IMG/VR virus record: IMGVR_UViG_3300036466_000234 | Span: 1 to 63,439 of that record | DNA from: a virus | Direction: 5' to 3' (one strand) | DNA: 63,439 nt | The notes under the pieces: model-generated | Database searches by the model: none | What the model was told of the DNA's origin: nothing | The model's input: only the letters and a program-made list of their open reading frames with translations | Program-made: the position numbers and the translations under genes | Shown: positions 1 to 63,439 of the stretch, in pieces | How the letters are laid out: the number at the start of each line of letters is the position of its first letter | Numbering within the stretch: the first letter of the stretch is position 1

Positions 1-4
1 GACA

Positions 5-36
5 ATAAAAAAAGACAGAAATTAATCTGTCTTTAA
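5..36 (-). terminator. Intrinsic terminator
   Basis: A 9-bp perfect stem (AAAGACAGA at 11-19 with TCTGTCTTT at 26-34) and a 6-nt loop are followed, on the minus strand, by a run of T. It sits just past the stop codon at 44 and ends the leftmost minus-strand operon in the window. Confidence 0.75.
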
Positions 37-43
37 AAATATG

Positions 44-235
44 TTACCCATTTGTGCCACACAACTCCATATCATCTATCCACACTTCATCATATTTACA
101 CAACTCTCTGTTACATCTAATGTTGTCTTGAGATAGATATATCAATCTTCCATCCTTTATATGAAACTCTTTAATCAATTCCCCCTCAATACAACTTTTA
201 CCATCAACAGTTTTAAATGTTACTAATTTATACAT
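44..235 (-). CDS. Small hypothetical protein
   Basis: A 63-residue protein of unknown function that begins MYKLVTFKTVDGK. The start at 235 is preferred over an upstream in-frame ATG because a GGGAGGAAG ribosome site lies about six bases before it. It appears to be a compact beta-rich protein without a membrane segment. It is the last gene of the operon and is followed at once by an intrinsic terminator. No family is recognised. Confidence 0.6.
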   Translation of the reverse strand: MYKLVTFKTVDGKSCIEGELIKEFHIKDGRLIYLSQDNIRCNRELCKYDEVWIDDMELCGTNG

Positions 236-236
236 C

Positions 237-401
237 CTACACTTCCTCCCAATACCCATTATATGTCATCCCTGTGACTTCTATACACCTATCATAACAA
301 TCCACTATCTTACCATCACAAAAAGCACATTCATCTTGACAGTCAGCCATGTTAGGCTTTTCTATCCACACATACTTCACGCCATCTCTTACAACCTCCA
401 T
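237..401 (-). CDS. Cys-rich small protein, possible remnant
   Basis: A 54-residue product beginning MEVVRDGVKYVW, with a cluster of cysteines (CQDECAFCDGKIVDC) that could bind zinc. A purine-rich AAGGAG lies about nine bases upstream of this ATG. The same frame stays open upstream to 536 and encodes a second Cys/His cluster (CGTC near the start, then CNKH), but it has no good start codon there and ends against the right end of the TnpB element. The gene may therefore be a restart of a longer zinc-binding protein whose 5' end was lost. Function unknown. Confidence 0.45.
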   Translation of the reverse strand: MEVVRDGVKYVWIEKPNMADCQDECAFCDGKIVDCYDRCIEVTGMTYNGYWEEV

Positions 402-525
402 AACACTCATCTCCTTATTTATATAGTCGTGGCACACTCTGTGTAAAGTTCCATACAATTCTTGCTCATGCTTATTGCAATAATACTCATTTCTGTATAC
501 ACATGTACCACAATATTCTACAGTT

Positions 526-606
526 GTGACATACTCTCACCACCTAGACTAACGTCTTGAGGGGGGAGCTTCTTGGGTAATAAGTACTTGTACTAGCTAC
601 CTAAGT
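526..606 (-). mobile_element. Right end of TnpB element, putative omegaRNA
   Basis: Directly downstream of the tnpB stop on the minus strand is a non-coding stretch with the AAGAAGCTCCCCCC-type sequence often seen at the right end of IS200/IS605 elements. It continues to TGGTGAGAGTATGTCAC (526-542), which can fold as GTGA/TCAC. In this family the tnpB 3' end and right end are transcribed as the guide (omega) RNA. The exact element boundary cannot be fixed without an empty-site comparison. Confidence 0.45.
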
Positions 607-1701
607 TTACCAAGCTAACAGGGAATGCCCTTCCCTTTTTATGTTGATAGACGCATTTACATCTCTATCGACTGTGTAACCACAATCACAAGAGAATGTA
701 CGGTCTGATAATTTCAGATTTGATTTTAGAGCACCACAAGAGGAACAAGTCTTAGAAGATGGATACCATTTATCAATCTTTATTACTTGCTTTCCTTCTA
801 GTTTAACTTTGTACTCAAGGAATGTGGTAAACATACCCCATCCATTATCAGATACAGACTTTCCAAAGTTAAGAGCCTGTGACATACCTTTCATATTAAG
901 GTCTTCAATGGCTATTGCCCCATACGTAGAAACAAGTTCTCTTGATTTCTTATGTAGAAAGTCTTTTCTCTGATTAGCTACCTTTTCGTGTAGCTTTGCG
1001 ACAATTAATCTTTGCTTATGGTAGTTATTAGAGCCTTTAACCCTCTTAGAGAGTTTTCTCTGTGCTCTAGCTAGTTTCTTTTCCATAGCTCTGTAATATC
1101 TTGGGAAATTGGCTTTCTTTCCATCTGATGATACATACAGTTCTTTCATAGAAAAGTCTAACCCTACCATATTGTCACTAGGTTGCTTTATTATCTCTAT
1201 TTGATACTCTGTAAGGATAGATATATAATACTTTCCTGTTGAAGTTCTAGAGATAGTGGCTGATTTGATTTTGTGATCTTGAGGTATAAGTCTATGGTTT
1301 ACAAAAGTAACTAATCCAAGCTTAGGAAGTTTGACCTTGTTTCCTTCAATTCTAATCGAGTTATTAACTGAATTGGTAGAATAAGACCTCTTAGGGTGTT
1401 TCTTACTCTTGAATTTAGGGAACTGTGCTCTTTTTTGAAAGAAGTTAGTAAAAGCTTTCTTCATATTCATTTGAGCATTAGCAAGAGCAAGGCTATCAAC
1501 TTCCTTTAACCAAGGAAACTCTTTCTTATACATAGCAGGAGTAAATATTTTACTCTTTCCAGTAGTTTCATAGTGAGCTTTACTATCAGCCAGCAATTTA
1601 TTGTAAATAAATCTAGCTGAACCAAAAGTTCTCTCTATAAGATTTCTTTGCTCTTGATTTGGTTTTAACCTAAATTTGTAAGCTTTGTTTAGTTTTTCCA
1701 T
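607..1701 (-). CDS. tnpB: TnpB, IS200/IS605-type RNA-guided nuclease
   Basis: A 364-residue OrfB/TnpB protein. The N-terminal helix-turn-helix region (YKFRLKPNQEQ) is followed by the split RuvC nuclease with all three catalytic acidic positions visible: GLDFSMKELY (Asp), AIEDLNMKGM (Glu) and DRDVNASINI (Asp). A zinc finger with CSSCG and CDCG lies between the last two. Length is normal for the family (about 350-400), so it looks intact and active. It starts behind AAGGAGGTG. There is no tnpA transposase nearby, so movement would need one in trans. TnpB proteins are omegaRNA-guided DNA nucleases related to Cas12 and help the element persist at its site. Confidence 0.93.
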   Translation of the reverse strand: MEKLNKAYKFRLKPNQEQRNLIERTFGSARFIYNKLLADSKAHYETTGKSKIFTPAMYKKEFPWLKEVDSLALANAQMNMKKAFTNFFQKRAQFPKFKSKKHPKRSYSTNSVNNSIRIEGNKVKLPKLGLVTFVNHRLIPQDHKIKSATISRTSTGKYYISILTEYQIEIIKQPSDNMVGLDFSMKELYVSSDGKKANFPRYYRAMEKKLARAQRKLSKRVKGSNNYHKQRLIVAKLHEKVANQRKDFLHKKSRELVSTYGAIAIEDLNMKGMSQALNFGKSVSDNGWGMFTTFLEYKVKLEGKQVIKIDKWYPSSKTCSSCGALKSNLKLSDRTFSCDCGYTVDRDVNASINIKREGHSLLAW

Positions 1702-1715
1702 AGACTTTCACCTCC

Positions 1716-1820
1716 TTACTTTCTTTGATTTTGGATATATTGTTTAATAATTTCTATTGGAGCACGACACCCAATTAAAACTAACAACGCTACACATAGA
1801 ACATATTTAACTCCATTCAT
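1716..1820 (-). CDS. Tiny lipoprotein, candidate outer-membrane spanin
   Basis: A 34-residue ORF that starts inside the 3' end of the preceding gene (overlap 1807-1820) and stops just before the tnpB ribosome site. The N-terminus is a classic lipoprotein signal: MNGVKYVLCVALLVLIGC, with a basic residue, a hydrophobic stretch and the lipobox LIGC. The mature part would be only about 17 residues (CRAPIEIIKQYIQNQRK). Rz1-type o-spanins and lysis lipoproteins have this form, and the phage endolysin lies about 3 kb away in the same direction. A truncation by the TnpB element is possible. No Rz-like partner was found. Confidence 0.5.
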   Translation of the reverse strand: MNGVKYVLCVALLVLIGCRAPIEIIKQYIQNQRK

Positions 1821-2199
1821 CCATAACACGCCTAATTCTGCCTTTATCTAATCCTAAAATTTGTATATTCCTACCTGCTAATTTATAGTCTATACTATTA
1901 GCATCTGTGTCTTTCAGCATCTGTATGCACCACAATACATCTTCATCATTATTCTTAAATGTACCAAGTTTTAAATTACCGCACACCTTTGGAAAGAGTT
2001 TGCAACGCTCTATGAATAAATTTTGACTACCACCTGCTATTTTTGATCTAATTATACTAATAATCCCTTTATGCACATTAAACTCTATACTTATTTCAGT
2101 AAGAGATTTGCTCATGGCATATTCTTTGAATTTGTCCATATCTCCATCAAATCTATCATTCAGCACAGCATATAATTTTCCACCACTTCTAAGTTTCAT
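1807..2199 (-). CDS. Hypothetical protein, HTH-like
   Basis: A 130-residue protein starting MKLRSGGKLYAVL one base after the stop of the upstream gene, with AGGGTGGTG as ribosome site, so the two are translationally coupled. Residues around 38-60 (SLTEISIEFNVHKGIISIIRSKI) have the spacing of a helix-turn-helix of the type found in phage homing and regulatory proteins. The C-terminal half has no recognisable motif. A DNA-binding role is possible but unproven. Confidence 0.55.
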   Translation of the reverse strand: MKLRSGGKLYAVLNDRFDGDMDKFKEYAMSKSLTEISIEFNVHKGIISIIRSKIAGGSQNLFIERCKLFPKVCGNLKLGTFKNNDEDVLWCIQMLKDTDANSIDYKLAGRNIQILGLDKGRIRRVMDEWS

Positions 2200-2200
2200 C

Positions 2201-2398
2201 TTACACCACCCTATAAAGATATTCTTTATGATTGTGTGAAGCTTTGAATGTACCATCATATAGCCAAAGATATACATGTTCGGGGTTTATGGATTCACAT
2301 CTCAACCAATAATACAACTCTTCTGCATAGCTCTCACTATCCATTAATAGCTGAGGCTCTCTGTTGAAATCACTAACATGGCTATAATTATATATCAT
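2201..2398 (-). CDS. Small hypothetical protein
   Basis: A 65-residue aromatic-rich protein (MIYNYSHVSDFNR start) whose ATG overlaps the TGA of the preceding gene as ATGA, the usual sign of translational coupling. It contains several Tyr and Trp residues and no membrane segment. It belongs to a run of four to five tightly packed small genes read from the promoter at 2946-2974. Function not recognised. Confidence 0.55.
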   Translation of the reverse strand: MIYNYSHVSDFNREPQLLMDSESYAEELYYWLRCESINPEHVYLWLYDGTFKASHNHKEYLYRVV

Positions 2399-2562
2399 TC
2401 AACATCGCCACAATACGATTTAACTAAACTTATAATCTTATCAGTCTCGGCTAATGTAACATCTCTTTGCAATACAGTTCTAATAGCAGTGGGGTATTGG
2501 TATCCTTCGCTCTCTGCTAATCCTTTAATTCTTTTTAAATCTTCAATAAATTTAATTTTCAT
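2395..2562 (-). CDS. Small hypothetical protein
   Basis: A 55-residue protein beginning MKIKFIEDLKRIKGLAE. This start is chosen over an upstream in-frame one because an AGGGGGAC ribosome-binding sequence lies at a suitable distance. It appears largely helical. Its 3' end overlaps the next gene by four bases. No family recognised. Confidence 0.5.
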   Translation of the reverse strand: MKIKFIEDLKRIKGLAESEGYQYPTAIRTVLQRDVTLAETDKIISLVKSYCGDVE

Positions 2563-2575
2563 TATTTGAGTCCCC

Positions 2576-2716
2576 CTAATTTTCATCTCTATATCTGTCA
2601 ATTTCCATATCTATCTCAATTTGACATCCTTCACAATATCCCATAGTTAATTCCTCCGTATAGAACCACCTACCACATCTAGCACAAGTCTGTTCATTAG
2701 TATCCAAGTCTACCAA
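2576..2716 (-). CDS. Zinc-finger-like 46-residue protein
   Basis: A small gene with a TTG start placed directly after the TAA of the upstream gene and behind AGGAGGTATTATAA. The product has two Cys pairs, CARC and CEGC, separated by about 18 residues (CARCGRWFYTEE then GYCEGCQ), a treble-clef or zinc-ribbon pattern common in phage accessory genes. The tail is acidic. Function is unknown; binding of a nucleic acid or protein partner is possible. Confidence 0.6.
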   Translation of the reverse strand: MVDLDTNEQTCARCGRWFYTEELTMGYCEGCQIEIDMEIDRYRDEN

Positions 2717-2917
2717 TTATAATACCTCCTTAATAGATATTTTATCATCGCTAGACATAAAAACATTCTCGTCACTAATGCAAGGTGTGAAATATATTCC
2801 TTTGTCGCAATAACTATCAGCAATGCTTGGTATCAAATCCTTTAATGTGCCCTTTTCTACATTTAATTCTAACACAATCTCACCAGTATAATTATCTGTC
2901 ACCTCAAATTTTCTCAT
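2717..2917 (-). CDS. Small hypothetical protein, operon leader
   Basis: A 66-residue protein (MRKFEVTDNYTGEIVLELN) with a strong GGAGGTAGTT ribosome site. It is the first gene downstream of the promoter at 2946-2974 and heads the small-gene operon that runs left towards tnpB. It looks like a compact beta-strand-rich phage protein of unknown role. Confidence 0.6.
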   Translation of the reverse strand: MRKFEVTDNYTGEIVLELNVEKGTLKDLIPSIADSYCDKGIYFTPCISDENVFMSSDDKISIKEVL

Positions 2918-2945
2918 AACTACCTCCGTTTATTTGATATGATTA

Positions 2946-2974
2946 ATTATAACACATTCAATACAATACGTCAA
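2946..2974 (-). promoter_or_regulatory. Sigma-70 promoter
   Basis: On the minus strand: TTGACG, 17-nt spacer, TATAAT, with TG one base before the -10 box (extended -10). It is one of a set of almost identical promoters in this genome and drives the gene at 2917. Confidence 0.8.
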
Positions 2975-3001
2975 CACTTTTATTTTTTATTTTAGCAAAG
3001 A

Positions 3002-3034
3002 GTCGAGGTGGCGTATGTTTCCACGCTACCCGAC
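3002..3034. other. GC-rich hairpin next to iterons
   Basis: A 12-bp stem with one bulged base: GTCG at 3002 pairs with CGAC at 3034, continued by GGTGGCGT with ACGCTACC, loop about 8 nt. It is strikingly GC-rich in an otherwise AT-rich intergenic region, lies about 100 bp from the iterons and has no T-run. It may be a structural part of an origin rather than a terminator. Confidence 0.5.
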
Positions 3035-3137
3035 AATATTATTTTATTATTTAAATTACTATTATATTATTATTAGCAAAAAAGTCGCCTCGCTTAATCC
3101 CTGTATAATACCAACCTAATGAGTGATTGCATATGTA

Positions 3138-3199
3138 ATTAGGGTGCAAACCGAGACGATTAGGGTGCAAACCGAGACGATTAGGGTGCAAACCGAGAC
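3138..3199. repeat. Three perfect 21-bp iterons
   Basis: Three exact tandem copies of ATTAGGGTGCAAACCGAGAC plus one linking base start at 3138, 3159 and 3180. The 21-bp period is two helical turns, so the copies face the same side of the DNA, as in plasmid iterons bound by Rep proteins. They lie immediately 3' of a Rep_3-like gene. No spacers differ between copies, so this is not a CRISPR array. Confidence 0.85.
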
Positions 3200-3202
3200 A
3201 GT

Positions 3203-3919
3203 CTAACTTTTGTCATAAAATTCTATTTTATGTATACGCCTCTCATTATTATCCTTGTATATTTTCTCAAAATCCATATCTAGCCCCATATTTTTATTAA
3301 CTCTTGGAATAGCTTTTGAAATCTCTCTTATTATAACCTTAGTGCTTGTGCCTTTACCTATCAAAGCTCTAAAATTTTCAATGGTAATTTCAAAGTTTAC
3401 ATATTCAGAATTTATCCATTTAGAAAATAAAACATACAATACTATCTCATAGACCGTATTGCATTCACTCATGTTCTGCAAATCTAGAATTGTAAACTCT
3501 CTTAAATTAGTTATTGCATTTATTGCCTCATCTGTAAATAATAAATCTAAAATATATATATCGTCTTTGCTATAACTTACTTTTTCTAGTATATTAAAAT
3601 GAGTTATCTTTCTATTTTTTATATAAGTACATTTAGCAGATAGCATTTTCTTGGCAACGGTATCTCTATATTGCTTTTTAGTGAAATTTTCTGGATAATC
3701 TCTTATATCCACACTTATATTCTTCTCATATATTATCTTATCTGCATTTATAGATTGCAATACACTTAATAGATAATATACTAATTTATAATCCATTACT
3801 TGGGATTTTAATGTTAACCCCGTTTCTTCTTTATATTGCTCTTTATTTATGTGTATACTCTCCTCTCCTCTTTTTAATCTTATAAATTTTTTATCTATTT
3901 TACCCAATTTCTTCCACAT
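3203..3919 (-). CDS. Rep_3-like iteron-binding initiator
   Basis: A protein of about 238 residues with the layout of plasmid RepB/Rep_3 initiators: two winged-helix halves, the second visible around FRALIGKGTSTKVIIREI and ending with a strand-rich tail in which RRIHKIEFYD matches the usual closing motif. Three perfect 21-bp iterons follow directly, which supports a replication-initiator or copy-control role. The start is uncertain (ATG at 3919 or TTG at 3907; GGAGG sits very close to the first). It is one of two Rep-type genes in the window. Confidence 0.6.
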   Translation of the reverse strand: MWKKLGKIDKKFIRLKRGEESIHINKEQYKEETGLTLKSQVMDYKLVYYLLSVLQSINADKIIYEKNISVDIRDYPENFTKKQYRDTVAKKMLSAKCTYIKNRKITHFNILEKVSYSKDDIYILDLLFTDEAINAITNLREFTILDLQNMSECNTVYEIVLYVLFSKWINSEYVNFEITIENFRALIGKGTSTKVIIREISKAIPRVNKNMGLDMDFEKIYKDNNERRIHKIEFYDKS

Positions 3920-4097
3920 CCTCCATATACATACAAAAATCAAACCCTTGTAGCCTTATCATTTTTCCTCTAACTTCTCTTACAATATAAACCTTACCAC
4001 CATTCTCTAATATCCAATTATAAAACTCTGTATCGGGGAATAAGCCACCTATCTCATTAACAGTTTTAATTCTAACTTTGCTATCTACCTTAATCAT
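3900..4097 (-). CDS. Small SH3/KOW-like protein
   Basis: A 65-residue protein (MIKVDSKVRIKTVNEIGG) behind AGGGAGGTATA. The SKVRIKTV start followed by short strands resembles KOW or SH3-like barrels of small phage proteins and the N-terminus of the neighbouring gene at 4127-4579. It overlaps the start region of the rep gene, suggesting co-translation. Function unknown. Confidence 0.55.
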   Translation of the reverse strand: MIKVDSKVRIKTVNEIGGLFPDTEFYNWILENGGKVYIVREVRGKMIRLQGFDFCMYMEDVEEIG

Positions 4098-4108
4098 TAT
4101 ACCTCCCT

Positions 4109-4139
4109 ATAAAAAGAGAGAAGGATTTAACCCTCTCTC
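4109..4139 (-). terminator. Intrinsic terminator
   Basis: On the minus strand GAGAGAGG (from 4132-4139) pairs with CCTTCTCTC (from 4116-4124), followed by TTTTTAT. The hairpin includes the stop codon of the DUF3310-like gene and separates it from the small SH3-like gene and rep. Confidence 0.7.
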
Positions 4140-4579
4140 AATGCTAATTCTAATTCACGCTCCGCAAACCATATTATTTTATTTAAATCTCTAACCCTAT
4201 CAGAATGATCGCAATTCCCTAGTCTATAGCAAGCTTTCAGAATATTACCAAGACTAAAATTCATATCTTTATACTCTATTAAATCTTGTATATCTTTTGC
4301 ACCTTTAGGTAGAGCATAATATGAAGTGCTACCACCGTTGTCAACGGATTGCGGTTTTGAATCTTCCTTATCCATTTCTGTCGACCCTTCAATCATTTCA
4401 TCGCTCCAACTCCACTTGCCACCATCTAAGTTGATACGGTATCTGTTACCCTCCTTAAATATGATCTCACATTCCCTTCCTTTATATTTTGACATATCAT
4501 CTACAACATCAAAAATACGACCTACATGTTCATTTAAATCCTCTCTAATTCTAACTTTATCCCCAATTTCATATTTCAT
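4127..4579 (-). CDS. DUF3310-like protein with SH3-like N-terminus
   Basis: A 150-residue protein starting MKYEIGDKVRIRED behind GGAGGAGAG. Residues about 1-60 look like a KOW/SH3 barrel. The C-terminal half has the pattern of the DUF3310 family common in phages (YYALPKGAKDIQDLIEY, then FSLGNILKACYRLG and a helical end WFAERELE). DUF3310 proteins are sometimes annotated as nucleotide kinases on weak grounds, so the biochemical role is not known. Confidence 0.65.
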   Translation of the reverse strand: MKYEIGDKVRIREDLNEHVGRIFDVVDDMSKYKGRECEIIFKEGNRYRINLDGGKWSWSDEMIEGSTEMDKEDSKPQSVDNGGSTSYYALPKGAKDIQDLIEYKDMNFSLGNILKACYRLGNCDHSDRVRDLNKIIWFAERELELALREG

Positions 4580-4781
4580 TTCTCTCCTCCATATAATCAA
4601 TTTCTATACTGACTTCTCTCATTAGCTTTGTGTATTTGTGATTTTGATTCTCTAAATATATCACATATCCTAGCGAACTAAACATAGTACATTTACTCAG
4701 TTTGTTATTAATATCTATTAATTTATGTTGATAATATAGTTCAACACTACGTAATCTTTTATATAAATTATAATTTATCAT
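4569..4781 (-). CDS. Small helical hypothetical protein
   Basis: A 70-residue protein (MINYNLYKRLRSVELYYQ) that overlaps the start of the next gene by about ten bases. It is predicted mostly helical with alternating charged residues and has no obvious membrane segment, so it is not a clear Rz-type spanin. It follows the endolysin gene by only ten bases and is probably co-transcribed with it. Function unknown. Confidence 0.5.
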   Translation of the reverse strand: MINYNLYKRLRSVELYYQHKLIDINNKLSKCTMFSSLGYVIYLENQNHKYTKLMREVSIEIDYMEERNEI

Positions 4782-4790
4782 ATATCACCC

Positions 4791-5387
4791 TTATTTCTTT
4801 ATAGCGTCATACACAACAGTTCTACGACTCCATCCGTAAATAAATGCCTTATTTTTATCCCTAGCTTCTGTAATTTCAACATATCTAGCAATCTTTAGCA
4901 TTTCAAATAACACTTTTATTCTATCTACATCTTTATATTCATTCACAATTTCTATAGTATTTTTTCCTATCATGCCATCCTCAGCTAATACATCTTTTTT
5001 ATAAGCCCAATTAGTAGCCTTTTGCAATAGCCTAGCAGATGTTTTTATGCCACAATTTACCCCACAGTCATACACCATATAGCTTAATTCTTCATCGTAG
5101 ATATCATCCAACCTAAGAGTTTTCCAATATTCATTATAATATATTTCTACTGCCATTTCATAACTAAGATCGCGCATATCTCCATTATAACCATTTGCTC
5201 TAGCCACAGATTCTGTAATTCCCATAGAGGTGCAACCACCACTATCATTTATGTGATTAGAATACCCACCTTCTAGTTTAATAGTTTTTTCAATACTTTT
5301 TTTCGCCAACAAACTAATATTTGTTTTCATAAATAACATTCCTCCAATTATTAAAAAAATAAACTTATTTGTATTTTTTTTCATTAA
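4791..5387 (-). CDS. Endolysin, GH108-type muramidase with N-terminal anchor
   Basis: A protein of about 198 residues. The start MKKNTNKFIFLIIGG is chosen because AAAGAGGT lies about nine bases upstream; it provides a basic then hydrophobic segment that looks like a signal peptide or signal-anchor-release sequence. The GH108 muramidase signature follows (KLEGGYSNHINDSGG, with the catalytic Glu in EGGY, then GITE), and the C-terminal part matches the family's peptidoglycan-binding domain (YDCGVNCG, DGMIGKNT). It would cut peptidoglycan at lysis. GH108 lysins are typical of Gram-negative phages. It lies far from the tail genes. Confidence 0.82.
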   Translation of the reverse strand, partial: LMKKNTNKFIFLIIGGMLFMKTNISLLAKKSIEKTIKLEGGYSNHINDSGGCTSMGITESVARANGYNGDMRDLSYEMAVEIYYNEYWKTLRLDDIYDEELSYMVYDCGVNCGIKTSARLLQKATNWAYKKDVLAEDGMIGKNTIEIVNEYKDVDRIKVLFEMLKIARYVEITEARDKNKAFIYGWSRRTVVYDAIKK

Positions 5388-5591
5388 AATATACCTCTTT
5401 AAAACATTCCAAATATCCTCCAAATTTATTTTTTGGAATATATTTATTGCGTCTATTTATATTATGATATTCAACTTCTAAATTTATAGCATTATATAAA
5501 TCAGTATCTATTAAATCTAATATTTTAAAATTATACCCATTAACATTTCTATAATACTAACATTATCTATCATTACCACACCACCCATATA

Positions 5592-5679
5592 AAATTGTAT
5601 CGCTTTTTACCACTAAATTGTATCGCAAAATTGTATCGCTTTTTGAAAATTGAGATTTTTGTAACTTGTGATACAATTT
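5592..5679. repeat. Direct repeats AAATTGTATCGC in 400-bp gene-free region
   Basis: The stretch 5388-5800 holds no convincing gene. It contains three direct copies of AAATTGTATCGC (5592, 5615, 5628; two followed by TTTTT) and one inverted partial copy (GATACAATTT, 5670-5679). Spacings of 23 and 13 bp suggest a protein-binding array, either an operator or a third iteron cluster. An open frame without a start codon at about 5360-5550 may be a decayed gene. Confidence 0.7.
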
Positions 5680-5800
5680 TTACATCTCATATAGTCATAT
5701 AAAGCCGTGAGAGAGCCATAGAATCATTTTAAATCACTTTAGGTAATCTAATTAGGATTGAATTTAAAATAGCTCATATGGACTCTCAGAACCTCATAGC

Positions 5801-6079
5801 CTATTCTTCTATTTTTTCTAATACTATATTTTTAATATTACCTTCTATTCTACTAATATATTTTAACAGATCGGAAAGAGTTTGTGCTTCATCGCATGAT
5901 TCATTTATATATTCCTTAGATATTCTAGTAGCTATGCCATCTAAATCTCTGAAATATCCTCTAAATGTCCATGCCACTTTTTCCTCTCCATCTTTCTCTG
6001 TAATAGATTTTTCTGATAACACAATATTTAAATTATCCTTTCTGTCAATTTTCCACTTATCAAATAATATTACCGACAT
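5801..6079 (-). CDS. Conserved phage hypothetical, DUF5405-like
   Basis: A 92-residue protein (MSVILFDKWKIDRKDNLN) with a strand-rich first half, an aromatic WTFRGYFRDLDGIATRI segment and a helical C-terminus. This arrangement resembles the small phage family DUF5405, in which a W-x-YH-like motif precedes helices. Its ATG follows directly on the stop of the upstream gene, so the two are coupled. Function unknown. Confidence 0.55.
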   Translation of the reverse strand: MSVILFDKWKIDRKDNLNIVLSEKSITEKDGEEKVAWTFRGYFRDLDGIATRISKEYINESCDEAQTLSDLLKYISRIEGNIKNIVLEKIEE

Positions 6080-6241
6080 TTATACTCCCCCTTTAAATTT
6101 ATCGCACGCTGGATGTTCTAATGTATTTTGCATATCCTTTTCCACATGATTATAATAACACAATTCATAATGTTTGCAATCTCCACAGCAATTTCCTACT
6201 TTAATTGCATCACCGTAAAACCATCTTAGAAATTTATTCAT
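6080..6241 (-). CDS. Cys-rich 53-residue protein
   Basis: A small gene (MNKFLRWFYGDAIKVGN) behind AGGAGGTTTA, overlapping the stop of the upstream gene. Five Cys and a His (GNCCGDCKHYELC and HPAC) make a zinc- or iron-cluster-binding protein plausible. Similar short Cys-rich proteins with a C-x2-C-x-H-x3-C pattern are frequent in phage early regions, with no known function. Confidence 0.6.
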   Translation of the reverse strand: MNKFLRWFYGDAIKVGNCCGDCKHYELCYYNHVEKDMQNTLEHPACDKFKGGV

Positions 6242-6620
6242 TAAACCTCCTAAATTCATTAGTTTCTATATCCAGCACCTTAGCCATAGCAAAGAATTTC
6301 TCATTGTGACCTTGATTCTTATCATTCAATATTTCAGTAGCTATGTGTACAATTTCATGCTCTATCACACTCCTAAGTAGCATTTCATCGTCTAATTGTA
6401 TTGTAGCTATATTAATTTCTAATATAATACCAACAACTATATTCTTATATCTATGAAATCCTGTCCTAGCTGTGATATTTTTAGGCAACTCTTTCACAGA
6501 TATATTCACTATACTTACCACATCCTCTCCTAAATGCTCTATTACAATATTCTCAGCATATGCAATTTCTTTAGAATACATATTTATCGCTTTGAAATAA
6601 TCTGAATGTATAATAACCAT
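6234..6620 (-). CDS. SprT-like zinc metallopeptidase
   Basis: Up to 128 residues. The HExxH zinc motif is visible as EHEIVHIATEI, followed about 13 residues later by GHNEKFFAMAK, whose His would be the third ligand, as in SprT/WSS1-type proteases. Host SprT proteins remove protein-DNA crosslinks; in phages the role is unclear. The start at 6620 overlaps the upstream gene by about 50 bases without a ribosome site, so translation may begin at an internal ATG near 6581. Confidence 0.65.
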   Translation of the reverse strand: MVIIHSDYFKAINMYSKEIAYAENIVIEHLGEDVVSIVNISVKELPKNITARTGFHRYKNIVVGIILEINIATIQLDDEMLLRSVIEHEIVHIATEILNDKNQGHNEKFFAMAKVLDIETNEFRRFNE

Positions 6621-6996
6621 GCTTTGTTTCTAATAGATTAACATTATATAAATTTTTAAAATAACCTATTGCATTATCAATCTCACGCTCTGTATATCCA
6701 AAAGATTTAATTAAAAATTCTCTTGGCGATACATCTACATTTGGAATTTCATTGAAATCTATGTTATCTCTTTTACAATCATACACCTTCTTCATAAAGG
6801 AATATTTATGGCATAGGAGTTTATATGCCGACTCTCTTTTCCCTTTTCTATGTATCGTATTCTTAGATGTGCCTGTTGGGTGCTTCTTTGCTCTGCCATT
6901 GAGTTTCATATCTCTATAGCTGTACTTAACTCCTCCATGCAAACTGCCTTTTGTGATAATTATACTCAATATGTCGATGTATTTTTCTTTACTCAT
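6571..6996 (-). CDS. Hypothetical basic protein
   Basis: A 141-residue protein (MSKEKYIDILSIIITKGS). The middle is rich in Lys and Arg (NGRAKKHPTGTSKNTIHRKG), suggesting nucleic-acid contact; the C-terminal part is helical with YTEREIDNAIGYFKNL. It is the first gene after the promoter at 7026-7054 and has an AGGGGATTT ribosome site. No family recognised. Confidence 0.5.
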   Translation of the reverse strand: MSKEKYIDILSIIITKGSLHGGVKYSYRDMKLNGRAKKHPTGTSKNTIHRKGKRESAYKLLCHKYSFMKKVYDCKRDNIDFNEIPNVDVSPREFLIKSFGYTEREIDNAIGYFKNLYNVNLLETKHGYYTFRLFQSDKYVF

Positions 6997-7025
6997 AAAT
7001 CCCCTCCGTTTTCTATTATGTAATA

Positions 7026-7054
7026 ATTATAACACGTTATAAAATAAAATGCAA
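7026..7054 (-). promoter_or_regulatory. Sigma-70 promoter
   Basis: TTGCAT, 17-nt spacer, TATAAT with extended -10 TG, on the minus strand. The -35 box lies within the descending arm of the phoH terminator, so terminator and next promoter share bases. Confidence 0.75.
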
Positions 7055-7077
7055 GGACTTTTTTTGAATCCTTGCAT
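7040..7077 (-). terminator. Intrinsic terminator after phoH
   Basis: A 9-bp stem, ATGCAAGGA with TCCTTGCAT, followed by TTTATTTTAT on the minus strand, directly after the phoH-like gene. Its 3' arm supplies the TTGCAT -35 element of the following promoter. Confidence 0.75.
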
Positions 7078-7090
7078 AATTTTTTATTGA

Positions 7091-8353
7091 TTACATATCA
7101 GCAAATATTTTACTAGCTTCACTTCTAACATCTTCTTCTAACACTACACATGAAACTAAATCCAACCCTTTAGATATGTCTATAAAATGGACTAGACCAT
7201 TATTATTCAAATAGGCACGTTCAGACTGAGAGTAGTCTCCAGAGAATATAATTTCTGAATTTTCTCCTATTCTAGAGCCTAGCAATTTTAATGTTTTTAT
7301 AGTTAAATCCTCAGCTTCGTCTACCACCATAGTAGTATTTTTCAAACTTCTACCTTTTGCATGTAATGGAATCATCAATTCTAGTTTGCCTTGATCCATT
7401 TTCTTCATAAATTCAACCTCTCCACCTTCTAGATTATCAACTATAGGCATAAAGTAAGGCATAAGCTTTGTTAGTAAATCCCCTTTTAAGAATCCCACAT
7501 CGGCAGAGTCTGTATCTCCCATTGGATTCCTAACAAACATAATTTTCTTTCCACTAAATCCTATTGACTCATACCACGCATATTGCGTTGCCAAGAAGCT
7601 TTTCCCTGAACCAAACCCGCCCGCTATAATCTTAATTGGAGACTCTTTATTTAACATCATATCTATAGCAAAAGCTTGTTGCATATTCTTTGGTAACATT
7701 CTATCGGAAGTTTGCAATTTAACAATTCTTTTCTTTTTAGAATCCCATCTACCTAGACTAGAACCTTTCGTTCCTTCTATACAAATATATTCATTGGGAT
7801 ATAATTCAAACACATTCTCATTAAAATTCTGATTTGATATATTGGCATAGTGTTTTGTTATCTTTTGATCTACATCTTCACTCTCACCATATCTAAATAT
7901 CCTATATCCTTTAAATTCTGAGTTAAGAATTTTCTGTCCACCAATACGTTCTATTTCAATTCTAACATATTCATTTTTTAGATTGTGATTTCTGCAATAT
8001 ATAACTAAATCTTTATCGGCAGTTAGCAATGTGGATTCACCAAATAACTTTCTATACCTCAATGCTATCTCAAATATAACACCATCATTATCTATTCCTA
8101 TACTATATGATTTAATATTGTAGTGGTCTTTCTCACCATATATCTCAAAATTAGGCTCATATATCCACTTCTCTGCTATTAGATTTAAAACTTCTCTAGA
8201 CAATCTGCTAGAGTCTAAATAACCTTTCTTTAAGTTTGTTAATTCTAAGAATACAGTGTGAGGAATAATAACCTTATCTTCTTTGTTTTCCATTTTTTCT
8301 TCTACTAAGCTTGGGTTAGATAATAATGCACATGTATCAAAAATGTAATTCAT
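7091..8353 (-). CDS. phoH: PIN-PhoH fusion ATPase
   Basis: A 420-residue protein with an N-terminal PIN nuclease domain (residues 1-130; acidic residues in FDTCALL and TADKDL) and a C-terminal PhoH P-loop ATPase (Walker A GGFGSGKS at about 245-252, Walker B VVDEAED, then FSGDYSQSE). PIN-PhoH (PhoH2) proteins are proposed to couple RNA unwinding with RNA cleavage. PhoH-like genes are common auxiliary genes of large phages. It is read with the phosphoesterase gene upstream and ends at an intrinsic terminator. Confidence 0.9.
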   Translation of the reverse strand: MNYIFDTCALLSNPSLVEEKMENKEDKVIIPHTVFLELTNLKKGYLDSSRLSREVLNLIAEKWIYEPNFEIYGEKDHYNIKSYSIGIDNDGVIFEIALRYRKLFGESTLLTADKDLVIYCRNHNLKNEYVRIEIERIGGQKILNSEFKGYRIFRYGESEDVDQKITKHYANISNQNFNENVFELYPNEYICIEGTKGSSLGRWDSKKKRIVKLQTSDRMLPKNMQQAFAIDMMLNKESPIKIIAGGFGSGKSFLATQYAWYESIGFSGKKIMFVRNPMGDTDSADVGFLKGDLLTKLMPYFMPIVDNLEGGEVEFMKKMDQGKLELMIPLHAKGRSLKNTTMVVDEAEDLTIKTLKLLGSRIGENSEIIFSGDYSQSERAYLNNNGLVHFIDISKGLDLVSCVVLEEDVRSEASKIFADM

Positions 8354-8376
8354 ATTGCCCCCTCGGTATATTTATT

Positions 8377-9606
8377 TTATCTGCAATCTACTATAATGCC
8401 ATGTATATCTTTTCCGACTATAAACATATTTTGTGATACAGAAGAGAACGATATATTTAATTTTTTATCAGAGTAGCTATTCTCTCCACATAGACTTGAG
8501 CTTCTCGCATAGTCACTAGTTATTAATGGGGAATGAATGTGTCCAAGCATAGCGTAGTCCGCCCATATTCCACTATATGTGAACCATCTTTCTTTAACTG
8601 ATTTGATTTCTCGATCTAGATTTGAATGTTTTATATTGTTACCATGAAGTATGATAATCTCATGTCCGTTTACATGAATCATATCTTCTAATTTATCACA
8701 ATCATTTATAAATGTAATATAGTTTTTATATTTTCTCTTTAACATTTGATATACCATATAATCTAAATTGTCTTTAGCAACATCATCTACGTTAGACATA
8801 TGTTCGTGACCTTTCATCCTAGATTCATTGCCTACAATCCCAGCCATACTTATCTCATATCCTTTATTTAATAAATACTCAACTATCTCACAATATAAAT
8901 CGAACGCCCTTAAAAATGATTCTGCTCTAGTATATTGATTGGTCAAGAGTTGATCTAATCTATCATCTAAATTCAATCCATCTCCTACCCACAAAACTGT
9001 TATGTTAGATATGTTCATAGATTTGGCATATTCTAAGGATTTATTTACATACTTAAACAATCTTTGTCTGGCGACATCCATATTAAATTCATTAGTTGGT
9101 AACGATATTTTTTGACCAAGATGGTGGTCACCAAAACATAGAATCATTTGCTTTTGTAGGTTTTCATCAATGGGCTTAATTCTGCATGGGGTGTAGTTGT
9201 CGCATCTATTATCTACATAATCCATTAATGAATCTATAAAATTAGAATATACTTCATTATTTCTATACATAGACCTGTCATCTTTTCTAAGTATTCTCAA
9301 ATCATCTCTAGACTTTTGTAGTTGTTTTCTAAGTTTTGCGTTCTCTTTTTCCAATGACTCATCTATCTCAACCTCTTCCTCTGCATAATAGTTAGGCTTA
9401 ATTTCACCCTTCCTAATTACATTTCCATCACTAATAGTTATACCTCCATCTTCAAATTGGCATAGATATTTTTTTGTACTTCTTCTACCCACCGAATGTA
9501 TACCTAGAACTTTAAATTTACCATGATAGTTGCTTTGAAATGTTTTGCCTATATACACATCTAAATCATTTTGACTAGGTATGATATTTTTATTTATTTT
9601 ATACAT
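8377..9606 (-). CDS. Calcineurin-like phosphoesterase (SbcD-like)
   Basis: A 409-residue protein. An N-terminal SH3-like part and a coiled coil (about 84-110) precede a metallophosphoesterase domain with its metal-binding motifs in order: CFGDHHLG (about 157-164), VGDGLN, GIVGNES, LHGNN and LGHIHSP. The GNH motif appears as GNES, a deviation that could alter activity. Phage proteins of this type may act with a recombination ATPase as nuclease subunits; no SbcC-like partner is seen in the window. It lies 23 bp upstream of phoH. Confidence 0.8.
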   Translation of the reverse strand: MYKINKNIIPSQNDLDVYIGKTFQSNYHGKFKVLGIHSVGRRSTKKYLCQFEDGGITISDGNVIRKGEIKPNYYAEEEVEIDESLEKENAKLRKQLQKSRDDLRILRKDDRSMYRNNEVYSNFIDSLMDYVDNRCDNYTPCRIKPIDENLQKQMILCFGDHHLGQKISLPTNEFNMDVARQRLFKYVNKSLEYAKSMNISNITVLWVGDGLNLDDRLDQLLTNQYTRAESFLRAFDLYCEIVEYLLNKGYEISMAGIVGNESRMKGHEHMSNVDDVAKDNLDYMVYQMLKRKYKNYITFINDCDKLEDMIHVNGHEIIILHGNNIKHSNLDREIKSVKERWFTYSGIWADYAMLGHIHSPLITSDYARSSSLCGENSYSDKKLNISFSSVSQNMFIVGKDIHGIIVDCR

Positions 9607-9616
9607 CTCGCCTCCC

Positions 9617-9645
9617 TATATTTGGATAAACTTCTGACTTTATAC
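9617..9645. repeat. Repeated element in 200-bp intergenic
   Basis: The element reads TATATTTGGATAAACTTCTG then ACTTTATAC on the plus strand, and near copies occur at 33263-33291 and 15698-15727. All three sit just before a gene start on the minus strand. The gap 9607-9806 also carries the tail of a decayed frame ending ...FEIV, similar to the end of the gene at 33286-33585, so this is probably a rearrangement scar. Confidence 0.6.
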
Positions 9646-9806
9646 TATTTCAAACATTTTTTTTCTTAACTCTTGATTGCATTTTACTTTTTTAATACTT
9701 TTTTTTGTCACACTTTTTTATAGTGCCATCTTTATATAAAACCTTAGCATTAACATCTAACCACTCCCGATAAATTCATCACTTTATATAAACTTAGCTA
9801 CGGAAA

Positions 9807-10169
9807 TTAATCCGCAACTAAATCTATTTTTACATCTACACCTAACTCTGTAATTATCTCACCATGTAATTCTAAATCCCACGCTACAACATCTACAGTT
9901 TCATTAAATTTTCCATCTTCTAACCATACGGATGCTACTTCATATAAGCTATTCGGCATATAAAGAATGGTTGCATCTCTATTTTCTCTTTTCTTTAATC
10001 CATCTATAACATCTTTAATCTTGGCTTTAATGCTTAGATGTTTTACACCAATAATCTCCTTCTTTTTTTGTTTTCTCCTAGCGTGTTGCAACTCTCTAGA
10101 TTTCTTTTTCTTCTCTTGTTGTATTATAACCTTAGCTTCATTTCTTCTTTTCTGTCTACTTGAACTCAT
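9807..10169 (-). CDS. Basic N-terminal hypothetical protein
   Basis: A 120-residue protein (MSSSRQKRRNEAKVI) behind AGGAGGAATTG. The first 50 residues are extremely basic (KKKKSRELQHARRKQKKK), suggesting nucleic-acid binding; the remainder is a mixed alpha-beta region with many acidic residues. It is the only gene between the promoter at 10200-10228 and the phosphoesterase operon. No known family. Confidence 0.55.
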   Translation of the reverse strand: MSSSRQKRRNEAKVIIQQEKKKKSRELQHARRKQKKKEIIGVKHLSIKAKIKDVIDGLKKRENRDATILYMPNSLYEVASVWLEDGKFNETVDVVAWDLELHGEIITELGVDVKIDLVAD

Positions 10170-10199
10170 CAATTCCTCCTAGTAATTTAATATACACCT

Positions 10200-10228
10200 A
10201 TTATAACACAATCAATTTTTAAAGTCAA
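10200..10228 (-). promoter_or_regulatory. Sigma-70 promoter
   Basis: TTGACT, 17-nt spacer, TATAAT with TG of an extended -10, minus strand, a few bases past the end of the polymerase gene. It drives the basic protein gene at 10169. Confidence 0.8.
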
Positions 10229-10236
10229 CACTTTTT

Positions 10237-13200
10237 TTATATCTTCACTACACTCATCGACTCTATAAAGCTATGGAACATACCCGTTTTCTGCCATTTG
10301 CCATCCACTAACATGCTTCCTTCTTTTTCTTCTGTTGCATTAACTAATATTAATTGATCTTTCTCTGCAATCATATTATCTTTTTTAACTTTATAAGTTT
10401 TAATCTCACCCGTTTTAAGGGAGAAGGTTTTAACTATATAAGTAGAGTATGGCTTTTTTCTGTCTAGTATATACATAAACTCATTTTCCATGCTAGGGAA
10501 TATCTTGCTAGTGTGACCTAGAATTTGTAATTCATTTACAGATTTTTGTATTTCTGGCAAATCTTCATTGCTTGACTCAATTTCTGCAACTATATTATAC
10601 AATTCTGACAACACTCCAACCTTTATATCAACTTCCTCATTTAACTTAAAGTATAAGTTGTCCATGTCTACTATATTAGCAACGTGGTTATATAATGCCT
10701 CTCTCTTGGTCATTCTAAGCTCTTCCGATTTAACAGATGTGTATTTTACTGCACTCTTAGTTCCTAGAGCCAATGAGAGGATATCAGACAGTTCAGATTC
10801 TGTTATACCTAACTCTATAACTCCAATCTTAGCTAAGAATTTAATATCAGTAGCAGAGATTTTTAGTTTATTATCTTTGATATAAATTATCATATCTATA
10901 ATGTTGTTAATTGTAGAATTATTCAACTCATTTAATTCCGATCTTAATCCATCATATTTTTCAACAGCTTTTGTAATGCTGCCGCTTTTGTATGATAATT
11001 TACTCTCTGAGCTAACAGTCAATTCTGCAATATCTAGCAATGCTTTTTGGTTTCCAAACTCTTTAAAAAAGTCTAGCTTGATTAAGATTGAAATATCAGA
11101 TGAAGACAATTTTATATCATTATCTTTCATATAAATGAGTAATTCAAAGAATGAATTAAACTGCATATTGTCTATTTTATTCAACTCTTGCTCTGTATTT
11201 TTAGACAACCCCTTAGCTCCATATAATCCTTCATAGATAATGTCCCTTTCTTTGTCGTATGAATATTCCATAGTAGCCTTGCCAAATCTTGGTGGCTCTA
11301 TTTTGAGGTTGGTATGCTGTTTAATGTAGTTGAATATCTCCTTCATTTTATCAGTCTTATCTTTAAACTCATTTAGATTAGCTGTGATAAATTCTTTTTC
11401 ATGGTAAGTTCTAAGCCATCCACATATAAATCCTGTTATAGAGTATGTTATAGCATGGTTATATGAAAATGAATAGTCTGAGGCTAGTTCAACTATCTCT
11501 AAAAATCCATTTACTAATTTATCACACTCGTCTCCGCTCACATTGTATTTTTGACTAAAATTATTCTTAAATCCAATCCTTATATCATTTATTAATGAGC
11601 GAGTATCTCCTTTTTTGGCCACAGCTCTTCTAACTACGTCCGCCATAGCTTCACTATAACCACAAAATTGTGTTAAGAATGATATTAAATCTTCTTGATA
11701 TATGATATACCCCGAATTGCCTTTATAAAATTCATTTATGGCTTCATGTCCGTTGTCGTACTTTTTTCCCGATAGGTAATCCTTCCTTATTGATGCTCCC
11801 GAAGGGCGTATACATCCAGAAACAAAACTCATGACCTTTATTAATTCAGTGCCACGTATATTATCTATAGCTTGTGCTAATTGTTCATGTGACTTCTCAG
11901 CTTCAAATTGAAAGATCCCAACAGGACTTTTTTTAATATTGTTCCATACATTCATATCTGTAAAGTCACAAGTTTGAGGATTCAATCTTTCCATGCCTAT
12001 ATATTCAAAAGTCTTATTTATAACGCCTATATTGGCTAATCCTAAGGCATCCGCCTTTACATACCCTAATTCTTCCAACTCTTTCATATTAAGCTGTGAG
12101 GCAGTCCTATAACCCTTCTCTGTGGTTTTATCCGTAATAGTAATCAATCCTATTTCTTTCTCTATATCTAAGTCTGAAACCAATACTCCAGCAGGGTGTC
12201 TACCTATCTTAGTAGTAGTGTCTATGGTTATATCTACATACTTAAAGAAGTCAGTATATTTTTCATCTTTTCTTGAGTCCGACACATTATTTTTAATATT
12301 CTCCACTTCTCTTAATGGTAAGTTAAAACCTCTACCCATCATATCAATAGCACCCGCTTCTTGTTCTGTGCCGAATGTTATTATGTCACTACAGTTTAAT
12401 CCATTCACACCATAAAACCATTCTTTAGCCCTATCTCTTTCGTTGGGGGCTATATCAACATCTATATCCGCCAAACTCACACGATGTTCATTCATAAATC
12501 TACTAAAACTGGTCTTAAACATTATTGGGTCTATCTCTGTAATCCCTAATAAGTACGATACGATACTTCCCGAACTTGAACCTCTGCTGTAGCCAACGTG
12601 AATCCCATCATCTTTTAATCCTCTTATCCAATCTGAGAATAACAACATATATGATTCTGCACCCATAACTCTATACACTTCTAATTCTTGAATTAATCTA
12701 TCTGCATATTCTTTATTTCCGACAAATCCTTTATTTTTAAATTCCTCTAAACATCTATCTGTCATCATCTTGATAGGATTGTCATATAGATTAGGGTATT
12801 TAAATGACTTGTCCACCTCATATTCCTCAGCCATATCATATAATACATTAGTATTAGCTAGAGACTCTTTTGCTATACTTTCATCTATCCCTTGCTTAAT
12901 ATACCCCAACAACATCTCATCATATGATTTTAATGAAAGATCAAAACTATCCTCATCTGTAAAGTTCATACCTTTAGATTGTTGCATTTTAGTTCTAACT
13001 TCACCTGTAAATTTATCTGTATAATGCACATCATTAGATGCTATCAATTTATAGCCATGCTGTTTTGATAATTCTATTAACTTCTTATTATATTCAATTT
13101 GTTCTGCATAATCATGTGGTTGAATTTCTAAGAAAAATTTATCTTTATTCTCTAACCCCCATGCTAACAACTTCTGTGCAACCTCACCTTCTATATCCCT

Positions 13201-13620
13201 AGCCAATGCAGAGGCAAGGCAAGCTGTTGCTATTGCTATATTCTCACATTCTAATACATCATCTATCATCATACGAGGTCTACGATAGAATGACCTATCC
13301 CTCTTATAAGCATTAGATATGAGTTGGTTTATTTCTCTTCTACCTTCATTGTTTAGTCCATATATGCAGAGATGAAATGAGTTATCCGCCTCCCTTGAGC
13401 TTGTTACATAACCTTCACAAGCAAATACATATTTCATTCCATTCTTCTCTAATTCATTCTTTTTCTTTAGCCAAGACAGAGCGTTTCCATGTTCTGTTAT
13501 TATTAATCCTTTCATCCCTAACTCTTTAGCACGAGCTATATAATCACTATAGCTACATGGTGAATCTGTCAATATGCTGTTACTTAAATCTGTATGTGTA
13601 TGACATGAAATCCAATTCAA
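10237..13620 (-). CDS. dnaE: DNA polymerase III alpha subunit (DnaE-type)
   Basis: A 1127-residue C-family replicative polymerase. The N-terminal PHP domain starts at once (SCHTHTDLSN, later ITEHGN). The polymerase part shows the GYSRGSSSGS loop (about 343-352) and catalytic acidic motif ADIDVDI (about 384-390). The fingers and helix-hairpin-helix parts follow, and the tail is long and divergent. It starts at TTG with AAGGGGGATAAAG upstream. It lacks the proofreading exonuclease insertion of PolC. It would copy the phage genome together with the primase and DnaB-type helicase encoded 10-16 kb upstream in the same direction. Confidence 0.92.
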   Translation of the reverse strand: MNWISCHTHTDLSNSILTDSPCSYSDYIARAKELGMKGLIITEHGNALSWLKKKNELEKNGMKYVFACEGYVTSSREADNSFHLCIYGLNNEGRREINQLISNAYKRDRSFYRRPRMMIDDVLECENIAIATACLASALARDIEGEVAQKLLAWGLENKDKFFLEIQPHDYAEQIEYNKKLIELSKQHGYKLIASNDVHYTDKFTGEVRTKMQQSKGMNFTDEDSFDLSLKSYDEMLLGYIKQGIDESIAKESLANTNVLYDMAEEYEVDKSFKYPNLYDNPIKMMTDRCLEEFKNKGFVGNKEYADRLIQELEVYRVMGAESYMLLFSDWIRGLKDDGIHVGYSRGSSSGSIVSYLLGITEIDPIMFKTSFSRFMNEHRVSLADIDVDIAPNERDRAKEWFYGVNGLNCSDIITFGTEQEAGAIDMMGRGFNLPLREVENIKNNVSDSRKDEKYTDFFKYVDITIDTTTKIGRHPAGVLVSDLDIEKEIGLITITDKTTEKGYRTASQLNMKELEELGYVKADALGLANIGVINKTFEYIGMERLNPQTCDFTDMNVWNNIKKSPVGIFQFEAEKSHEQLAQAIDNIRGTELIKVMSFVSGCIRPSGASIRKDYLSGKKYDNGHEAINEFYKGNSGYIIYQEDLISFLTQFCGYSEAMADVVRRAVAKKGDTRSLINDIRIGFKNNFSQKYNVSGDECDKLVNGFLEIVELASDYSFSYNHAITYSITGFICGWLRTYHEKEFITANLNEFKDKTDKMKEIFNYIKQHTNLKIEPPRFGKATMEYSYDKERDIIYEGLYGAKGLSKNTEQELNKIDNMQFNSFFELLIYMKDNDIKLSSSDISILIKLDFFKEFGNQKALLDIAELTVSSESKLSYKSGSITKAVEKYDGLRSELNELNNSTINNIIDMIIYIKDNKLKISATDIKFLAKIGVIELGITESELSDILSLALGTKSAVKYTSVKSEELRMTKREALYNHVANIVDMDNLYFKLNEEVDIKVGVLSELYNIVAEIESSNEDLPEIQKSVNELQILGHTSKIFPSMENEFMYILDRKKPYSTYIVKTFSLKTGEIKTYKVKKDNMIAEKDQLILVNATEEKEGSMLVDGKWQKTGMFHSFIESMSVVKI

Positions 13621-13641
13621 TACTTTATCCCCCTTATAACA

Positions 13642-13667
13642 TAGAAGGTTGAATTAACAACCCTCTA
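13642..13667 (-). terminator. Hairpin after PAPS-reductase-like gene
   Basis: A 10-bp stem, TAGAGGGTTG with CAACCTTCTA on the minus strand, directly after the stop at 13668 and before the polymerase gene. It lacks a long T-run, so it may be a weak terminator or RNA-processing site. Confidence 0.5.
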
Positions 13668-14885
13668 TTAAAATAAATTACACCCTTCATCTTTAAATCT
13701 CTCTATCTCTTCTTTTAATTTAGCCTTAGTTGTGCCTAGAAATTCAGCTAAGCATTTTAAACACATTCTAGCATTAGTTTCCCTTCCTAACAACTTCATG
13801 TTTAACGCAATCATATCTCCACTCAATCCTTTACCACAATCACATCTGTTTTGCTTAAAGTATTTACTAGCTTTTTCATATGTGATATTCATATAATCTG
13901 CAAATTCTAAAATTACCTCATCGGTCGGAACTTCTCTTACAACACCAGCTCTCCAGTCCCCATCTAAAAATTCTTGCACCGTACAATTTTTATATATCCA
14001 TTGTTTAGTGTCTTTAAAATATTGAATTAATATCTTTTTCCATTCTTTATCATATTTAGGTAGAAAATATTTATTTAATTTTAGTTCATAATCATTCCTG
14101 TATGGACAATTAGTACACCCTACTCTACCATATCCGAATTTATATAATTGATTATATTCTATATTATTTGCTATGAGATATGACCATATATCTAAATCAT
14201 TAAATTCTATAATAGGCAAATACATATCCCAATTTTCCTGTGCCATTTTTTCTTTCCATTTACCTTTTCTGACTTGTTTATATTCACTTCTAGTCTTACT
14301 CTCATCTCTTCTCATACCTAAAATATGAAGTGTTGTAATAGTAGGGTTGAGATATTCACCTATATTCCCCTCTTTAAATACACTACAGCAAGCCCTGCCG
14401 AATCTAGTAGGTATAAATTTATTTCTCTTGCACCATTGATAGAAGCCTTCGGATGGGTTCGCTATCTCTAATTTACCACCATATGTCTTTTTAACATATT
14501 GATATGTGAAGTGTGTCTCATTTGATGTATTACCAAATAATATTCTATAATCAATACCTAATTCATCTAATGCTTGCATAGATATTTCACCACATACAGT
14601 AGAGTCTTTTCCGCCACTTACAGATATTACATATTCCTCATAATTATTACTTAATAGATACTCTTTAAATTTGTCTTTTTCATACTCAACTTTATCTTTA
14701 ATATTTTTATCATAATATATATCACAAAATTTATTATGCGTAATTAGGTTAGATATGTCTTGTGGTAACTTCTCTAAACTTCTGCCATATTTAATCATAT
14801 TCATATCTTTATCAAATCCACGATATGCCCGTTTGTCTACCCATAATAAGTTTTCATATTTACTATCAATTCCTAAAAAATCCAT
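13668..14885 (-). CDS. PAPS-reductase-like PP-loop protein
   Basis: A 405-residue member of the phosphoadenosine phosphosulfate reductase/DndC superfamily. The PP-loop that binds ATP or PAPS is clear (SVSGGKDSTVCGE, about residues 103-115). Further on, GRACCSVFKEG, the MRRDES motif and a Cys cluster (VGCTNCPYRN) match phage versions. A C-terminal zinc-like part has CDCGKG and CLKCLAEF. Phage members are widespread, with suggested roles in nucleotide or tRNA thiolation or DNA modification. No dndD/E partners are present, so phosphorothioation is not implied. Confidence 0.8.
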   Translation of the reverse strand: MDFLGIDSKYENLLWVDKRAYRGFDKDMNMIKYGRSLEKLPQDISNLITHNKFCDIYYDKNIKDKVEYEKDKFKEYLLSNNYEEYVISVSGGKDSTVCGEISMQALDELGIDYRILFGNTSNETHFTYQYVKKTYGGKLEIANPSEGFYQWCKRNKFIPTRFGRACCSVFKEGNIGEYLNPTITTLHILGMRRDESKTRSEYKQVRKGKWKEKMAQENWDMYLPIIEFNDLDIWSYLIANNIEYNQLYKFGYGRVGCTNCPYRNDYELKLNKYFLPKYDKEWKKILIQYFKDTKQWIYKNCTVQEFLDGDWRAGVVREVPTDEVILEFADYMNITYEKASKYFKQNRCDCGKGLSGDMIALNMKLLGRETNARMCLKCLAEFLGTTKAKLKEEIERFKDEGCNLF

Positions 14886-14938
14886 TTCTTCTTTAAATAC
14901 AGGCTTAATATAAATCTCCTCCTCTATATATAATATCT

Positions 14939-14967
14939 ATTATAACACAAGGGATTGCATTATGCAA
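14939..14967 (-). promoter_or_regulatory. Sigma-70 promoter
   Basis: TTGCAT, 17-nt spacer, TATAAT with extended -10 TG, minus strand. The -35 box lies in a palindrome (GGGTTGCATAATGCAATCCC) right after the dUTPase stop, which may also act as a weak terminator. Confidence 0.75.
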
Positions 14968-14970
14968 CCC

Positions 14971-15540
14971 CTATTTTCCACTACTACCTAATTTTCCTTC
15001 TCCTCTTTCAGTTTTATCTGCCAATACCTCTTCAACCGACACTTCTGTCATTTTAACTTTAGGCACAGGCAATATTAGAAATTGTGCTATACCTTTAGAT
15101 ACAGGGTAGTCTATATACTTTTCATGTGTCTTATTTTTTAAATATTCCACATTAGTTTTAATAAATTCGTCTTTATCATCATATATTATAATTGGGCTAT
15201 CACTACAATTCGTGATAACAATATTATATACTCCCCTATACGATGAATCTATTACCCCACTCCCATATTTCATAGCTTTGACCCCTGTAGAGCCTCTCTC
15301 TTGAATTTGAGCATAGTAGCCACTATCAATTACAGTCCTTAGCCCTGTAGGAATCATAACAGTTTCCAATGAATTAATTACTAAATATCCATCATGCTCT
15401 TCTCTAATCCATTTAGGGTCGGCATATATATCGAATCCGCAATCCCCTTCCCTTCTAGTTGGAATAGGCACTTTATTGTGTTCTCTTGCAAATTTTACCT
15501 CTGTGTCATATTTTATTATCTCATCCGTATTAATCAACAT
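14971..15540 (-). CDS. dut: dUTPase
   Basis: A 189-residue trimeric-type dUTP pyrophosphatase. The family motifs appear in order: GDCGFDIYA (I), ERGSTG (II), SGVIDSSYRGVYN (III), KGIAQFLILPV (IV) and a C-terminal glycine-rich ERGEGKLGSSGK (V, without the usual aromatic residue). It hydrolyses dUTP to dUMP, keeping uracil out of DNA and feeding dTMP synthesis. The ATG overlaps the end of the zinc-finger gene upstream. Confidence 0.9.
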   Translation of the reverse strand: MLINTDEIIKYDTEVKFAREHNKVPIPTRREGDCGFDIYADPKWIREEHDGYLVINSLETVMIPTGLRTVIDSGYYAQIQERGSTGVKAMKYGSGVIDSSYRGVYNIVITNCSDSPIIIYDDKDEFIKTNVEYLKNKTHEKYIDYPVSKGIAQFLILPVPKVKMTEVSVEEVLADKTERGEGKLGSSGK

Positions 15541-15682
15541 TCTCTCCTTTTTTTTCTAGTAAGTTATCTTCTATTATTTCCGCATACTCATATTCTGTAT
15601 TGCAGTGCACACATCTGTACTTTTTAGTTTCCTCTTTTATTTTTACTTGTCTCATACAAGTTATACATCTAACTATTTTCAT
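15530..15682 (-). CDS. Zinc-ribbon 50-residue protein
   Basis: A small gene behind GAGAGGTGAGAT that overlaps the dUTPase start by about ten bases. The product has two CxxC knuckles, RCITCMR and RCVHCNT, about 15 residues apart: a zinc ribbon or rubredoxin-like knuckle. The C-terminus is acidic. Function unknown. Confidence 0.65.
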   Translation of the reverse strand: MKIVRCITCMRQVKIKEETKKYRCVHCNTEYEYAEIIEDNLLEKKGENVD

Positions 15683-15697
15683 ATCTCACCTCTCTCT

Positions 15698-15727
15698 GTA
15701 AGTTCAGATAAATTTCTGAATTTATAC
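15698..15727. repeat. Third copy of intergenic element
   Basis: A diverged copy (GTAAGTTCAGATAAATTTCTG then AATTTATAC in plus orientation) of the element at 9617-9645 and 33263-33291, again just before a gene start on the minus strand. Here it can also form the short hairpin CAGA/TCTG. Confidence 0.5.
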
Positions 15728-15850
15728 AGGTATTTTTAATTCTTTGCAGATCTCTTTATAGTTCATTTCATCCATTAAAAATTTATACAATTTAGGGTGC
15801 GTTTGCTTAAGCTTAATCATTCTGTTTTCATCGGCACCTTCATAGCAACC
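15722..15850 (-). pseudogene. Fragment of PAPS-reductase C-terminus
   Basis: The open frame between the zinc-ribbon gene and the gene at 15853 encodes GADENRMIKLKQTHPKLYKF and then NYKEICKEL. This resembles the conserved C-terminal ENRFQRLKQTHPKLY motif of PAPS-reductase-like proteins. The AGGAGG and ATG at its head lead into a different frame that stops after eight codons. It therefore looks like a decayed 3' fragment of a second PAPS-reductase gene. Confidence 0.55.
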
Positions 15851-15852
15851 TC

Positions 15853-16149
15853 CTACGCTACATCATAATGTGGGTTTCTTTGAATATCCATATTATATGT
15901 ATCAATATATCTATTTAATTCTATAGCAAAAGCCATATCTAAAAATGCCTTTTTAATATCTTCTACAATTTTATCTAGTGGTAAATTTGCATCAACAAAA
16001 ACATCATAATCTTGATTTACATAAAACAAGGATATTTCTATAAAAGATTCATCGCATTTATTGTAAATATTATATTCTATATTTTTACAACCCATAAACT
16101 CTAGCCCGATTCTCGTAAGGCTTTCCACGTTTTTTAATAATCTTTTCAT
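15853..16149 (-). CDS. Hypothetical protein
   Basis: A 98-residue protein (MKRLLKNVESLTRIGLEFMG) behind TAGGAGGTTAAG. It has an amphipathic first helix, a strand-rich middle (FIEISLFYVNQDYDVFVDA) and a helical C-terminus. No family is recognised. It belongs to the operon that runs from the promoter at 17261-17289? no: that promoter lies downstream of it on the plus coordinate and reads into the 16484-17227 gene first, then this one. Confidence 0.5.
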   Translation of the reverse strand: MKRLLKNVESLTRIGLEFMGCKNIEYNIYNKCDESFIEISLFYVNQDYDVFVDANLPLDKIVEDIKKAFLDMAFAIELNRYIDTYNMDIQRNPHYDVA

Positions 16150-16158
16150 CTTAACCTC

Positions 16159-16491
16159 CTACATATACCTCTCTACAGCTTTAGCTAGCTTAGGTAACTG
16201 AATTGCTATCCAATCTATCAATTCTTCATTCCTAGCGTAGTCATTGCAAACATTCAATCCAGATTCATACATAAAAGCATGAGCAATCTCATGCCTTACA
16301 ACATGCCTATAATAAGAATTTATATCATTAAAGGCTAATGGAGAGTCGGTTTCATACAATTTGACCATTATATCTTTAGTGGTAAAATCGCAATATCCAT
16401 CACACTCTAGCAATGCCAAATCCTCTTCTTGGGTTTTATATTTTATTGTATACTCCGTACCTAACACATTCACTTTTTCTTTCTTAGCCAT
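16159..16491 (-). CDS. Small zinc metallopeptidase-like protein
   Basis: A 110-residue protein (MAKKEKVNVLGTEYTIKYK). It carries HEIAHAFMYESG, an HExxH zinc motif, followed by EELIDWIAIQLPKL, in which the second Glu can be the third ligand. This compact form is common in phages, related to ImmA/IrrE and SprT peptidases. The substrate is unknown. The start overlaps the end of the upstream gene and has AGGAGGAATAA. Confidence 0.65.
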   Translation of the reverse strand: MAKKEKVNVLGTEYTIKYKTQEEDLALLECDGYCDFTTKDIMVKLYETDSPLAFNDINSYYRHVVRHEIAHAFMYESGLNVCNDYARNEELIDWIAIQLPKLAKAVERYM

Positions 16492-17227
16492 TTATTCCTC
16501 CTAAGCAAAATTCTTTAAAGTATGGTAATGTTTCACACCAATCGCAAAATATACTCCAATCCTCAAGCTTGTGCGATTTACGCTGATTATAAATAGTTCT
16601 AAGTTGTAAATAATTAGTTGATATTCTCATAGTTTGCTCTAATCCCATAGGAGTATTAGATATTATTTTCATAAATATTTCATGCTTTGTGTATTCTTTT
16701 TTATTGTCCATCCAAACGCCCTCGCCATATTTTTCATCAAACATGCCATTATATGCAAAAGCTGAAAAATCTTGCCATTGTTCACATTGACACATCCATC
16801 CATCTGCAACTACAACCTTGTCTATATCTTTAGGAAATCCATTATAAATCTCAATCCAATGTCGCAAAATCATAATAACTTCTTCATCTACATATTTATT
16901 ACACATTTCATCAATATCCATTTTAATCAATTTGTGCATTTTAGACGTAGATGATACTATGTCTATAAAGTTATATCTTTGGAGTTGCGGTGTAAAATAA
17001 TTGGGATACTTCAAATCAAATTGTACTATAATACCCTTCAAATAATTTGAGTGTCCTGAACCTTGTGGTGTATTTCCTAACTTTATAGCTCTATTAATGT
17101 CCTTTTCTGTAATTAAATCCTCAGCGTAATCATCCCATTCACTTATTTCTTCTGCCATCATCGGATACCCACTTGATATTATACTCTCCTCTAATCCATA
17201 TACTCTAGTATTATTTATTTCTAACAT
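16484..17227 (-). CDS. Conserved phage protein, possibly ThyX-related
   Basis: A 247-residue protein. The segment GSGHSNYLKGIIVQFDL, the QLQRYNFIDIVSSTSKM stretch and the helical C-terminus (ISTNYLQLRTIYNQRKSHKL) recall flavin-dependent thymidylate synthase (ThyX) in spacing, but the ThyX signature RHR-x7-S is not intact. The position beside dUTPase would suit a dTMP-synthesis role. Treat as tentative. It is first in the operon from the promoter at 17261-17289, with TAGGAGGGGTT upstream. Confidence 0.45.
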   Translation of the reverse strand: MLEINNTRVYGLEESIISSGYPMMAEEISEWDDYAEDLITEKDINRAIKLGNTPQGSGHSNYLKGIIVQFDLKYPNYFTPQLQRYNFIDIVSSTSKMHKLIKMDIDEMCNKYVDEEVIMILRHWIEIYNGFPKDIDKVVVADGWMCQCEQWQDFSAFAYNGMFDEKYGEGVWMDNKKEYTKHEIFMKIISNTPMGLEQTMRISTNYLQLRTIYNQRKSHKLEDWSIFCDWCETLPYFKEFCLGGING

Positions 17228-17260
17228 AACCCCTCCTAAACTGTTATTTGATATGTAATA

Positions 17261-17289
17261 ATTATATCATACTTTATACTTTATGTCAA
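17261..17289 (-). promoter_or_regulatory. Sigma-70 promoter
   Basis: Full consensus TTGACA, 17-nt spacer, TATAAT with extended -10 TG, minus strand. The -35 box overlaps the TGA stop of the RuvC-like gene. Confidence 0.85.
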
Positions 17290-18035
17290 TCAATTTTATA
17301 GTATTTCTTTAAATGGCTCATTCCTATAAGTATTGCCTCAGCTTCATCTTCCACAACATCCAACCCCATCACATCTCTAACATATTCAATAGCCATGATC
17401 TTACTCTGCTCTCTGTTATGTTTGCCTTTAAAGAAGGATGATCTCCACTCATTAGGCATTGTGAGATGATATTTATACCCATCCACTATCAATCTATCAA
17501 CTATTGCACCTTGAATATTTGACAAGGCTTTATAAGACGTTACGCCTACATTGTTATGTCCCGACAGAAATATATCCTCTATGACGACTACATCCACCTT
17601 ATGTTGTTTAATACGAAACATAACCTCATTAAGCATATCATTAATTCTAATAAATTTGTCTTTATTTGACTTAGATATAACTCCCGACTCTATATAATTC
17701 ACATTATGAAAGACTGCATAACCCGTTGTACTAGTTGCCAAATCTAATGCAAATATTCCCACATTTCCACACAATTCAATCTTATTTTTATCTAGCAATG
17801 CGGTTTTAGGTTTTGACTTTGGTTTTGGTTTTCCTCTTGGTTTTGTGAATGAAAAGGTTACAGCATTATTTTTAATTTGGTTATAATCTACAACCTTAAC
17901 TTTTCCATTCACAGCAAACCTAATTCTATATTTATGTTTGGAGGATTTTATACCTAAATATTCCTCCACTACGTATATTTCTCCTGTCTTTGCCTTATGT
18001 ACGGTTTTAACAAACCCTTGATAATTAATTGCCAT
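17286..18035 (-). CDS. RuvC-like Holliday junction resolvase
   Basis: A 249-residue protein starting MAINYQGFVKTVHKA. An N-terminal 60-residue domain resembles small DNA-binding domains of phage endonucleases; a Lys/Pro linker follows (PRGKPKPKSKPK). The C-terminal RNase H-like fold shows the acidic residues of RuvC-type resolvases: FALDLATSTTGYAV (Asp), VVVIEDIFLS (Glu) and VEDEAEAILIG (acidic pair). It would cut branched DNA before packaging. GGAGTG lies six bases before the chosen start. Confidence 0.75.
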   Translation of the reverse strand: MAINYQGFVKTVHKAKTGEIYVVEEYLGIKSSKHKYRIRFAVNGKVKVVDYNQIKNNAVTFSFTKPRGKPKPKSKPKTALLDKNKIELCGNVGIFALDLATSTTGYAVFHNVNYIESGVISKSNKDKFIRINDMLNEVMFRIKQHKVDVVVIEDIFLSGHNNVGVTSYKALSNIQGAIVDRLIVDGYKYHLTMPNEWRSSFFKGKHNREQSKIMAIEYVRDVMGLDVVEDEAEAILIGMSHLKKYYKID

Positions 18036-18726
18036 CGTCAACACTCCAAACTATTGCCATCATTCTAGCATATATTTCCTTCATGCATCCAATAGCCTTA
18101 TAGTCATCTATTCTACTTCCTCTTAGGTACTTGTCAGATATGTTGAAATTCTTTATTCTATTTGAGCTAGATTTGAAATATAATAACAGGTTCCTTTCAT
18201 CTTCATCTAAAGGACACCATTCCATAAAATCATTTAAACCTCTAGCTGTCCTATACTTTCTATCGGTCTTAAATATTATAGATGAGATTTCTTTTTTATA
18301 CCAAGAACGATTGGGTCTTTTGTTGGAATCCATTGTGTGATTTATATTTAATTGATCCAACATCCTAACTCTTTCTAGGAAAAACGTAGCCAATCTCTTT
18401 TGGAAGTCTGTATAGTGCAATTCTTTCATTTTAATTAATTCATACTCTGTAAAATAACTATCAATATTTTCTATTCCAGTATTCTTTTTCTTATATACCC
18501 TATACACCCTTCTAAATCTATTCAGTATTGCAATTTTAGCACCATTCTCATTCTGTATTTTATCTAACCTCTTACAATTATCTTCTATGAAGTACACATA
18601 ACAGTCTGCTATAATGTCATCTCTGCTAATTCCTGTTTTCATATTAGACAAGTCATTTACAAATTTACTTATATAAGGTTCGTTGCATCTGTCTATTAAT
18701 AAATACCAAAATTCTTCTCTAGTCAT
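18025..18726 (-). CDS. Hypothetical protein, sigma-factor-like spacing
   Basis: A 233-residue protein (MTREEFWYLLIDRCNEPYIS). GISRDDIIADCYVYFIE and AILNRFRRVYRVYKKKN resemble sigma-70 region 2, and the C-terminal LDEDERNLLLYFKS with a following basic helix resembles region 4. Similarity is by eye and weak, so an unrelated helical protein is equally possible. The ATG follows a GGGGGAATT ribosome site and an upstream terminator. Confidence 0.4.
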   Translation of the reverse strand: MTREEFWYLLIDRCNEPYISKFVNDLSNMKTGISRDDIIADCYVYFIEDNCKRLDKIQNENGAKIAILNRFRRVYRVYKKKNTGIENIDSYFTEYELIKMKELHYTDFQKRLATFFLERVRMLDQLNINHTMDSNKRPNRSWYKKEISSIIFKTDRKYRTARGLNDFMEWCPLDEDERNLLLYFKSSSNRIKNFNISDKYLRGSRIDDYKAIGCMKEIYARMMAIVWSVDDGN

Positions 18727-18737
18727 AATTCCCCCTA

Positions 18738-18764
18738 ATAAAAAGGAGGGACTACTCCCCTCCT
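18738..18764 (-). terminator. Intrinsic terminator
   Basis: AGGAGGG pairs with TCCCTCCT on the minus strand and is followed by TTTTTATT. It starts at the stop codon of the gene at 18752-19036 and precedes the gene at 18025-18726. Confidence 0.75.
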
Positions 18765-19036
18765 AGCACTTTCTTGACTTTTAGCACATGCTCTCTTTTG
18801 TTGTTTAACTCCATCTTTCTATCTACCCATTCACTTCTAGATTTATTTATTGAATCTTCTATTTCTATAATTTTCAATTCATTCCTTCTTTGATTAGCTT
18901 CGTATAACTCTTCCTCTTTATTAATGGTTTTCAATAATTTCCCATTCATTTTATCAAAGGCTCGTTCTAACCTAATTATACTTCTAGCTAATAAATCTAA
19001 TTGCATATTCTCAATCCATAGTTTTAATCTATTCAT
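18752..19036 (-). CDS. Coiled-coil protein
   Basis: A 94-residue protein starting MNRLKLWIENMQLDL, overlapping the stop of the previous gene as ATGAATAG and preceded by GGAAGGGATTG. It is nearly all helical with heptad-like charge alternation (NKEEELYEANQRRNELK onward), suggesting a coiled-coil structural or adaptor protein. No membrane anchor, so it is not an obvious spanin. Function unknown. Confidence 0.55.
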   Translation of the reverse strand: MNRLKLWIENMQLDLLARSIIRLERAFDKMNGKLLKTINKEEELYEANQRRNELKIIEIEDSINKSRSEWVDRKMELNNKREHVLKVKKVLGGE

Positions 19037-19331
19037 ACACAATCCCTTCCACAGTATCATATATAACCTCTTGATCTGTAATATCGTACTTAGGGTCATT
19101 GTTATGCAATTCCATTATCATAACCTCTAATGCCTCTGCCATAATACTATTCATTCTATTCTTTATCATATCTATATCGTTATTACCATTGCCAAATCTA
19201 CAGACAAGCTCTCTTATGTTCCCCTCTATGCAGACTTCTAAATCTTCCATTAAATCCAAGTCCATTTCTATACCATTGTATTTTAATACGTGATGAAGTC
19301 TACCCTTCTTAACTATATCTCTTGCATCCAT
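19029..19331 (-). CDS. Hypothetical acidic protein
   Basis: A 100-residue acidic, mainly helical protein (MDARDIVKKGRLHHVLKYNG). It sits between nrdJ exon 2 and the coiled-coil gene, with short overlaps on its 3' side, so it is probably in the nrdJ operon. No motif recognised. Confidence 0.55.
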   Translation of the reverse strand: MDARDIVKKGRLHHVLKYNGIEMDLDLMEDLEVCIEGNIRELVCRFGNGNNDIDMIKNRMNSIMAEALEVMIMELHNNDPKYDITDQEVIYDTVEGIVYE

Positions 19332-19388
19332 ATACTCTCCTTAATTTAATTTTATTGTGGTGGGAATTGCACCCACCTATGTTCTCAA

Positions 19389-20319
19389 CTATTCGCACCT
19401 CGAAAAACCACATTGGCACGACCAACATCCACCTTGAGGCATTAGCTCTGCACCACACTCTGGACAAGTAGTTTTGGATATTGGTACAGCAATTTTATCC
19501 AAATTGTTTTCAGCATCTACATTTTTTACTATAATAGTATTATCTGAATTATTTTTTAATTCATCTTCTGTTTTTATAATCTCCTTAACCATAGCAGATG
19601 GACAATTTCTACCTTCTGAAACTTGAACACCTCTAAGTCTAGCTCCGTAATAACTGGCACAAGTATCAATGCCATCAATAGTTTTTTGCACTTCTCTTAT
19701 ATCCCCACCAACTCTAAGTATCTGAGAAATCAATATAAGTTGAGATGTAATATTTTTTTGACACCCACCATTCATTTTAGCTATATTATAAACGTCTACT
19801 ATTTTATTCTCGGAAGGTGAAAATCCTATAAATAAATGCGTAGTTCCACATCCATGTGTTATTTTTCTTTTCACATAAAATGTATCGCTTGGTATTTCAG
19901 ACATCATAACTTTAGACGTTTTTTCTTTTTTATCGGAATCTCCAAATAATATTTGTGATCTATTACATCCATCTCTAAATATTGTAATTCCTTTTAGTCC
20001 TTTTTCCCACGCATATAGATATAATTGCTCGACCTCTTCTTGCCTTATTTCATTTTTTAAATTGACGGTTGATGAGATGGCTGTGTCTGTATGTTTTTGA
20101 ATAATAGATTGTATATCAACCCTATCTTTCCAGTCTATATCCATAGCTGTTATGAAATACGGTGGTAATTTGTCTGTTTTATTAATCTCCATATACTCTT
20201 TTGCCGACTCTATAAATACTTTATATTCTACTTCTTTATCTTTATGTAGAGATTCAGTTTTTCTATTATATGAAATCATAAATGCAGGCTCTATCCCATT
20301 TGTAACATTTAATAAAGTT
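19389..20319 (-). CDS. nrdJ: Class II ribonucleotide reductase, exon 2
   Basis: The 3' exon of a B12-dependent (class II) ribonucleotide reductase. It begins in the middle of the conserved loop (TLLNVTNGIEPAF) and ends with the Cys-rich zinc tail of NrdJ (CPECG, then CWSCQCGFSRCE), which re-reduces the active site. Joining 22631-21313 to 20319-19389 gives one frame of about 749 residues, the usual NrdJ length. The enzyme makes dNTPs from NDPs or NTPs without oxygen dependence, which suits an anaerobic host. Confidence 0.85.
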
Positions 20320-21312
20320 CCGATTGCATATGTTCACCTAGACTCGCAACTTTCTAAGCAGTTCTCTTATGAACTTCTATATGTTTCCATATAGTTCAGA
20401 CTATATCTTCTAAGACTTGCGTTTCCCTTTAATTAAAAGTTAATTAAACCCATAAGCTTGGCGGTACTTCTCGCGTGTGCGAACCTTAGTCGTTGAAATA
20501 CATATCTAATCTTTTGTTTCTCAATTCTTCTATCCACTGTTCAGCTTCTTTATATACAGTAAAAGTTTTACTATATTGTACTCCTTTGATGCTAATGCAT
20601 GCTCTGATTTTTCCACTTTTAGTATCATATATATTTTTTGACTTTTTAACATGTTCTTTATTCACAGCTTGCATTAAATCAGTCGCCCATCTTACATTAT
20701 TAATACAGTAATTGCCATTATTATCTATTCTATCCAAACTGTACTTTCCAACTGGCTTTGGATTTTCATCATACCAAGCACAAGCTTCTTCTAAAGTCCA
20801 TTCACATTTTATTCCTCTTCCGCCATATCTTTTATAATTTGAATCGGTATCGTTATTACACCTTTTATATCCACCGAGCCAAGTTACATACATTGGATGA
20901 TTAGTTAAATTATGTTTTGATAATAATGTCTTATTTCTATATACCAACATTTCCGATATATTGCAACCGCAAGATTTAGTATGACCAGTTTTTAATTTAT
21001 TTTGATCTACTATTGTTTCTTTTCCACATTCACAAGAGCATACAACATAATATCTTTTTCTTTTTATTTCATATTTAAATCCAATAACAGTGAGTTTTCC
21101 AAATTTTTTACCGATTAGTTTTTCTCTTTTTAGTTTAGCACTTTCAGAACTCATTATAATTCCTCCAAGTGGCTACACTATTTAGATATGCATCTGCTGA
21201 TTGCCCAATTCTATATATTTTAAAACATTCACGCTTACCATTTCTAGTTACGTTGTAGTTATATAGACTCTAAGGGTATTCCAGCAATTAACAAGTTTTA
21301 TAGTGAGCCAAT
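20320..21312 (-). mobile_element. Group I intron in nrdJ (993 nt)
   Basis: The nrdJ frame is broken by 993 nt holding an HNH endonuclease gene. The deduced junction fits group I rules: exon 1 ends in T (...AAT AT), the intron ends in G (...CAATCGG), and splicing restores SGLN-I-TLLNVTNGIEP with the normal spacing of this conserved loop. The 3' part of the intron carries AGATATAGTCTGAAC, like the conserved P7 region. Exact P1-P9 folding was not computed. Confidence 0.8.
20486..21154 (-). CDS. HNH homing endonuclease (intron-encoded)
   Basis: A 222-residue protein inside the nrdJ intron with a TTGGAGGAATTATA ribosome site. The N-terminal Cys-rich DNA-binding part (CSCECGKE, then KSCGCN) is followed by HPMYVTWLGGYKRC and YKRYGGRGIKCEWT and the HNH core YSLDRIDNNGNYCINNVRWAT, typical of phage homing HNH enzymes. 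The C-terminal end resembles an AP2-type strand set. It would cut intron-less nrdJ alleles and spread the intron. Confidence 0.88.
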   Translation of the reverse strand: MSSESAKLKREKLIGKKFGKLTVIGFKYEIKRKRYYVVCSCECGKETIVDQNKLKTGHTKSCGCNISEMLVYRNKTLLSKHNLTNHPMYVTWLGGYKRCNNDTDSNYKRYGGRGIKCEWTLEEACAWYDENPKPVGKYSLDRIDNNGNYCINNVRWATDLMQAVNKEHVKKSKNIYDTKSGKIRACISIKGVQYSKTFTVYKEAEQWIEELRNKRLDMYFND

Positions 21313-22631
21313 ATATTTAACCCACTTGGAGCAACCGATAGTAATGAGCAATTTCTAAGCCCATTTACTTTCAAAATCTCTATTTCATTTTCATCAAAAT
21401 GATATTTAATTATATCAGAATCTAATACCTCACTCCTATATTTTGGGAAAGACCCATATTCTTTAGCTAATTCGTTACTAGAGAAAATCGCTTCTCTAAA
21501 CATAATATCCATAATTTCCCCTGTTATAGATTTAGATTCTATGCTACCATACTTTATACCTAATTTGAAAAACATATCCCCTAACCCCATAATGCCCAAT
21601 CCAGTATTTCTATAATTCATGGCTACATCTCTTTGTTCTTGTAGGGCGTGCAAGTTCATGCCATCCGTTATTACACTATCTAAACCTCTTATTGCAATCC
21701 TAACAGACTTTTTAAACTCTTCATAATTGAATTTTGCATCACTTGTGAATGGTTTATCTATAAACACAGATAAATTAATTGAGCCTAAATTGCAAGCTCC
21801 ATCTTTAGGTAATGGCTGTTCCCCGCATGGGTTCCCTGTAATTATTTCATATTCGTCTATATATTGCATAAGATTATAATTTCTAAATCTTTCAATATAT
21901 ATAATCCCTGGTTCAGCGTTATCCCACGCCATATACATCATTTTCTTATAAATAGCTATTGGGTCTACTGTATAATTAATCACTTCGCCATTTTCACATA
22001 CAAATTCATTATGTATGGTTGTATATCCTTCTCCATTATAATATTTTTTTATGCTATTCATAAATCTATCATCCACTTCAACTGACAAATTAGCTTTATT
22101 TATTTTGTTTGAATCGGACTTAACATTGATAAATTCTTCAATTTCTTTATGCCACACATCTAGCGATAACATCAAAGCTCCCTTTCTTGAGCCACCTTGA
22201 GATATAGAGGAAGTCACTTGATTAAATACTTCCATAAAAGGTATTATTCCATCAGATGTAAACCCATGTTTGCCAACAGGAGAGCCTTTAGGTCTAACCT
22301 TAGACATTGATATACCTTGTCCACCTTCTGACTTATACGTTAACGCAATTCTTTTAGACAGCTCTAGCATCCCCTCTACTGAATCTGGTGCATATCCACT
22401 ACTATAGCAATTAGAAAATGATGAATTATTCCCAGTTCCTCTATTGCTAAGAGTTCTACCGCCAAATAAAAACTTCTTTTCCTCTATCAACCTACTAACT
22501 TCTTTATCTCCGCCAGACACTCTTTCTAACCACTCATTAAAACTCTCACCATTAAACCTATATTTATTATTCCAAATATCATAACTTAATTGATTTCCAT
22601 TCAACCAATCCATTGCTTTTTGTTCTACCAT
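21313..22631 (-). CDS. nrdJ: Class II ribonucleotide reductase, exon 1
   Basis: The 5' exon (about 440 residues) of the B12-dependent reductase. Visible elements: SFSNCYSSGYAPDS near the specificity site, GGSRKGALMLSLDVWH, and the active-site segment NPCGEQPLPKDGACNLGSINL with thiyl-radical and redox Cys. It then runs into NCSLLSVAPSG, where the intron interrupts. Reading on into the intron adds only about eight residues before a stop, so splicing is required. ATG at 22631 follows AAGGAGGAATTG; promoter at 22665-22693. Confidence 0.9.
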
Positions 22632-22664
22632 CAATTCCTCCTTAGCTGTTATTTAATATAGCTT

Positions 22665-22693
22665 ATTATAACATATTACATTAATTTTGTCAA
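22665..22693 (-). promoter_or_regulatory. Sigma-70 promoter for nrdJ
   Basis: Full consensus TTGACA, 17-nt spacer, TATAAT with extended -10 TG, minus strand, overlapping the last codons of the primase gene. Confidence 0.85.
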
Positions 22694-23686
22694 ACACTTT
22701 TTAAGTAATTCATTAAACACATTCTCACCTAAATCTACAGGCGAACACTTACTGCCTTTCTTCAAATATTCATTCTTCTTGTCATATAACATATAAACAT
22801 CCACACTTGGCAACCACTCTTTAATTTTAGATGCTGTATTGACATAATGCAGATATTCAACACCTTCATCAAAAGCTAATACAATCTTCTTCACACCACA
22901 ACCCTTTAATAACATGAGTTGTTCTTTTTTCATAGCAGAACATCCTAATGACACTGCATTTCTAACATTAAAACTAGCACATTGCATTGTGGATTTCTCT
23001 GCCTCAAACACAAATACTATCCCATCGTGCCTTATATTGAATTGATTTTCATATAATCCAAATAGGAAATTACCTTTGCTAAATTGTAATAAACTAATAT
23101 ACTTATATTTATAGTCATCACTAAAATCATAATTCGATCTAGCGTTGCAACCTACTACATTTCCCTCTAAGTCTTTCCACAATATGACAATCCTATCTGT
23201 ATTTTTATCATATCTAATATCAAATTCATGTTGGGTAAATATATTGATTCCCTCTTGCCTAAATGTTGTAGATATGATAGGCGTGAATCTTTCTATCTCC
23301 CTCTGCGTATATATTTTCTCTCCACGCAATTCATCTATGTGACCAAATAATCCATTGAATATCTCAGATTGCTTTTTTACATCAATTTTAGTCATGCTAC
23401 ACATTTCATCTGATATTCCTAAATAACACCTTAACTCAGACAAGACTTCTTTGAAAGATAGCCCTGTCTTGAGCATTATGGCTGTAATTATATCACCCGA
23501 ATCACCTGTAGACCACCTGTTGAAGTGTAGCGTCTCTGTGTTGAGTTTACAACTGCCTGTGGATTCATCATCGAAAGCAAACGACAGATATTCACTTCCA
23601 GAGAAATTGCAGAATCCATATTTTTCTAGTAATTCTATTATCAATTCTTTATTATTGCTCAATTTCATCTTAACAATATCTGCCAT
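22676..23686 (-). CDS. DNA primase (DnaG/TOPRIM type)
   Basis: A 336-residue primase. N-terminal residues (about 10-90) form a degraded zinc-binding-like region (YGFCNFSGSEY). The TOPRIM domain is seen in VFVFEAEKSTMQC (catalytic Glu), VSLGCSAM and KKIVLAFDEGVEY (Asp). It lies ten bases downstream of the helicase gene, so primase and helicase are co-produced, as expected for a primosome. No obvious helicase-binding domain beyond the TOPRIM part. Confidence 0.82.
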   Translation of the reverse strand: MADIVKMKLSNNKELIIELLEKYGFCNFSGSEYLSFAFDDESTGSCKLNTETLHFNRWSTGDSGDIITAIMLKTGLSFKEVLSELRCYLGISDEMCSMTKIDVKKQSEIFNGLFGHIDELRGEKIYTQREIERFTPIISTTFRQEGINIFTQHEFDIRYDKNTDRIVILWKDLEGNVVGCNARSNYDFSDDYKYKYISLLQFSKGNFLFGLYENQFNIRHDGIVFVFEAEKSTMQCASFNVRNAVSLGCSAMKKEQLMLLKGCGVKKIVLAFDEGVEYLHYVNTASKIKEWLPSVDVYMLYDKKNEYLKKGSKCSPVDLGENVFNELLKKCLTKLM

Positions 23687-23695
23687 TTACCCTCC

Positions 23696-26191
23696 TTAGT
23701 CTGAATGTATTCCACACTGCCCTACCTCTTTTAATAATCCCCATGTATAATTCATTTCATATAGCACAGCAACGCTCTTCTCCCCATACCTACTCTTAGC
23801 GATGTTCATAACTAGATATTTCTTAGTTGGGTCTAATGTAATATACTCTTGATGATACCCCTTCCCATCATCATTCAGTTTCCACTTATAAGGCTTAACG
23901 TCATATTTTTCACCTGTATATTCGTTGTCATATAACTGTCTACAAGCTAAGATAATGTCTAATACCTCTGCAATAGATTTAGCCTCAGATAGAATCGACT
24001 CATCCAATCCTCTCTTCTGCACTTCCTTATGCCTAAGGGCTGTTTGATATGTAGCGAAGCAATTTATATCCAATGTCCTGCAAGTTTCATATATCCTTCT
24101 AGAACTGTCTATCAACTCTCCTCTAACATTATCACTAGATGGGTTCTCGGATTTGTACGTGTCTAGAAATACGTGCCTAACCCCTCTGTAAGCATATCTA
24201 CGCACTATAGATAAGAACTCACTAACTGTATACTTATTAGCCTTTTTGAATAATATTTTATCTTTATAATGCTCATCAATATATTGCCTAGCTTTTTCTA
24301 TCATAATTTCCTGTTCGGGACTAAATTCTCCCTTAGATAAATCATTTCTGTTCAACTTCCAATAATTAAATTTTAAACATAGCGTTCTGACTAGTAGAAG
24401 CTCTTGTATTTGATGCTCTTCTGATTCATTACAATATAATAGCACAGGTTCACCTAAATCAACAAAACTCATGGCTATTTGATTAAACATTATGGTAGAA
24501 TTATGAGTTACAATAAAGTCATCTGTAATGTATAATCCACTAGGATTTGTTGTTTCTATACATTGCATTTCTACATCGTACCCTAGATCAATTATCTCTT
24601 TAAAATGATGCCTTTGCTCTAAATATTTATTGGATTCTTTATATCTACTTGTATGTTTTGGACTAGTAAAAAATCTATCTTGTCCAGCAACATGCTTTAT
24701 TGATATATTATAACATACACCCGATGTGTATTTTTTACTTCTAGGGTCAACTCCATATTTAACACTATACCCCAAACTTCTACATAACCATATCATATCA
24801 TCTTTTAATCTAGTTGATGTTGTTGTATACATTAGATTCGATATAGTTTTGCTTGCACACCCATCGCAATCAAACAAACCTCTCAATAATTCTAATCTAT
24901 CTTCCTTGCTTGCATATAAATATTCTTTAGGGATAAATTTATCATAACTCTTTACTTTTAATCCCATTGCTTTAATATGCTGATTTAATATATTTTTATT
25001 TCTTAAATGATCGTTATGTTTTATAGAATACCTATAATTGTCACCTTTTTGTTTTTTTACATGGTAATCTTCGGGTATTAAACTTTTAACTTTATTTACT
25101 ATATATTCTTCATCGGTACTAAAAGTCACTGTATTGCCACTTAGATGCCCATCTGCTATTAATACTCCTAATAGATATGGAGGAATAGGCAACTCTTTCT
25201 TGTCAAATTCAATAGGGTTATTTTTCTGTATATATCTATTCGTATACTTAATATTCATTATATCCCTTAATTCACGAGTTTGATATTTTTTACGTTTACT
25301 ATCGCTTACATTCCACAGATGTTTATCATTGCATATAGTTTCCGCTCCATCTGAGAATTTAACTTTAAATGCCCTTAGCCTCCCCTGTGGCATTATGTTT
25401 TTAACTTTATATAACTTACCGTCTTCACCATATATCTCAGTTCCAACTTTTAACTCCCTCATCTCTTTGAAGCCATCTCTAGTTAAAACTTTTGCATCTA
25501 ATGGTTGTGCTTTTCCAGAGTTAGTTACTGATGTCAACAGGGAAAAGTTACTCATGTGCAATCCTAGAGTTGTATTAGAAATCATCCTTAGTCCATCATA
25601 TGGAGTTCCCAATTTTTTCTTTTCTCTTAAATCTTGCAGAAACTGATCGGTAATGGATATGGATTGCACGCCTGTATCCGACACATTATTCTTTCTGATC
25701 TCATTAACTTTGAAGTCAACATATGAAGATAATTCGTCTTGGCTCATAATTACTGACATATTCTCCAACTTCTCTTGCAACTCTATTGTCAATTTATATG
25801 TATCTAGTGCAGAATTGCTTGTAGAAAAGTCTGACAGATATGTATTGAAGTTTGTAGGATTAATCTCTTTCTCTAAATTCTTAATGGTTTGATACCCATT
25901 GCATTTAATAAACTCCCCTCTTAGTATTTGTGAGTTAGACAATACCGTATCTATAATAGATAAATCTACCTCACTAGCACCTTTTTCATACACTTTATGC
26001 AATACTTCGAATAAAACCTTGCCCTCATCTGTAAGCATACTACTAGCCTTGATTCCCGAACAATTTAGAAATAGAGATAAATCACTAGCCAAACAACCTA
26101 TCAATTTACCTTCTATATTAGCTCTGTTGGAAGTTAAATTTTCGGGATATGTTTTTAACTCCCCCTTTGTTGTTATGAAATTATAACTCAT
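23696..26191 (-). CDS. DnaB-type replicative helicase containing an intein
   Basis: An 831-residue precursor; removal of the intein (24500-25510) leaves about 494 residues, normal for DnaB. N-terminal helical domain about 1-165, linker, then the RecA-like motor. The P-loop SVTNSGK is split from STIMFNQIA by the intein. Downstream, EPVLLYCNES, RHVFLDTYKS (Walker B) and CFATYQTALR (sensor) are visible. Start ATG at 26191 follows AAAGGTGAG and overlaps the methylase stop. It would unwind the phage fork together with primase. Confidence 0.85.
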   Translation of the reverse strand: MSYNFITTKGELKTYPENLTSNRANIEGKLIGCLASDLSLFLNCSGIKASSMLTDEGKVLFEVLHKVYEKGASEVDLSIIDTVLSNSQILRGEFIKCNGYQTIKNLEKEINPTNFNTYLSDFSTSNSALDTYKLTIELQEKLENMSVIMSQDELSSYVDFKVNEIRKNNVSDTGVQSISITDQFLQDLREKKKLGTPYDGLRMISNTTLGLHMSNFSLLTSVTNSGKAQPLDAKVLTRDGFKEMRELKVGTEIYGEDGKLYKVKNIMPQGRLRAFKVKFSDGAETICNDKHLWNVSDSKRKKYQTRELRDIMNIKYTNRYIQKNNPIEFDKKELPIPPYLLGVLIADGHLSGNTVTFSTDEEYIVNKVKSLIPEDYHVKKQKGDNYRYSIKHNDHLRNKNILNQHIKAMGLKVKSYDKFIPKEYLYASKEDRLELLRGLFDCDGCASKTISNLMYTTTSTRLKDDMIWLCRSLGYSVKYGVDPRSKKYTSGVCYNISIKHVAGQDRFFTSPKHTSRYKESNKYLEQRHHFKEIIDLGYDVEMQCIETTNPSGLYITDDFIVTHNSTIMFNQIAMSFVDLGEPVLLYCNESEEHQIQELLLVRTLCLKFNYWKLNRNDLSKGEFSPEQEIMIEKARQYIDEHYKDKILFKKANKYTVSEFLSIVRRYAYRGVRHVFLDTYKSENPSSDNVRGELIDSSRRIYETCRTLDINCFATYQTALRHKEVQKRGLDESILSEAKSIAEVLDIILACRQLYDNEYTGEKYDVKPYKWKLNDDGKGYHQEYITLDPTKKYLVMNIAKSRYGEKSVAVLYEMNYTWGLLKEVGQCGIHSD
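24500..25510 (-). mobile_element. Intein with LAGLIDADG endonuclease in helicase P-loop
   Basis: A 337-residue intein runs from AQPLDAKVLTRDGFKEM to GLYITDDFIVTHN, followed by extein Ser. It has Hedgehog/Intein blocks (block A with Ala as first residue; TH of block F and His-Asn of block G before +1 Ser) and both LAGLIDADG motifs (LLGVLIADGHL and LLRGLFDCDG). Ala1 means the standard first N-S shift cannot occur, so splicing would use the alternative class 2/3 route. Insertion is between Lys and Ser of the Walker A motif. Confidence 0.9.
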
Positions 26192-26895
26192 TCGCACTCA
26201 CCTTTATATATGAATAATTTTTCTACACCTTTTTTAGCACCTGTGTTTTTAGTCAAGCTACTAACTATTTCTTTTTGCCACACACATTCAAAATCATCGG
26301 GTGCATTATATTCACTTATGAACACTTGATGGCCTTCTTTGGACTTAACTCTGCACCACTCCCAAAACTCATCATGGTTAAAGCTATCTTTGTATTTAGT
26401 AGTATTGGCATATGGTGGATCGCAATATATAATAGAATTATTAGGGATGTCTAATTCGTTATATTCACTATGAACAAATTCTACACCTTGTAATAATTCG
26501 GATTGTTTTGTGGCACTTCTGTAAGCCTCTGCTACATAATCTCTCTTCCCTTTTTTATCTCTACGCCATCCACCAAACCATTTCCCTCCATAAGACAAAG
26601 CAAATCCATAATATCCTTTTAATGCCTTATTATTACTATTTTTAGCAAATTTATATTCTAATTCATTAGTTTCAGTATTATCTTTAGGAATGATTGTAAT
26701 ATTATCCCTAATCAATTTTAACGCCTCTATTAAATATTCATTACAATCAGCACCTATTCTATTTTCTTCAACCTTATCAATCATATTAGCACCACCAACA
26801 AAAGGTTCTACATACCATTGACCTTCTTTTCTATCTTTTAATATAATCGGTAAAATATGTCTTGCTATTCTATTCTTACTCCCCATGTATTTCAC
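26188..26895 (-). CDS. DNA adenine methylase (Dam-like, D12 class)
   Basis: A 235-residue N6-adenine methyltransferase. MKYMGSKNRIARHILPII is the typical N-terminal SAM-binding start, YVEPFVGGANM the FxGxG motif I and YCDPPYANTTKYKD the catalytic DPPY motif IV. No restriction partner is adjacent, so it is an orphan methylase that probably protects phage DNA or marks replication origins. It sits in the replication operon just upstream of the helicase, with a four-base overlap. Confidence 0.9.
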   Translation of the reverse strand: MKYMGSKNRIARHILPIILKDRKEGQWYVEPFVGGANMIDKVEENRIGADCNEYLIEALKLIRDNITIIPKDNTETNELEYKFAKNSNNKALKGYYGFALSYGGKWFGGWRRDKKGKRDYVAEAYRSATKQSELLQGVEFVHSEYNELDIPNNSIIYCDPPYANTTKYKDSFNHDEFWEWCRVKSKEGHQVFISEYNAPDDFECVWQKEIVSSLTKNTGAKKGVEKLFIYKGECE

Positions 26896-27410
26896 TCAAT
26901 CTCCCCCATTTTTCTTAATATCTCACTTATATCACTTTTACCTCTTCTCTTTACATATGGCATAGAATATTCAACATTTTCATTATATTCCACATTCTTA
27001 TTTTTCTTATTATTCCTCATCATCTTAACACCATCATCAACGTGCCTATCTAGGACAGCAATGGCATATTTGATTCTATCATTCCCATTAATAATACAAT
27101 TCTCGTCTATTAAATCCATTATTAATTTCATGCAAGATTTAATTGTGTTATATAATACCTCATTACTACCATATTTATTAACAATTTTTTTATTCAAGCT
27201 ATTAATCAGTATAGTAGATTGGGTTGATAATTTCTTTAATCCGCTAATATCTAACATTAAATCCATTGTGAGTGTCTTATAGCCATTCTCAGCCATTACA
27301 ACCTCATACTCCGACTCATTACAGTAGTAAGAGTTCCTGCCTTTCTCTACGACCTTATAAGCCTCGTCACGTTCTATTTTCTCTCCACAAGCTCTACATT
27401 TTACTTTCAT
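26892..27410 (-). CDS. Zinc-ribbon phage protein
   Basis: A 172-residue protein with an N-terminal CRACGEKIER knuckle and a YYCNESEYE second half, a LIM/zinc-ribbon pattern common in Firmicute and related phages. The rest is helical with a basic C-terminus (MRNNKKNKN). It is the first gene after the promoter at 27428-27456, and its stop overlaps the Dam start. Function unknown. Confidence 0.65.
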   Translation of the reverse strand: MKVKCRACGEKIERDEAYKVVEKGRNSYYCNESEYEVVMAENGYKTLTMDLMLDISGLKKLSTQSTILINSLNKKIVNKYGSNEVLYNTIKSCMKLIMDLIDENCIINGNDRIKYAIAVLDRHVDDGVKMMRNNKKNKNVEYNENVEYSMPYVKRRGKSDISEILRKMGEIE

Positions 27411-27427
27411 TTAACACCTCCGAAAGT

Positions 27428-27456
27428 ATTATAACATAATTATTGTGTTATGTCAA
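27428..27456 (-). promoter_or_regulatory. Sigma-70 promoter of replication operon
   Basis: Full consensus TTGACA, 17-nt spacer, TATAAT with TG of an extended -10, minus strand. It drives the zinc-ribbon, dam, helicase and primase genes. Confidence 0.85.
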
Positions 27457-27465
27457 TTTTTTAGT

Positions 27466-27493
27466 AAAAGAAAGAGAGGTTTTTACACCTCTC
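27466..27493 (-). terminator. Intrinsic terminator
   Basis: GAGAGGT pairs with ACCTCTC on the minus strand, then TTTCTTTT. It closes the upstream operon just after the stop at 27498 and is followed within ten bases by the next promoter. Confidence 0.75.
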
Positions 27494-27497
27494 ATCT

Positions 27498-27710
27498 TTA
27501 GTTTAATAATACATTCTCAGACTTATTCATGATGTTTAAATATTCTCCCAATTCTAAATATAATTTAGATATGGCTATGCAACTATCGTGAGTATAAGTG
27601 TCTTCGAATTCCTCAATTTGAACTATCACGTCCTCAACTCTACTACTCAATTCACTTTCACTTAACATTTCCATGTCAACTATTTCTAATTGTACAAGCT
27701 TAGTTTCCAT
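27498..27710 (-). CDS. Small acidic hypothetical protein
   Basis: A 70-residue acidic protein (METKLVQLEIVDMEMLSESE) that overlaps the stop of the ATPase gene by about eleven bases. It is mostly helical, with no recognised motif. It is the last gene of the recombination operon before the terminator. Confidence 0.55.
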   Translation of the reverse strand: METKLVQLEIVDMEMLSESELSSRVEDVIVQIEEFEDTYTHDSCIAISKLYLELGEYLNIMNKSENVLLN

Positions 27711-28848
27711 TCACATCATATCCTAGATATGTCATAATTTGACCTATAGTTCCCATATCAGAAGCCTTAATTGCCTCTTGGTATGATGGTTTTAAATCAT
27801 TTAACCATTGCACAGCAGAATCATCCATTCTAGTTATGCTAGACTCTATCCAAGCAATCAGCTTAGACTTGATAATATTATCCTCAGACTGAGCATCTTC
27901 TTGCTTTAGTGACTCGATCTTAACTTCTTCTTTCTTTTTATGCTCTGTAATTTGTTCAACCTTCTTTGCTTCTAATACTACGTCATCTTTTATCCCCGAT
28001 GCAGATTTGACTGCTTTCTTAAATATATTAATAAATATCTCTGCTGTTTCATTGGCACTACTTCCTGCCTTAAACTCATTCGGAACATCTTGAAATCTAG
28101 CCTTTGCCCCCTTAAATTCTTCGTCATTTCTAAGTTTAATAACTCTATCTCCAACCACTTCTTGTTTATTAATTATAGTTCTTTCAAGTGCATATGCCAA
28201 TGAGAAATCGCAATCATCCAATATAACAGAATCAAAACCTTCTCCTGTCGCAGAGCCTACATATGAATATTCTTCCCCTGTAGTTCTAGTTTTCTTTTGT
28301 TTAGTTCTAGAGTGAGAAATATAATATGGTATAAAACCTGCATTTCTAAGCTTATCTATAATGTCTTCAGTTAGCATGGCTTTGAGTTTAGAGTGTCCAG
28401 CTCCATAGCCTCCATATGTGGCATTAAAGTTCTTCCGAACGCCTGTTTCGTTAAGGTGAATATTCTCAACTTCCTTCATTCCATACTTCTCTAGTCTAGT
28501 AGTCGTATCTATTCCTACTATTTTAATAGGAAAGTTAGGGTCTTGCTTTTTAGCCATAACTAAAGTGTCTACAGCTTGTTTAACTTCTTTCCAACTTGTA
28601 AGAGTGTCTTTCTTTAGACCCGTTTTTGGATCGGTTAATTTAAATATATTCAACCCATTTAGAGAAGTATATCCTAATTCTAATGGTAATAATATTCCTA
28701 TGTTTTTATTTCCTGTTTCTTTTGCAAACTCTGTAACCAATGAATGGAACAGAGAAGTCTTTCCAACTCCCGCCTCACCCATTATCCTAATTGAGTAGTC
28801 AAACAAATCTAGCGATGTTTCATTTGTCTCCATAAAATCAAATTGCAT
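27700..28848 (-). CDS. RecA-like ATPase, AAA_24/Sak4 type
   Basis: A 382-residue protein with Walker A at about residues 24-31 (GEAGVGKT), Walker B in KIVGIDTTTRLEK and a sensor-like YYISHSRTK. The N-terminal core matches phage ATPases of the Sak4/AAA_24 type, used in single-strand annealing and recombination. The C-terminal third is a charged linker and a helical domain (about 330-382). Neighbours are a putative ssDNA-binding protein and a Cas4-like nuclease, which together form a plausible recombination set. Confidence 0.75.
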   Translation of the reverse strand: MQFDFMETNETSLDLFDYSIRIMGEAGVGKTSLFHSLVTEFAKETGNKNIGILLPLELGYTSLNGLNIFKLTDPKTGLKKDTLTSWKEVKQAVDTLVMAKKQDPNFPIKIVGIDTTTRLEKYGMKEVENIHLNETGVRKNFNATYGGYGAGHSKLKAMLTEDIIDKLRNAGFIPYYISHSRTKQKKTRTTGEEYSYVGSATGEGFDSVILDDCDFSLAYALERTIINKQEVVGDRVIKLRNDEEFKGAKARFQDVPNEFKAGSSANETAEIFINIFKKAVKSASGIKDDVVLEAKKVEQITEHKKKEEVKIESLKQEDAQSEDNIIKSKLIAWIESSITRMDDSAVQWLNDLKPSYQEAIKASDMGTIGQIMTYLGYDVNGN

Positions 28849-28875
28849 TGTATCATCTCCCTTTATATATATTAA

Positions 28876-29488
28876 TTATGATTTGTGTGCTTCTAATTTT
28901 CCATTCTTATATCTAACATATTTTTTTATTTCGTTATTATTATTTATAATAAAACCTTCAACCTTTCTTTGCTCTGAATCACAATACCATTCATATATTT
29001 CATCTAATTCTTTTACATTAGGATACTGCTCTAATTCTCCTATGATAGTAACCATATTCATATATGATGGAAATACTTGCTCTGTAAAAGCATATTTAAG
29101 AAACTCTGTTTTATATACTATATTAAAAATCTCTATATCATCATTTATTCTAGCCTTTGCAAATACATGAAATCTATTTTCGAGATTAGGATATCCTATC
29201 TTACCCATACCTATCCATTCACCAAACACTCCACTATTTTCATATAACTGTGATAATAAATCTTCTCTATTTTCTGTTAGCCATCCATATAATCCTTTAT
29301 ATAATTCCTTAGAATTTAAAGTTTGAATTTCATCAAAGTAAAAATAATAATTCCTTTGTGCTACTAGCAATCTTCCATTATGATTAAAGAATCCTAAATT
29401 AGAACCATCTAATTTTTCAGTTAATATAATTTTACTTTTTTCTTTTTGCTATTCTTTTAGTTTTTGGATATAATGTTTTTTTATTCAT
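28876..29488 (-). CDS. RNA ligase with apparent frameshift
   Basis: The nucleotidyltransferase motifs of T4-type RNA ligases are all visible but in a frame without a start: EKLDGSNLG (motif I, catalytic Lys), GEWIGMGKI and FHVFAKAR (middle motifs), EGFII (IV) and KYVRYKNGK (V). The upstream ATG at 29488, behind GGGGAGGA, encodes MNKKTLYPKTKRIAKR in another frame that stops after 19 codons. One A fewer in the run of six at 29436-29441 would join the two. This is an error, a real inactivation, or slippage. Restored, it would be about 203 residues, short for Rnl enzymes. Confidence 0.75.
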
Positions 29489-29560
29489 TCATTCCTCCCC
29501 TTATATATTAGTGTTACATTTGAGGATTAGACGAATCTAACCCCCCATATCTAATACTAA

Positions 29561-30778
29561 TTATTTAAAAAATTGCGACATATCTATTCCCATCTTAGGT
29601 GGGGTAGGTGGTGTTGCCATAGTAGGTGTAGGAGCTGGAATCCTTACCATTCCTTGTGCTTGTTCTAATGTGATAGTTTTAGGTGCAGACACTTTTGAAC
29701 CAAATATATCAGAAGGTTGCACTGTATCTTCTTTAATTCCACCAACAAATAATGGTTGAATCATATAGTTTTTAGTAGTCTTAGGTCTAATACCCCTAGT
29801 CTTTTTAATCTCATCTAGTGAATACTTTACAGGGTCTATTTGATTAAGGAACTTCTCTTGAACTGTTAATGAGTCCACAGTTAACTCCCCACCAACTTGC
29901 TCTCCTTTTACTCTACATACAAATTCAGAAGTGTAATACTTCATAGGTTGCAACTCTTCACCTGTTGGGGTAGAGTTTAATAATGTTTCTACTGTACTAT
30001 AAATTTGTGGATTAGTAACGACATCTAGATCGAGGCTAAACAAATCTTTTGTCTTTACAATCTTATTTATATACTCATTCGCATCATTTCTCTCTTGAAC
30101 AGGAACGAATATGTTAAATGGTATCTTCTTCACAGGTTGGGTAATGAATTTATCATAATCAATAAACTCAGCGGAGTTTTTAATGAAATGTGTTGCTATT
30201 CTTATTTCAAGTTTTTCCTCTTCATTTTCATATGAAGGTCTTATATAAGATGGAGTGAAATTCATTCCAACTTTATCTTTTCCACTATAGTAATTCACAC
30301 TTCCATTAATTGTAAATGTCTTTCCTTTTAATATTTCCATATTCTCTATCATCTTATTCATATAATGAGCATCTGATAGAGTTGCAAAAACTTCTTTTCC
30401 ATCGAATGTAATTTTTCTTTTTAGAAACTCTGCACACCCTTCAACTATCTTAGGGTCAGATGCTAATGATTCATCAATTCTAGATGTTGCAGAGTCATTA
30501 ATGCCTTTATACAGCACAGTTGCCTTTCTATCTACAGAAGCATATGATCTAATCTTGAGATACTCTCTAGCACCATCTGCTTCAACATACATGTTTAGAG
30601 TCGTCTCAGTTCTGTTAGGCTGTCCATCTTTATATGTAACAACTTTCCTAGCATAACCAAAATCAGTTATCTTTTGTGTATTGCCAAAATAATCAGCAGT
30701 TGTTTCCTTTGGTTCTGGTAGTGCATCGTTGAATCCTATCTTTCCCACAAAACTAAAGTTTGAATATAATTTTTCCAT
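29561..30778 (-). CDS. Putative ssDNA-binding / recombination protein
   Basis: A 405-residue protein starting MEKLYSNFSFVGKIGF behind GGAGGTTCAA. It is strand-rich over about 1-290, like large phage OB-fold proteins. A proline-rich linker (PAPTPTMATPPTPP) leads to a short tail ending MSQFFK. Position beside the RecA-like ATPase and Cas4-like nuclease suggests ssDNA binding or annealing. Residues 314-329 (IDPVKYSLDEIKKTRG) recur almost exactly in the BRO protein at 34945-36663. Function is inferred from context only. Confidence 0.5.
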   Translation of the reverse strand: MEKLYSNFSFVGKIGFNDALPEPKETTADYFGNTQKITDFGYARKVVTYKDGQPNRTETTLNMYVEADGAREYLKIRSYASVDRKATVLYKGINDSATSRIDESLASDPKIVEGCAEFLKRKITFDGKEVFATLSDAHYMNKMIENMEILKGKTFTINGSVNYYSGKDKVGMNFTPSYIRPSYENEEEKLEIRIATHFIKNSAEFIDYDKFITQPVKKIPFNIFVPVQERNDANEYINKIVKTKDLFSLDLDVVTNPQIYSTVETLLNSTPTGEELQPMKYYTSEFVCRVKGEQVGGELTVDSLTVQEKFLNQIDPVKYSLDEIKKTRGIRPKTTKNYMIQPLFVGGIKEDTVQPSDIFGSKVSAPKTITLEQAQGMVRIPAPTPTMATPPTPPKMGIDMSQFFK

Positions 30779-30821
30779 TTGAACCTCCATTTATTTTTAT
30801 ATATTTATTTCGAACAAGGTA

Positions 30822-30850
30822 ATTATAACACACTCACAATATTATGTCAA
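30822..30850 (-). promoter_or_regulatory. Sigma-70 promoter
   Basis: Full consensus TTGACA, 17-nt spacer, TATAAT with extended -10 TG, minus strand, between the membrane-protein gene and the ssDNA-binding-protein gene, which it drives. Confidence 0.85.
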
Positions 30851-31318
30851 CTATTTTTTAATTAAATCTCTCACTACTACGAAAATTCCTACAATACCTA
30901 TTGTTGCAATTAGTAATACAATGGGAATCCACATTGGGCTTAATACCCACCACCAAGACCATGTAATATATCCTGTTAGTTTTAATCCTATAAATAATAC
31001 TGTTAATAAACTAGTAAAAATTCTACTCGCACCATTTGATTTGTTTTCTATACCATTCTCCTTTTTTGCATCATCCAATACACATAATAAATCATCCAAA
31101 CTTGCAATACATTTATTTAATTCACCTTTCGTGGCAACTAAGAATTGCAAATACTCCCCTTGAGCCCCTTCCATGCAACTATCTATTTGTGCAACTAATT
31201 CAATATTAATATCCAATTCTGCCTCATATTTTTCTATTTGATAATTACGATAAGACTTTGAATATTTTACTAAAAAAGCACCAACCCACGATTTAATCCA
31301 TACTTTAAACTTGCCCAT
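30851..31318 (-). CDS. Two-helix membrane protein
   Basis: A 155-residue protein. An N-terminal cytoplasmic helical region (about 1-95) precedes two C-terminal membrane helices (FTSLLTVLFIGLKLTG and IPIVLLIATIGIVGIFVVV) joined by an aromatic turn (WSWWWVLSPMW). The WWWVLSPxW pattern occurs in many small phage membrane proteins of unknown role. A holin-like or superinfection role is possible but not shown. Behind GGAGGAATA. Confidence 0.6.
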   Translation of the reverse strand: MGKFKVWIKSWVGAFLVKYSKSYRNYQIEKYEAELDINIELVAQIDSCMEGAQGEYLQFLVATKGELNKCIASLDDLLCVLDDAKKENGIENKSNGASRIFTSLLTVLFIGLKLTGYITWSWWWVLSPMWIPIVLLIATIGIVGIFVVVRDLIKK

Positions 31319-31329
31319 TATTCCTCCTA

Positions 31330-32616
31330 TTATAAATTTAATTTAACATTAACATACTGCTTATAGTGCTTACATCCATCTTTTTGTCCACAGAGATTCG
31401 TGCAGTAAAAACCCCCATCATTCATTATATCCATAGGCTTATACATAACTTCGGGTTGACCATCTTTACTCTCAATTAATCCCACAGTATCAATTACGTA
31501 ATTTTCCATTTCAGCAAAGATTTCATCTGTCAGTTCATATTTTTCATAATATGGTTGCACATCAAATCCTAAAGCTCTCAGCTCTGTTTTAACGTCATCT
31601 GACAACTTAGACCATAAATTATGTGACTTAAATTCTTCTATGACCTCCTCAGACACATTAGCACCCTTAAAATGCCTTTCCATCTTACTACCTACATCTT
31701 TTCTATCATAAACTATCTTCTTAGGTGTGTCATCAAAACCATACTTTGCTAATATTTGCTCTTTATATTGTAATCCCATTTCAACTAGCTCTGCCTTTTT
31801 TATTCCTTTTAATTCTTTCTCATCAATACCAAATTCTATAAATGCAGATTTGATTTCTTTTGCTGTTAAACTAGAAAACTCTTTATGCCAATTTGAGGGT
31901 AATGTACATTCCACATACTTCATCATATTCCATTGCACATACTTCACAGATACACCTGTTAGTTTAGTATACATATGAGCATAAATTGCTAATTGCCTAC
32001 CATATTTTAATAAATCTTTAGCTTTGAATTTGCTAGATGATTTGTGGTCGGATATTACCACATAAGGATTGCCATTTTCATCTTTATAGCAATATACCTC
32101 ATCTATAAAACCTTGCATGAATATCTTATTTTGTTCTCCACCAAAAACACCGCAAACAAACATTTCTGTTATAATTTTATCAACTTTAGGCAATTCGTAG
32201 TCTTGAAAAAAGCACTCTAGATTGGCAATATATGTAGACTCAATTTTATCACTAGGAAATTTCAACCCTGCTAATTTAGCCTTGTCATAAGCCTTTTTGA
32301 ATTTGGGTAACATTTCTTCTCTAGTTATATTGCCATTTGTATATTCTTCTAATACATCATGGGATATTCCGCCTAAAAAACTATACACATTATCTTTTCC
32401 ACGTTCTCTCAATACATAATTCTTATAATATTCATATTCACATTGATGGATAGAGCCTAGTCTACTATATGAATAACAAATTTTTCCCATATCCTTTGCT
32501 ATATTCTTAAAATCTTTTTCTAATTCACTCCTAACCCTCTTATTCTTTTCCTCTACAACAATAGGTGTAATTGGAATTTGAATAGGTGGGATAGGAGGTA
32601 TAATTATATTATTCAA
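31330..32616 (-). CDS. Cas4/RecB-like PD-(D/E)XK nuclease
   Basis: A 428-residue protein with the RecB-family layout: YSRLGSIHQCEYEYYKNYV near the N-terminus, GGISHDVLEEY (His), GFIDEVYCY (Asp), VVISDHKSSSK (D...HK catalytic core) and a GRQLAIYAHMY motif-QxxxY-like helix. A C-terminal Cys cluster (CTNLCGQKDGCKHY) may hold an iron-sulfur cluster as in Cas4/AddB. It likely resects DNA ends for the phage recombination system. TTG start with AAGGGGGTATG upstream. Confidence 0.8.
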   Translation of the reverse strand: MNNIIIPPIPPIQIPITPIVVEEKNKRVRSELEKDFKNIAKDMGKICYSYSRLGSIHQCEYEYYKNYVLRERGKDNVYSFLGGISHDVLEEYTNGNITREEMLPKFKKAYDKAKLAGLKFPSDKIESTYIANLECFFQDYELPKVDKIITEMFVCGVFGGEQNKIFMQGFIDEVYCYKDENGNPYVVISDHKSSSKFKAKDLLKYGRQLAIYAHMYTKLTGVSVKYVQWNMMKYVECTLPSNWHKEFSSLTAKEIKSAFIEFGIDEKELKGIKKAELVEMGLQYKEQILAKYGFDDTPKKIVYDRKDVGSKMERHFKGANVSEEVIEEFKSHNLWSKLSDDVKTELRALGFDVQPYYEKYELTDEIFAEMENYVIDTVGLIESKDGQPEVMYKPMDIMNDGGFYCTNLCGQKDGCKHYKQYVNVKLNL

Positions 32617-32636
32617 AACATACCCCCTTATAAAAA

Positions 32637-32876
32637 CTATATTGTCAATTCATATCTTTCAACATTATCTCCGCAAGTGTCACATCTACCTAAATCTTCA
32701 TATTCGCCATTCATTTCAACTATGCTTGAGATTATAAAAAACAACGTACATCCGTCTACACTATCAATTAATTTATGCAATATTTCTTTTTGTTCGTTAA
32801 AATTGTAATCACAAAGTTCCTTTCCATCAATTTCTAAACTATCATTCATGCAACCTTCAACTCTGACTAATTTCAT
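32637..32876 (-). CDS. Small Cys-containing protein
   Basis: A 79-residue protein (MKLVRVEGCMNDSLEIDG) with a C-terminal CDTCGDNVERYEL knuckle that could bind zinc with upstream Cys residues. Behind GGGAGGTAGAA. No family recognised. Confidence 0.55.
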   Translation of the reverse strand: MKLVRVEGCMNDSLEIDGKELCDYNFNEQKEILHKLIDSVDGCTLFFIISSIVEMNGEYEDLGRCDTCGDNVERYELTI

Positions 32877-32904
32877 TTCTACCTCCCCTTATAAATTCCA
32901 AAAT

Positions 32905-33249
32905 TTATAAGCTTTTCAACAGTTCTTCATTTTCGTGAATGTTACCTATAACTTTACAATCCCCTTTTATAAAATCTTTGTAATCTAATCTTCTAGATGT
33001 TTTTATATCGAACGTGACAAACTGTTCATCAAAAATTACTTCACAAATAGCTCCTGTATCAGTTATTAATATATCTCCTTCATATATCTCATTATCATTG
33101 CTATCTTTAATACCTGTATATTGTTCTAAAACATCATCATCTTTAGCGTTGCCATAATATAGGTGACCATTTTCACCTATGTTGTAATAAGGCATTTTAG
33201 AATATTTTTGCATACCAATATCCCACACCCTAAACTTAAATTCCCTCAT
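32905..33249 (-). CDS. YopX-family protein
   Basis: A 114-residue protein with the typical YopX family start (MREFKFRVWD), middle (EQYTGIKDSNDNEIYEGDIL) and end (VIGNIHENEELL). YopX-like proteins are common in phages of low-GC bacteria; their function is unknown. It has an AGGAGGTATAAAAT ribosome site, and the repeated element at 33263-33291 lies immediately upstream. Confidence 0.85.
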   Translation of the reverse strand: MREFKFRVWDIGMQKYSKMPYYNIGENGHLYYGNAKDDDVLEQYTGIKDSNDNEIYEGDILITDTGAICEVIFDEQFVTFDIKTSRRLDYKDFIKGDCKVIGNIHENEELLKSL

Positions 33250-33262
33250 ATTTTATACCTCC

Positions 33263-33291
33263 TATATTTGGATCAATTTCTGACTTTATAC
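33263..33291. repeat. Copy of intergenic element
   Basis: TATATTTGGATCAATTTCTG then ACTTTATAC in plus orientation, nearly identical to 9617-9645 and related to 15698-15727. It spans the stop codon of the upstream gene and the leader of the YopX gene. Confidence 0.6.
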
Positions 33292-33585
33292 GATCTCAAC
33301 TTTTTCATAAGTCTTTTCAAAAATTTCTGGTTTGCATGGGTATATTTCACCATTCACACCTTTAATTATATAGTCGCCATAGTCGCCTTTCATAATTCCT
33401 TCAAGGGTTTTTATCAAACAGTATGTAGGTCTAAACTCAAAAGGATTCAAACCTCTCTCTGGCATATTATCCGAAAACCTTGTTTCTATATTACACTTAG
33501 TAACTTCATCTTGAAACCAGTCCGGTCTATTTTCTACACCCATTATAAAAGCTTCTACCACTATCGGTTTTTTTCTGTATTTCAC
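33286..33585 (-). CDS. Conserved phage hypothetical protein
   Basis: A 99-residue protein of a family widespread in phages (MKYRKKPIVVEAFIMG start; GDYGDYIIKGVNGEIYPC and KPEIFEKTYE end). GTG start behind AAGGAGGTAGTTTT. Function unknown; the domain is strand-rich and small. The tail of a decayed second copy may lie at about 9650-9700. Confidence 0.7.
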   Translation of the reverse strand: MKYRKKPIVVEAFIMGVENRPDWFQDEVTKCNIETRFSDNMPERGLNPFEFRPTYCLIKTLEGIMKGDYGDYIIKGVNGEIYPCKPEIFEKTYEKVEIV

Positions 33586-33613
33586 AAAACTACCTCCTTA
33601 TAAATTTATCAGT

Positions 33614-34561
33614 TTATCTAACTATACTAATTATACTATCTGACTCTGCATCATAATTGGGATGATTTCTCTTTGCCTCTATTTCATCACTTTCTACTTG
33701 CCAATCATAGCCTTGATCGGGTGTCATACTCATAAAATAATTCACAGCATTGTAAATTTGAACATTTAATCTAACCCCATCAACTTCTATAATCTTACCT
33801 TCCATATCTAGCGTAGCAATTCTACCTTTTTCCGTTACGGTTGTAGGCAGAGCCTTTTCCTCTCTTTTCTGTGGAACTACAATCCCCTTTGCCTTCATTT
33901 CTTCTTGAATAGTTGCATATACAGGGATACTCTCATCTACCACAGGCTTTGATGGAGTTGCAGGAATACCTATGCCTAATTGCTCTAATAAGAAGCTTCT
34001 GTTTTGTGAATGACCAGGATTGTAAATTCCCTCTTCTAACCCTTCATCATCTACTTGAGGTGGGACAACTTCTTGTGTAGGTGTATTTGAGAATATTTCT
34101 TCTTCCTCTTTAGTTAAAACTGTCTCTTCTTTTACTATAATAGGTGCAACTTCTTCTTTATAACCTTGCTCCATTTCCTTTTTCTCTTTTAATAGCTTTT
34201 CCATATCTAGAGTTTTCAATACCTCAATAATTTTATTATCCAAGTCAACTAAAAACTCTTCATATACTTTATCAGATATGCCTTTAATTTGCTTTTTAAT
34301 TTCCTCCATTCTATTAGAATCTCCCGTTTGAAGTGACCTAAAATAATCAACCATGAGCTGTTCTTTGTTTCTTATAACCTCTTCTAAGGCTTCTGATTTA
34401 CTAAGGCACTCTTTATCTATCAAATCATCTACATCCACCTTAGAATCGACCACAGGTTCTTGTGTTACCTTCTCATACACCTCTACACCTTGCTTTTGTA
34501 CCATATAGTTGAAATCTGCATTAAGTTGATCTCCAACTTCTCTCTTTACTCTAATTTCCAT
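33614..34561 (-). CDS. Hypothetical helical protein
   Basis: A 315-residue protein (MEIRVKREVGDQLNADFNY). It is strongly helical and charged up to about residue 150. Then comes a disordered Pro/Val-rich region, with EGIYNPGHSQNRSFLLEQLG in the middle, and a compact C-terminal segment. IYNP-x4-N-x-F recurs in the BRO protein (ADIYNPNDPNNKRFF), hinting at a shared interaction peptide. Function unknown. Confidence 0.55.
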   Translation of the reverse strand: MEIRVKREVGDQLNADFNYMVQKQGVEVYEKVTQEPVVDSKVDVDDLIDKECLSKSEALEEVIRNKEQLMVDYFRSLQTGDSNRMEEIKKQIKGISDKVYEEFLVDLDNKIIEVLKTLDMEKLLKEKKEMEQGYKEEVAPIIVKEETVLTKEEEEIFSNTPTQEVVPPQVDDEGLEEGIYNPGHSQNRSFLLEQLGIGIPATPSKPVVDESIPVYATIQEEMKAKGIVVPQKREEKALPTTVTEKGRIATLDMEGKIIEVDGVRLNVQIYNAVNYFMSMTPDQGYDWQVESDEIEAKRNHPNYDAESDSIISIVR

Positions 34562-34628
34562 TTTTTACCCCTCCGTTTAATTAATTTATATATAGAGAGA
34601 AATAAATTCTCCCTACAATATCAACTAA

Positions 34629-34883
34629 CTAAATCTCAAATTTAGAACCTCTTGCAAATTTAATAACTTCCTTTTGAGGTGTTATAATTTCCTTTCCATT
34701 TAATACACATCTTCTTTCAGCTTGTGTGTCTTTGTAGAATTTACCAAAGCCTGCAAATGCAACTTCCTCGTCTTTGGATACTGCTACAATTAGATTTAGA
34801 ATATTATCTAAATATTGTTTTGCATCCTTTTTAGCTCCACCAAACACCTTTACATACTCGTCAACAAAATCCTTCTTAATCAT
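34629..34883 (-). CDS. HU-family DNA-binding protein
   Basis: An 84-residue HU/IHF-type protein. MIKKDFVDEYVKVFGGAKK starts the helical dimer body, then EEVAFAGFGKFYKDTQAERR gives the conserved GFG turn, and the saddle and arms follow, with RGSKFEI at the end. It bends DNA and could serve at the origin, in recombination or in packaging. It follows AGGGAGGAATA and lies downstream of the promoter at 34916-34944. Confidence 0.9.
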   Translation of the reverse strand: MIKKDFVDEYVKVFGGAKKDAKQYLDNILNLIVAVSKDEEVAFAGFGKFYKDTQAERRCVLNGKEIITPQKEVIKFARGSKFEI

Positions 34884-34915
34884 TTATTCCTCCCTAGTTT
34901 TATTGTTATGAATGT

Positions 34916-34944
34916 ATTATATCATAGTTGTGAAAGTTTGTCAA
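34916..34944 (-). promoter_or_regulatory. Sigma-70 promoter for HU
   Basis: Full consensus TTGACA, 17-nt spacer, TATAAT with extended -10 TG, minus strand; -35 box directly abuts the end of the BRO gene. Confidence 0.85.
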
Positions 34945-36663
34945 TTACTTTTTAATGTATTGTAAATCTACTAATAAATCATATATAAATTTCTTACCTT
35001 TTTCTGTCCATTGAGTATTCTTATATAAAGTTCCTATATCATTGGCATAGCTTTTTTCTTTGGTGTATCCAAGTCCCACATATGGTGCAGTCAATACCCA
35101 TTGTCCACCAACCTTATATAAAACTTTCGCATCTTTTAATATTCTATTTAAAGACGTGGCAGATGAAATTCCTAAGCTTTTAGCAACTTGAGTTGTTGTC
35201 ATAGAGCCATTATAATCTAATACTTCATTATAATACTCAACCTTGGGCTTTTGAATTTCCAATGTATCTTCTGCTAATTTCTTTTCTATTGCAATCCTCT
35301 TATTTTCTAATTCTAATTTTCTTCTTTCTTCACGCTCTTCTTTTAATTTTGTAGCAACTTGAATCAATAAGTCTGGATTATTTAATAATTCATCCGTTGC
35401 GTACATACCATTCTTTCTGATATCCTTTAAAATTGATTTAACTTGCTTTTTAAATTGTTTTGCTATCGACTTCCTACTTGACATTAACACTTCATACAAA
35501 CCTTCTTCTGTCAAAAACCACATTTCACGATTTTGACCTGAGTGCGATACTATCGCCTTCAGCTTTTCATCTTCATCAACGTTATTTATTAATTCAGATG
35601 ATTTGTTGTGTTCTATCCACTCAGATACATCTTTTGCTAAGAATAATGGATTTTCCACATCACCATAAATTTTAAAATCCTTACCTAGCACTTCTCTTTG
35701 TTCTATTATCGTTAATTCCATCTGTTCCTCCTCATTTATATTATTAATCTTTTCTTTGATTTCTACACTAATATCTTCTTTTTTAATAAGCCTTTCCCTT
35801 TCTGTTTTTATTAATTCTTTATTCCTATGTTTAAAGTCATAAATATAATTACCATAATGCTTATCTATTATTTCAAAAACTCCATATATATTAATAAGTT
35901 TAGTTTTTTGAGTTTGCCTGTTTTTTACTTTAGTGTGGCACTCATATATATTATCTTTAGAAACTACACTTCTTAAATTCGTAGTTGAATTCCTTGAGTA
36001 ACCAAAAATTGTACAAATATCTGGCGTGTTGTACCATTTATTATTATTTATAGTATACGTCATGATATCCACGTCAAATAATTTTGTTATATTATAATCA
36101 TATACTTCTTTAATGCTTTCCTCTTCGCCATTACTAATAATACCTTCTTTCTCATAATCGCACTCATCTTTGCCCGAAAGCACAGCTTTGAAGAATCTCT
36201 TATTGTTTGGATCATTTGGATTGTATATATCCGCCTCAATCTCTCCGCCTCTAATTTTTTTTATGTTTTCTAGTGAATATTTAATAGGATCGATTTTATA
36301 CATCATTTCTTCTTGGAATGTTAATTCCATTCTGTTGTTTAATAACCGTTCCCTCTCTAGCTCTATTAACATTTTATTATATTTTCTAAAATTAAAAATA
36401 TCCCATCCTTCATAATAGTCTACCAATTCAAATATCCCTTCATTATTTATAAGCGTTAATATCATACCTTTCTCTTTTTTATTTACCGATACTTTTTTCT
36501 TTATCGTGTTGATATTTGAAATTTTGCTACTCACATAAGTAACGTTTACAGATTTCATTCCTAGATTTTCACAAATATCTTTAAGCTTATACCATCTCTT
36601 ACCATTCATTTCATAATATTCTACACATTTGTCAAATAATTCTGTTTTTCCCATTAATTCCAT
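34945..36663 (-). CDS. Multi-domain BRO / antirepressor protein
   Basis: A 572-residue protein. Two related N-terminal units lie at about 18-108 and 195-305, each with a WY..DIC..(F/L)G segment and ending GIFE(L/I)-(I/V)D then LERERLLNN or TERERLIKK. A canonical BRO-N domain follows at about 317-415 (LGKDFKIYGDVENPLFLAKDV) and a KilA-C/ANT domain at about 460-572 (MTTTQVAKSLGISSATSLNR). BRO/ANT proteins are DNA-binding regulators or antirepressors. The duplicated N-terminal units are unusual. Residues 124-139 match a peptide of the ssDNA-binding-like protein. Confidence 0.75.
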   Translation of the reverse strand: MELMGKTELFDKCVEYYEMNGKRWYKLKDICENLGMKSVNVTYVSSKISNINTIKKKVSVNKKEKGMILTLINNEGIFELVDYYEGWDIFNFRKYNKMLIELERERLLNNRMELTFQEEMMYKIDPIKYSLENIKKIRGGEIEADIYNPNDPNNKRFFKAVLSGKDECDYEKEGIISNGEEESIKEVYDYNITKLFDVDIMTYTINNNKWYNTPDICTIFGYSRNSTTNLRSVVSKDNIYECHTKVKNRQTQKTKLINIYGVFEIIDKHYGNYIYDFKHRNKELIKTERERLIKKEDISVEIKEKINNINEEEQMELTIIEQREVLGKDFKIYGDVENPLFLAKDVSEWIEHNKSSELINNVDEDEKLKAIVSHSGQNREMWFLTEEGLYEVLMSSRKSIAKQFKKQVKSILKDIRKNGMYATDELLNNPDLLIQVATKLKEEREERRKLELENKRIAIEKKLAEDTLEIQKPKVEYYNEVLDYNGSMTTTQVAKSLGISSATSLNRILKDAKVLYKVGGQWVLTAPYVGLGYTKEKSYANDIGTLYKNTQWTEKGKKFIYDLLVDLQYIKK

Positions 36664-36745
36664 TCTACCAACTCCCTTATACTAATTCGTCTACGTCACA
36701 AAATTTAATTAAAAATTTAGTCAAGTGTTTATTTAATCTATAACT

Positions 36746-36774
36746 ATTATACACAATCTATTCCACCTTGTCAA
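36746..36774 (-). promoter_or_regulatory. Sigma-70 promoter for BRO gene
   Basis: TTGACA, 17-nt spacer, TATAAT, minus strand, adjacent to the stop of the DUF488-like gene. It lacks the exact TGN extended -10 seen in the others. Confidence 0.8.
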
Positions 36775-37119
36775 CTATATTTCTCCTAAATATATAAATT
36801 CAATTCCATTAGCTATGCAAAACTCTTCTAACAATCCTACTAATATATTCCTATGGCAGAATTTACCTAGATCACAGTAACAAGCTAATGACACTACATT
36901 TCTATTGCACAATTCTAGCCATACTTGTTTATTATCTATCATACTTTGTTTCATCTTATTAATGTATAGATATGCAAATTCCTCTTCTGTTATAATATTC
37001 ATTTTTTTATTCCATACCATTTGCCATGTAGGGGAGAATCGTTCATCTCCACTCTTAATCGTAACATCTTTATATCCATTGGCTGTATAATTGAATATGT
37101 GGGTTGTGTAGACTAGCAT
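36775..37119 (-). CDS. DUF488-like protein
   Basis: A 114-residue protein with the pattern of the phage DUF488 family: a strand-rich start (MLVYTTHIFNYTANGYKDVT) and the Cys/His motif LACYCDLGKFCHRNILVGLL. The Cys and His residues are typical of this family, whose function is not established. Behind AAAGGAGGAATGAA. Confidence 0.7.
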   Translation of the reverse strand: MLVYTTHIFNYTANGYKDVTIKSGDERFSPTWQMVWNKKMNIITEEEFAYLYINKMKQSMIDNKQVWLELCNRNVVSLACYCDLGKFCHRNILVGLLEEFCIANGIEFIYLGEI

Positions 37120-37131
37120 TTCATTCCTCCT

Positions 37132-37458
37132 TTAAAATGGGAACTCTTCATCATTTCCATATCTATTAGTTTCATAATTATATTTAGATTCATTCTCAGC
37201 CAAGATATCTTCTTCTGATTGTGGTTGTTTATACTCGGCTAATGCTAACTTTAGTATCTTATTACTCACATCCTTAGTCATAAATACGTGTGGTATATAT
37301 TTATCTTCAAGTTTATAGGATGGCGGTGCTATAAAATAATTACCCTTTTTACTTTTCATTAGTGAGAAATTATTGACAGAAAAACCACTTTCTATATTGA
37401 GTGAGAATTTTGCTATGATGTAGCCTTTGTTGATTAATTTGAAGAATTGTATTTTCAT
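37132..37458 (-). CDS. SpoVG-like protein with SSB-type acidic tail
   Basis: A 108-residue protein. The first 80 residues (FFKLINKGYIIAKFSLNIES and KGNYFIAPPSYKLEDKYIPH) have the strand pattern of SpoVG-like proteins, small nucleic-acid-binding folds. The C-terminus ends in NDEEFPF, matching the acidic DDxxPF tip by which bacterial SSB recruits partner proteins. A phage ssDNA-binding role is likely. The AGGAGGAAAGAA ribosome site lies inside the HNH gene, which it overlaps. Confidence 0.55.
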   Translation of the reverse strand: MKIQFFKLINKGYIIAKFSLNIESGFSVNNFSLMKSKKGNYFIAPPSYKLEDKYIPHVFMTKDVSNKILKLALAEYKQPQSEEDILAENESKYNYETNRYGNDEEFPF

Positions 37459-37825
37459 TTCTTTCCTCCTGTAAGTTATTTTTCATATTTTGCAAATAAT
37501 TCGCCATTTTATCAACGCTACTAAATTCAATACTATCATCTAAACTTACACCATAGGCTGAACAATAAGATTGCACAAGGCTTTTTGGTAGCTTTCTATT
37601 ACTTTTCTTATTGTGCTTTTTCATATGGCATTTTCTACACAAAGTTTGTAAATCTTCCATTTGTTCATCACTTTGATTATCATAGTTCAAATGATGGATT
37701 TGCAATTCTTCATTACTACCACACATTTCACATACAGGATTAAATTTCAATTTTTCCTCTCTCTTGCTTTGCCAATGATCTGATTTTAAATATATATTTC
37801 TGTACCACTTTTGTCTGTCGGTCAT
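37370..37825 (-). CDS. Free-standing HNH endonuclease
   Basis: A 151-residue HNH protein: KFNPVCEMCGSNEELQIHHL and CRKCHMKKH form the zinc-stabilised HNH core, with the extra helices of phage McrA-like enzymes around it. The C-terminal 60 residues are helical and overlap the next gene. Such genes act as homing enzymes, or in packaging when near terminase; here it sits next to a rep gene far from terminase, so homing is more likely. Confidence 0.82.
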   Translation of the reverse strand: MTDRQKWYRNIYLKSDHWQSKREEKLKFNPVCEMCGSNEELQIHHLNYDNQSDEQMEDLQTLCRKCHMKKHNKKSNRKLPKSLVQSYCSAYGVSLDDSIEFSSVDKMANYLQNMKNNLQEERNENTILQINQQRLHHSKILTQYRKWFFCQ

Positions 37826-37826
37826 G

Positions 37827-38618
37827 CTATTTTACTCCCCCTTTTAATACTTCGAATTTAATTATATATTTATATTTTCCATCTATTTTTTTAGAAGCTC
37901 TGGTTTGTTCAATCTCTACATTTAATATATTTCTATCCTTTAATTTCGTGATTGCATTATCTAATGCACCAATTCTAAATGCTCCCATATTTTTATATGA
38001 TACATCAAAAAAATTTTGAATATATTCATAACCTACAGCACAAGTATTGTTATTTCCTCTCCATAAATAATATAATTCATATAATCTAATTTGATGCCTA
38101 GTTAAATTATATCTTTTCCCATATATCCAAGGTGGTATAAATACAACACTACCATCTTTTTTGTTTTCTATATCTATTATTGCACTTTTTATTAATGGTG
38201 CATCAATCAAAATATCAATATATTCTTTCTCATATTTATATTTTATTGTAGATAACACTAAGGCTTTAGTACATTCTTTTTCATCATCGTGATATTTAAT
38301 CCAAGCTTCACTTTGAATTTTATTAATAGCATCATCAATATTATTAAAGTTTTTTGTATAATTTGGGTTATCGTGCATATATTCAAAAACCTCTTCTATT
38401 GAACATCTTATACCTAAAACTTCTTGTTCTTTACCAAGCAATACCATTTTAGTTTCTATAAAATCATGAGACTTATTTGCTAAAGCCAATTCCCTGTTTT
38501 TATAGAATTTATCTAATACAAAGATTCCATATCTAACCTCTAATGGGTTTAGCTTTACCGACCTATCTAAAATTGCATCTTTTTTAAATGGTATTGTATC
38601 ATATTTTTTTTTAGCCAT
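37827..38618 (-). CDS. Iteron-binding replication initiator (Rep_3-like)
   Basis: A 263-residue protein beginning MAKKKYDTIPFKKDAIL behind AAGGAGGAAAAT. The second half (NLTRHQIRLYELYYLWRG, FFDVSYKNMGAFRIGALDNA, then a strand-ending KYKYIIKFEVL) matches the second winged-helix of Rep_3 initiators. It is preceded by its promoter and four iterons 22-24 bp apart, the standard plasmid arrangement of origin, promoter and rep. This is the best candidate for the main initiator. Confidence 0.65.
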   Translation of the reverse strand: MAKKKYDTIPFKKDAILDRSVKLNPLEVRYGIFVLDKFYKNRELALANKSHDFIETKMVLLGKEQEVLGIRCSIEEVFEYMHDNPNYTKNFNNIDDAINKIQSEAWIKYHDDEKECTKALVLSTIKYKYEKEYIDILIDAPLIKSAIIDIENKKDGSVVFIPPWIYGKRYNLTRHQIRLYELYYLWRGNNNTCAVGYEYIQNFFDVSYKNMGAFRIGALDNAITKLKDRNILNVEIEQTRASKKIDGKYKYIIKFEVLKGGVK

Positions 38619-38648
38619 ATTTTCCTCCTTAAAAATTAACATATTGCT

Positions 38649-38677
38649 ATTATAACACAATCACAAATGAAAGTCAA
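38649..38677 (-). promoter_or_regulatory. Sigma-70 promoter for rep
   Basis: TTGACT, 17-nt spacer, TATAAT with extended -10 TG, minus strand, between rep and the iterons, so initiator binding to the iterons could influence its own transcription. Confidence 0.8.
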
Positions 38678-38710
38678 CTACTTTCTACTTTACTTTACCT
38701 TCGTAGAAAC

Positions 38711-38790
38711 ACCTTTACTTTCATTACTAGAAACACCTTTACTTTGAAGCTGACTTTACCTTTACTTTCCACTAAAAACACCTTTACTTT
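38711..38790. repeat. Four iterons upstream of rep
   Basis: ACCTTTACTTT occurs at 38711, 38735, 38758 and 38780 (spacings 24, 23, 22 bp), with the flanks AAACACC conserved in three. A degenerate fifth copy lies near 38690. The spacing of about two helical turns and the position upstream of a Rep-type gene are typical of iterons at a plasmid-like origin. Confidence 0.8.
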
Positions 38791-38994
38791 CCTTTTAATA
38801 AATTTACACTCTTATGTATGCGGATTACAGGCTTCTAGCCATACAGGAAAATTCCTTAATATACTCTTTAGCATACTTAAACCTTTTAATATACTTAAAC
38901 CTTTTTTAACATATATCGTATATTATATAAATATAATATACTCTTGTCTAGCGACCCCCCGACCAAACCCCTTTTGCTAATTTGAATTTTACAC
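38791..38994. other. Probable origin, AT-rich region
   Basis: A gene-free stretch between two divergent promoters. It includes a tandem pair of ATACTTAAACCTTTT (38873 and 38891, period 18) and a nearly pure A/T block around 38905-38943 that would be easy to unwind, followed by a C-rich patch (GCGACCCCCCGACC). With the iterons beside it, it is the likely DNA unwinding element and origin of replication. Confidence 0.6.
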
Positions 38995-39023
38995 TTGACA
39001 TTTCCTCACAGCTATGATACTAT
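38995..39023 (+). promoter_or_regulatory. Sigma-70 promoter, rightward early
   Basis: TTGACA, 17-nt spacer, TACTAT with extended -10 TG on the plus strand. It starts a 180-nt leader before the KilA-N gene and is the rightward counterpart of the rep promoter. Confidence 0.75.
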
Positions 39024-39205
39024 ACTGACAGGTAGATGAATATGGTTAGACAAGTATACCGTTCTACGAATATTCTGAAAATATGATGTAGTGTTAGAAA
39101 TAAGCAATTTAATAGTCTGAGTGGTATAAGTTATAGCAAAGTTGTTTGAAATGTCTCTGTGGAAACGTGAGGGGTATCAGAATTGATATTAGAGGAGAGT
39201 GAAGG

Positions 39206-39841
39206 ATGAAACAAATAATTAAGTTTTTTGAAAGTAAGGATATTGAATTTAGAGATGAAAATGGCGAGGTATATATGAGGGCTAACAGCGTAGCAGATAG
39301 TAAAACTATTGAAAACTGGAAAGCAAGCCCTAATACTAAGAGGTATATTGAGGCATTAATAAACTCCCTAGATTCTAGTGAGTATGTAAAAACGCTTGAA
39401 AATTCTAGCAAAAAAAGATATCCTATAGAATTTGTAATTGTTCAAGAAGGTAGAAATGGTGGAACATGGATTCATGAAAAACTAATATTAAATTTTGCAA
39501 AATGGATTTCGGTTGATTTTGAAATATGGGTTGATAATGTAATTAAAAAAATCCTACAGGATGGATATTATATTTCCAAAGATATAAATGAAAAACAAAT
39601 TGAGAAATTAAAGCAAACCCTAAATTCTATGGAGTTAGAATTATTAAGAACGAAAAGCTCTCTTCAAACTATATATAGGCAAAAAGAAGAATACAGAATT
39701 AGAATGGAAAAAACGAAAGAGTACAAAGCTGACTATTATTCATTTGAGAGAGAATTGCGTGATAGAAATGAAATTATTCAAAAGCAAAATACAATGTTAG
39801 CACAAGCTAGATTGGAAATTAAAGAAATGGAGGGTGAGTAA
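39206..39841 (+). CDS. KilA-N domain regulator
   Basis: A 211-residue protein. Residues 1-110 form a KilA-N DNA-binding domain (RANSVADSKTIENWKASPNT, then GGTWIHEKLILNFAKWIS and FEIWVDNVI). Residues about 125-205 are a long coiled coil. Such proteins regulate phage gene expression. It is the first rightward gene, so an early regulatory role is likely. Preceded by GAGGAGAGTGAAGG. Confidence 0.88.
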   Translation: MKQIIKFFESKDIEFRDENGEVYMRANSVADSKTIENWKASPNTKRYIEALINSLDSSEYVKTLENSSKKRYPIEFVIVQEGRNGGTWIHEKLILNFAKWISVDFEIWVDNVIKKILQDGYYISKDINEKQIEKLKQTLNSMELELLRTKSSLQTIYRQKEEYRIRMEKTKEYKADYYSFERELRDRNEIIQKQNTMLAQARLEIKEMEGE

Positions 39842-39999
39842 TGGAATTTATATTACTAGCAATGTGTTGTTTTATAGCTTTTATGCTTGGCAAATCACAT
39901 GGAGGATTTGAAGGCTATACAGAAGGATATAAGGATGGCAAAGAATTAGGTAAACTTATAGGTAGGCATGAAGAAAAGTATGGTGAGAAATATGAATAA
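39841..39999 (+). CDS. Small membrane protein
   Basis: A 52-residue protein (MEFILLAMCCFIAFMLGKSH) whose ATG overlaps the KilA-N stop (TAATG). One N-terminal hydrophobic helix is followed by a short hydrophilic Gly/Lys-rich tail (GYTEGYKDGKELGKL). This layout suits a small inner-membrane protein. Function unknown. Confidence 0.6.
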   Translation: MEFILLAMCCFIAFMLGKSHGGFEGYTEGYKDGKELGKLIGRHEEKYGEKYE

Positions 40000-40261
40000 T
40001 GCTAGAAATAAATTAATTAAACTCGTGAAGCAATTAGATATTAATGGCAAAGTATATGTTGTTAATAGTGGTACATATAACGAATACGAACAGACAATAT
40101 TATTAGTGGCAAAGTCTTTTGAAATTGCGGAGAGATATTGTAAGCACTTAGCAAAGCCTAAAAGTGGAAATTGGACTTTTAATAAATATAAAAGAATAGA
40201 TGAAAACACGTGGGAATGTGGCTATAATTATATAGCTATTGAAGAATTTAAATTATATTAG
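39992..40261 (+). CDS. Hypothetical protein
   Basis: An 89-residue basic protein (MNNARNKLIKLVKQLDING), overlapping the previous gene by eight bases and preceded by GGTGAG. The strand-rich middle includes KVYVVNSGTYNEYEQT. No family recognised. Confidence 0.55.
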   Translation: MNNARNKLIKLVKQLDINGKVYVVNSGTYNEYEQTILLVAKSFEIAERYCKHLAKPKSGNWTFNKYKRIDENTWECGYNYIAIEEFKLY

Positions 40262-40271
40262 AGGTAAAATT

Positions 40272-40325
40272 ATGATAACATTGATTAAACATCTATTAAA
40301 TATTAAAATTAAATATGGGAGGTAG
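40272..40325 (+). CDS. Possible 17-residue leader peptide
   Basis: A very short ORF (MITLIKHLLNIKIKYGR) behind GAGGTAAAATT whose last codons form the ribosome site of the next gene. It may be a coupling leader or chance. Confidence 0.25.
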   Translation: MITLIKHLLNIKIKYGR

Positions 40326-40328
40326 GAA

Positions 40329-40538
40329 ATGTATTTAGTAACTAATAGAGATGACGAAAAAGTTTGTGAGACAATACCTACGTATGAAAAAAATTATAAT
40401 GAATATAAGGATATTATATTAAATATGGACTACAAACTATTTGAATTTCAAACTAGAGATGGAAATGAAGCTATATTTTATATTACGCCCGATAGATTAA
40501 CTTTTAAAGGCTGTATAGGTGTGATAGTAGATGAATAG
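40329..40538 (+). CDS. Small hypothetical protein
   Basis: A 69-residue acidic protein (MYLVTNRDDEKVCETIPTYE) behind GGGAGGTAGGAA. It appears alpha-beta, with no recognised motif. Its stop overlaps the next ATG (ATGAATAG). Confidence 0.55.
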   Translation: MYLVTNRDDEKVCETIPTYEKNYNEYKDIILNMDYKLFEFQTRDGNEAIFYITPDRLTFKGCIGVIVDE

Positions 40539-40611
40539 AAATGAATTGTTAGGATTTATCGAAGTTAGCCGTAAATCCCCTGCCTTTAGGCATGGGGAGT
40601 GTCAAATATGA
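40531..40611 (+). pseudogene. Gene start truncated by IS-end remnant
   Basis: The frame begins MNRNELLGFIEVSRK in coupled position after the previous gene. It then runs into the IS200/IS605-like hairpin sequence and stops after 26 codons. The normal downstream part of the gene is missing, so insertion or imprecise loss of the element has destroyed it. Confidence 0.5.
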
Positions 40612-40645
40612 ATTATTGGCAAGTCATTCTCGTGGTGAGAATCAG
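40562..40645 (+). mobile_element. Solo IS200/IS605-type right-end remnant
   Basis: A 9-bp hairpin with one bulge (TCCCCTGCC, TTTA loop, GGCATGGGGA; 40576-40598), then GTGTCAA and TGGTGAGAATCAG, closely resembles right-end/omegaRNA sequences of IS200/IS605-type elements. No tnpA or tnpB is attached. There is no T-run, so it is not a terminator. It is a relic or a short non-autonomous element. Confidence 0.5.
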
Positions 40646-40685
40646 TTAATGTTTAGATTTGGGTATGAAATATAAGGAGGACTAT

Positions 40686-40898
40686 ATGATAGAAAAATTA
40701 TATTTTCACAGAGGTAAAGATGAGAATTGGGATATAATAGACAAGGCTGAGGAGTTAGAATATGAATGTGCTAACAATTTATCATATCTAGGCTATGAGA
40801 TAGGCATGAAAGTTGAAATCAGCCCTAATGGAAAAGTTAAAATATTGCAATTAGAGGGTGTAGATATTTCAGATAAAGAAATTTATATGAATGTATAG
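40686..40898 (+). CDS. Hypothetical protein
   Basis: A 70-residue protein starting MIEKLYFHRGKDENW behind AAGGAGGACTAT, chosen over an upstream in-frame ATG. Acidic and strand-rich. No motif recognised. Confidence 0.55.
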   Translation: MIEKLYFHRGKDENWDIIDKAEELEYECANNLSYLGYEIGMKVEISPNGKVKILQLEGVDISDKEIYMNV

Positions 40899-40906
40899 GA
40901 GGCATT

Positions 40907-41194
40907 ATGAGTAAAAAAATAAAAGATTTTTGTTTGCATACTCTCTACTTGAATAATTTAGATCATAAAGATATCAAATTGAGAATAACAGAAATGGGTG
41001 TTGGAAATATAGTCCAACACCTTGAGGATTCAGACTATTTCGTATTTTGTTATAGATATTATGATGGTGAATTGGTTGAAATATTTAGAAGGGGCAATCA
41101 TTATTTTAGAAGAATTAATCATTATGAGTGGACAATTTGTGATAGCCATGATATAATATGGGAGTGTAGAGAGGTATTGAGAAATGTGGAATAA
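40907..41194 (+). CDS. Hypothetical protein
   Basis: A 95-residue protein (MSKKIKDFCLHTLYLNNLD) behind AGGAGGCATT. It is rich in Tyr, Phe and His, predicted alpha-beta. It overlaps the next gene by eleven bases. No family recognised. Confidence 0.55.
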   Translation: MSKKIKDFCLHTLYLNNLDHKDIKLRITEMGVGNIVQHLEDSDYFVFCYRYYDGELVEIFRRGNHYFRRINHYEWTICDSHDIIWECREVLRNVE

Positions 41195-41357
41195 AAAACA
41201 AAAGAAAATGTATAATGAATATATTAAGTGGGAAGATGAAGAATTACTGACTGTGTATAAATCTTTAATATCCGACTTGGAGTATAATTATTCTACATCT
41301 CTTAGCAAAGAATTGGATGTTGTTGAAAAAATAATATTGAATAGAATGGAGGGGTAA
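41184..41357 (+). CDS. Small coiled-coil-like protein
   Basis: A 57-residue helical protein (MWNKKQKKMYNEYIKWEDEE) starting inside the 3' end of the previous gene after GAGGTATTGAGAA. Charged helices suggest a coiled coil. Its final codons (ATG GAG GGG TAA) supply the ribosome site of the next gene. Confidence 0.5.
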   Translation: MWNKKQKKMYNEYIKWEDEELLTVYKSLISDLEYNYSTSLSKELDVVEKIILNRMEG

Positions 41358-41358
41358 A

Positions 41359-41616
41359 ATGGAAAGAGTGAGTGTAGAAATGAAAGCAATGCCATATGTT
41401 ATGGAAGAATTTGATGCAAGGGAATATGAACCTATTGAGACAATTTCATCTATATATTTAGGTGACAAGATAGCTGTGTTACATGCAGATGTTAAGGATT
41501 GTAAGATATATTTAAATGGTGAGTTAATATCATATGACGAATTTATGGATATGTATAATGAATATCTAAATAACATACCATTGCCTAATATGGGATTAGG
41601 ATTAGGTGGAATGTAA
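41359..41616 (+). CDS. Hypothetical acidic protein
   Basis: An 85-residue acidic protein (MERVSVEMKAMPYVMEEFD) with a Gly/Leu/Met-rich end (NMGLGLGGM). Behind GGAGGGGTAAA. No motif recognised; coupled with both neighbours. Confidence 0.5.
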   Translation: MERVSVEMKAMPYVMEEFDAREYEPIETISSIYLGDKIAVLHADVKDCKIYLNGELISYDEFMDMYNEYLNNIPLPNMGLGLGGM

Positions 41617-41705
41617 TGAAAATTAAAAAACCTAAACTCAAAGATAGGAAATATAAAAAGAAATTTGCATTTTTACCAGTAGATGTTGGAGATAATAATC
41701 ATTAA
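41616..41705 (+). CDS. 29-residue basic protein
   Basis: A tiny Lys-rich protein (MKIKKPKLKDRKYKKKFAFL) whose ATG overlaps the previous TAA (TAATG). The very basic N-terminus suggests nucleic-acid binding, but chance coding cannot be excluded. Confidence 0.35.
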   Translation: MKIKKPKLKDRKYKKKFAFLPVDVGDNNH

Positions 41706-41717
41706 ATAGGGGTGGGT

Positions 41718-43202
41718 ATGAATAAGTATACTGATGAACAATTAGCAATAATAAATAGCAATGAACCTGTTATAATCGGAGAAGCGGTAAGTGGAAGCGG
41801 TAAATCTAGCACTGCTATTGGGTTTGCAGAGGTTAGAAAAGATAAAAAAATATTATATTGTGTATTCAATTCTAGTATGAAAAAAGAGGCAGAGTGTGAT
41901 TTTAAACATCTTCCCAACGTAACTGTAAAAACCACACATGGTTTAGCATATGCTAAATTTGGGAATAAATATAAAAATAAATTATTAAGAGGAAATTATA
42001 GAGTTGCAGATGTTATAAGTGATTTAAGATTAGGAAAGAAAGATTTTGAGTTTGCTAGTCAAATATTGGAAATATATGAGTATTATTTAACTTCCGATTT
42101 TCATTCGCTAGACGAAGCGGTGGATTCTAGGTATAAAAATGACACCACCATGAAGAAGAATTTAATAAAATATGCTAATAAGTTATGGAAGAAGAAAGAA
42201 GATGTGAATAGTGGTGTGGGGATTGAGCATAACTTTTATCTCAAGTTGTACCATTTGTCCAAACCAAACTTAGGTGACGTATATGACGTTCTTATCGCAG
42301 ATGAGTCACAAGATCTGAATCGGTTGTCTATCAATTTGATTGAAAATGCTACATGTAAACAGAAACTCGTAACTGGGGATTCTCGCCAACAAATTTATTC
42401 TTGGAATGGTGCAAAGAACGCACTTAACAGAATTGAAGGTGTTAGATATGCTTTATCTAACTCATTCAGAGTGGGACAGAGAACTGCTGAAATTTGCAAC
42501 TATATCTATAAAGAATTTCTCAATGAGGATTTAGATATGAAAGGCTTGAATGAAAATCACAACATATACTCTCACAAAAGCCTTGACATCCATTCTAAGA
42601 GTGGTATAACAGTCATCTGTAGGAGAAACTCAACTGTGCTTGCAAATGCTCTAGAATCGGCTGAGAGAGGTCGTAGAATCTATTTTATAGGTGGCATTAG
42701 AGGATATAAATTAGATTTATATAGATCGGCATATTATTTTATGGTGACAGGAAAAACAAAAGAGCCAATGCTATCTAAATTCTCATCATGGAGGGAGATG
42801 GTGGAATGTGCAGACGAAACAGATGATGTTGAATTAAATACTTTAATTAATATTGTCAAAACTTATAATAAGAAAATCCCCGATGGTGTGGAAAAAATTA
42901 AAGAATATACTGTCAATAAAATGAGTGAAGCGGACATTATACTCACCACAGCTCATAAGTCTAAAGGCTTGACTATTATGGGAGAGGGCGTGGTATTAGA
43001 AAAAGATTTAATTAACCTATGTGAGTTAAAGGAGGCTATCACATCTATGGCATATAGTGGCGATTTAGAAAATGCCATGAAATATCTTGAAAGCCATAGA
43101 GAAGAGTTAAATTTACTATATGTAGCACTTACTAGGTCAAAGACAAATCTGTATTTAAATGATGATATTATACAATATTTAAGGGGGGTAAAATGGAGCT
43201 AA
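41718..43202 (+). CDS. UvrD/Rep-family DNA helicase
   Basis: A 494-residue superfamily 1A helicase. Motif I GEAVSGSGKSST lies near residue 20; motif II VLIADESQDL, motif III GDSRQQIYSWNGA, motif IV LSNSFRVGQRT, TTAHKSKGLT (motif V) and the C-terminal LLYVALTRSKTNLYL (motif VI) follow in order. It is shorter than host UvrD, with reduced accessory domains. It would unwind DNA 3'-5' in phage replication or recombination. It follows AGGGGTGGGT. Confidence 0.9.
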   Translation: MNKYTDEQLAIINSNEPVIIGEAVSGSGKSSTAIGFAEVRKDKKILYCVFNSSMKKEAECDFKHLPNVTVKTTHGLAYAKFGNKYKNKLLRGNYRVADVISDLRLGKKDFEFASQILEIYEYYLTSDFHSLDEAVDSRYKNDTTMKKNLIKYANKLWKKKEDVNSGVGIEHNFYLKLYHLSKPNLGDVYDVLIADESQDLNRLSINLIENATCKQKLVTGDSRQQIYSWNGAKNALNRIEGVRYALSNSFRVGQRTAEICNYIYKEFLNEDLDMKGLNENHNIYSHKSLDIHSKSGITVICRRNSTVLANALESAERGRRIYFIGGIRGYKLDLYRSAYYFMVTGKTKEPMLSKFSSWREMVECADETDDVELNTLINIVKTYNKKIPDGVEKIKEYTVNKMSEADIILTTAHKSKGLTIMGEGVVLEKDLINLCELKEAITSMAYSGDLENAMKYLESHREELNLLYVALTRSKTNLYLNDDIIQYLRGVKWS

Positions 43203-43933
43203 TAAAAGTTGAAATAAATGAAAAAGGTGAACAGTTAGTCAGCGGAAGAGAATTGCATAAATTTTTAGAAAATACCGAAAGGTTTAGTTCTTGGTTTAAC
43301 AGACAATTAGCATATGGCTTTGAAGAAGATGTGGATTATGTAGGGTGTAAAACTTTTAACACCCTTGCAAATACTGAACTACAGGACTATATTATTAAAA
43401 TTAGTATGGCTAAAGAAATATCTATGATACAAAGAAATGAGAAAGGCAAGCTCGCTAGAAAATATTTCATTGATTGTGAAAGGCGATTGTTAGAAGTGGA
43501 TAAAAAGAAAATGCTGTTAGCAGACTTATTCGATGATGACAAAATGGTGGTTGTAAATGCTCATAAGAAATTAGTTGAAATAGAAAAGCAACCCTTATTG
43601 GATAAAATTGAAATAGATAAACCTAGAGTTGAATTTGCAGAAACTATAGAGAGGTCATCCGATAGTATTTTAGTAAGAGACGTGTCTAAAATATTAGCAA
43701 ATGAGGGGATTAAATTTGGTGAGAAGAAATTATATGCTTGGCTTAGAGAAAATAGTTTAATTGAAAAGTGTAAAAATATTCCTACTCAAAAAGGAATAGA
43801 TTTGGGGTTGTTTGTTGTCATAGAGAGTGTATACAATACTGCATACGGAAAGAAGATATCATTCACACCTAAAGTTACAGGCAAAGGTCAAGTGTATATC
43901 GTTCAAAGAATAAAAAAGGAGTTTCAAGCATAA
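43193..43933 (+). CDS. AntA/AntB-type antirepressor
   Basis: A 246-residue protein. Residues about 12-85 form the AntA/AntB domain (SGRELHKFLENTERFSSWFN, then YIIKISMAKEISMIQ and KARKYFIDCERR-like end). The C-terminal part from about 130 matches a KilA-C/ANT domain (SILVRDVSKILANEGIKFGE). Such proteins antagonise repressors or regulate phage lytic genes. It overlaps the helicase by ten bases and is the last gene before the RNA locus. Confidence 0.85.
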   Translation: MELIKVEINEKGEQLVSGRELHKFLENTERFSSWFNRQLAYGFEEDVDYVGCKTFNTLANTELQDYIIKISMAKEISMIQRNEKGKLARKYFIDCERRLLEVDKKKMLLADLFDDDKMVVVNAHKKLVEIEKQPLLDKIEIDKPRVEFAETIERSSDSILVRDVSKILANEGIKFGEKKLYAWLRENSLIEKCKNIPTQKGIDLGLFVVIESVYNTAYGKKISFTPKVTGKGQVYIVQRIKKEFQA

Positions 43934-43980
43934 AATTGTATTTATTTTGTTATATTATACAACATTTGAGGGATTGAGTT

Positions 43981-44029
43981 TTGTCACTACTGAATCGGTA
44001 TCTATATATGTGAGTCGACTGAGTTGACT
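43981..44029 (+). repeat. Copy A of 49-bp diverged repeat
   Basis: 39 of 49 bases match 48838-48886, starting TTGTCACTAC and ending GAGTTGACT. In copy B the final TTG is the likely start of a real gene; here it opens only a 23-codon frame. This copy looks like the displaced and decayed leader of that gene. Confidence 0.65.
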
Positions 44030-44051
44030 CCTCATCTCTCTTTTTCATATA

Positions 44052-44110
44052 TCCTTTTTAAATCGCTTGGGGTAGCTAGCGTAAAAAGGATTTGTATATT
44101 CTAGCTACCC
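44052..44110 (+). other. Two overlapping inverted repeats before RNA promoter
   Basis: Hairpin A: TCCTTTTTA and CGCT (44052-44067) with AGCG and TAAAAAGGA (44078-44090). Hairpin B: GGGTAGCTAG (44070-44079) with CTAGCTACCC (44101-44110), 10 bp perfect. The loop of A holds part of B, so the two cannot form together. They lie between the antirepressor gene and the promoter at 44134, perhaps as terminator or operator sites. Confidence 0.55.
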
Positions 44111-44133
44111 ACCCCTTAAAAAATAATTTTTAC

Positions 44134-44162
44134 TTGACTTTTTTTCATTAACATGTTATAAT
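44134..44162 (+). promoter_or_regulatory. Strong sigma-70 promoter of RNA locus
   Basis: TTGACT, 17-nt spacer, TATAAT with extended -10 TG on the plus strand. It predicts a start near 44169 and no protein-coding gene follows for about 550 bp, so it drives the structured RNA and possibly the terminase operon by read-through. Confidence 0.85.
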
Positions 44163-44202
44163 TAATTTGTTCATTTGAATCACCTCCTAATATATATAGT
44201 TG

Positions 44203-44243
44203 CTCCATTTAAGGGATGATGGAGGGTAAAATTGGCATCCCTT
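44203..44243 (+). ncRNA. Predicted H-type pseudoknot
   Basis: Stem 1: CTCCAT (44203-44208) with ATGGAG (44219-44224). The loop of stem 1 holds AAGGGATG (44211-44218), which pairs perfectly with CATCCCTT (44236-44243) as stem 2. Connecting loops are 2, 0 and 11 nt, ideal for coaxial stacking. If stem 2 formed alone it would be a hairpin followed by TT, so a switch is also possible. Confidence 0.6.
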
Positions 44244-44250
44244 TTCATAT

Positions 44251-44325
44251 AGGTGAGTTACCCAAATGGCAGGGTTCAGATAAAATTGATTATCTGTGGT
44301 GGAGGTTCGATTCCTTCCTCGCCTT
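44251..44325 (+). tRNA. tRNA-like element, non-canonical anticodon arm
   Basis: Acceptor AGGTGAG/CTCGCCT (7 bp with one G-U), U8, D-arm ACCC/GGGT with the AAATGGCA loop containing the invariant GG, and T-arm GGAGG-TTCGATT-CCTTC are all tRNA-like. The anticodon arm is 20 nt (CAGATAA/TTATCTG, 7 bp, 6-nt loop; or 5 bp with 8-nt loop) and the variable loop only 4 nt, so no clear anticodon with U33 can be placed. CCA is not encoded. It is probably a tRNA mimic rather than a decoding tRNA. Confidence 0.45.
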
Positions 44326-44670
44326 TCATTAAAATCATATAGTGGTTATTTGTAATATGGTAGGGGAATTAATCCTTACGCCCACTTGTGAGTATAAGTT
44401 GTCACTGTAGGGAATATTGCAACTATAAATAAGTATATGTCAGACTCAAGTCGCCTGTAACAAGGAACTCCCTCATAGAAAGACTTTGTGGTAACAAAAG
44501 ATAACTTGGTGAGAGTATGTCACGTAACCGACCACCAACGAAATGCTATTCGGATGGTTAAAGCACCCTCCTGTGGGCGTTAAAAAATATAACAGGAAAA
44601 TGCTCAAGGCAAAGAGTGAAAAATAAGTCCAACCATCAATATTAACATAATAATCGAATACAGGAGTAAT

Positions 44671-44697
44671 GGCTGAGTTTATTGCTCAGTCTTTTTT
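44671..44697 (+). terminator. Intrinsic terminator of the RNA
   Basis: GGCTGAG pairs with CTCAGTC (7 bp with one G-U, 7-nt loop), followed by TTTTTT. It ends the structured RNA and lies 23 bp before the small terminase start. Confidence 0.8.
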
Positions 44698-44719
44698 ATT
44701 ACACTATAAAGGAGGATAT

Positions 44720-45475
44720 ATGGGAAAGTTAAGCAGTAGCAGAGCATCGGAAAGGAAATATCAGAGGTTTTATTTAAGCAAGGATGAAGTTCCATTAAAT
44801 AATGTAGCACCATTAATAATTTATGAGAAGCCCGACAATCCATTAACTATCAATAGTTTGAGGGGAATTAACTACCAAGCTGTATCAAAAGAAAAGTTGG
44901 CACACAATCTAATATTTCAATGGCATGTGGAAGAATCTCTAAGAAGGGAAATGGCACACGAGAGGATTCGTAGCAATATCCTAGCTAGAAGAATGATCGA
45001 GAATGGATTAAATGCAGAGTTAGAAATTGATGAAATTAAAGAATATGAACAATCTTTTGCTACATCAATAAAGGATAGCATAGATATGGTTATGGAAAAT
45101 GCTCCTAGAGATATTCGTGAAGAAATTCTCACAAGAGTGAAAAATGAAATGGCTAAAGTATCTATGGAAATAAAGCAAGACTATGAATATAACTTATTCA
45201 GAATTGATACTCAATTAGCATACCTAGATTCGCTTATGGCAGATGTTGTTAGTTCTCAAGACAGAAGGATTCCATTAAAGGAGAAGACTAGCATAATGCA
45301 GAGACTTGCTAAAGAGCAAAGAGAAGCTATTAAAATGAAGAAGGAAATATTGCAAGATATGGGTGTAAATTTGAAAGAGTTGGGCAAAAGCCAAGAGATT
45401 AAGGATGATAGAATTGGAGGAGAGGAAGTTAGGAAGTATGGAAAGGTGAACTTATCTTCTCTTAGAGGTGATTAA
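44720..45475 (+). CDS. terS: Putative terminase small subunit
   Basis: A 251-residue protein starting MGKLSSSRASERKYQRF with an ideal AAAGGAGGATAT site; an upstream in-frame ATG at 44669 is less likely because it lies in the terminator. The protein is highly helical and basic, with no clear motif. Assignment rests on its position directly before the large terminase and its size. It would recognise the packaging start on phage DNA. Confidence 0.5.
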   Translation: MGKLSSSRASERKYQRFYLSKDEVPLNNVAPLIIYEKPDNPLTINSLRGINYQAVSKEKLAHNLIFQWHVEESLRREMAHERIRSNILARRMIENGLNAELEIDEIKEYEQSFATSIKDSIDMVMENAPRDIREEILTRVKNEMAKVSMEIKQDYEYNLFRIDTQLAYLDSLMADVVSSQDRRIPLKEKTSIMQRLAKEQREAIKMKKEILQDMGVNLKELGKSQEIKDDRIGGEEVRKYGKVNLSSLRGD

Positions 45476-45477
45476 TA

Positions 45478-46228
45478 ATGTTGGATTTATCACTATCACG
45501 AGAGGAAATAGAACAGCTCAAATCTATTGAGGTATTGATAGAAGAAGTCAAAACCACAGAAGATGCAGATGAGCTAATAAAAATATTAGCTAGTAAACAT
45601 AATGTAGTAAAGTCATATCTGAGTGATCTAAGATTGAGCAATATGCCAGAGAAAGATGTTGAATATGTAAAGAGTGTCAACTCTAGAGTGTGGGGGATAT
45701 TAGAGCCTATCTATAATCATTTAGTTATAATGGCTAAGGAGCATATGAATCAATGGTATAAGAGGATTAAGAGAGAAAGTGGAGCTATAGACCCTAAGCT
45801 ATATGACTATCAAGAGGATTTAGCAAACTTTCTATTAGAAGCTATAATTAAGAATGAACTTACAGATACGATATATACATTGGTATTGAGTAGAGGAAGT
45901 GGAAAAACGTACACCCTGTCCGTTGTTGGAACATTCATTACGTTACATCACGATTCTTATATATTACACAATTCTAATACTGATTTTGTTATGATAATAT
46001 CAGCTCCTACTCAAAAGCAATTATCGGGATTCTATGATAATATATCAGATTTTATGAGTGTATCAAAAACTGTAGGTATTATATCAGATAAGAAATCCGA
46101 AACCTCAGAACTCAATCTAGTTCAAATTAAGGATAACGTGAGTGAAACTCAATTAATAACCTCTAATGGTGCAAGATTCGCCACCATCTTCTATAGGTTG
46201 GGAGCGGATTCAATAGAGGGATTACATT
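45478..46228 (+). CDS. terL: Terminase large subunit, exon 1
   Basis: The N-terminal part (about 250 residues) of the packaging ATPase-nuclease. Walker A is seen as VLSRGSGKTYTLSVVG. The exon ends in ADSIEGLHC, just before the Walker B strand, where an intron interrupts; in the unspliced RNA one more codon and a stop follow. Joined to 47614-48818 it gives about 651 residues with a continuous frame. Confidence 0.88.
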
Positions 46229-46397
46229 GTAATTAAAATAATAGTTACGTAACTTGGTGAACCTATAAATATAGGGTGTCATGTATGCACATGGCTAACG
46301 GTTTCCCCTTCGGTAACGATGATTGCTATGGCGACATAGTGGGATGTAAGCGAGCCTAAGTCCTACGGGATATGGTAATACCGTGCTGTTAATCTAT

Positions 46398-46426
46398 TTG
46401 ACAATATTATAAAAATATGTTATAAT
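46398..46426 (+). promoter_or_regulatory. Consensus promoter inside terL intron
   Basis: Perfect TTGACA, 17-nt spacer, TATAAT, with extended -10 TG, about 125 bp before the GIY-YIG gene. It would let the endonuclease be made independently of terminase transcription. Confidence 0.75.
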
Positions 46427-46552
46427 GTGTCAATAGAGGAAGAGTGTAACGACTAAATTATATCAATATAGAATGATATAGAGACCGACAGGATGAAATG
46501 CCTGTTGGGTAGTGCCAAGTAACTCCCTCTAAAATATAATTTGGAGGTAATT

Positions 46553-47567
46553 ATGGATAGATTTACAAAAAGGTGTTTATTGTATTAAAAATATAAAAAA
46601 TAATAAGGTGTATATAGGCTCTTCGAAAACATGCATTAGGGCTAGATGGATTAAACACAAATCTAAATTAAAGAATAATATACACCACTGTTTGTCAATG
46701 CAAGATGATTATAATAAAAATGGAATAAATATATTAGAGTTCGTTTTATTAAAAGATATGACTGACAGCAAATATTCCAATGATGACATATTAGATTTAG
46801 AACAGGATTATATAAATAAATACGAATCTTATAATTCTAAATATGGATATAATAATGCCCCTACATCAAGAGGTGGTAATTCTAATAATTGGAAAGTTGG
46901 CGTTTATAACAATAAAGGCGAGTTGATTGAAGTCCTTACAAGTCGTAGACAAGCTACAATAAAATATGATTATACTGGCACTACTAAAAATATAGAATAT
47001 AACCTTGATGGGCATATTAAAAAAATTTCTAATATAGGATATGTTTTTGTTGGCTATTATAAAGACGATAAGGTTATTAAGAATATCTTAGTAGAAGATG
47101 AAAGTGTGAATGATGTTTATTTGTACGATATATTAAATGATTGTGTTATTAAAAGGATTGGAAATAATATAGAATATAAAAATTTTTTAGAGGAAAATGG
47201 GAAGTCGAGAGATAATTCAAGACAAGCACTTGTTAATAATAGTGTTATTAAAGGCACAAACGGTTTAACGTATGTAGAAAAAAAGAATTTTCACATAGTT
47301 AGAAAAAATAATAAAGACTTAATGTGTTTGTGTTGTTTTGATTTAAATGGAAATTTACTTTCTATTGATTTATCTAAAAGTTTTTCTGGTGAGAAATTAG
47401 GATTGTTGCCAGACTCTATCAATTCTTGTTCGCAATCAAATAATTTAAAAAAATATAAAAGAAAAATGAGAACCTATAAAAGCTATATATTCCAACATTT
47501 TAAATTATCTGAAATTCCAAATAAAATAAACCCTTTAAATGGAAACATAATAGAGTTAAAGAGATAG
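46553..47567 (+). CDS. GIY-YIG homing endonuclease, start region frameshifted
   Basis: The nuclease motif is complete in one frame: GVYCIKNIKNNKVYIGSSKT, then RARWIKHK (Arg) and DLEQDYINKY (Glu); the long C-terminal part has helical DNA-binding repeats (TSRRQATIKYD, IEYKNFLEENGKSRDNSRQA). The ATG at 46553 behind TTGGAGGTAATT reads MDRFTK and then goes out of frame at a run of five A (46567-46571). One A fewer would join both parts. Without this, translation could only begin downstream at a GTG (46608) and would lose the GIY strand. Confidence 0.75.
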
Positions 47568-47613
47568 TCTAGTCCGACTCTTAAATGAGTGTTAAAGTAT
47601 TGCGAAAGCAACG

Positions 47614-48818
47614 GTATTTCGTTATTGATGGCGGATGAGGCTAAATTCCTGTCGAGAAGGGCAATCACACAGAATATGCTACCTACCACAACTACTAGGT
47701 CGGGTGTATTCCTTATGTTGTCATCTGCAAATGATAAATGGTGTGAGTTCCAAGATTATTGCTTTAAAAATAGAGAATTAGATACAATAGATCACGATGA
47801 AAAAGGTTTTAAATTAAGAACTAAAGGTTCGGATGAAACTAAAAATCTATACTTCTATGGTAGACGACATTATCAAAATCATTGGGAATATATGGTAAAA
47901 TCCGACCCTAAATATATGATGGCGATTTCTACACATCTAAATGCAGTAGGTAATAATAGAGAGGACATATCTTTTGCTACACAGAGAGATAATTTATTCC
48001 TGTCTAAGAAAACCTCCTCATTCTTTGATATGAATGAATTGAATGATATAGGTATATTCCAATATTATAATCCACATCAATTTATCAATAATCCTAGATT
48101 TGTTATAGTAGCAGGACTTGATGTAGCAGTTTCGGGCGATATTTCGGATTTAACAATCAAAGCTATTGAGAATGGATATGGAATGGATAGAAAGTCATAC
48201 TTATTATTTCGAATGGTGATGAATCCTACTAAATCTAAACAGTCTGATTCTGTGTATAATCAAATGAAATCTGTATTTCAATGGATAAGAATCTATGGCG
48301 TGTCCGCTATCGCAATAGATGAGACAGGGGTAGGTAAGAGTGCAGGGGACTATCTCATAGAGAATATGAGAGCTGTGAGGTACACCAAACTGCACGAGAA
48401 GAACATCTTTCCTGTTGTATTTAATAACAAAAATAGATTTGAAATATTGGAGCATTATTACAATAGAATACAATCGGGATTAGAAATTATGCCACAAATT
48501 CAAGATGAGTATAAAAATGATGAACAGCTTAGAAATATGTATATCAAGAATAAAGACAAGTTTGATGAAGAATCTAATTGGATTAGATTTGTACATGAAC
48601 ATGCAAAATTTGGTAGAAATGAAATTAAAGATAGCAATGATATGATTAAGGTTGAATACAGACAGACTAATGAAAAATACTTAAATGACGACTCGGTGTT
48701 CGCATCGGCTCTTTCGTCTGCTTGTCTGTTACTTAATCCAAATGTTCACACTACAGGTGAAAAAGCTTTAACATCAAAAAGAGACAATTCTAGATTTAAA
48801 AGAAGTTGGAAGAGATAA
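47614..48818 (+). CDS. terL: Terminase large subunit, exon 2
   Basis: The 3' exon (about 401 codons). Walker B is SLLMADEAKFLSRR at its start; the RNase H-like nuclease shows VAGLDVAVSGDISDLT (Asp), AIAIDETGVGKSAGDYL and LNDDSVFASALSSAC (Asp). It translocates DNA into the prohead and makes the terminal cut. An intrinsic terminator overlaps its last codons. Confidence 0.9.
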
Positions 48819-48839
48819 TTATTCTCTTCCTCTTTTTTT
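48808..48839 (+). terminator. Intrinsic terminator after terL
   Basis: GGAAGAGA pairs with TCTCTTCC (8 bp, 7-nt loop), followed by TCTTTTTTT. It lies at the 3' end of terL, so virion genes downstream need read-through or another promoter. Confidence 0.8.
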
Positions 48840-48886
48840 GTCACTACTTAAATGGTATCTATTATGGTGAGGTGAATGAGTTGACT
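48838..48886 (+). repeat. Copy B of 49-bp diverged repeat
   Basis: Matches 43981-44029 at 39 of 49 positions. It starts in the terminator T-run and ends at the TTG start codon of the following gene. Confidence 0.65.
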
Positions 48887-49258
48887 AGTTATCATGTATT
48901 TGATGCAAAAGTAAAATTCTTCAATCACAAAATTGGGGAATGGGAATATGTGTTTATAAAAAATATATACGACTTCTACTATGATAAAGAAAGGTGTGAG
49001 TTGGCTGTCAAATATATCACAGACACAGAAATCCACATAAACTCATCTTATAAAGTGTCTAATGTCCAAGAGGAAAGTTTTTCTTGTGGCGTTATAACTA
49101 AAGAGCAATATAGAACTTATAATTTAAATCTGATGGATGATGGAATGATCTTAAAGAGGATGGAGAAGTTTTCAAATTCTAAAAGAGCTTATTCTAGCAA
49201 AAAGTTATTCAAATCAAACAAATATAGAAGAAAGAGGGGTGTGGAAGATAAAGATTAA
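48881..49258 (+). CDS. Hypothetical protein before portal
   Basis: A 125-residue protein with TTG start (MTSYHVFDAKVKFFNHKIGE), preceded by GAGGTG six bases upstream; GTG at 48872 is an alternative. It is strand-rich at first, with a basic C-terminus (SSKKLFKSNKYRRKRG). Overlaps the portal start by 20 bases. Function unknown. Confidence 0.55.
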   Translation: MTSYHVFDAKVKFFNHKIGEWEYVFIKNIYDFYYDKERCELAVKYITDTEIHINSSYKVSNVQEESFSCGVITKEQYRTYNLNLMDDGMILKRMEKFSNSKRAYSSKKLFKSNKYRRKRGVEDKD

Positions 49259-50663
49259 TGGCGAGACTCTAAGAGAAAAACCTATTCATAAATTAATTAA
49301 ATTGAACAAAGATTTGTACAATCCAGACGTATACAAGAGATTTGAAAGATTCTCTGAAAGATTTATTGATGATAAGTTATCTGATAATGAGAAATTGCCT
49401 ATTGATGCTTATTATCCTACTCAAGACTTTCACGATATTATTACAGAGTTGACAGCACAAATACCATCTGAATTTTCATCAACAGGTACTGAATCAGATT
49501 TCATTAGAAAGTCATTAATAGAAGGTTCTCATTTGAAGCAGATTCTACACAAGATATATATGGAAAACTTGTTAGGGATAAATGCCTACGTTATATTAAG
49601 ACCTAAACTATCTAGCGATGTAGATAAATTTGTTATATTTGATATGGACATTATACCATCTGAAAATGTGTGGGTTGAATATGATATATTTACAGATAAT
49701 GTAAAGAAGATAACTACCCAAGAAAAAAGAACTACATATATTAATGGCGATGAGGAAGTCAAGTATCTGTATACAAGAGTCTACACTATAGATAAGATTG
49801 AAACTTACTTTAGAGCTATATCGGGTGAAAGATTGCCAGATATGGTAGACAGAATAGAAGAGAATCCTTTTGAAAAATATGGAATGTTGCCTATCGTAGA
49901 GTTTAAAGGATATTCTGAAAATGAAAAACCTTTAGCTAGTAAATTAGTCGAGCCACAACTACAGTTAGACAACCTTAACACTAATATTGAAAATCTAATC
50001 AATATGCACTCCAATCCAGTTTATGTTATACAGAACACTATGAGAGATTGGTCAGATGCTACATTTGGTGCAGGTGAGATTGTAGGATTAGAAGGGGATG
50101 AGGAATTTAAACCCACCACTGCTGATATGCAATTACAATACTTGGATAACCATAGGAATTATAAAAGAGATGACATATATAAGACAGGCGGATTGACTAC
50201 ACCTACATTGAGAGAACGGATGTATGGTACGGATTCCTCTGCTGTTACAAAAGTGGCATCTTCTGAATTTATAGCAACTGCTAGAATTATAACAGCATAT
50301 GCTAAAAAATCACTAAATAAAATAGCAAAGTTATTGTTAGAGATAAATGGAAAAGAATTAACAGACGAATCACTCATACCACCTGTAGAAATTTTACCTT
50401 ATGACCTAGAAAAAGTATTTAATACTGGAACTTTAGGATTGAATCTTGGTCTTATAGATGATGAATGGATATGGAGTAGGTATATGCCAGAATTGTCAAA
50501 CAGAGAAAAAGAGAAAATAAGAAACTTTTTTGCAAGTAGGCAAGATTTGACAGAGGACAATACAAACGTAAATAATAATGCTTTACAAACAAAAGCAATA
50601 GGAAATAAAGAACAGTTAAATACTAGCAAGGAGGATATAGATGGAAAAGTTACAAAATCATAA
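49239..50663 (+). CDS. Portal protein (SPP1 gp6-like)
   Basis: A 474-residue portal. The layout matches SPP1 gp6-type portals: helical N-terminus, EFSSTGTESD, YIVLRPKLSS-like wing, EENPFEKYGMLPIVEFKG, then a long central helix and ENLINMHSNPVYVIQ, with the clip region near SSAVTKVASSEF. A disordered acidic tail follows. It starts at GTG inside the previous gene. It forms the dodecameric DNA gate and binds the terminase. Confidence 0.8.
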   Translation: MWKIKINGETLREKPIHKLIKLNKDLYNPDVYKRFERFSERFIDDKLSDNEKLPIDAYYPTQDFHDIITELTAQIPSEFSSTGTESDFIRKSLIEGSHLKQILHKIYMENLLGINAYVILRPKLSSDVDKFVIFDMDIIPSENVWVEYDIFTDNVKKITTQEKRTTYINGDEEVKYLYTRVYTIDKIETYFRAISGERLPDMVDRIEENPFEKYGMLPIVEFKGYSENEKPLASKLVEPQLQLDNLNTNIENLINMHSNPVYVIQNTMRDWSDATFGAGEIVGLEGDEEFKPTTADMQLQYLDNHRNYKRDDIYKTGGLTTPTLRERMYGTDSSAVTKVASSEFIATARIITAYAKKSLNKIAKLLLEINGKELTDESLIPPVEILPYDLEKVFNTGTLGLNLGLIDDEWIWSRYMPELSNREKEKIRNFFASRQDLTEDNTNVNNNALQTKAIGNKEQLNTSKEDIDGKVTKS

Positions 50664-51207
50664 ATTTTATTATCTTAATGAGGAGATAGAGGAAAAAGAA
50701 GAAGAGGTAATCGAAAAGAAAGAGGAAAAGATAGACGTAGCAACACTTGTATCTGAGGAGGTTAGAAAAACCTTAGAGCAGTTAAACATAAAAGAACAGA
50801 TTAAATTAGCTTTAGGCGAGGCAATGGAGATTAAAAAAGAGGTCAAAGAAGAAATAAAACCTAATAAAATTGAAGATTCCATTGAGTCAATTAGAAAAAA
50901 ATTAGAACTACAAGAGCAAGAAGTTATTGCTTCTAAAAAAGAAGAGGTAGTCAGAAAGTACGGAATTGACATGGAAGATTTAGAGAATTTCAAAGACGTT
51001 GCTTCTATTGAGAAGTTGATCGAAAAAGTGTCCTCTAAGGCTAAGGAAAGACTAATCAAGGATGATGGGTATATCAAAAAAGATGATAGAGATAAAATAG
51101 CAAAAGCTATGCTAACTCTGAATGAATCAGAAGAATACATCAAACTTGAGGATAAGAAAAAATCTGAAACATTATCAACGTTCAGAAATTTATTTAAAAA
51201 AAAATAA
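50641..51207 (+). CDS. Scaffold-like coiled-coil protein
   Basis: A 188-residue very acidic and helical protein (MEKLQNHKFYYLNEEIEEKE; later SIRKKLELQEQEVIASKKEE) with a basic helix at the C-terminus (STFRNLFKKK), typical of capsid scaffolding proteins that bind capsid through a basic C-terminal hook. Overlaps the portal end. Position between portal and capsid supports this. Confidence 0.7.
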   Translation: MEKLQNHKFYYLNEEIEEKEEEVIEKKEEKIDVATLVSEEVRKTLEQLNIKEQIKLALGEAMEIKKEVKEEIKPNKIEDSIESIRKKLELQEQEVIASKKEEVVRKYGIDMEDLENFKDVASIEKLIEKVSSKAKERLIKDDGYIKKDDRDKIAKAMLTLNESEEYIKLEDKKKSETLSTFRNLFKKK

Positions 51208-51221
51208 TATAGGAGGTAGAA

Positions 51222-51647
51222 ATGGCTAAGCTAAGTATAATTTCAGTTTCACATGAAGCTGGTTGGTTTGAAGGTGTTATGGGACAAGGTATACCTATCG
51301 TGTCTGCTGTAGCACTAGAAAGAGGTGAGGTAGTTACTGCTGGAGGTGCAAAAGCATCGTCTGCGGATGGTACTCTTCCACCTGTAGGATATGTTGGATT
51401 TGCAACAGGAGAGTATGCTAAAGTTGATGCAAATCAAACTTTCAGAGCAGTTAGAGATGCACTTGTGTATATGGACACTGCAAAAGCTCCAGGAACACCA
51501 ATTTATCTGTCTGATACAGCAGGAGAGCTTTCAGATGTCGCTGGTACAGTTAAGTATGTTGTTGGTTATTATGTTGCTGATTCAGTAGCCAATAAGTCTT
51601 TATCTAACATGGCTTGTCTTGTAATAAGACCGCTAATTAATGCGTAA
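51222..51647 (+). CDS. Head decoration-like protein
   Basis: A 141-residue Gly/Ala-rich beta protein (MAKLSIISVSHEAGWFEGV; PVGYVGFATGEYAKVDANQT; GTPIYLSDTAGELSDVAGTV). The pattern of a capacity-limited beta-sandwich, resembling decoration or DUF2190-type head fibre bases, and the position just before capsid suggest a capsid decoration protein. Confidence 0.6.
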   Translation: MAKLSIISVSHEAGWFEGVMGQGIPIVSAVALERGEVVTAGGAKASSADGTLPPVGYVGFATGEYAKVDANQTFRAVRDALVYMDTAKAPGTPIYLSDTAGELSDVAGTVKYVVGYYVADSVANKSLSNMACLVIRPLINA

Positions 51648-51675
51648 TTAAAATACATTGAATAAGGAGGAATAA

Positions 51676-52743
51676 ATGGCATTTAAATATTCATTATCAC
51701 ACAGAGTATTAGAAGATTTAACAGCAGATGCTCCAGTGATGCAAGAACTAGGTATGGCAACATTTAATGATCTACAAGCGTGGTTTGAGGCTTTAGATTT
51801 ATTCGAAAAGATAGACGTAATGATGATTGCAATAAATAACCTTGAAACTCTAGACCCACTATTCTCAATGGTAACTAGAAGAGGTTCGGATGCAACTCAT
51901 GTAGAAATGTACTCAAGAGCAAGCTTCAAAAAAGGTGCATGGGACACAATGGGTAAATCATTCAAACCTATACTACAAGAATTTACTATTCCATATGACG
52001 ACTACGATTGTGCTGTGGAAGTAGACAGAAAAATGTTTAAGAAAAATAAAGAAATGATAGTAGATAAAATCATATCAGATGTTTATGATGCTTATAAGAA
52101 ATTACTAAGAGGGTTAGCTTTAGATGCACTTATCACACTACCTACAGATGAATCAAAGCACACACCTTCATTTTGGAGAGACACTTCTGCATTTGCTACA
52201 GCTAACCAACTAGTTCCATATCCAAATGGGCTTAAAACATTCACTAATGCTGAAACTCACTACATCGGTAAGACAGCAATGGATGACCAAATCATCAAAG
52301 AAATAACTAAAAAAGTAAGATCGAAAGGTTACGGTAGAAATGGACTCGTAGTTGTTGCCAATGAAAATACTTGGTCTGACTATGAAGATCAATTCACGTA
52401 TGATGAAGTTAGAAAGAATGAGCTTATTGAAGTTTCTAGTGAGTTTGCTCCAAAAATTGGTAGCACGACTTATGTAACAATACCAGAAACTGACTTTCCA
52501 GATAACTATGTTCTTTGCTTTGACCCTACAGTATTCTTCTTATATCACAAAGAAGCAGAAAAGGAAGATATGAGAGGACTTATCAGAGAGTTTAACAACT
52601 TTGAAGTAGTTAGAACAAACAATAGAGCCGAATTTATGGTATATGAAACAGGAATGGGTATAGTTGAAAAAGGTGCAGGTGCAGTAATGTACATCGGTAA
52701 TGCAACTTACCAAAATCCAGACCTATCTACAATACTAGGCTAA
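51676..52743 (+). CDS. Major capsid protein (HK97 fold)
   Basis: A 355-residue protein (MAFKYSLSHRVLEDLTADAP). Predicted long E-loop and spine helix, FKPILQEFTIPYDDYDCAVE and the P-domain region NNLVVVANENTWSD-like segment. Length, position after scaffold and strong AAGGAGGAATAA site all fit the major capsid protein. An intrinsic terminator follows at once. Confidence 0.82.
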   Translation: MAFKYSLSHRVLEDLTADAPVMQELGMATFNDLQAWFEALDLFEKIDVMMIAINNLETLDPLFSMVTRRGSDATHVEMYSRASFKKGAWDTMGKSFKPILQEFTIPYDDYDCAVEVDRKMFKKNKEMIVDKIISDVYDAYKKLLRGLALDALITLPTDESKHTPSFWRDTSAFATANQLVPYPNGLKTFTNAETHYIGKTAMDDQIIKEITKKVRSKGYGRNGLVVVANENTWSDYEDQFTYDEVRKNELIEVSSEFAPKIGSTTYVTIPETDFPDNYVLCFDPTVFFLYHKEAEKEDMRGLIREFNNFEVVRTNNRAEFMVYETGMGIVEKGAGAVMYIGNATYQNPDLSTILG

Positions 52744-52751
52744 CATAATAA

Positions 52752-52781
52752 GGGGAGGAGTTTTCTCCTTCCCTAATTTTT
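52752..52781 (+). terminator. Intrinsic terminator after capsid gene
   Basis: GGGGAGGAG pairs with CTCCTTCCC (9 bp with one G-U, TTTT loop), then TAATTTTT. Such a partial stop after the capsid gene raises its mRNA relative to downstream genes. Confidence 0.85.
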
Positions 52782-52791
52782 AGGAGGATAT

Positions 52792-53508
52792 ATGGCAAGA
52801 AAAGATGACCTTATTGCAGAGGCTACTAAACTAGGTATAGAAATGGATGGTAGTGAAACTATTGCAATATTAGAAGAAAAAATAAAGGCGACAGAAGAGG
52901 ATGTTGCCAATCTCCCCTTTGAAATATTGGTAGATAAGATTGGTGAATTTCAGTCTGAGATAGATAAAAAAGAATCTAGAAATAAAACTCTAGAGCAATT
53001 AAATAAGAATAGAAGTGCTGAAATAGAAGTTATAAAAAAGAAAACTGTACTAAAGCAATCAGATGAAGAGAAGTCTGAAATAAAAGAAAAGAATAAAATA
53101 ATCAATGAAAATAATAGACAAATATCTAAGAATATGTCTGAAATAATGGATTTGAAATCTAAAATTGATGAGTTGGATAGAGAAAGGTCTTTAAGAATTC
53201 CAGAGATAGTAAATTCGTATGCTATTGAATATATAAAGGCTAAGTGTTCGAAAGAATATATTTGTGATGAAATAATCTCAAAAATAACTGAACTTAGAGA
53301 AGAGCAAGAGAGATTGGAATTGATAGAAATAGAAAAGAGGAATGAATTAAATTCCGTCTTAGCTAAATACAATGTAGGGGATATCTCTGCTGATATGCTT
53401 AGATTAGAAGCTGACTTAGATATTAATAAATCTAATTTAAGTCAAAAGTTAAGAAGTTATGTTAGAGCCTACTCTAAGAAGATAACTCAATTTAGAAAAA
53501 AAGTATAG
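52792..53508 (+). CDS. Coiled-coil structural protein
   Basis: A 238-residue protein whose N-terminus (MARKDDLIAEATKLGIEMDG) resembles a HeH/SAP-like helix pair seen at the start of phage head proteins. The remainder is a long charged coiled coil (MSEIMDLKSKIDELDRERSL). It follows the capsid gene and may be an adaptor or internal head protein. Function unproven. Confidence 0.55.
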   Translation: MARKDDLIAEATKLGIEMDGSETIAILEEKIKATEEDVANLPFEILVDKIGEFQSEIDKKESRNKTLEQLNKNRSAEIEVIKKKTVLKQSDEEKSEIKEKNKIINENNRQISKNMSEIMDLKSKIDELDRERSLRIPEIVNSYAIEYIKAKCSKEYICDEIISKITELREEQERLELIEIEKRNELNSVLAKYNVGDISADMLRLEADLDINKSNLSQKLRSYVRAYSKKITQFRKKV

Positions 53509-53518
53509 GAGGTGTTAA

Positions 53519-53743
53519 ATGGCTAGGACTGTTGAAGAGATACAGTTGAATATTGAAGAAATAAAAATAGCAATAGCCTCTCCATTACAAAGTGTAAAGA
53601 TAGATGACATGCAAAAGACCTTCAAAGGTGCAACTGAGCTATATGAGGCTCTGAGGATGCTAGAAAGGGAATTGTTAGAGGTCGAAACTGGAGAAAAGCC
53701 TAAGAAGTTTTTTTCTAGTAAAAGGCGTGGGTTTAATGGATAG
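53519..53743 (+). CDS. Small connector-region protein
   Basis: A 74-residue helical protein (MARTVEEIQLNIEEIKIAIA), position typical of small head-tail region proteins. Ends in a basic FFSSKRRGFNG. Overlaps the next gene. Function unknown. Confidence 0.5.
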   Translation: MARTVEEIQLNIEEIKIAIASPLQSVKIDDMQKTFKGATELYEALRMLERELLEVETGEKPKKFFSSKRRGFNG

Positions 53744-54167
53744 TGTTACAGTTGAGATTACAGATGACCAAAGCAAGTTAAACGAAATATTAGCTATGGG
53801 AGATATTGTTGAAATTGAAATAGCCACAGGGTTGTTTAGAGATTTAGACCCCGAAGCTACTCTAAAGGGAATTTATAATGAATTGCCTAATCCTAGAGTG
53901 CCATCAAGACCATTTGTAGAACCTACCTATATTGACAATGAGAAATGGATGCAAAGACAAGTCATTGCTAACTTAAAAAGAGGGAATGACCCTAATATAT
54001 TCATGGTAGATATGATGAATCAGATGGTAGACAAAATCAAACATAGAATTAATATGGGTAGATTTGTAAAGCTTGCAGATTCTACGATTGCTAAAAAGGG
54101 TCATGCTTTACCACTCAAAGACACTATGGAAATGTATAACGCTATCAAATCTAGGAGGTTGAAATAA
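53736..54167 (+). CDS. Head-tail joining / virion morphogenesis protein
   Basis: A 143-residue protein. RVPSRPFVEPTYIDNEKWMQ and KKGHALPLKDTMEMYNAIKS resemble the RPFL...W and PL-DTG-L-SI motifs of Mu gpG / HK97 gp10-like neck proteins. The order after capsid supports a head completion or tail terminator role. Start ATG follows GGCGTGGG. Confidence 0.6.
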   Translation: MDSVTVEITDDQSKLNEILAMGDIVEIEIATGLFRDLDPEATLKGIYNELPNPRVPSRPFVEPTYIDNEKWMQRQVIANLKRGNDPNIFMVDMMNQMVDKIKHRINMGRFVKLADSTIAKKGHALPLKDTMEMYNAIKSRRLK

Positions 54168-54511
54168 TGGAATTTAATATGGCAACTTTACTAGATGAGA
54201 CTAAGGTTGGATATACTATATATAGAAGTTCTCAATCAATAGTAAGCGGTATCCCTGTCAATGTAGATTCAAGTTTCACCACATATTTAACTGTTACCAA
54301 TGCAAAAAAAGAAGATATGGATAGTGTTGGAATTGGAAATTCATTGGGAGGATTATTAAAAATTAGAATATTAGACAAAGAGGAAAATCAAATTGGGATT
54401 GGAGACAAGTTTGACTTTGATGGTGATAGATATGAAATCACTAGAAAAAGACCATACCAAAATGGACTGACCGACTTTAGAATATTCTATGCTGGACTAG
54501 AGGTGAGTTAA
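54167..54511 (+). CDS. Neck/connector protein
   Basis: A 114-residue strand-rich protein (MEFNMATLLDETKVGYTIYR) with AGGAGGTTGAAATA site. RILDKEENQIGIGDKFDFDG fits a small head-completion or stopper barrel. The assignment is by position only; its ATG and the next are contiguous. Confidence 0.45.
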   Translation: MEFNMATLLDETKVGYTIYRSSQSIVSGIPVNVDSSFTTYLTVTNAKKEDMDSVGIGNSLGGLLKIRILDKEENQIGIGDKFDFDGDRYEITRKRPYQNGLTDFRIFYAGLEVS

Positions 54512-55038
54512 TGATAGATATAAATGAACTTAGCGTAAACTTTTACAATGAATTAGTAGACAAGGTTGGAATTTCAGACACTCAAATATTAGCCGAACAC
54601 ACCCTTTATAGTATAAAACAAGAAAATCTATCCTTTCCTAGAATCATTCATGGCGTAGTGGGTTATTCTGATAATGAATATAATTATGCAAGTGATTATG
54701 AGTATAGGGATGACTTAGACCTTTTAGAAAGACAAATTGAGATCATTCCTAGAGTTGTATATAGATTTAGTATATTTGCAGACAAAGATTCATCTTCTAA
54801 AATTTTCAATACAATTAATAAGATTCATAGATATTATTCTAATGATTATATAAAGCATTTAAATGGTGACATAGAAGTGGTGAGTTTATCTAGAATATTT
54901 CAAAGTATGATTGAAGAAAATGACAGAGCTGTGGTTGGTTGGTATTTCTCTATAGACTTCAACACTAGTGACATATTAATCTCTCAAACAGATTATGCAA
55001 CTTCGATTGATGGAATAAACTTAAATATAAATAATTAA
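54511..55038 (+). CDS. Putative tail terminator protein
   Basis: A 175-residue protein (MIDINELSVNFYNELVDKVG). A strand-rich middle (RQIEIIPRVVYRFSIFADKD) and helical part (IFNTINKIHRYYSND) correspond to neck-terminator proteins that cap tail tubes in this gene order, just before the sheath. Functional evidence is positional. Confidence 0.5.
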   Translation: MIDINELSVNFYNELVDKVGISDTQILAEHTLYSIKQENLSFPRIIHGVVGYSDNEYNYASDYEYRDDLDLLERQIEIIPRVVYRFSIFADKDSSSKIFNTINKIHRYYSNDYIKHLNGDIEVVSLSRIFQSMIEENDRAVVGWYFSIDFNTSDILISQTDYATSIDGINLNINN

Positions 55039-55052
55039 TAAGGGAGGAATAA

Positions 55053-56042
55053 ATGGCAGAAATAATCAAAATCAGTTTTGAGGATAGAACTACAGCTATT
55101 AGCCAAGTTGGTCTAAACAAAATACTGGTGTTTACGAAAGAAAAAGACATTGCCTATTCTGAGGGTGATGAAATGGCAACATTCTCATCTCTAGTATCAT
55201 CGGATGAGGCTTATAAATCCATATCAGCTATTTTAGCACAAGAAAGTCAAACTGTAGCACTATTCGGAGATTTAGAAACTTTAGATGTAGCAGGCTCTTT
55301 AGATACAGTAGCAGGAAGAGATTTCTTCTTTGTAGTACCTGTAGGGTTTACAACAGCAGAACTTATCTCAATCTCAACTTGGTGTGCTTCTAATGATAGA
55401 ATGTGTATATGTACACCTGCATACGACACTACTGTAGCAAATATAATATCAATGGCTCAAGGCATGGCTACAGAAAATACAGGAGTGTTTGCTCATAGAG
55501 GAACTGAGGCTAGGGCACAAGTATATCTAGCGAGTGGAATTTGTGGTTTAATGGCTCCAAAAGATGCAGGTTCGGCTACATGGGCTTTAAAAACTCCAGA
55601 TACTATAGTTGTGAATGAATACGATGGGGCAGACGAAACTTTACTACTAGCAGATTCTGTTAATATATTCACAGAAGAGTATGGTAGAGGTATAACTCAA
55701 CAAGGAACTGCTACAAATGGTGGCTACCTTGATATAACTAGAGCTAAATACTGGCTAAAATATAGACTTCAAGAAGAGCTTGCACTTCTATTTATGAATA
55801 GAGATAAAGTTCCATTTACTGCTATAGGACAAGGGTTGATTGCAAATGCAATCCAAACTGTCATAAATGTGGCGGACACTATGGGAATTCTAGTAGCGGA
55901 AGAAACTACTATAACAGTTCCATCGCCAGACGACCTTTTAACTAATGACAAAGCAAACAGAAAGTGGACTGGAATAGAAGTGGATGCGACTATACAGGGA
56001 GCTGTTCATAGCGTAGAAATCAGCTTTATACTATCGTTATAA
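55053..56042 (+). CDS. Tail sheath protein (DUF3383-like)
   Basis: A 329-residue protein. RTTAISQVGLNKILVFTKEK, a FFFVVPVGFTTAE block, then a Gly/Ala-rich region and C-terminal SVEISFILSL closing strand match compact DUF3383-type sheath proteins of contractile tails. It precedes a DUF3277-like tube gene, the usual pair. It sets the morphology as myovirus. AAGGGAGGAATAA start. Confidence 0.8.
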   Translation: MAEIIKISFEDRTTAISQVGLNKILVFTKEKDIAYSEGDEMATFSSLVSSDEAYKSISAILAQESQTVALFGDLETLDVAGSLDTVAGRDFFFVVPVGFTTAELISISTWCASNDRMCICTPAYDTTVANIISMAQGMATENTGVFAHRGTEARAQVYLASGICGLMAPKDAGSATWALKTPDTIVVNEYDGADETLLLADSVNIFTEEYGRGITQQGTATNGGYLDITRAKYWLKYRLQEELALLFMNRDKVPFTAIGQGLIANAIQTVINVADTMGILVAEETTITVPSPDDLLTNDKANRKWTGIEVDATIQGAVHSVEISFILSL

Positions 56043-56079
56043 TCAATGAATACAACAAGTAATGGAGGTGTTTTAAAAA

Positions 56080-56478
56080 TTGGCTAAAAATTATAATCCA
56101 AAAGAGATACTTTGCATAGTGAGTGGGTTACAAATAGAGGGATTCGGAACTGACACATTCGTAGAGTGTGCATTTGTAGAAGATAAGAACACATTGACAG
56201 TTTCAAATGATGGAATGGGAACTTTTAACGAAAATCCAAATGAAAGTGGAACTATAAAGTTTACATTAATGCACAACTCGGATTCAGTTGAAGTTTTAAG
56301 TGCATTGGCATTACAAAATAAAATACCATACGAGATTGCAATATTTGACCCCAATACATTAAATGGTAAAGCATTGGGAATAAATTGTAAACTAAAGAAA
56401 AAGCCAGACTTCACTAGAGCAAAAGAAGTCGGAACGGTAGAGTTTGAATACATATGTGAAAAACTAAGAATGTATTAA
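56080..56478 (+). CDS. Tail tube protein (DUF3277-like)
   Basis: A 132-residue protein with TTG start behind AATGGAGGTG. NPKEILCIVSGLQIEGFGTD and TVSNDGMGTFNENPNESGTI, then FTRAKEVGTVEFEYICEKL, resemble DUF3277-type phage tube proteins. Directly follows the sheath. It forms the inner tube for DNA passage. Confidence 0.78.
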   Translation: MAKNYNPKEILCIVSGLQIEGFGTDTFVECAFVEDKNTLTVSNDGMGTFNENPNESGTIKFTLMHNSDSVEVLSALALQNKIPYEIAIFDPNTLNGKALGINCKLKKKPDFTRAKEVGTVEFEYICEKLRMY

Positions 56479-56501
56479 AAAGGATGGAGGATATATAGAA
56501 T

Positions 56502-57032
56502 ATGGGAGTAGTTGCAAAATTAAAACTTAATGAGAAAAAGTATATGGACTTCATGGTGGGTACAAGCGAGCTTGCCATGAGAATCCCATCTACAAGAGAA
56601 ATAATTAAAATGGAATCAAAAAATACAACTCTAGATGGTGGAGTAGACATAGCTGGATATATAGGGGATATATGCAAGCTTATAATACCTCAAAATGATA
56701 TAAACAGCATCTGCAAAGTCCCATCTGAAATAGATATTGCAATAGGTGAAAGAAATATTACACTCAAAGGAATAACAGCAGAAAAGTCTTTACAAATAAT
56801 AGCTGAGTCGGCTAAGATTGAAAAAGACCCAAAAGATCCTTCAAATGTAATTCTAAGGCCTAATACAGAGGGTATGATAGACTCTATACTGGCTCTTTCA
56901 GAAGAGAAAATAGATATAGATGATCTAAAGTATAAAGAAGTTATGCAGATACCAGATCTCTTTCAAGAGAAGATTGAGGTGAGTACACTTATGGATGTGT
57001 ACAACTTCTTTCAAGAAAATTTCCAAGCCTAA
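56502..57032 (+). CDS. Tail assembly chaperone, first frame
   Basis: A 176-residue protein (MGVVAKLKLNEKKYMDFMVG). Its position between tube and tape-measure genes is that of the chaperone (gpG-like). The end overlaps a second frame at 56995-57237, which could be reached by a +1 or -2 frameshift near GAAAATTTCC (57017-57026). Confidence 0.6.
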   Translation: MGVVAKLKLNEKKYMDFMVGTSELAMRIPSTREIIKMESKNTTLDGGVDIAGYIGDICKLIIPQNDINSICKVPSEIDIAIGERNITLKGITAEKSLQIIAESAKIEKDPKDPSNVILRPNTEGMIDSILALSEEKIDIDDLKYKEVMQIPDLFQEKIEVSTLMDVYNFFQENFQA

Positions 57033-57237
57033 GTATACCTTAAAAAATGGTTATGGTCAAGAGATTATTGATATTGATAGGTATAAGCACAATCTCAACA
57101 ATTCACCAGAGGAATTGATTATATATAGAGTTGGGGAGGCGTTTGGTTTAGACAAAGCTAATGAAATGTCTCCCGATGAATTATATGAAGCCTTTGCATA
57201 CATATTAATAACAAATGATAATAAGACAACAGAATAA
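56995..57237 (+). CDS. Tail chaperone, second frame (gpGT-like extension)
   Basis: An 80-residue frame (NGYGQEIIDIDRYKHNLNNS then EAFGLDKANEMSPDELYEAF) that overlaps the previous gene. The independent ATG at 56995 lacks a good ribosome site (GAGGTGAG is about 11 bases away), so it is more likely made as a fusion by programmed frameshifting, as in many phages before the tape measure. Confidence 0.55.
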   Translation: MCTTSFKKISKPKYTLKNGYGQEIIDIDRYKHNLNNSPEELIIYRVGEAFGLDKANEMSPDELYEAFAYILITNDNKTTE

Positions 57238-57262
57238 AGGGCAGAGATGCCCTTATTTTTTT
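57237..57262 (+). terminator. Intrinsic terminator
   Basis: AAGGGCA pairs with TGCCCTT (7 bp, GAGA loop), followed by ATTTTTTT. Lies between chaperone and tape-measure genes. Confidence 0.8.
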
Positions 57263-57281
57263 AGAATAAAGGTGGTGAGTT

Positions 57282-59633
57282 ATGGCAGAAACTATAAGAG
57301 ACTTGGCATTTAAGGTAAGTTTGAATATGAATTTAGCTGGTCTTAAAAGTGCCAATAGTCAAGTTACTAACTTTAGAAATAATGTAACGAATATGGTTAG
57401 AAATGTTAGTAAGAATGTCAATATGGTTAATCAAAATTTAAATAGCATAAGAACTTTCAAAGCAGTAAGTAGAATAAATAAGATAGGCGAGGCTATCGAC
57501 AAAGTTAAAGCCAAATCCAAAGAGTCTGGAGTTGGAATGGCTAGTGCTCATGGAAGTGGCGTAGACCCTGCCTTTAAAGGTAAGAAAGGTAATGCAGTAT
57601 ATGGAACTTCCCCATACGGTTATCAAGTAAATAGACTAAATGCAATGGTGTTGACATCTACTAGACTTGTTGTAGCAGGAATACATGGATTACAGCTTAA
57701 ATCACTTCAATCTAAAGCTCAATCTTTAAAGTTGGATAAGGATATATTGTCAAACTTGACTAGGCAAAAGTCTGAACGTAAAGCTATGATCTCAAACCTT
57801 AAAGAAATACGGGATTTGCTAGGAAAGGCAAAATATAATGCTCTAGGCGGTGCAAAAGGTTTAGCAAATATGGCAAAGTCTGCTATTAGTTTATTTGCAA
57901 CGATGAGAATGGTTAGAGGTTTATTTGGTGTGGCTAATAAGTCTATTGATGAATATGAATATAAATTAGAAGGGCTTACCAGACAGGAAACATTCTTTGC
58001 TACTGCATTGAAATTTAGAGAAAAAACTGTGCAAGGTATGGCTAAGAGTGGTGCTAAAAGTTTTGATGAATTTAAACAAGCTAGTGCCAATTCTCTAGCA
58101 GAAGCGAGAAAAAATATCCAAGCTGTAACACAAGAAGGTGTTATATCTTCTAGGGCATTAGGCTTAGCTGTGGGTCAATTAGCCTCATTCCAAATTGATA
58201 CAGATGCTTGGTTTGGTGGGGAAAAAGGCAGAGCAAACTTAGAATCAATAGCTGACTTAGCTTCGGCTGTATATGGTCCTAAAGCAACAAAAGGTAATAT
58301 GATAAATATAGCTAACATGATTGGTAAGGCAGATGCACTAAGTTTATTTGGGCAGATGCAAAGATGGGGGATCGTCCTTACGGACGCACAAAAGAAAATT
58401 ATTAAGACAGGAAATGAAACAGAACGTCTAGGTGCTATCATGGAAGGATTAGAACAAAACGTAGGCGGATTAAATAAAGCTATGGGTAAAACTGTAAGTG
58501 GTGCTTATTATAAGCAATTAAATAAATATAATGAGCTTATGGCAGATTTGGGCGAAACTGCAATGAGAATTAAAACTGCATTTCTAAAACTTTATATTGC
58601 AATTTTTCCTCTCATAAGTGGCCCTATTGAAATACTAGGCCCTATACTAGCTGTAATTTCCGATGGTGTTGCGACTTTCTTTAATGCCATAAACAAATTA
58701 AATCCAGAACTATTAAAAATATTAGGAACTATTCTTGCAATGAGAGTTGCAATGCCAATGCTAGGAACTCTATTTAATGGACTGCTAGGCCCTATATTGA
58801 ACATGGTAGGGTTGGGAAATGTATTCACAAAGCAAGGTATGACTAAGATTGCATCGACTATGAACGGAGGAGTCCTTGCTATGTTTATTCCATTCAAAAA
58901 ATGGTTTGGTAAAATGCCTAAATTTATGAAAACTGGATTTGCTAAGATGTTGACACCTTTCAGATGGTTCTTTGGGGCTATTGGTAAAGTGTTAGCACTC
59001 TTTGGAATACAAGTCAACACAGCCTTTTGGCCAATCACAATAGCAGTATTGGCTATAGGATTAATAGTACAAGACTTATGGACTGTATTTCATGGTGGAA
59101 AGGGTATTACAGGTGGGTTAGTAAAGCAATTAAAAATATTATGGAAATCTACTAAGACTATTAGGGAAGAATTTATGAAGTTATTTAATGCAATAGGTGG
59201 GATGGATACTGTTAAAAATGTGTTTGCAGCATCAATGACAGCAATAATGTCCCCTATAATAATCACCATAAAAGCTATAGAATTGTTGATATGGACAATC
59301 AATAAGATGGTCGAAGGTGCAAAATGGCTGAGTGAGAGGTTTGGTGGAAAAAATAAAGGTATGCACATAGTCCATGATTTAAATGCAAGTCCTATGTATC
59401 AAGGTTCTGCTTTTAATATGGGTAGACCGAAGCCAACAAGTGCAAGTAGTAGTGAAGTTAAAAATTCTAAAGGTTTTAATAATTATTATGTAACTCAACA
59501 TATAGATGGGACTACAATAAAAGGAACTTACATTGACAAGAAAGCACTCAAAAAAGATATAGTTGAGGCAAACAATAAAAGTGTAAATAGAACTCTAGAC
59601 TTAGCCTTTATCTCAGAGGGAGGGATGATATGA
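57282..59633 (+). CDS. Tail tape measure protein
   Basis: A 783-residue protein behind AAAGGTGGTGAG. Long helical N-terminus (ANSQVTNFRNNVTNMVRNVS), middle with membrane-like helices (LFATMRMVRGLFGVANKS; LGTILAMRVAMPMLGTLF; ITIAVLAIGLIVQDLWTV) and charged C-terminal end. This is the typical tape measure layout; the length suggests a tail of about 115 nm if 1.5 angstrom per residue holds. Confidence 0.85.
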   Translation: MAETIRDLAFKVSLNMNLAGLKSANSQVTNFRNNVTNMVRNVSKNVNMVNQNLNSIRTFKAVSRINKIGEAIDKVKAKSKESGVGMASAHGSGVDPAFKGKKGNAVYGTSPYGYQVNRLNAMVLTSTRLVVAGIHGLQLKSLQSKAQSLKLDKDILSNLTRQKSERKAMISNLKEIRDLLGKAKYNALGGAKGLANMAKSAISLFATMRMVRGLFGVANKSIDEYEYKLEGLTRQETFFATALKFREKTVQGMAKSGAKSFDEFKQASANSLAEARKNIQAVTQEGVISSRALGLAVGQLASFQIDTDAWFGGEKGRANLESIADLASAVYGPKATKGNMINIANMIGKADALSLFGQMQRWGIVLTDAQKKIIKTGNETERLGAIMEGLEQNVGGLNKAMGKTVSGAYYKQLNKYNELMADLGETAMRIKTAFLKLYIAIFPLISGPIEILGPILAVISDGVATFFNAINKLNPELLKILGTILAMRVAMPMLGTLFNGLLGPILNMVGLGNVFTKQGMTKIASTMNGGVLAMFIPFKKWFGKMPKFMKTGFAKMLTPFRWFFGAIGKVLALFGIQVNTAFWPITIAVLAIGLIVQDLWTVFHGGKGITGGLVKQLKILWKSTKTIREEFMKLFNAIGGMDTVKNVFAASMTAIMSPIIITIKAIELLIWTINKMVEGAKWLSERFGGKNKGMHIVHDLNASPMYQGSAFNMGRPKPTSASSSEVKNSKGFNNYYVTQHIDGTTIKGTYIDKKALKKDIVEANNKSVNRTLDLAFISEGGMI

Positions 59634-60244
59634 TAACCTTAAAAGCATACCAAAAAGATAGTGAAGGATTATCTTCTTCACTCATTTCCACCCTCTATTT
59701 GAGAGGTGTGAAAAGTTTGAATGTAGAAAGGCAAGCTAAAGCTTCAACTAGAAGGTCTGAGGTTGGATATGAATATACAGATAATATGAGCTTGCAATCA
59801 AATAAAGTTGCAATAAGTGGCTATGTTTCTGATATAAATAAAGATGATAATGGAAATTGGACAGCAGAAGAATCATATATAGATGGAATAGAGAATAGCC
59901 TCATATCTATATATGAAAATAAATACTTTTGTGATGTATATGATGGCAAACGTGGAAAGGTTTATTCAAATTATATAATACTAGACCTAAGCATATCTGA
60001 AAAATCTGAATCTACTAAAGGTTTTGAGTTTTCTATGAACTTGCAAGAGGTTAGATTTAGCACAATAGGAATAACAAAATACATAGTGAATACAGAAAAA
60101 GGTGGCCCATATTCTAGTGGAAATAATAAAAGTGGTTCTACTAAAGATGGCAAAACTATGGATGGGAAGACTTCTATCGCTGGTACTGCTGTTGGTGGCT
60201 CGGAAGGATTTCTCGGAAAATTTATTGTGGGGAGTAGTGATTAA
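59630..60244 (+). CDS. Baseplate/tail hub-associated protein
   Basis: A 204-residue protein (MITLKAYQKDSEGLSSSLIS), ATG overlapping tape-measure stop. Residues 1-145 are strand-rich (KVAISGYVSDINKDDN), the C-terminus is a Gly/Ser/Lys-rich flexible tail (GNNKSGSTKDGKTMDGKT). Position suits a tail-tip or LysM-less hub adaptor. Function unproven. Confidence 0.5.
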   Translation: MITLKAYQKDSEGLSSSLISTLYLRGVKSLNVERQAKASTRRSEVGYEYTDNMSLQSNKVAISGYVSDINKDDNGNWTAEESYIDGIENSLISIYENKYFCDVYDGKRGKVYSNYIILDLSISEKSESTKGFEFSMNLQEVRFSTIGITKYIVNTEKGGPYSSGNNKSGSTKDGKTMDGKTSIAGTAVGGSEGFLGKFIVGSSD

Positions 60245-60580
60245 ATGTACTATTTTGATTTTGGAGATACAGACAATTTAGAATTAGAATCAATTAAAAA
60301 AACCTTCACAACAGAAAGTGGCGTTACCCTCATATTGGAAATCTTTTATAACAATACTACAGGACACTTATATTTGAATGTATATAATGAAGATGGGGAG
60401 TCTGTGGCATTAGGGATAAAGTTGGTACAAGAGATTGATTTGTTTGCAAAATTTGCATATCTATTTAGCTCTGATATATATGCAATGATTCTCCCTAGCA
60501 CATCTGACTACGAATATGAGGAAGTTACTATAGATAACTTCAATAGTGGGGTGAAATTATTCTATTATGAAAGCGTATAA
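60245..60580 (+). CDS. Small baseplate protein
   Basis: A 111-residue strand-rich protein (MYYFDFGDTDNLELESIKKT), immediately after the previous stop and overlapping the next start. Its position between hub-associated and hub genes suggests a baseplate component. No motif recognised with confidence. Confidence 0.5.
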   Translation: MYYFDFGDTDNLELESIKKTFTTESGVTLILEIFYNNTTGHLYLNVYNEDGESVALGIKLVQEIDLFAKFAYLFSSDIYAMILPSTSDYEYEEVTIDNFNSGVKLFYYESV

Positions 60581-61451
60581 TCATATAAGAAAGATAGAAA
60601 CTGATACTAGACTATTAATAAGCTATCAAGATTTTGATATAAATTTTAATTGTCAATTTTCTGCTGACAGCACATCTAACCAATGCACAATAGATTTGTA
60701 CAACATCTCCAAATCGTCATTGGCTTATCTAAAGAATTGCAAATCTCTAACAATAGAGGCAGGATATGATGGATTTAGTGGTTATGTGTTTATCGGTAAA
60801 GTTGATGGCTTAACAGTAGAAAAGGAAGATGGGGGAGATGTTGTAACTAAGTTGCAATGCACCCCCGATGCAACATCATGGAATAGAAATTTTATATCTA
60901 AATCATATGCACAGAGAGTTTCTTATGCCTACGTTGCTGAGGATATAATTAAGACTGCTGGATGGAATGTAGGAAATTTATCTTTTCTAAACAGAACAGA
61001 TGGAGTTCCTTATAGATATATAGGTGGTAAGTATTTCCGAAAACCTGCTAGGGAATGCCTAGAAGAAATAGCAAAAGATGCAGGGTTAGTATTACACTTT
61101 AGCAACAATAGTGTGTATATGTACCCTAAAAACCAATTAGGCTATGAAGCTATTGTGGTATCTGCAACAGATGGTAGCTTGATTGACTCCCCTACAGAAG
61201 AAAAATCAGAGGAGGAGGATACTAAGAAATATAAGATCAAAACTGTGCTTAGATATGATTATGCAGAAGGTAGGCATATAATAGTGCAAGGCTCTGACTA
61301 TATAGATGAGTCCGAATATACAATAGTTTCTGGTAGTCATGTGGCTTCTGACAATGAGATGTACTCAGAATTGATAATAGAGCAATCAAAAAGCACAACA
61401 TTCGAGGTGTCTAATATATATGATAGCGAACATCATGTGACAGGGAGGTAG
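60567..61451 (+). CDS. Baseplate hub protein (gpD-like)
   Basis: A 294-residue protein. FNCQFSADSTSNQCTIDLYN and AGYDGFSGYVFIGKVDGLTV form the first barrel, then REFKPARECLEEIAKDAGL-like helical part (RKP-ARECLEEIAKD) matching late control/hub proteins with two tail-tube-like domains. Position before the spike fits. It connects tube and spike. Confidence 0.65.
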   Translation: MKAYNHIRKIETDTRLLISYQDFDINFNCQFSADSTSNQCTIDLYNISKSSLAYLKNCKSLTIEAGYDGFSGYVFIGKVDGLTVEKEDGGDVVTKLQCTPDATSWNRNFISKSYAQRVSYAYVAEDIIKTAGWNVGNLSFLNRTDGVPYRYIGGKYFRKPARECLEEIAKDAGLVLHFSNNSVYMYPKNQLGYEAIVVSATDGSLIDSPTEEKSEEEDTKKYKIKTVLRYDYAEGRHIIVQGSDYIDESEYTIVSGSHVASDNEMYSELIIEQSKSTTFEVSNIYDSEHHVTGR

Positions 61452-61453
61452 TT

Positions 61454-62125
61454 ATGACAAACATTGAAGCTAGAAAGATAATACAGTTAATAGATGCAAA
61501 GATAAGCAAAGCTTTGAGGGATGTCCACACTACAGCTCTTGGTAAGATAATATCATATGATGCCACGACTATGAGGGCAGAGGTGCAACTCTTAGAAAGT
61601 ATAGAATTTAATGGGGTGCATTATGCCTCGCCTATCATACCTAATTGCCTAGTATCTTATGAAAGAACGGGAGATTTCTATATTAGAATCCCATACAAAG
61701 TTGGAGATAAGGTTATAGTGGGCTTTTGTGAGTCCTCTATAGATAATGTATCTTACTATGGACAGGCTCAAAATCAAAGTGTGTATAGGAGGCACTCAGA
61801 GGATGATGCTATTGTATTAAGTGGTTGGAGAGCAGATGTAGAGTCAAAATTGTCTAGTGATAACACAGGGGATTATTTAATATATAATACAGCAAATAAT
61901 TCTAAGATTGTATTTAAGGCAAGCGGTGAAGTTGAGATAAATAATGGAACTAGCGTGGTGATAGGTACAGATGGCACTATAACTACAAATGCTACAACTA
62001 TTAATGCAACCAACGCCACTATAACTTGCACAGAGGCTGAAATAGGTGGCATACCCTTTACGACTCACACACATTTATATACCCATGCAAGTCCCGATGA
62101 CGGTACTACAAAGCCACCACAATAA
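61454..62125 (+). CDS. Baseplate spike (gpV/Gp138-like)
   Basis: A 223-residue protein with an OB-like N-terminal domain (GKIISYDATTMRAEVQLLES; IPYKVGDKVIVGFCESS). The following repeats (SGEVEINNGTSVVIGTDGTI, NATTINATNATITCTEAEIG) form a narrow triple-stranded beta helix, and the C-terminal apex TTHTHLYTHASPDDG has the HxH iron-binding pattern of P2 gpV/phi92 Gp138 spikes. It pierces the outer envelope. Confidence 0.85.
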   Translation: MTNIEARKIIQLIDAKISKALRDVHTTALGKIISYDATTMRAEVQLLESIEFNGVHYASPIIPNCLVSYERTGDFYIRIPYKVGDKVIVGFCESSIDNVSYYGQAQNQSVYRRHSEDDAIVLSGWRADVESKLSSDNTGDYLIYNTANNSKIVFKASGEVEINNGTSVVIGTDGTITTNATTINATNATITCTEAEIGGIPFTTHTHLYTHASPDDGTTKPPQ

Positions 62126-62134
62126 GGAGGTAAT

Positions 62135-62623
62135 ATGAGAGGATTGCAAGCTTTCTTCGATTCTGATGGTAATATGGATATTTACCTAGAGAATGGTAGG
62201 GGTGTAATAATAAAAGATGATGACGAAATGATACAGGCTTTAAAATATGAATTAGAATCAAACTTGGGGCAATGGTATCTAGGAACGGATTTCGGTATAC
62301 CAATATTTCAAGACGATGGAAGTGGTTTGTTAGATGTTAAATTATCTAGCAATGCTGAATTTCAAAATGCAATATTAGATGTGGTTAGCAAAAGGTCTGA
62401 AATCGTCTCTGCTATTGTCAATAGTATAGCATATGGCACAGCGACAGAAACTATATCTAAAACTTTAGACACATTTATGGCAAATTACAATACTATGTCA
62501 AATTCTAGTTTTATGAAAAATTTGACTACCATAACATATGAATCGAAACCTCAAAGAAATTTAGAAATTGAAATAGAAATAAAAACTGAACGAGGGGTAA
62601 TTGACTTAACTATAAGTTTATAA
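62135..62623 (+). CDS. Baseplate wedge protein (gp25/gpW-like)
   Basis: A 162-residue protein. GLQAFFDSDGNMDIYLENGR, DDEMIQALKYELESNLGQWY and GTDFGIPIFQDDGSGLLDVK match the gp25/W family of contractile-tail baseplates (conserved E-P-R region degenerate here). Strong AAGGAGGTAAT start. gp25-like proteins anchor the first sheath ring. Confidence 0.7.
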   Translation: MRGLQAFFDSDGNMDIYLENGRGVIIKDDDEMIQALKYELESNLGQWYLGTDFGIPIFQDDGSGLLDVKLSSNAEFQNAILDVVSKRSEIVSAIVNSIAYGTATETISKTLDTFMANYNTMSNSSFMKNLTTITYESKPQRNLEIEIEIKTERGVIDLTISL

Positions 62624-62633
62624 GGAGGATTAA

Positions 62634-62891
62634 ATGATAACACAAAAGATCGAATTAGACTCAACGCCTGTTTTAATTGGATTAACAGAATCTGCAACTC
62701 TATTCAACAAATCTAATGTAGGAGTGAGAGGTGGCAAAGCTATTGCATTAGCTATAACAGATGGTAATGAGCCAGATAAAGATATCCACATAACTTTATT
62801 TGCAGATGAAGATAAATATTATGAATATGTAAGCGGTGAAAGTTTATATGCTTGGGCTATTAATGAAGTAGCTACATTAATTATAGGATAG
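62634..62891 (+). CDS. Small baseplate-region protein
   Basis: An 85-residue strand-rich protein (MITQKIELDSTPVLIGLTES; IALAITDGNEPDKDIHITLF), behind AAGGAGGATTAA. Similar length and strand pattern occurs in tail-fibre-associated proteins, but no family is recognised. Confidence 0.5.
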   Translation: MITQKIELDSTPVLIGLTESATLFNKSNVGVRGGKAIALAITDGNEPDKDIHITLFADEDKYYEYVSGESLYAWAINEVATLIIG

Positions 62892-62900
62892 GAGGGAAAG

Positions 62901-63439
62901 ATGAGTTTTATTTCAAAAGAAGTTTTAAATTTCAATACCGAAATACAGGATATAGTAGATGGATTGACCACACAAGTAGATGGAATGAATGACATTTTGC
63001 AAGAGTTTCAAGACAATGATAATTATTTAGAGAGAAATAAATTAAATACAGGATATGCACATCAAGGGGGCTTACTAGGTGTAACAAGTATAGCTAGTGT
63101 AGACTATCAATATTTAGCAGGGGATTCTAAATATTATAAATTAAAATCTGACACTACAGTTCCATACACACACGATGGTACTGACACGCCAAATACAACT
63201 TATTTTGAAGAAGTTTCTTATAGGATAACTTCGGATAAAGTAGAGAATTTACAAGAAGCTGTATTTAATACCGATAAGGTTTATGGTGTTGAGTTTAGTG
63301 GTAGTGATCCAATCGGCACTAGAATATTAGATGCAATAGATATGGTAGCAGAGGTCGGGCTTGACGATTCTACAGTTACAAATGATTTTGATAGCGTGAG
63401 TTTTTTTGACAGACCTATTTGCTGTGGAACTCATGACTC
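62901..63439 (+). CDS. Tail fibre / tip protein, N-terminal part
   Basis: The start (MSFISKEVLNFNTEIQDIVD) lies behind GGAGGGAAAG and the frame is still open at the window edge (about 179 residues seen). A helical N-terminal region is followed by a strand-rich part with YGVEFSGSDPIGTRILDAID and DFDSVSFFDRPICCGTHD. This resembles the start of large phage tail fibres or receptor-binding tips, often preceded by gp25-like genes. Rest outside the window. Confidence 0.6.
   Translation, partial: MSFISKEVLNFNTEIQDIVDGLTTQVDGMNDILQEFQDNDNYLERNKLNTGYAHQGGLLGVTSIASVDYQYLAGDSKYYKLKSDTTVPYTHDGTDTPNTTYFEEVSYRITSDKVENLQEAVFNTDKVYGVEFSGSDPIGTRILDAIDMVAEVGLDDSTVTNDFDSVSFFDRPICCGTHD

Follow-up and report, generated by a model that had tools for sequence, protein, structure and literature searches.

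The window analysed here, an IMG/VR record of 63,439 bases from an uncultured phage, with a GC content of 32%, seems to contain an independent non-coding RNA gene just ahead of its DNA-packaging genes, with a transcript that is predicted from the signals flanking the interval. Two further viral contigs, L003 and L004, carry a counterpart of the gene downstream of the interval and served for comparison. The features of the locus are, by position in the window:

43193–43933, + strand, antirepressor gene, with AntA N-terminal and ANT/KilAC C-terminal domains (Pfam) and a PHROG anti-repressor match of 189 bits
43963–44112, + strand, conserved leader, 95% identical in L003 and ~73% in L004
44051–44110, + strand, H-type pseudoknot of the leader (10+10 bp), with S1 at 44051–44060/44082–44091 and S2 at 44070–44079/44101–44110
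44134–44162, + strand, sigma-70 type promoter, TTGACT-17-TATAAT with TG before the -10 (extended -10), 11/12 consensus
44169–44699, + strand, predicted non-coding RNA of ~530 nt between promoter and terminator, longest ORF 44 aa
44211–44263, + strand, weak hairpin (44211–44218/44236–44243) with a possible loop pairing, 4/100 shuffles as good
44251–44325, + strand, tRNA-like domain (cloverleaf), Rfam tRNA RF00005 at 37.5 bits, gathering 29
44277–44296, + strand, abnormal 20-nt anticodon arm of 7 bp with a 6-nt loop
44566–44597, + strand, possible small pseudoknot, CCC/GGG plus TCCTGT/ACAGGA with an A-rich loop, within chance
44671–44699, + strand, intrinsic terminator, stem 44671–44691 plus T tract, folding z -3.0
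44720–45475, + strand, conserved gene in the small-terminase position, 81–89% identical in L003 and L004

The initial annotation had proposed that the gap between the antirepressor and the packaging genes holds a separate RNA gene, part of which is tRNA-like. The sequence signals support this part of the proposal, as does a comparable RNA region that L004 has at this locus. The promoter at 44134 and the terminator at 44671 were both borne out, as was the coding-free stretch between them, since no ORF on either strand of the interval exceeds 44 aa, which also rules out small hidden genes. The gene at 44720–45475 has no Pfam or PHROG match; we infer that it is the small terminase from its position before the large terminase only, and the large-terminase PHROG matches downstream of it are weak.

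Folding of the interval and the ROOL and GOLLD models

The same annotation had placed the RNA among the relatives of ROOL and GOLLD, a kinship that the covariance models did not recover. Neither the ROOL model (RF03087; 574 positions, gathering 99.1 bits) nor the GOLLD model of the conserved 3' region (RF02032; 416 positions, gathering 150 bits) gave a match in the interval at E≤10. ROOL was not found in the window, L003 or L004 records, in a search where the control genomes gave no positive control match either, and the only GOLLD match across the records scored 11.2 bits and lies elsewhere, at 59662–59708. The RNA region of L004 matches neither model, and membership was rejected on these searches of the interval, its L004 counterpart and the records.

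The unusual long-range GC-rich helices described earlier were not seen either, as the minimum free energy (MFE) of 44160–44700 is -128.6 compared with -123.2 ± 6.8 for shuffled sequences (z -0.79), and that of 44327–44670 gives a z of 0.0. Inside the interval the best candidate is the hairpin at 44211–44243, whose GGGTAA loop could pair with 44258–44263 in the D arm of the tRNA-like domain, and it is borderline; a very strong pseudoknot does exist at 44051–44110, but it lies upstream of the promoter.

ROOL RNAs are characterised by a homo-octameric cage and an elaborate fold with multiple pseudoknots, and the interval folds at the z-score given above with its best internal pseudoknot equalled by 4 of 100 shuffles. 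The window RNA resembles ROOL in length (~530 nt compared with 574 model positions), in its phage location and in having a tRNA nearby, and it resembles GOLLD in being a large phage-encoded RNA; it differs from both in matching no model and showing no structure above chance, and it is shorter than GOLLD. It is therefore very improbable that the window RNA belongs to these families or is a cage-forming machine working alike: size, phage location and the tRNA-like part speak for it, and the linkers of GOLLD sometimes hold tRNAs (PMC12286853), but no model matches in the interval or in the L004 RNA region, folding z-scores are near 0, and the L004 counterpart is unlike it in both length and sequence.

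A tRNA-like domain with an abnormal anticodon arm

The tRNA-like cloverleaf that had been noticed from the sequence was confirmed by its Rfam tRNA score, which exceeds the gathering threshold. This match, with an E-value of 3.8e-6 in a 901-base search (43900–44800) and of 2.7e-4 over the whole window, is the only credible Rfam match of the entire window, where the default whole-window scan missed it; ARAGORN makes no tRNA call there. Folded alone, 44251–44325 adopts the cloverleaf as its MFE structure (z -2.2) with all four arms, acceptor, D, anticodon and T, paired. The 7-nt anticodon loop on a 5-bp stem is absent, and its place is taken by a 20-nt arm. Like phage tRNA genes (RF00005), the domain has a cloverleaf, a T loop, an acceptor stem and a score above gathering; unlike them, it lacks the 7-nt loop, lies inside a longer predicted transcript and escapes ARAGORN.

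L004 carries a tRNA-like domain of 44.7 bits that also folds alone into a cloverleaf, and in each of the two records the domain is the single cmsearch tRNA match. The arms read CAGATAA-AATTGA-TTATCTG in the window and AGCTGTC-GGCACA-GGCGGTT in L004, each of 20 nt with 7 bp and a 6-nt loop. As neither has a 7-nt anticodon loop, neither domain could decode normally. That two unlike sequences share the same deviation at the same place argues for function over decay, although two are few. A decoy for a tRNA-anticodon nuclease is disfavoured, since the normal anticodon loop is missing, and for the same reason acceptor-end or whole-tRNA binders would be the likelier targets of a candidate decoy.

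The cloverleaf could alternatively be a processing device, cut by RNase P and RNase Z so that a carrier transcript releases or stabilises regulatory phage RNAs, the released pieces being the 80-nt 5' and the 345-nt 3' segments. An intact acceptor stem and T arm next to a non-decoding anticodon arm would suit such a role, as would the position of the tRNA-like domain ahead of a functional element in L004 too. We consider this distinctly unlikely, because the flanking pieces have no structure above chance and because, in models of the full transcript, the anticodon hairpin is stable but the acceptor helix competes with other folds.

The leader and the slot in three phages

In all three phages a leader is sited at the 3' end of a helicase gene; that of the window contains a hairpin (~44010–44033) in addition to the H-type pseudoknot. 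No shuffle out of 100 folded as well as this pseudoknot in the window, in L003 or in L004. Its S2 helix pairs GGGTAGCTAG with CTAGCTACCC in the window and GGGTGGTGG with TCACCGCCC in L004, so that by hand comparison three pairs are altered on both sides. S1 has a T/A run of 5/5 in the window and of 4/4 in L004. The leader matches no Rfam family at E≤10. Since the pseudoknot lies upstream of the RNA promoter, it would not be part of the RNA transcript; our guess is that the leader may influence, in cis, how transcription enters the packaging operon, for instance through terminator read-through.

The arrangement around the leader varies. In L003 the helicase gene leads directly into the leader (~140 nt), followed by ~60 nt without the RNA, the terminator and the downstream gene; the terminator matches that of the window with altered stem pairs, and both the RNA and its promoter are missing. 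In L004 the order is leader, a 12/12 promoter, ~1.07 kb of non-coding sequence, an antirepressor gene, a Tad2-like gene, the terminator and the downstream gene. The antirepressor of L004 differs from that of the window in its N-terminal domain, and that of the window sits after the UvrD-like helicase gene and before the leader, a place where L003 has none; an apparent decayed copy of the helicase 3' end precedes the window leader. The Tad2-like gene of the L004 cargo slot is placed as follows:

L004 3663–3953, Tad2-like gene (PF11195, Thoeris anti-defence 2-like), 84.6 bits

The non-coding region of L004 holds, besides the tRNA-like domain, a 6A RNA (46.7 bits, gathering 41.2) and a tRNA-Trp-like element called by ARAGORN. 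A comparison of the window RNA with the L004 RNA gave a local score of 27, below the shuffled median of 32, so that sequence homology between them was rejected, and the two differ in length too.

Leader and terminator thus stay the same while the cargo that they enclose is exchanged. The terminator, which precedes the next gene also in phages without the window RNA, is a property of the site and not of the RNA. This bears on a further proposal, in which the interval would act in cis as a 5' leader or attenuator for the packaging operon, with the promoter at 44134 driving the downstream genes and read-through regulating the terminator. The constant terminator before the gene in all three phages and the compensating changes in the leader would fit, but L003 keeps leader and terminator without the RNA or its promoter, so that the RNA is not needed for a cis role, and in L004 two genes separate the RNA from the terminator; we give this proposal little credence.

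The main rival regards the interval as a relic, either neutral or decaying: a tRNA would have been captured, its anticodon arm would have lost its geometry, and it would now lie in non-coding filler that remained as cargo came and went, with a promoter and a terminator that serve another purpose or none. Folding at the level of chance, the failure to find relatives of the RNA, its absence from L003 and the debris of gene turnover, such as the decayed helicase copy before the leader, all agree with this. Against it stand the tRNA score above gathering with all four arms paired, the same abnormal arm in L004 and the near-consensus promoter directly upstream in both phages, and we regard the relic as somewhat unlikely.

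6A RNA, TenpIN loci and a possible decoy role

In order to read the L004 cargo, the 6A family itself has to be understood. A 6A-core scan returned two loci (L011 and L018) in which two 6A-type units and a terminator precede an ORF called TenpIN toxin by NCBIfam (121–132 bits), and six more loci with 6A and a TenpN homologue were found in bacterial genomes (L060, L070, L091, L094, L111 and L134); the homologues were recognised by NCBIfam and missed by Pfam and PADLOC. Because 6A units stand before TenpN toxin genes, 6A (Rfam RF02925) is the TenpI antitoxin RNA, the repeated antitoxin unit in type III toxin-antitoxin loci of the TenpIN kind. We did not find this stated in the literature searched, which did not include the original 6A description; it would give an orphan RNA family a function.

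Solitary 6A units occur in phage contigs, namely L026, L032, L040, L041 (1399, + strand), L017 (1384–1434) and L004 (2587–2638), and in the first four the unit sits in a short gap with a structural-type gene on each side. No TenpN gene was found in the records of the window, L003, L004, L017, L032 and L041, some of which are fragments. To our knowledge, phage RNA decoys against RNA-based bacterial defences have come mainly from laboratory escape mutants such as that of phi-TE with its pseudo-ToxI. The toxin-less units in phages suggest natural antitoxin mimicry, and together with an RNA slot adjoining an anti-Thoeris-like gene they suggest that phages keep decoys as standing equipment. Phage phi-TE is known to escape ToxIN by such antitoxin mimicry, with its pseudo-ToxI (PMC5086642). 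As a separate observation, by eye, L017 shows at 1430–1670, right after its 6A unit, what looks like the acceptor and T arm of a tRNA, interrupted by an insert of ~150–190 nt.

Taken together, we infer with a probability of about 0.4 that an autonomous RNA gene occupies the interval as cargo (a "moron") in a slot for counter-defence, and that it would be transcribed and would likely act as a decoy or mimic. The slot would lie between the conserved pseudoknotted leader and the terminator preceding the packaging genes; host RNA polymerase would transcribe the gene from 44134 to ~44699; the 5' part of the RNA would form a tRNA-shaped domain unable to decode normally; and the RNA would engage a host RNA-binding effector, with the tRNA-like domain as the decoy itself or as a module protecting, stabilising and processing the transcript. 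In favour of this reading are the promoter and terminator, the tRNA model match, the shared 20-nt arm and the state of L003, which keeps leader and terminator without the RNA. A counter-defence role is suggested because in L004 the slot is occupied by an RNA region with a mimic of the TenpIN antitoxin: behind a 12/12 promoter follow a tRNA-like domain, the 6A unit and the Tad2-like gene. 6A stands beside TenpN elsewhere, no TenpN was found in the six phage records named above, and the pseudo-ToxI mimicry of phi-TE (PMC5086642) is a precedent. The site thus resembles a place where anti-defence tools are kept more than one that houses the known ROOL/GOLLD RNAs.

The step from a shared slot and a shared odd tRNA-like domain to a counter-defence decoy is one of analogy and is taken tentatively. 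No 6A match was obtained for the window RNA at E≤10 (43900–44800) or at its site in the record scan, and 6A was rejected there; no other known antitoxin was detected. An antitoxin-like pseudoknot at 44566–44597 was rejected as within chance of shuffles, and antitoxin-like tandem repeats in the 3' part were rejected because self-similarity falls under the shuffled median. The likeness to 6A RNA and to pseudo-ToxI thus resides in the same-slot RNA of L004, which has a 6A unit without a toxin gene, and the window RNA differs in lacking a detectable 6A unit, other antitoxin motif or tandem repeats; a TenpN gene is likewise not adjacent to the window RNA, but a mimic would not have one. Also against the favoured reading are the lack of sequence similarity between the window and L004 RNAs, the folding of the interval at chance level, the presence of a comparable RNA in one relative only (L004), and the antirepressor in the slot, which is not a counter-defence gene. 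A broader proposal, a new class of phage counter-defence RNAs joining a non-decoding tRNA-like domain to exchangeable decoy modules, is unlikely in our judgement; such a class would hold a TenpI antitoxin mimic in L004 and another module in the window, in a slot by the packaging genes behind a pseudoknotted leader.

Searches for further relatives covered several parts of the locus. The large terminase, used on viral and bacterial genomes, gave no further relatives, the leader returned L003 and L004 only, and the tRNA-like domain returned no relatives. Three matches to a 3' motif all lie inside ORFs and were taken as chance, similar DNA in phages and plasmids amounted to short chance matches, and the 345 nt after the cloverleaf, which lack a detectable antitoxin motif, had no relatives among the collections searched.

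Several other insertions were seen in these genomes. The large terminase gene of the window (46237–47588) is interrupted by a GIY-YIG endonuclease ORF, with no Rfam intron match, and that of L004 has two short insertions (5139–5491 and 5838–6126), whose scores as group I introns, 22.7 and 17 bits, are below threshold. Two helicases show insertions that look intein-like by eye, the DnaB-type one in the window (23696–26197) and the UvrD-like one in L003 (1243–3750). Finally, the window encodes at 607–1701 (- strand) a TnpB-type protein with OrfB_IS605 and Cas12f1-like TNB domains.
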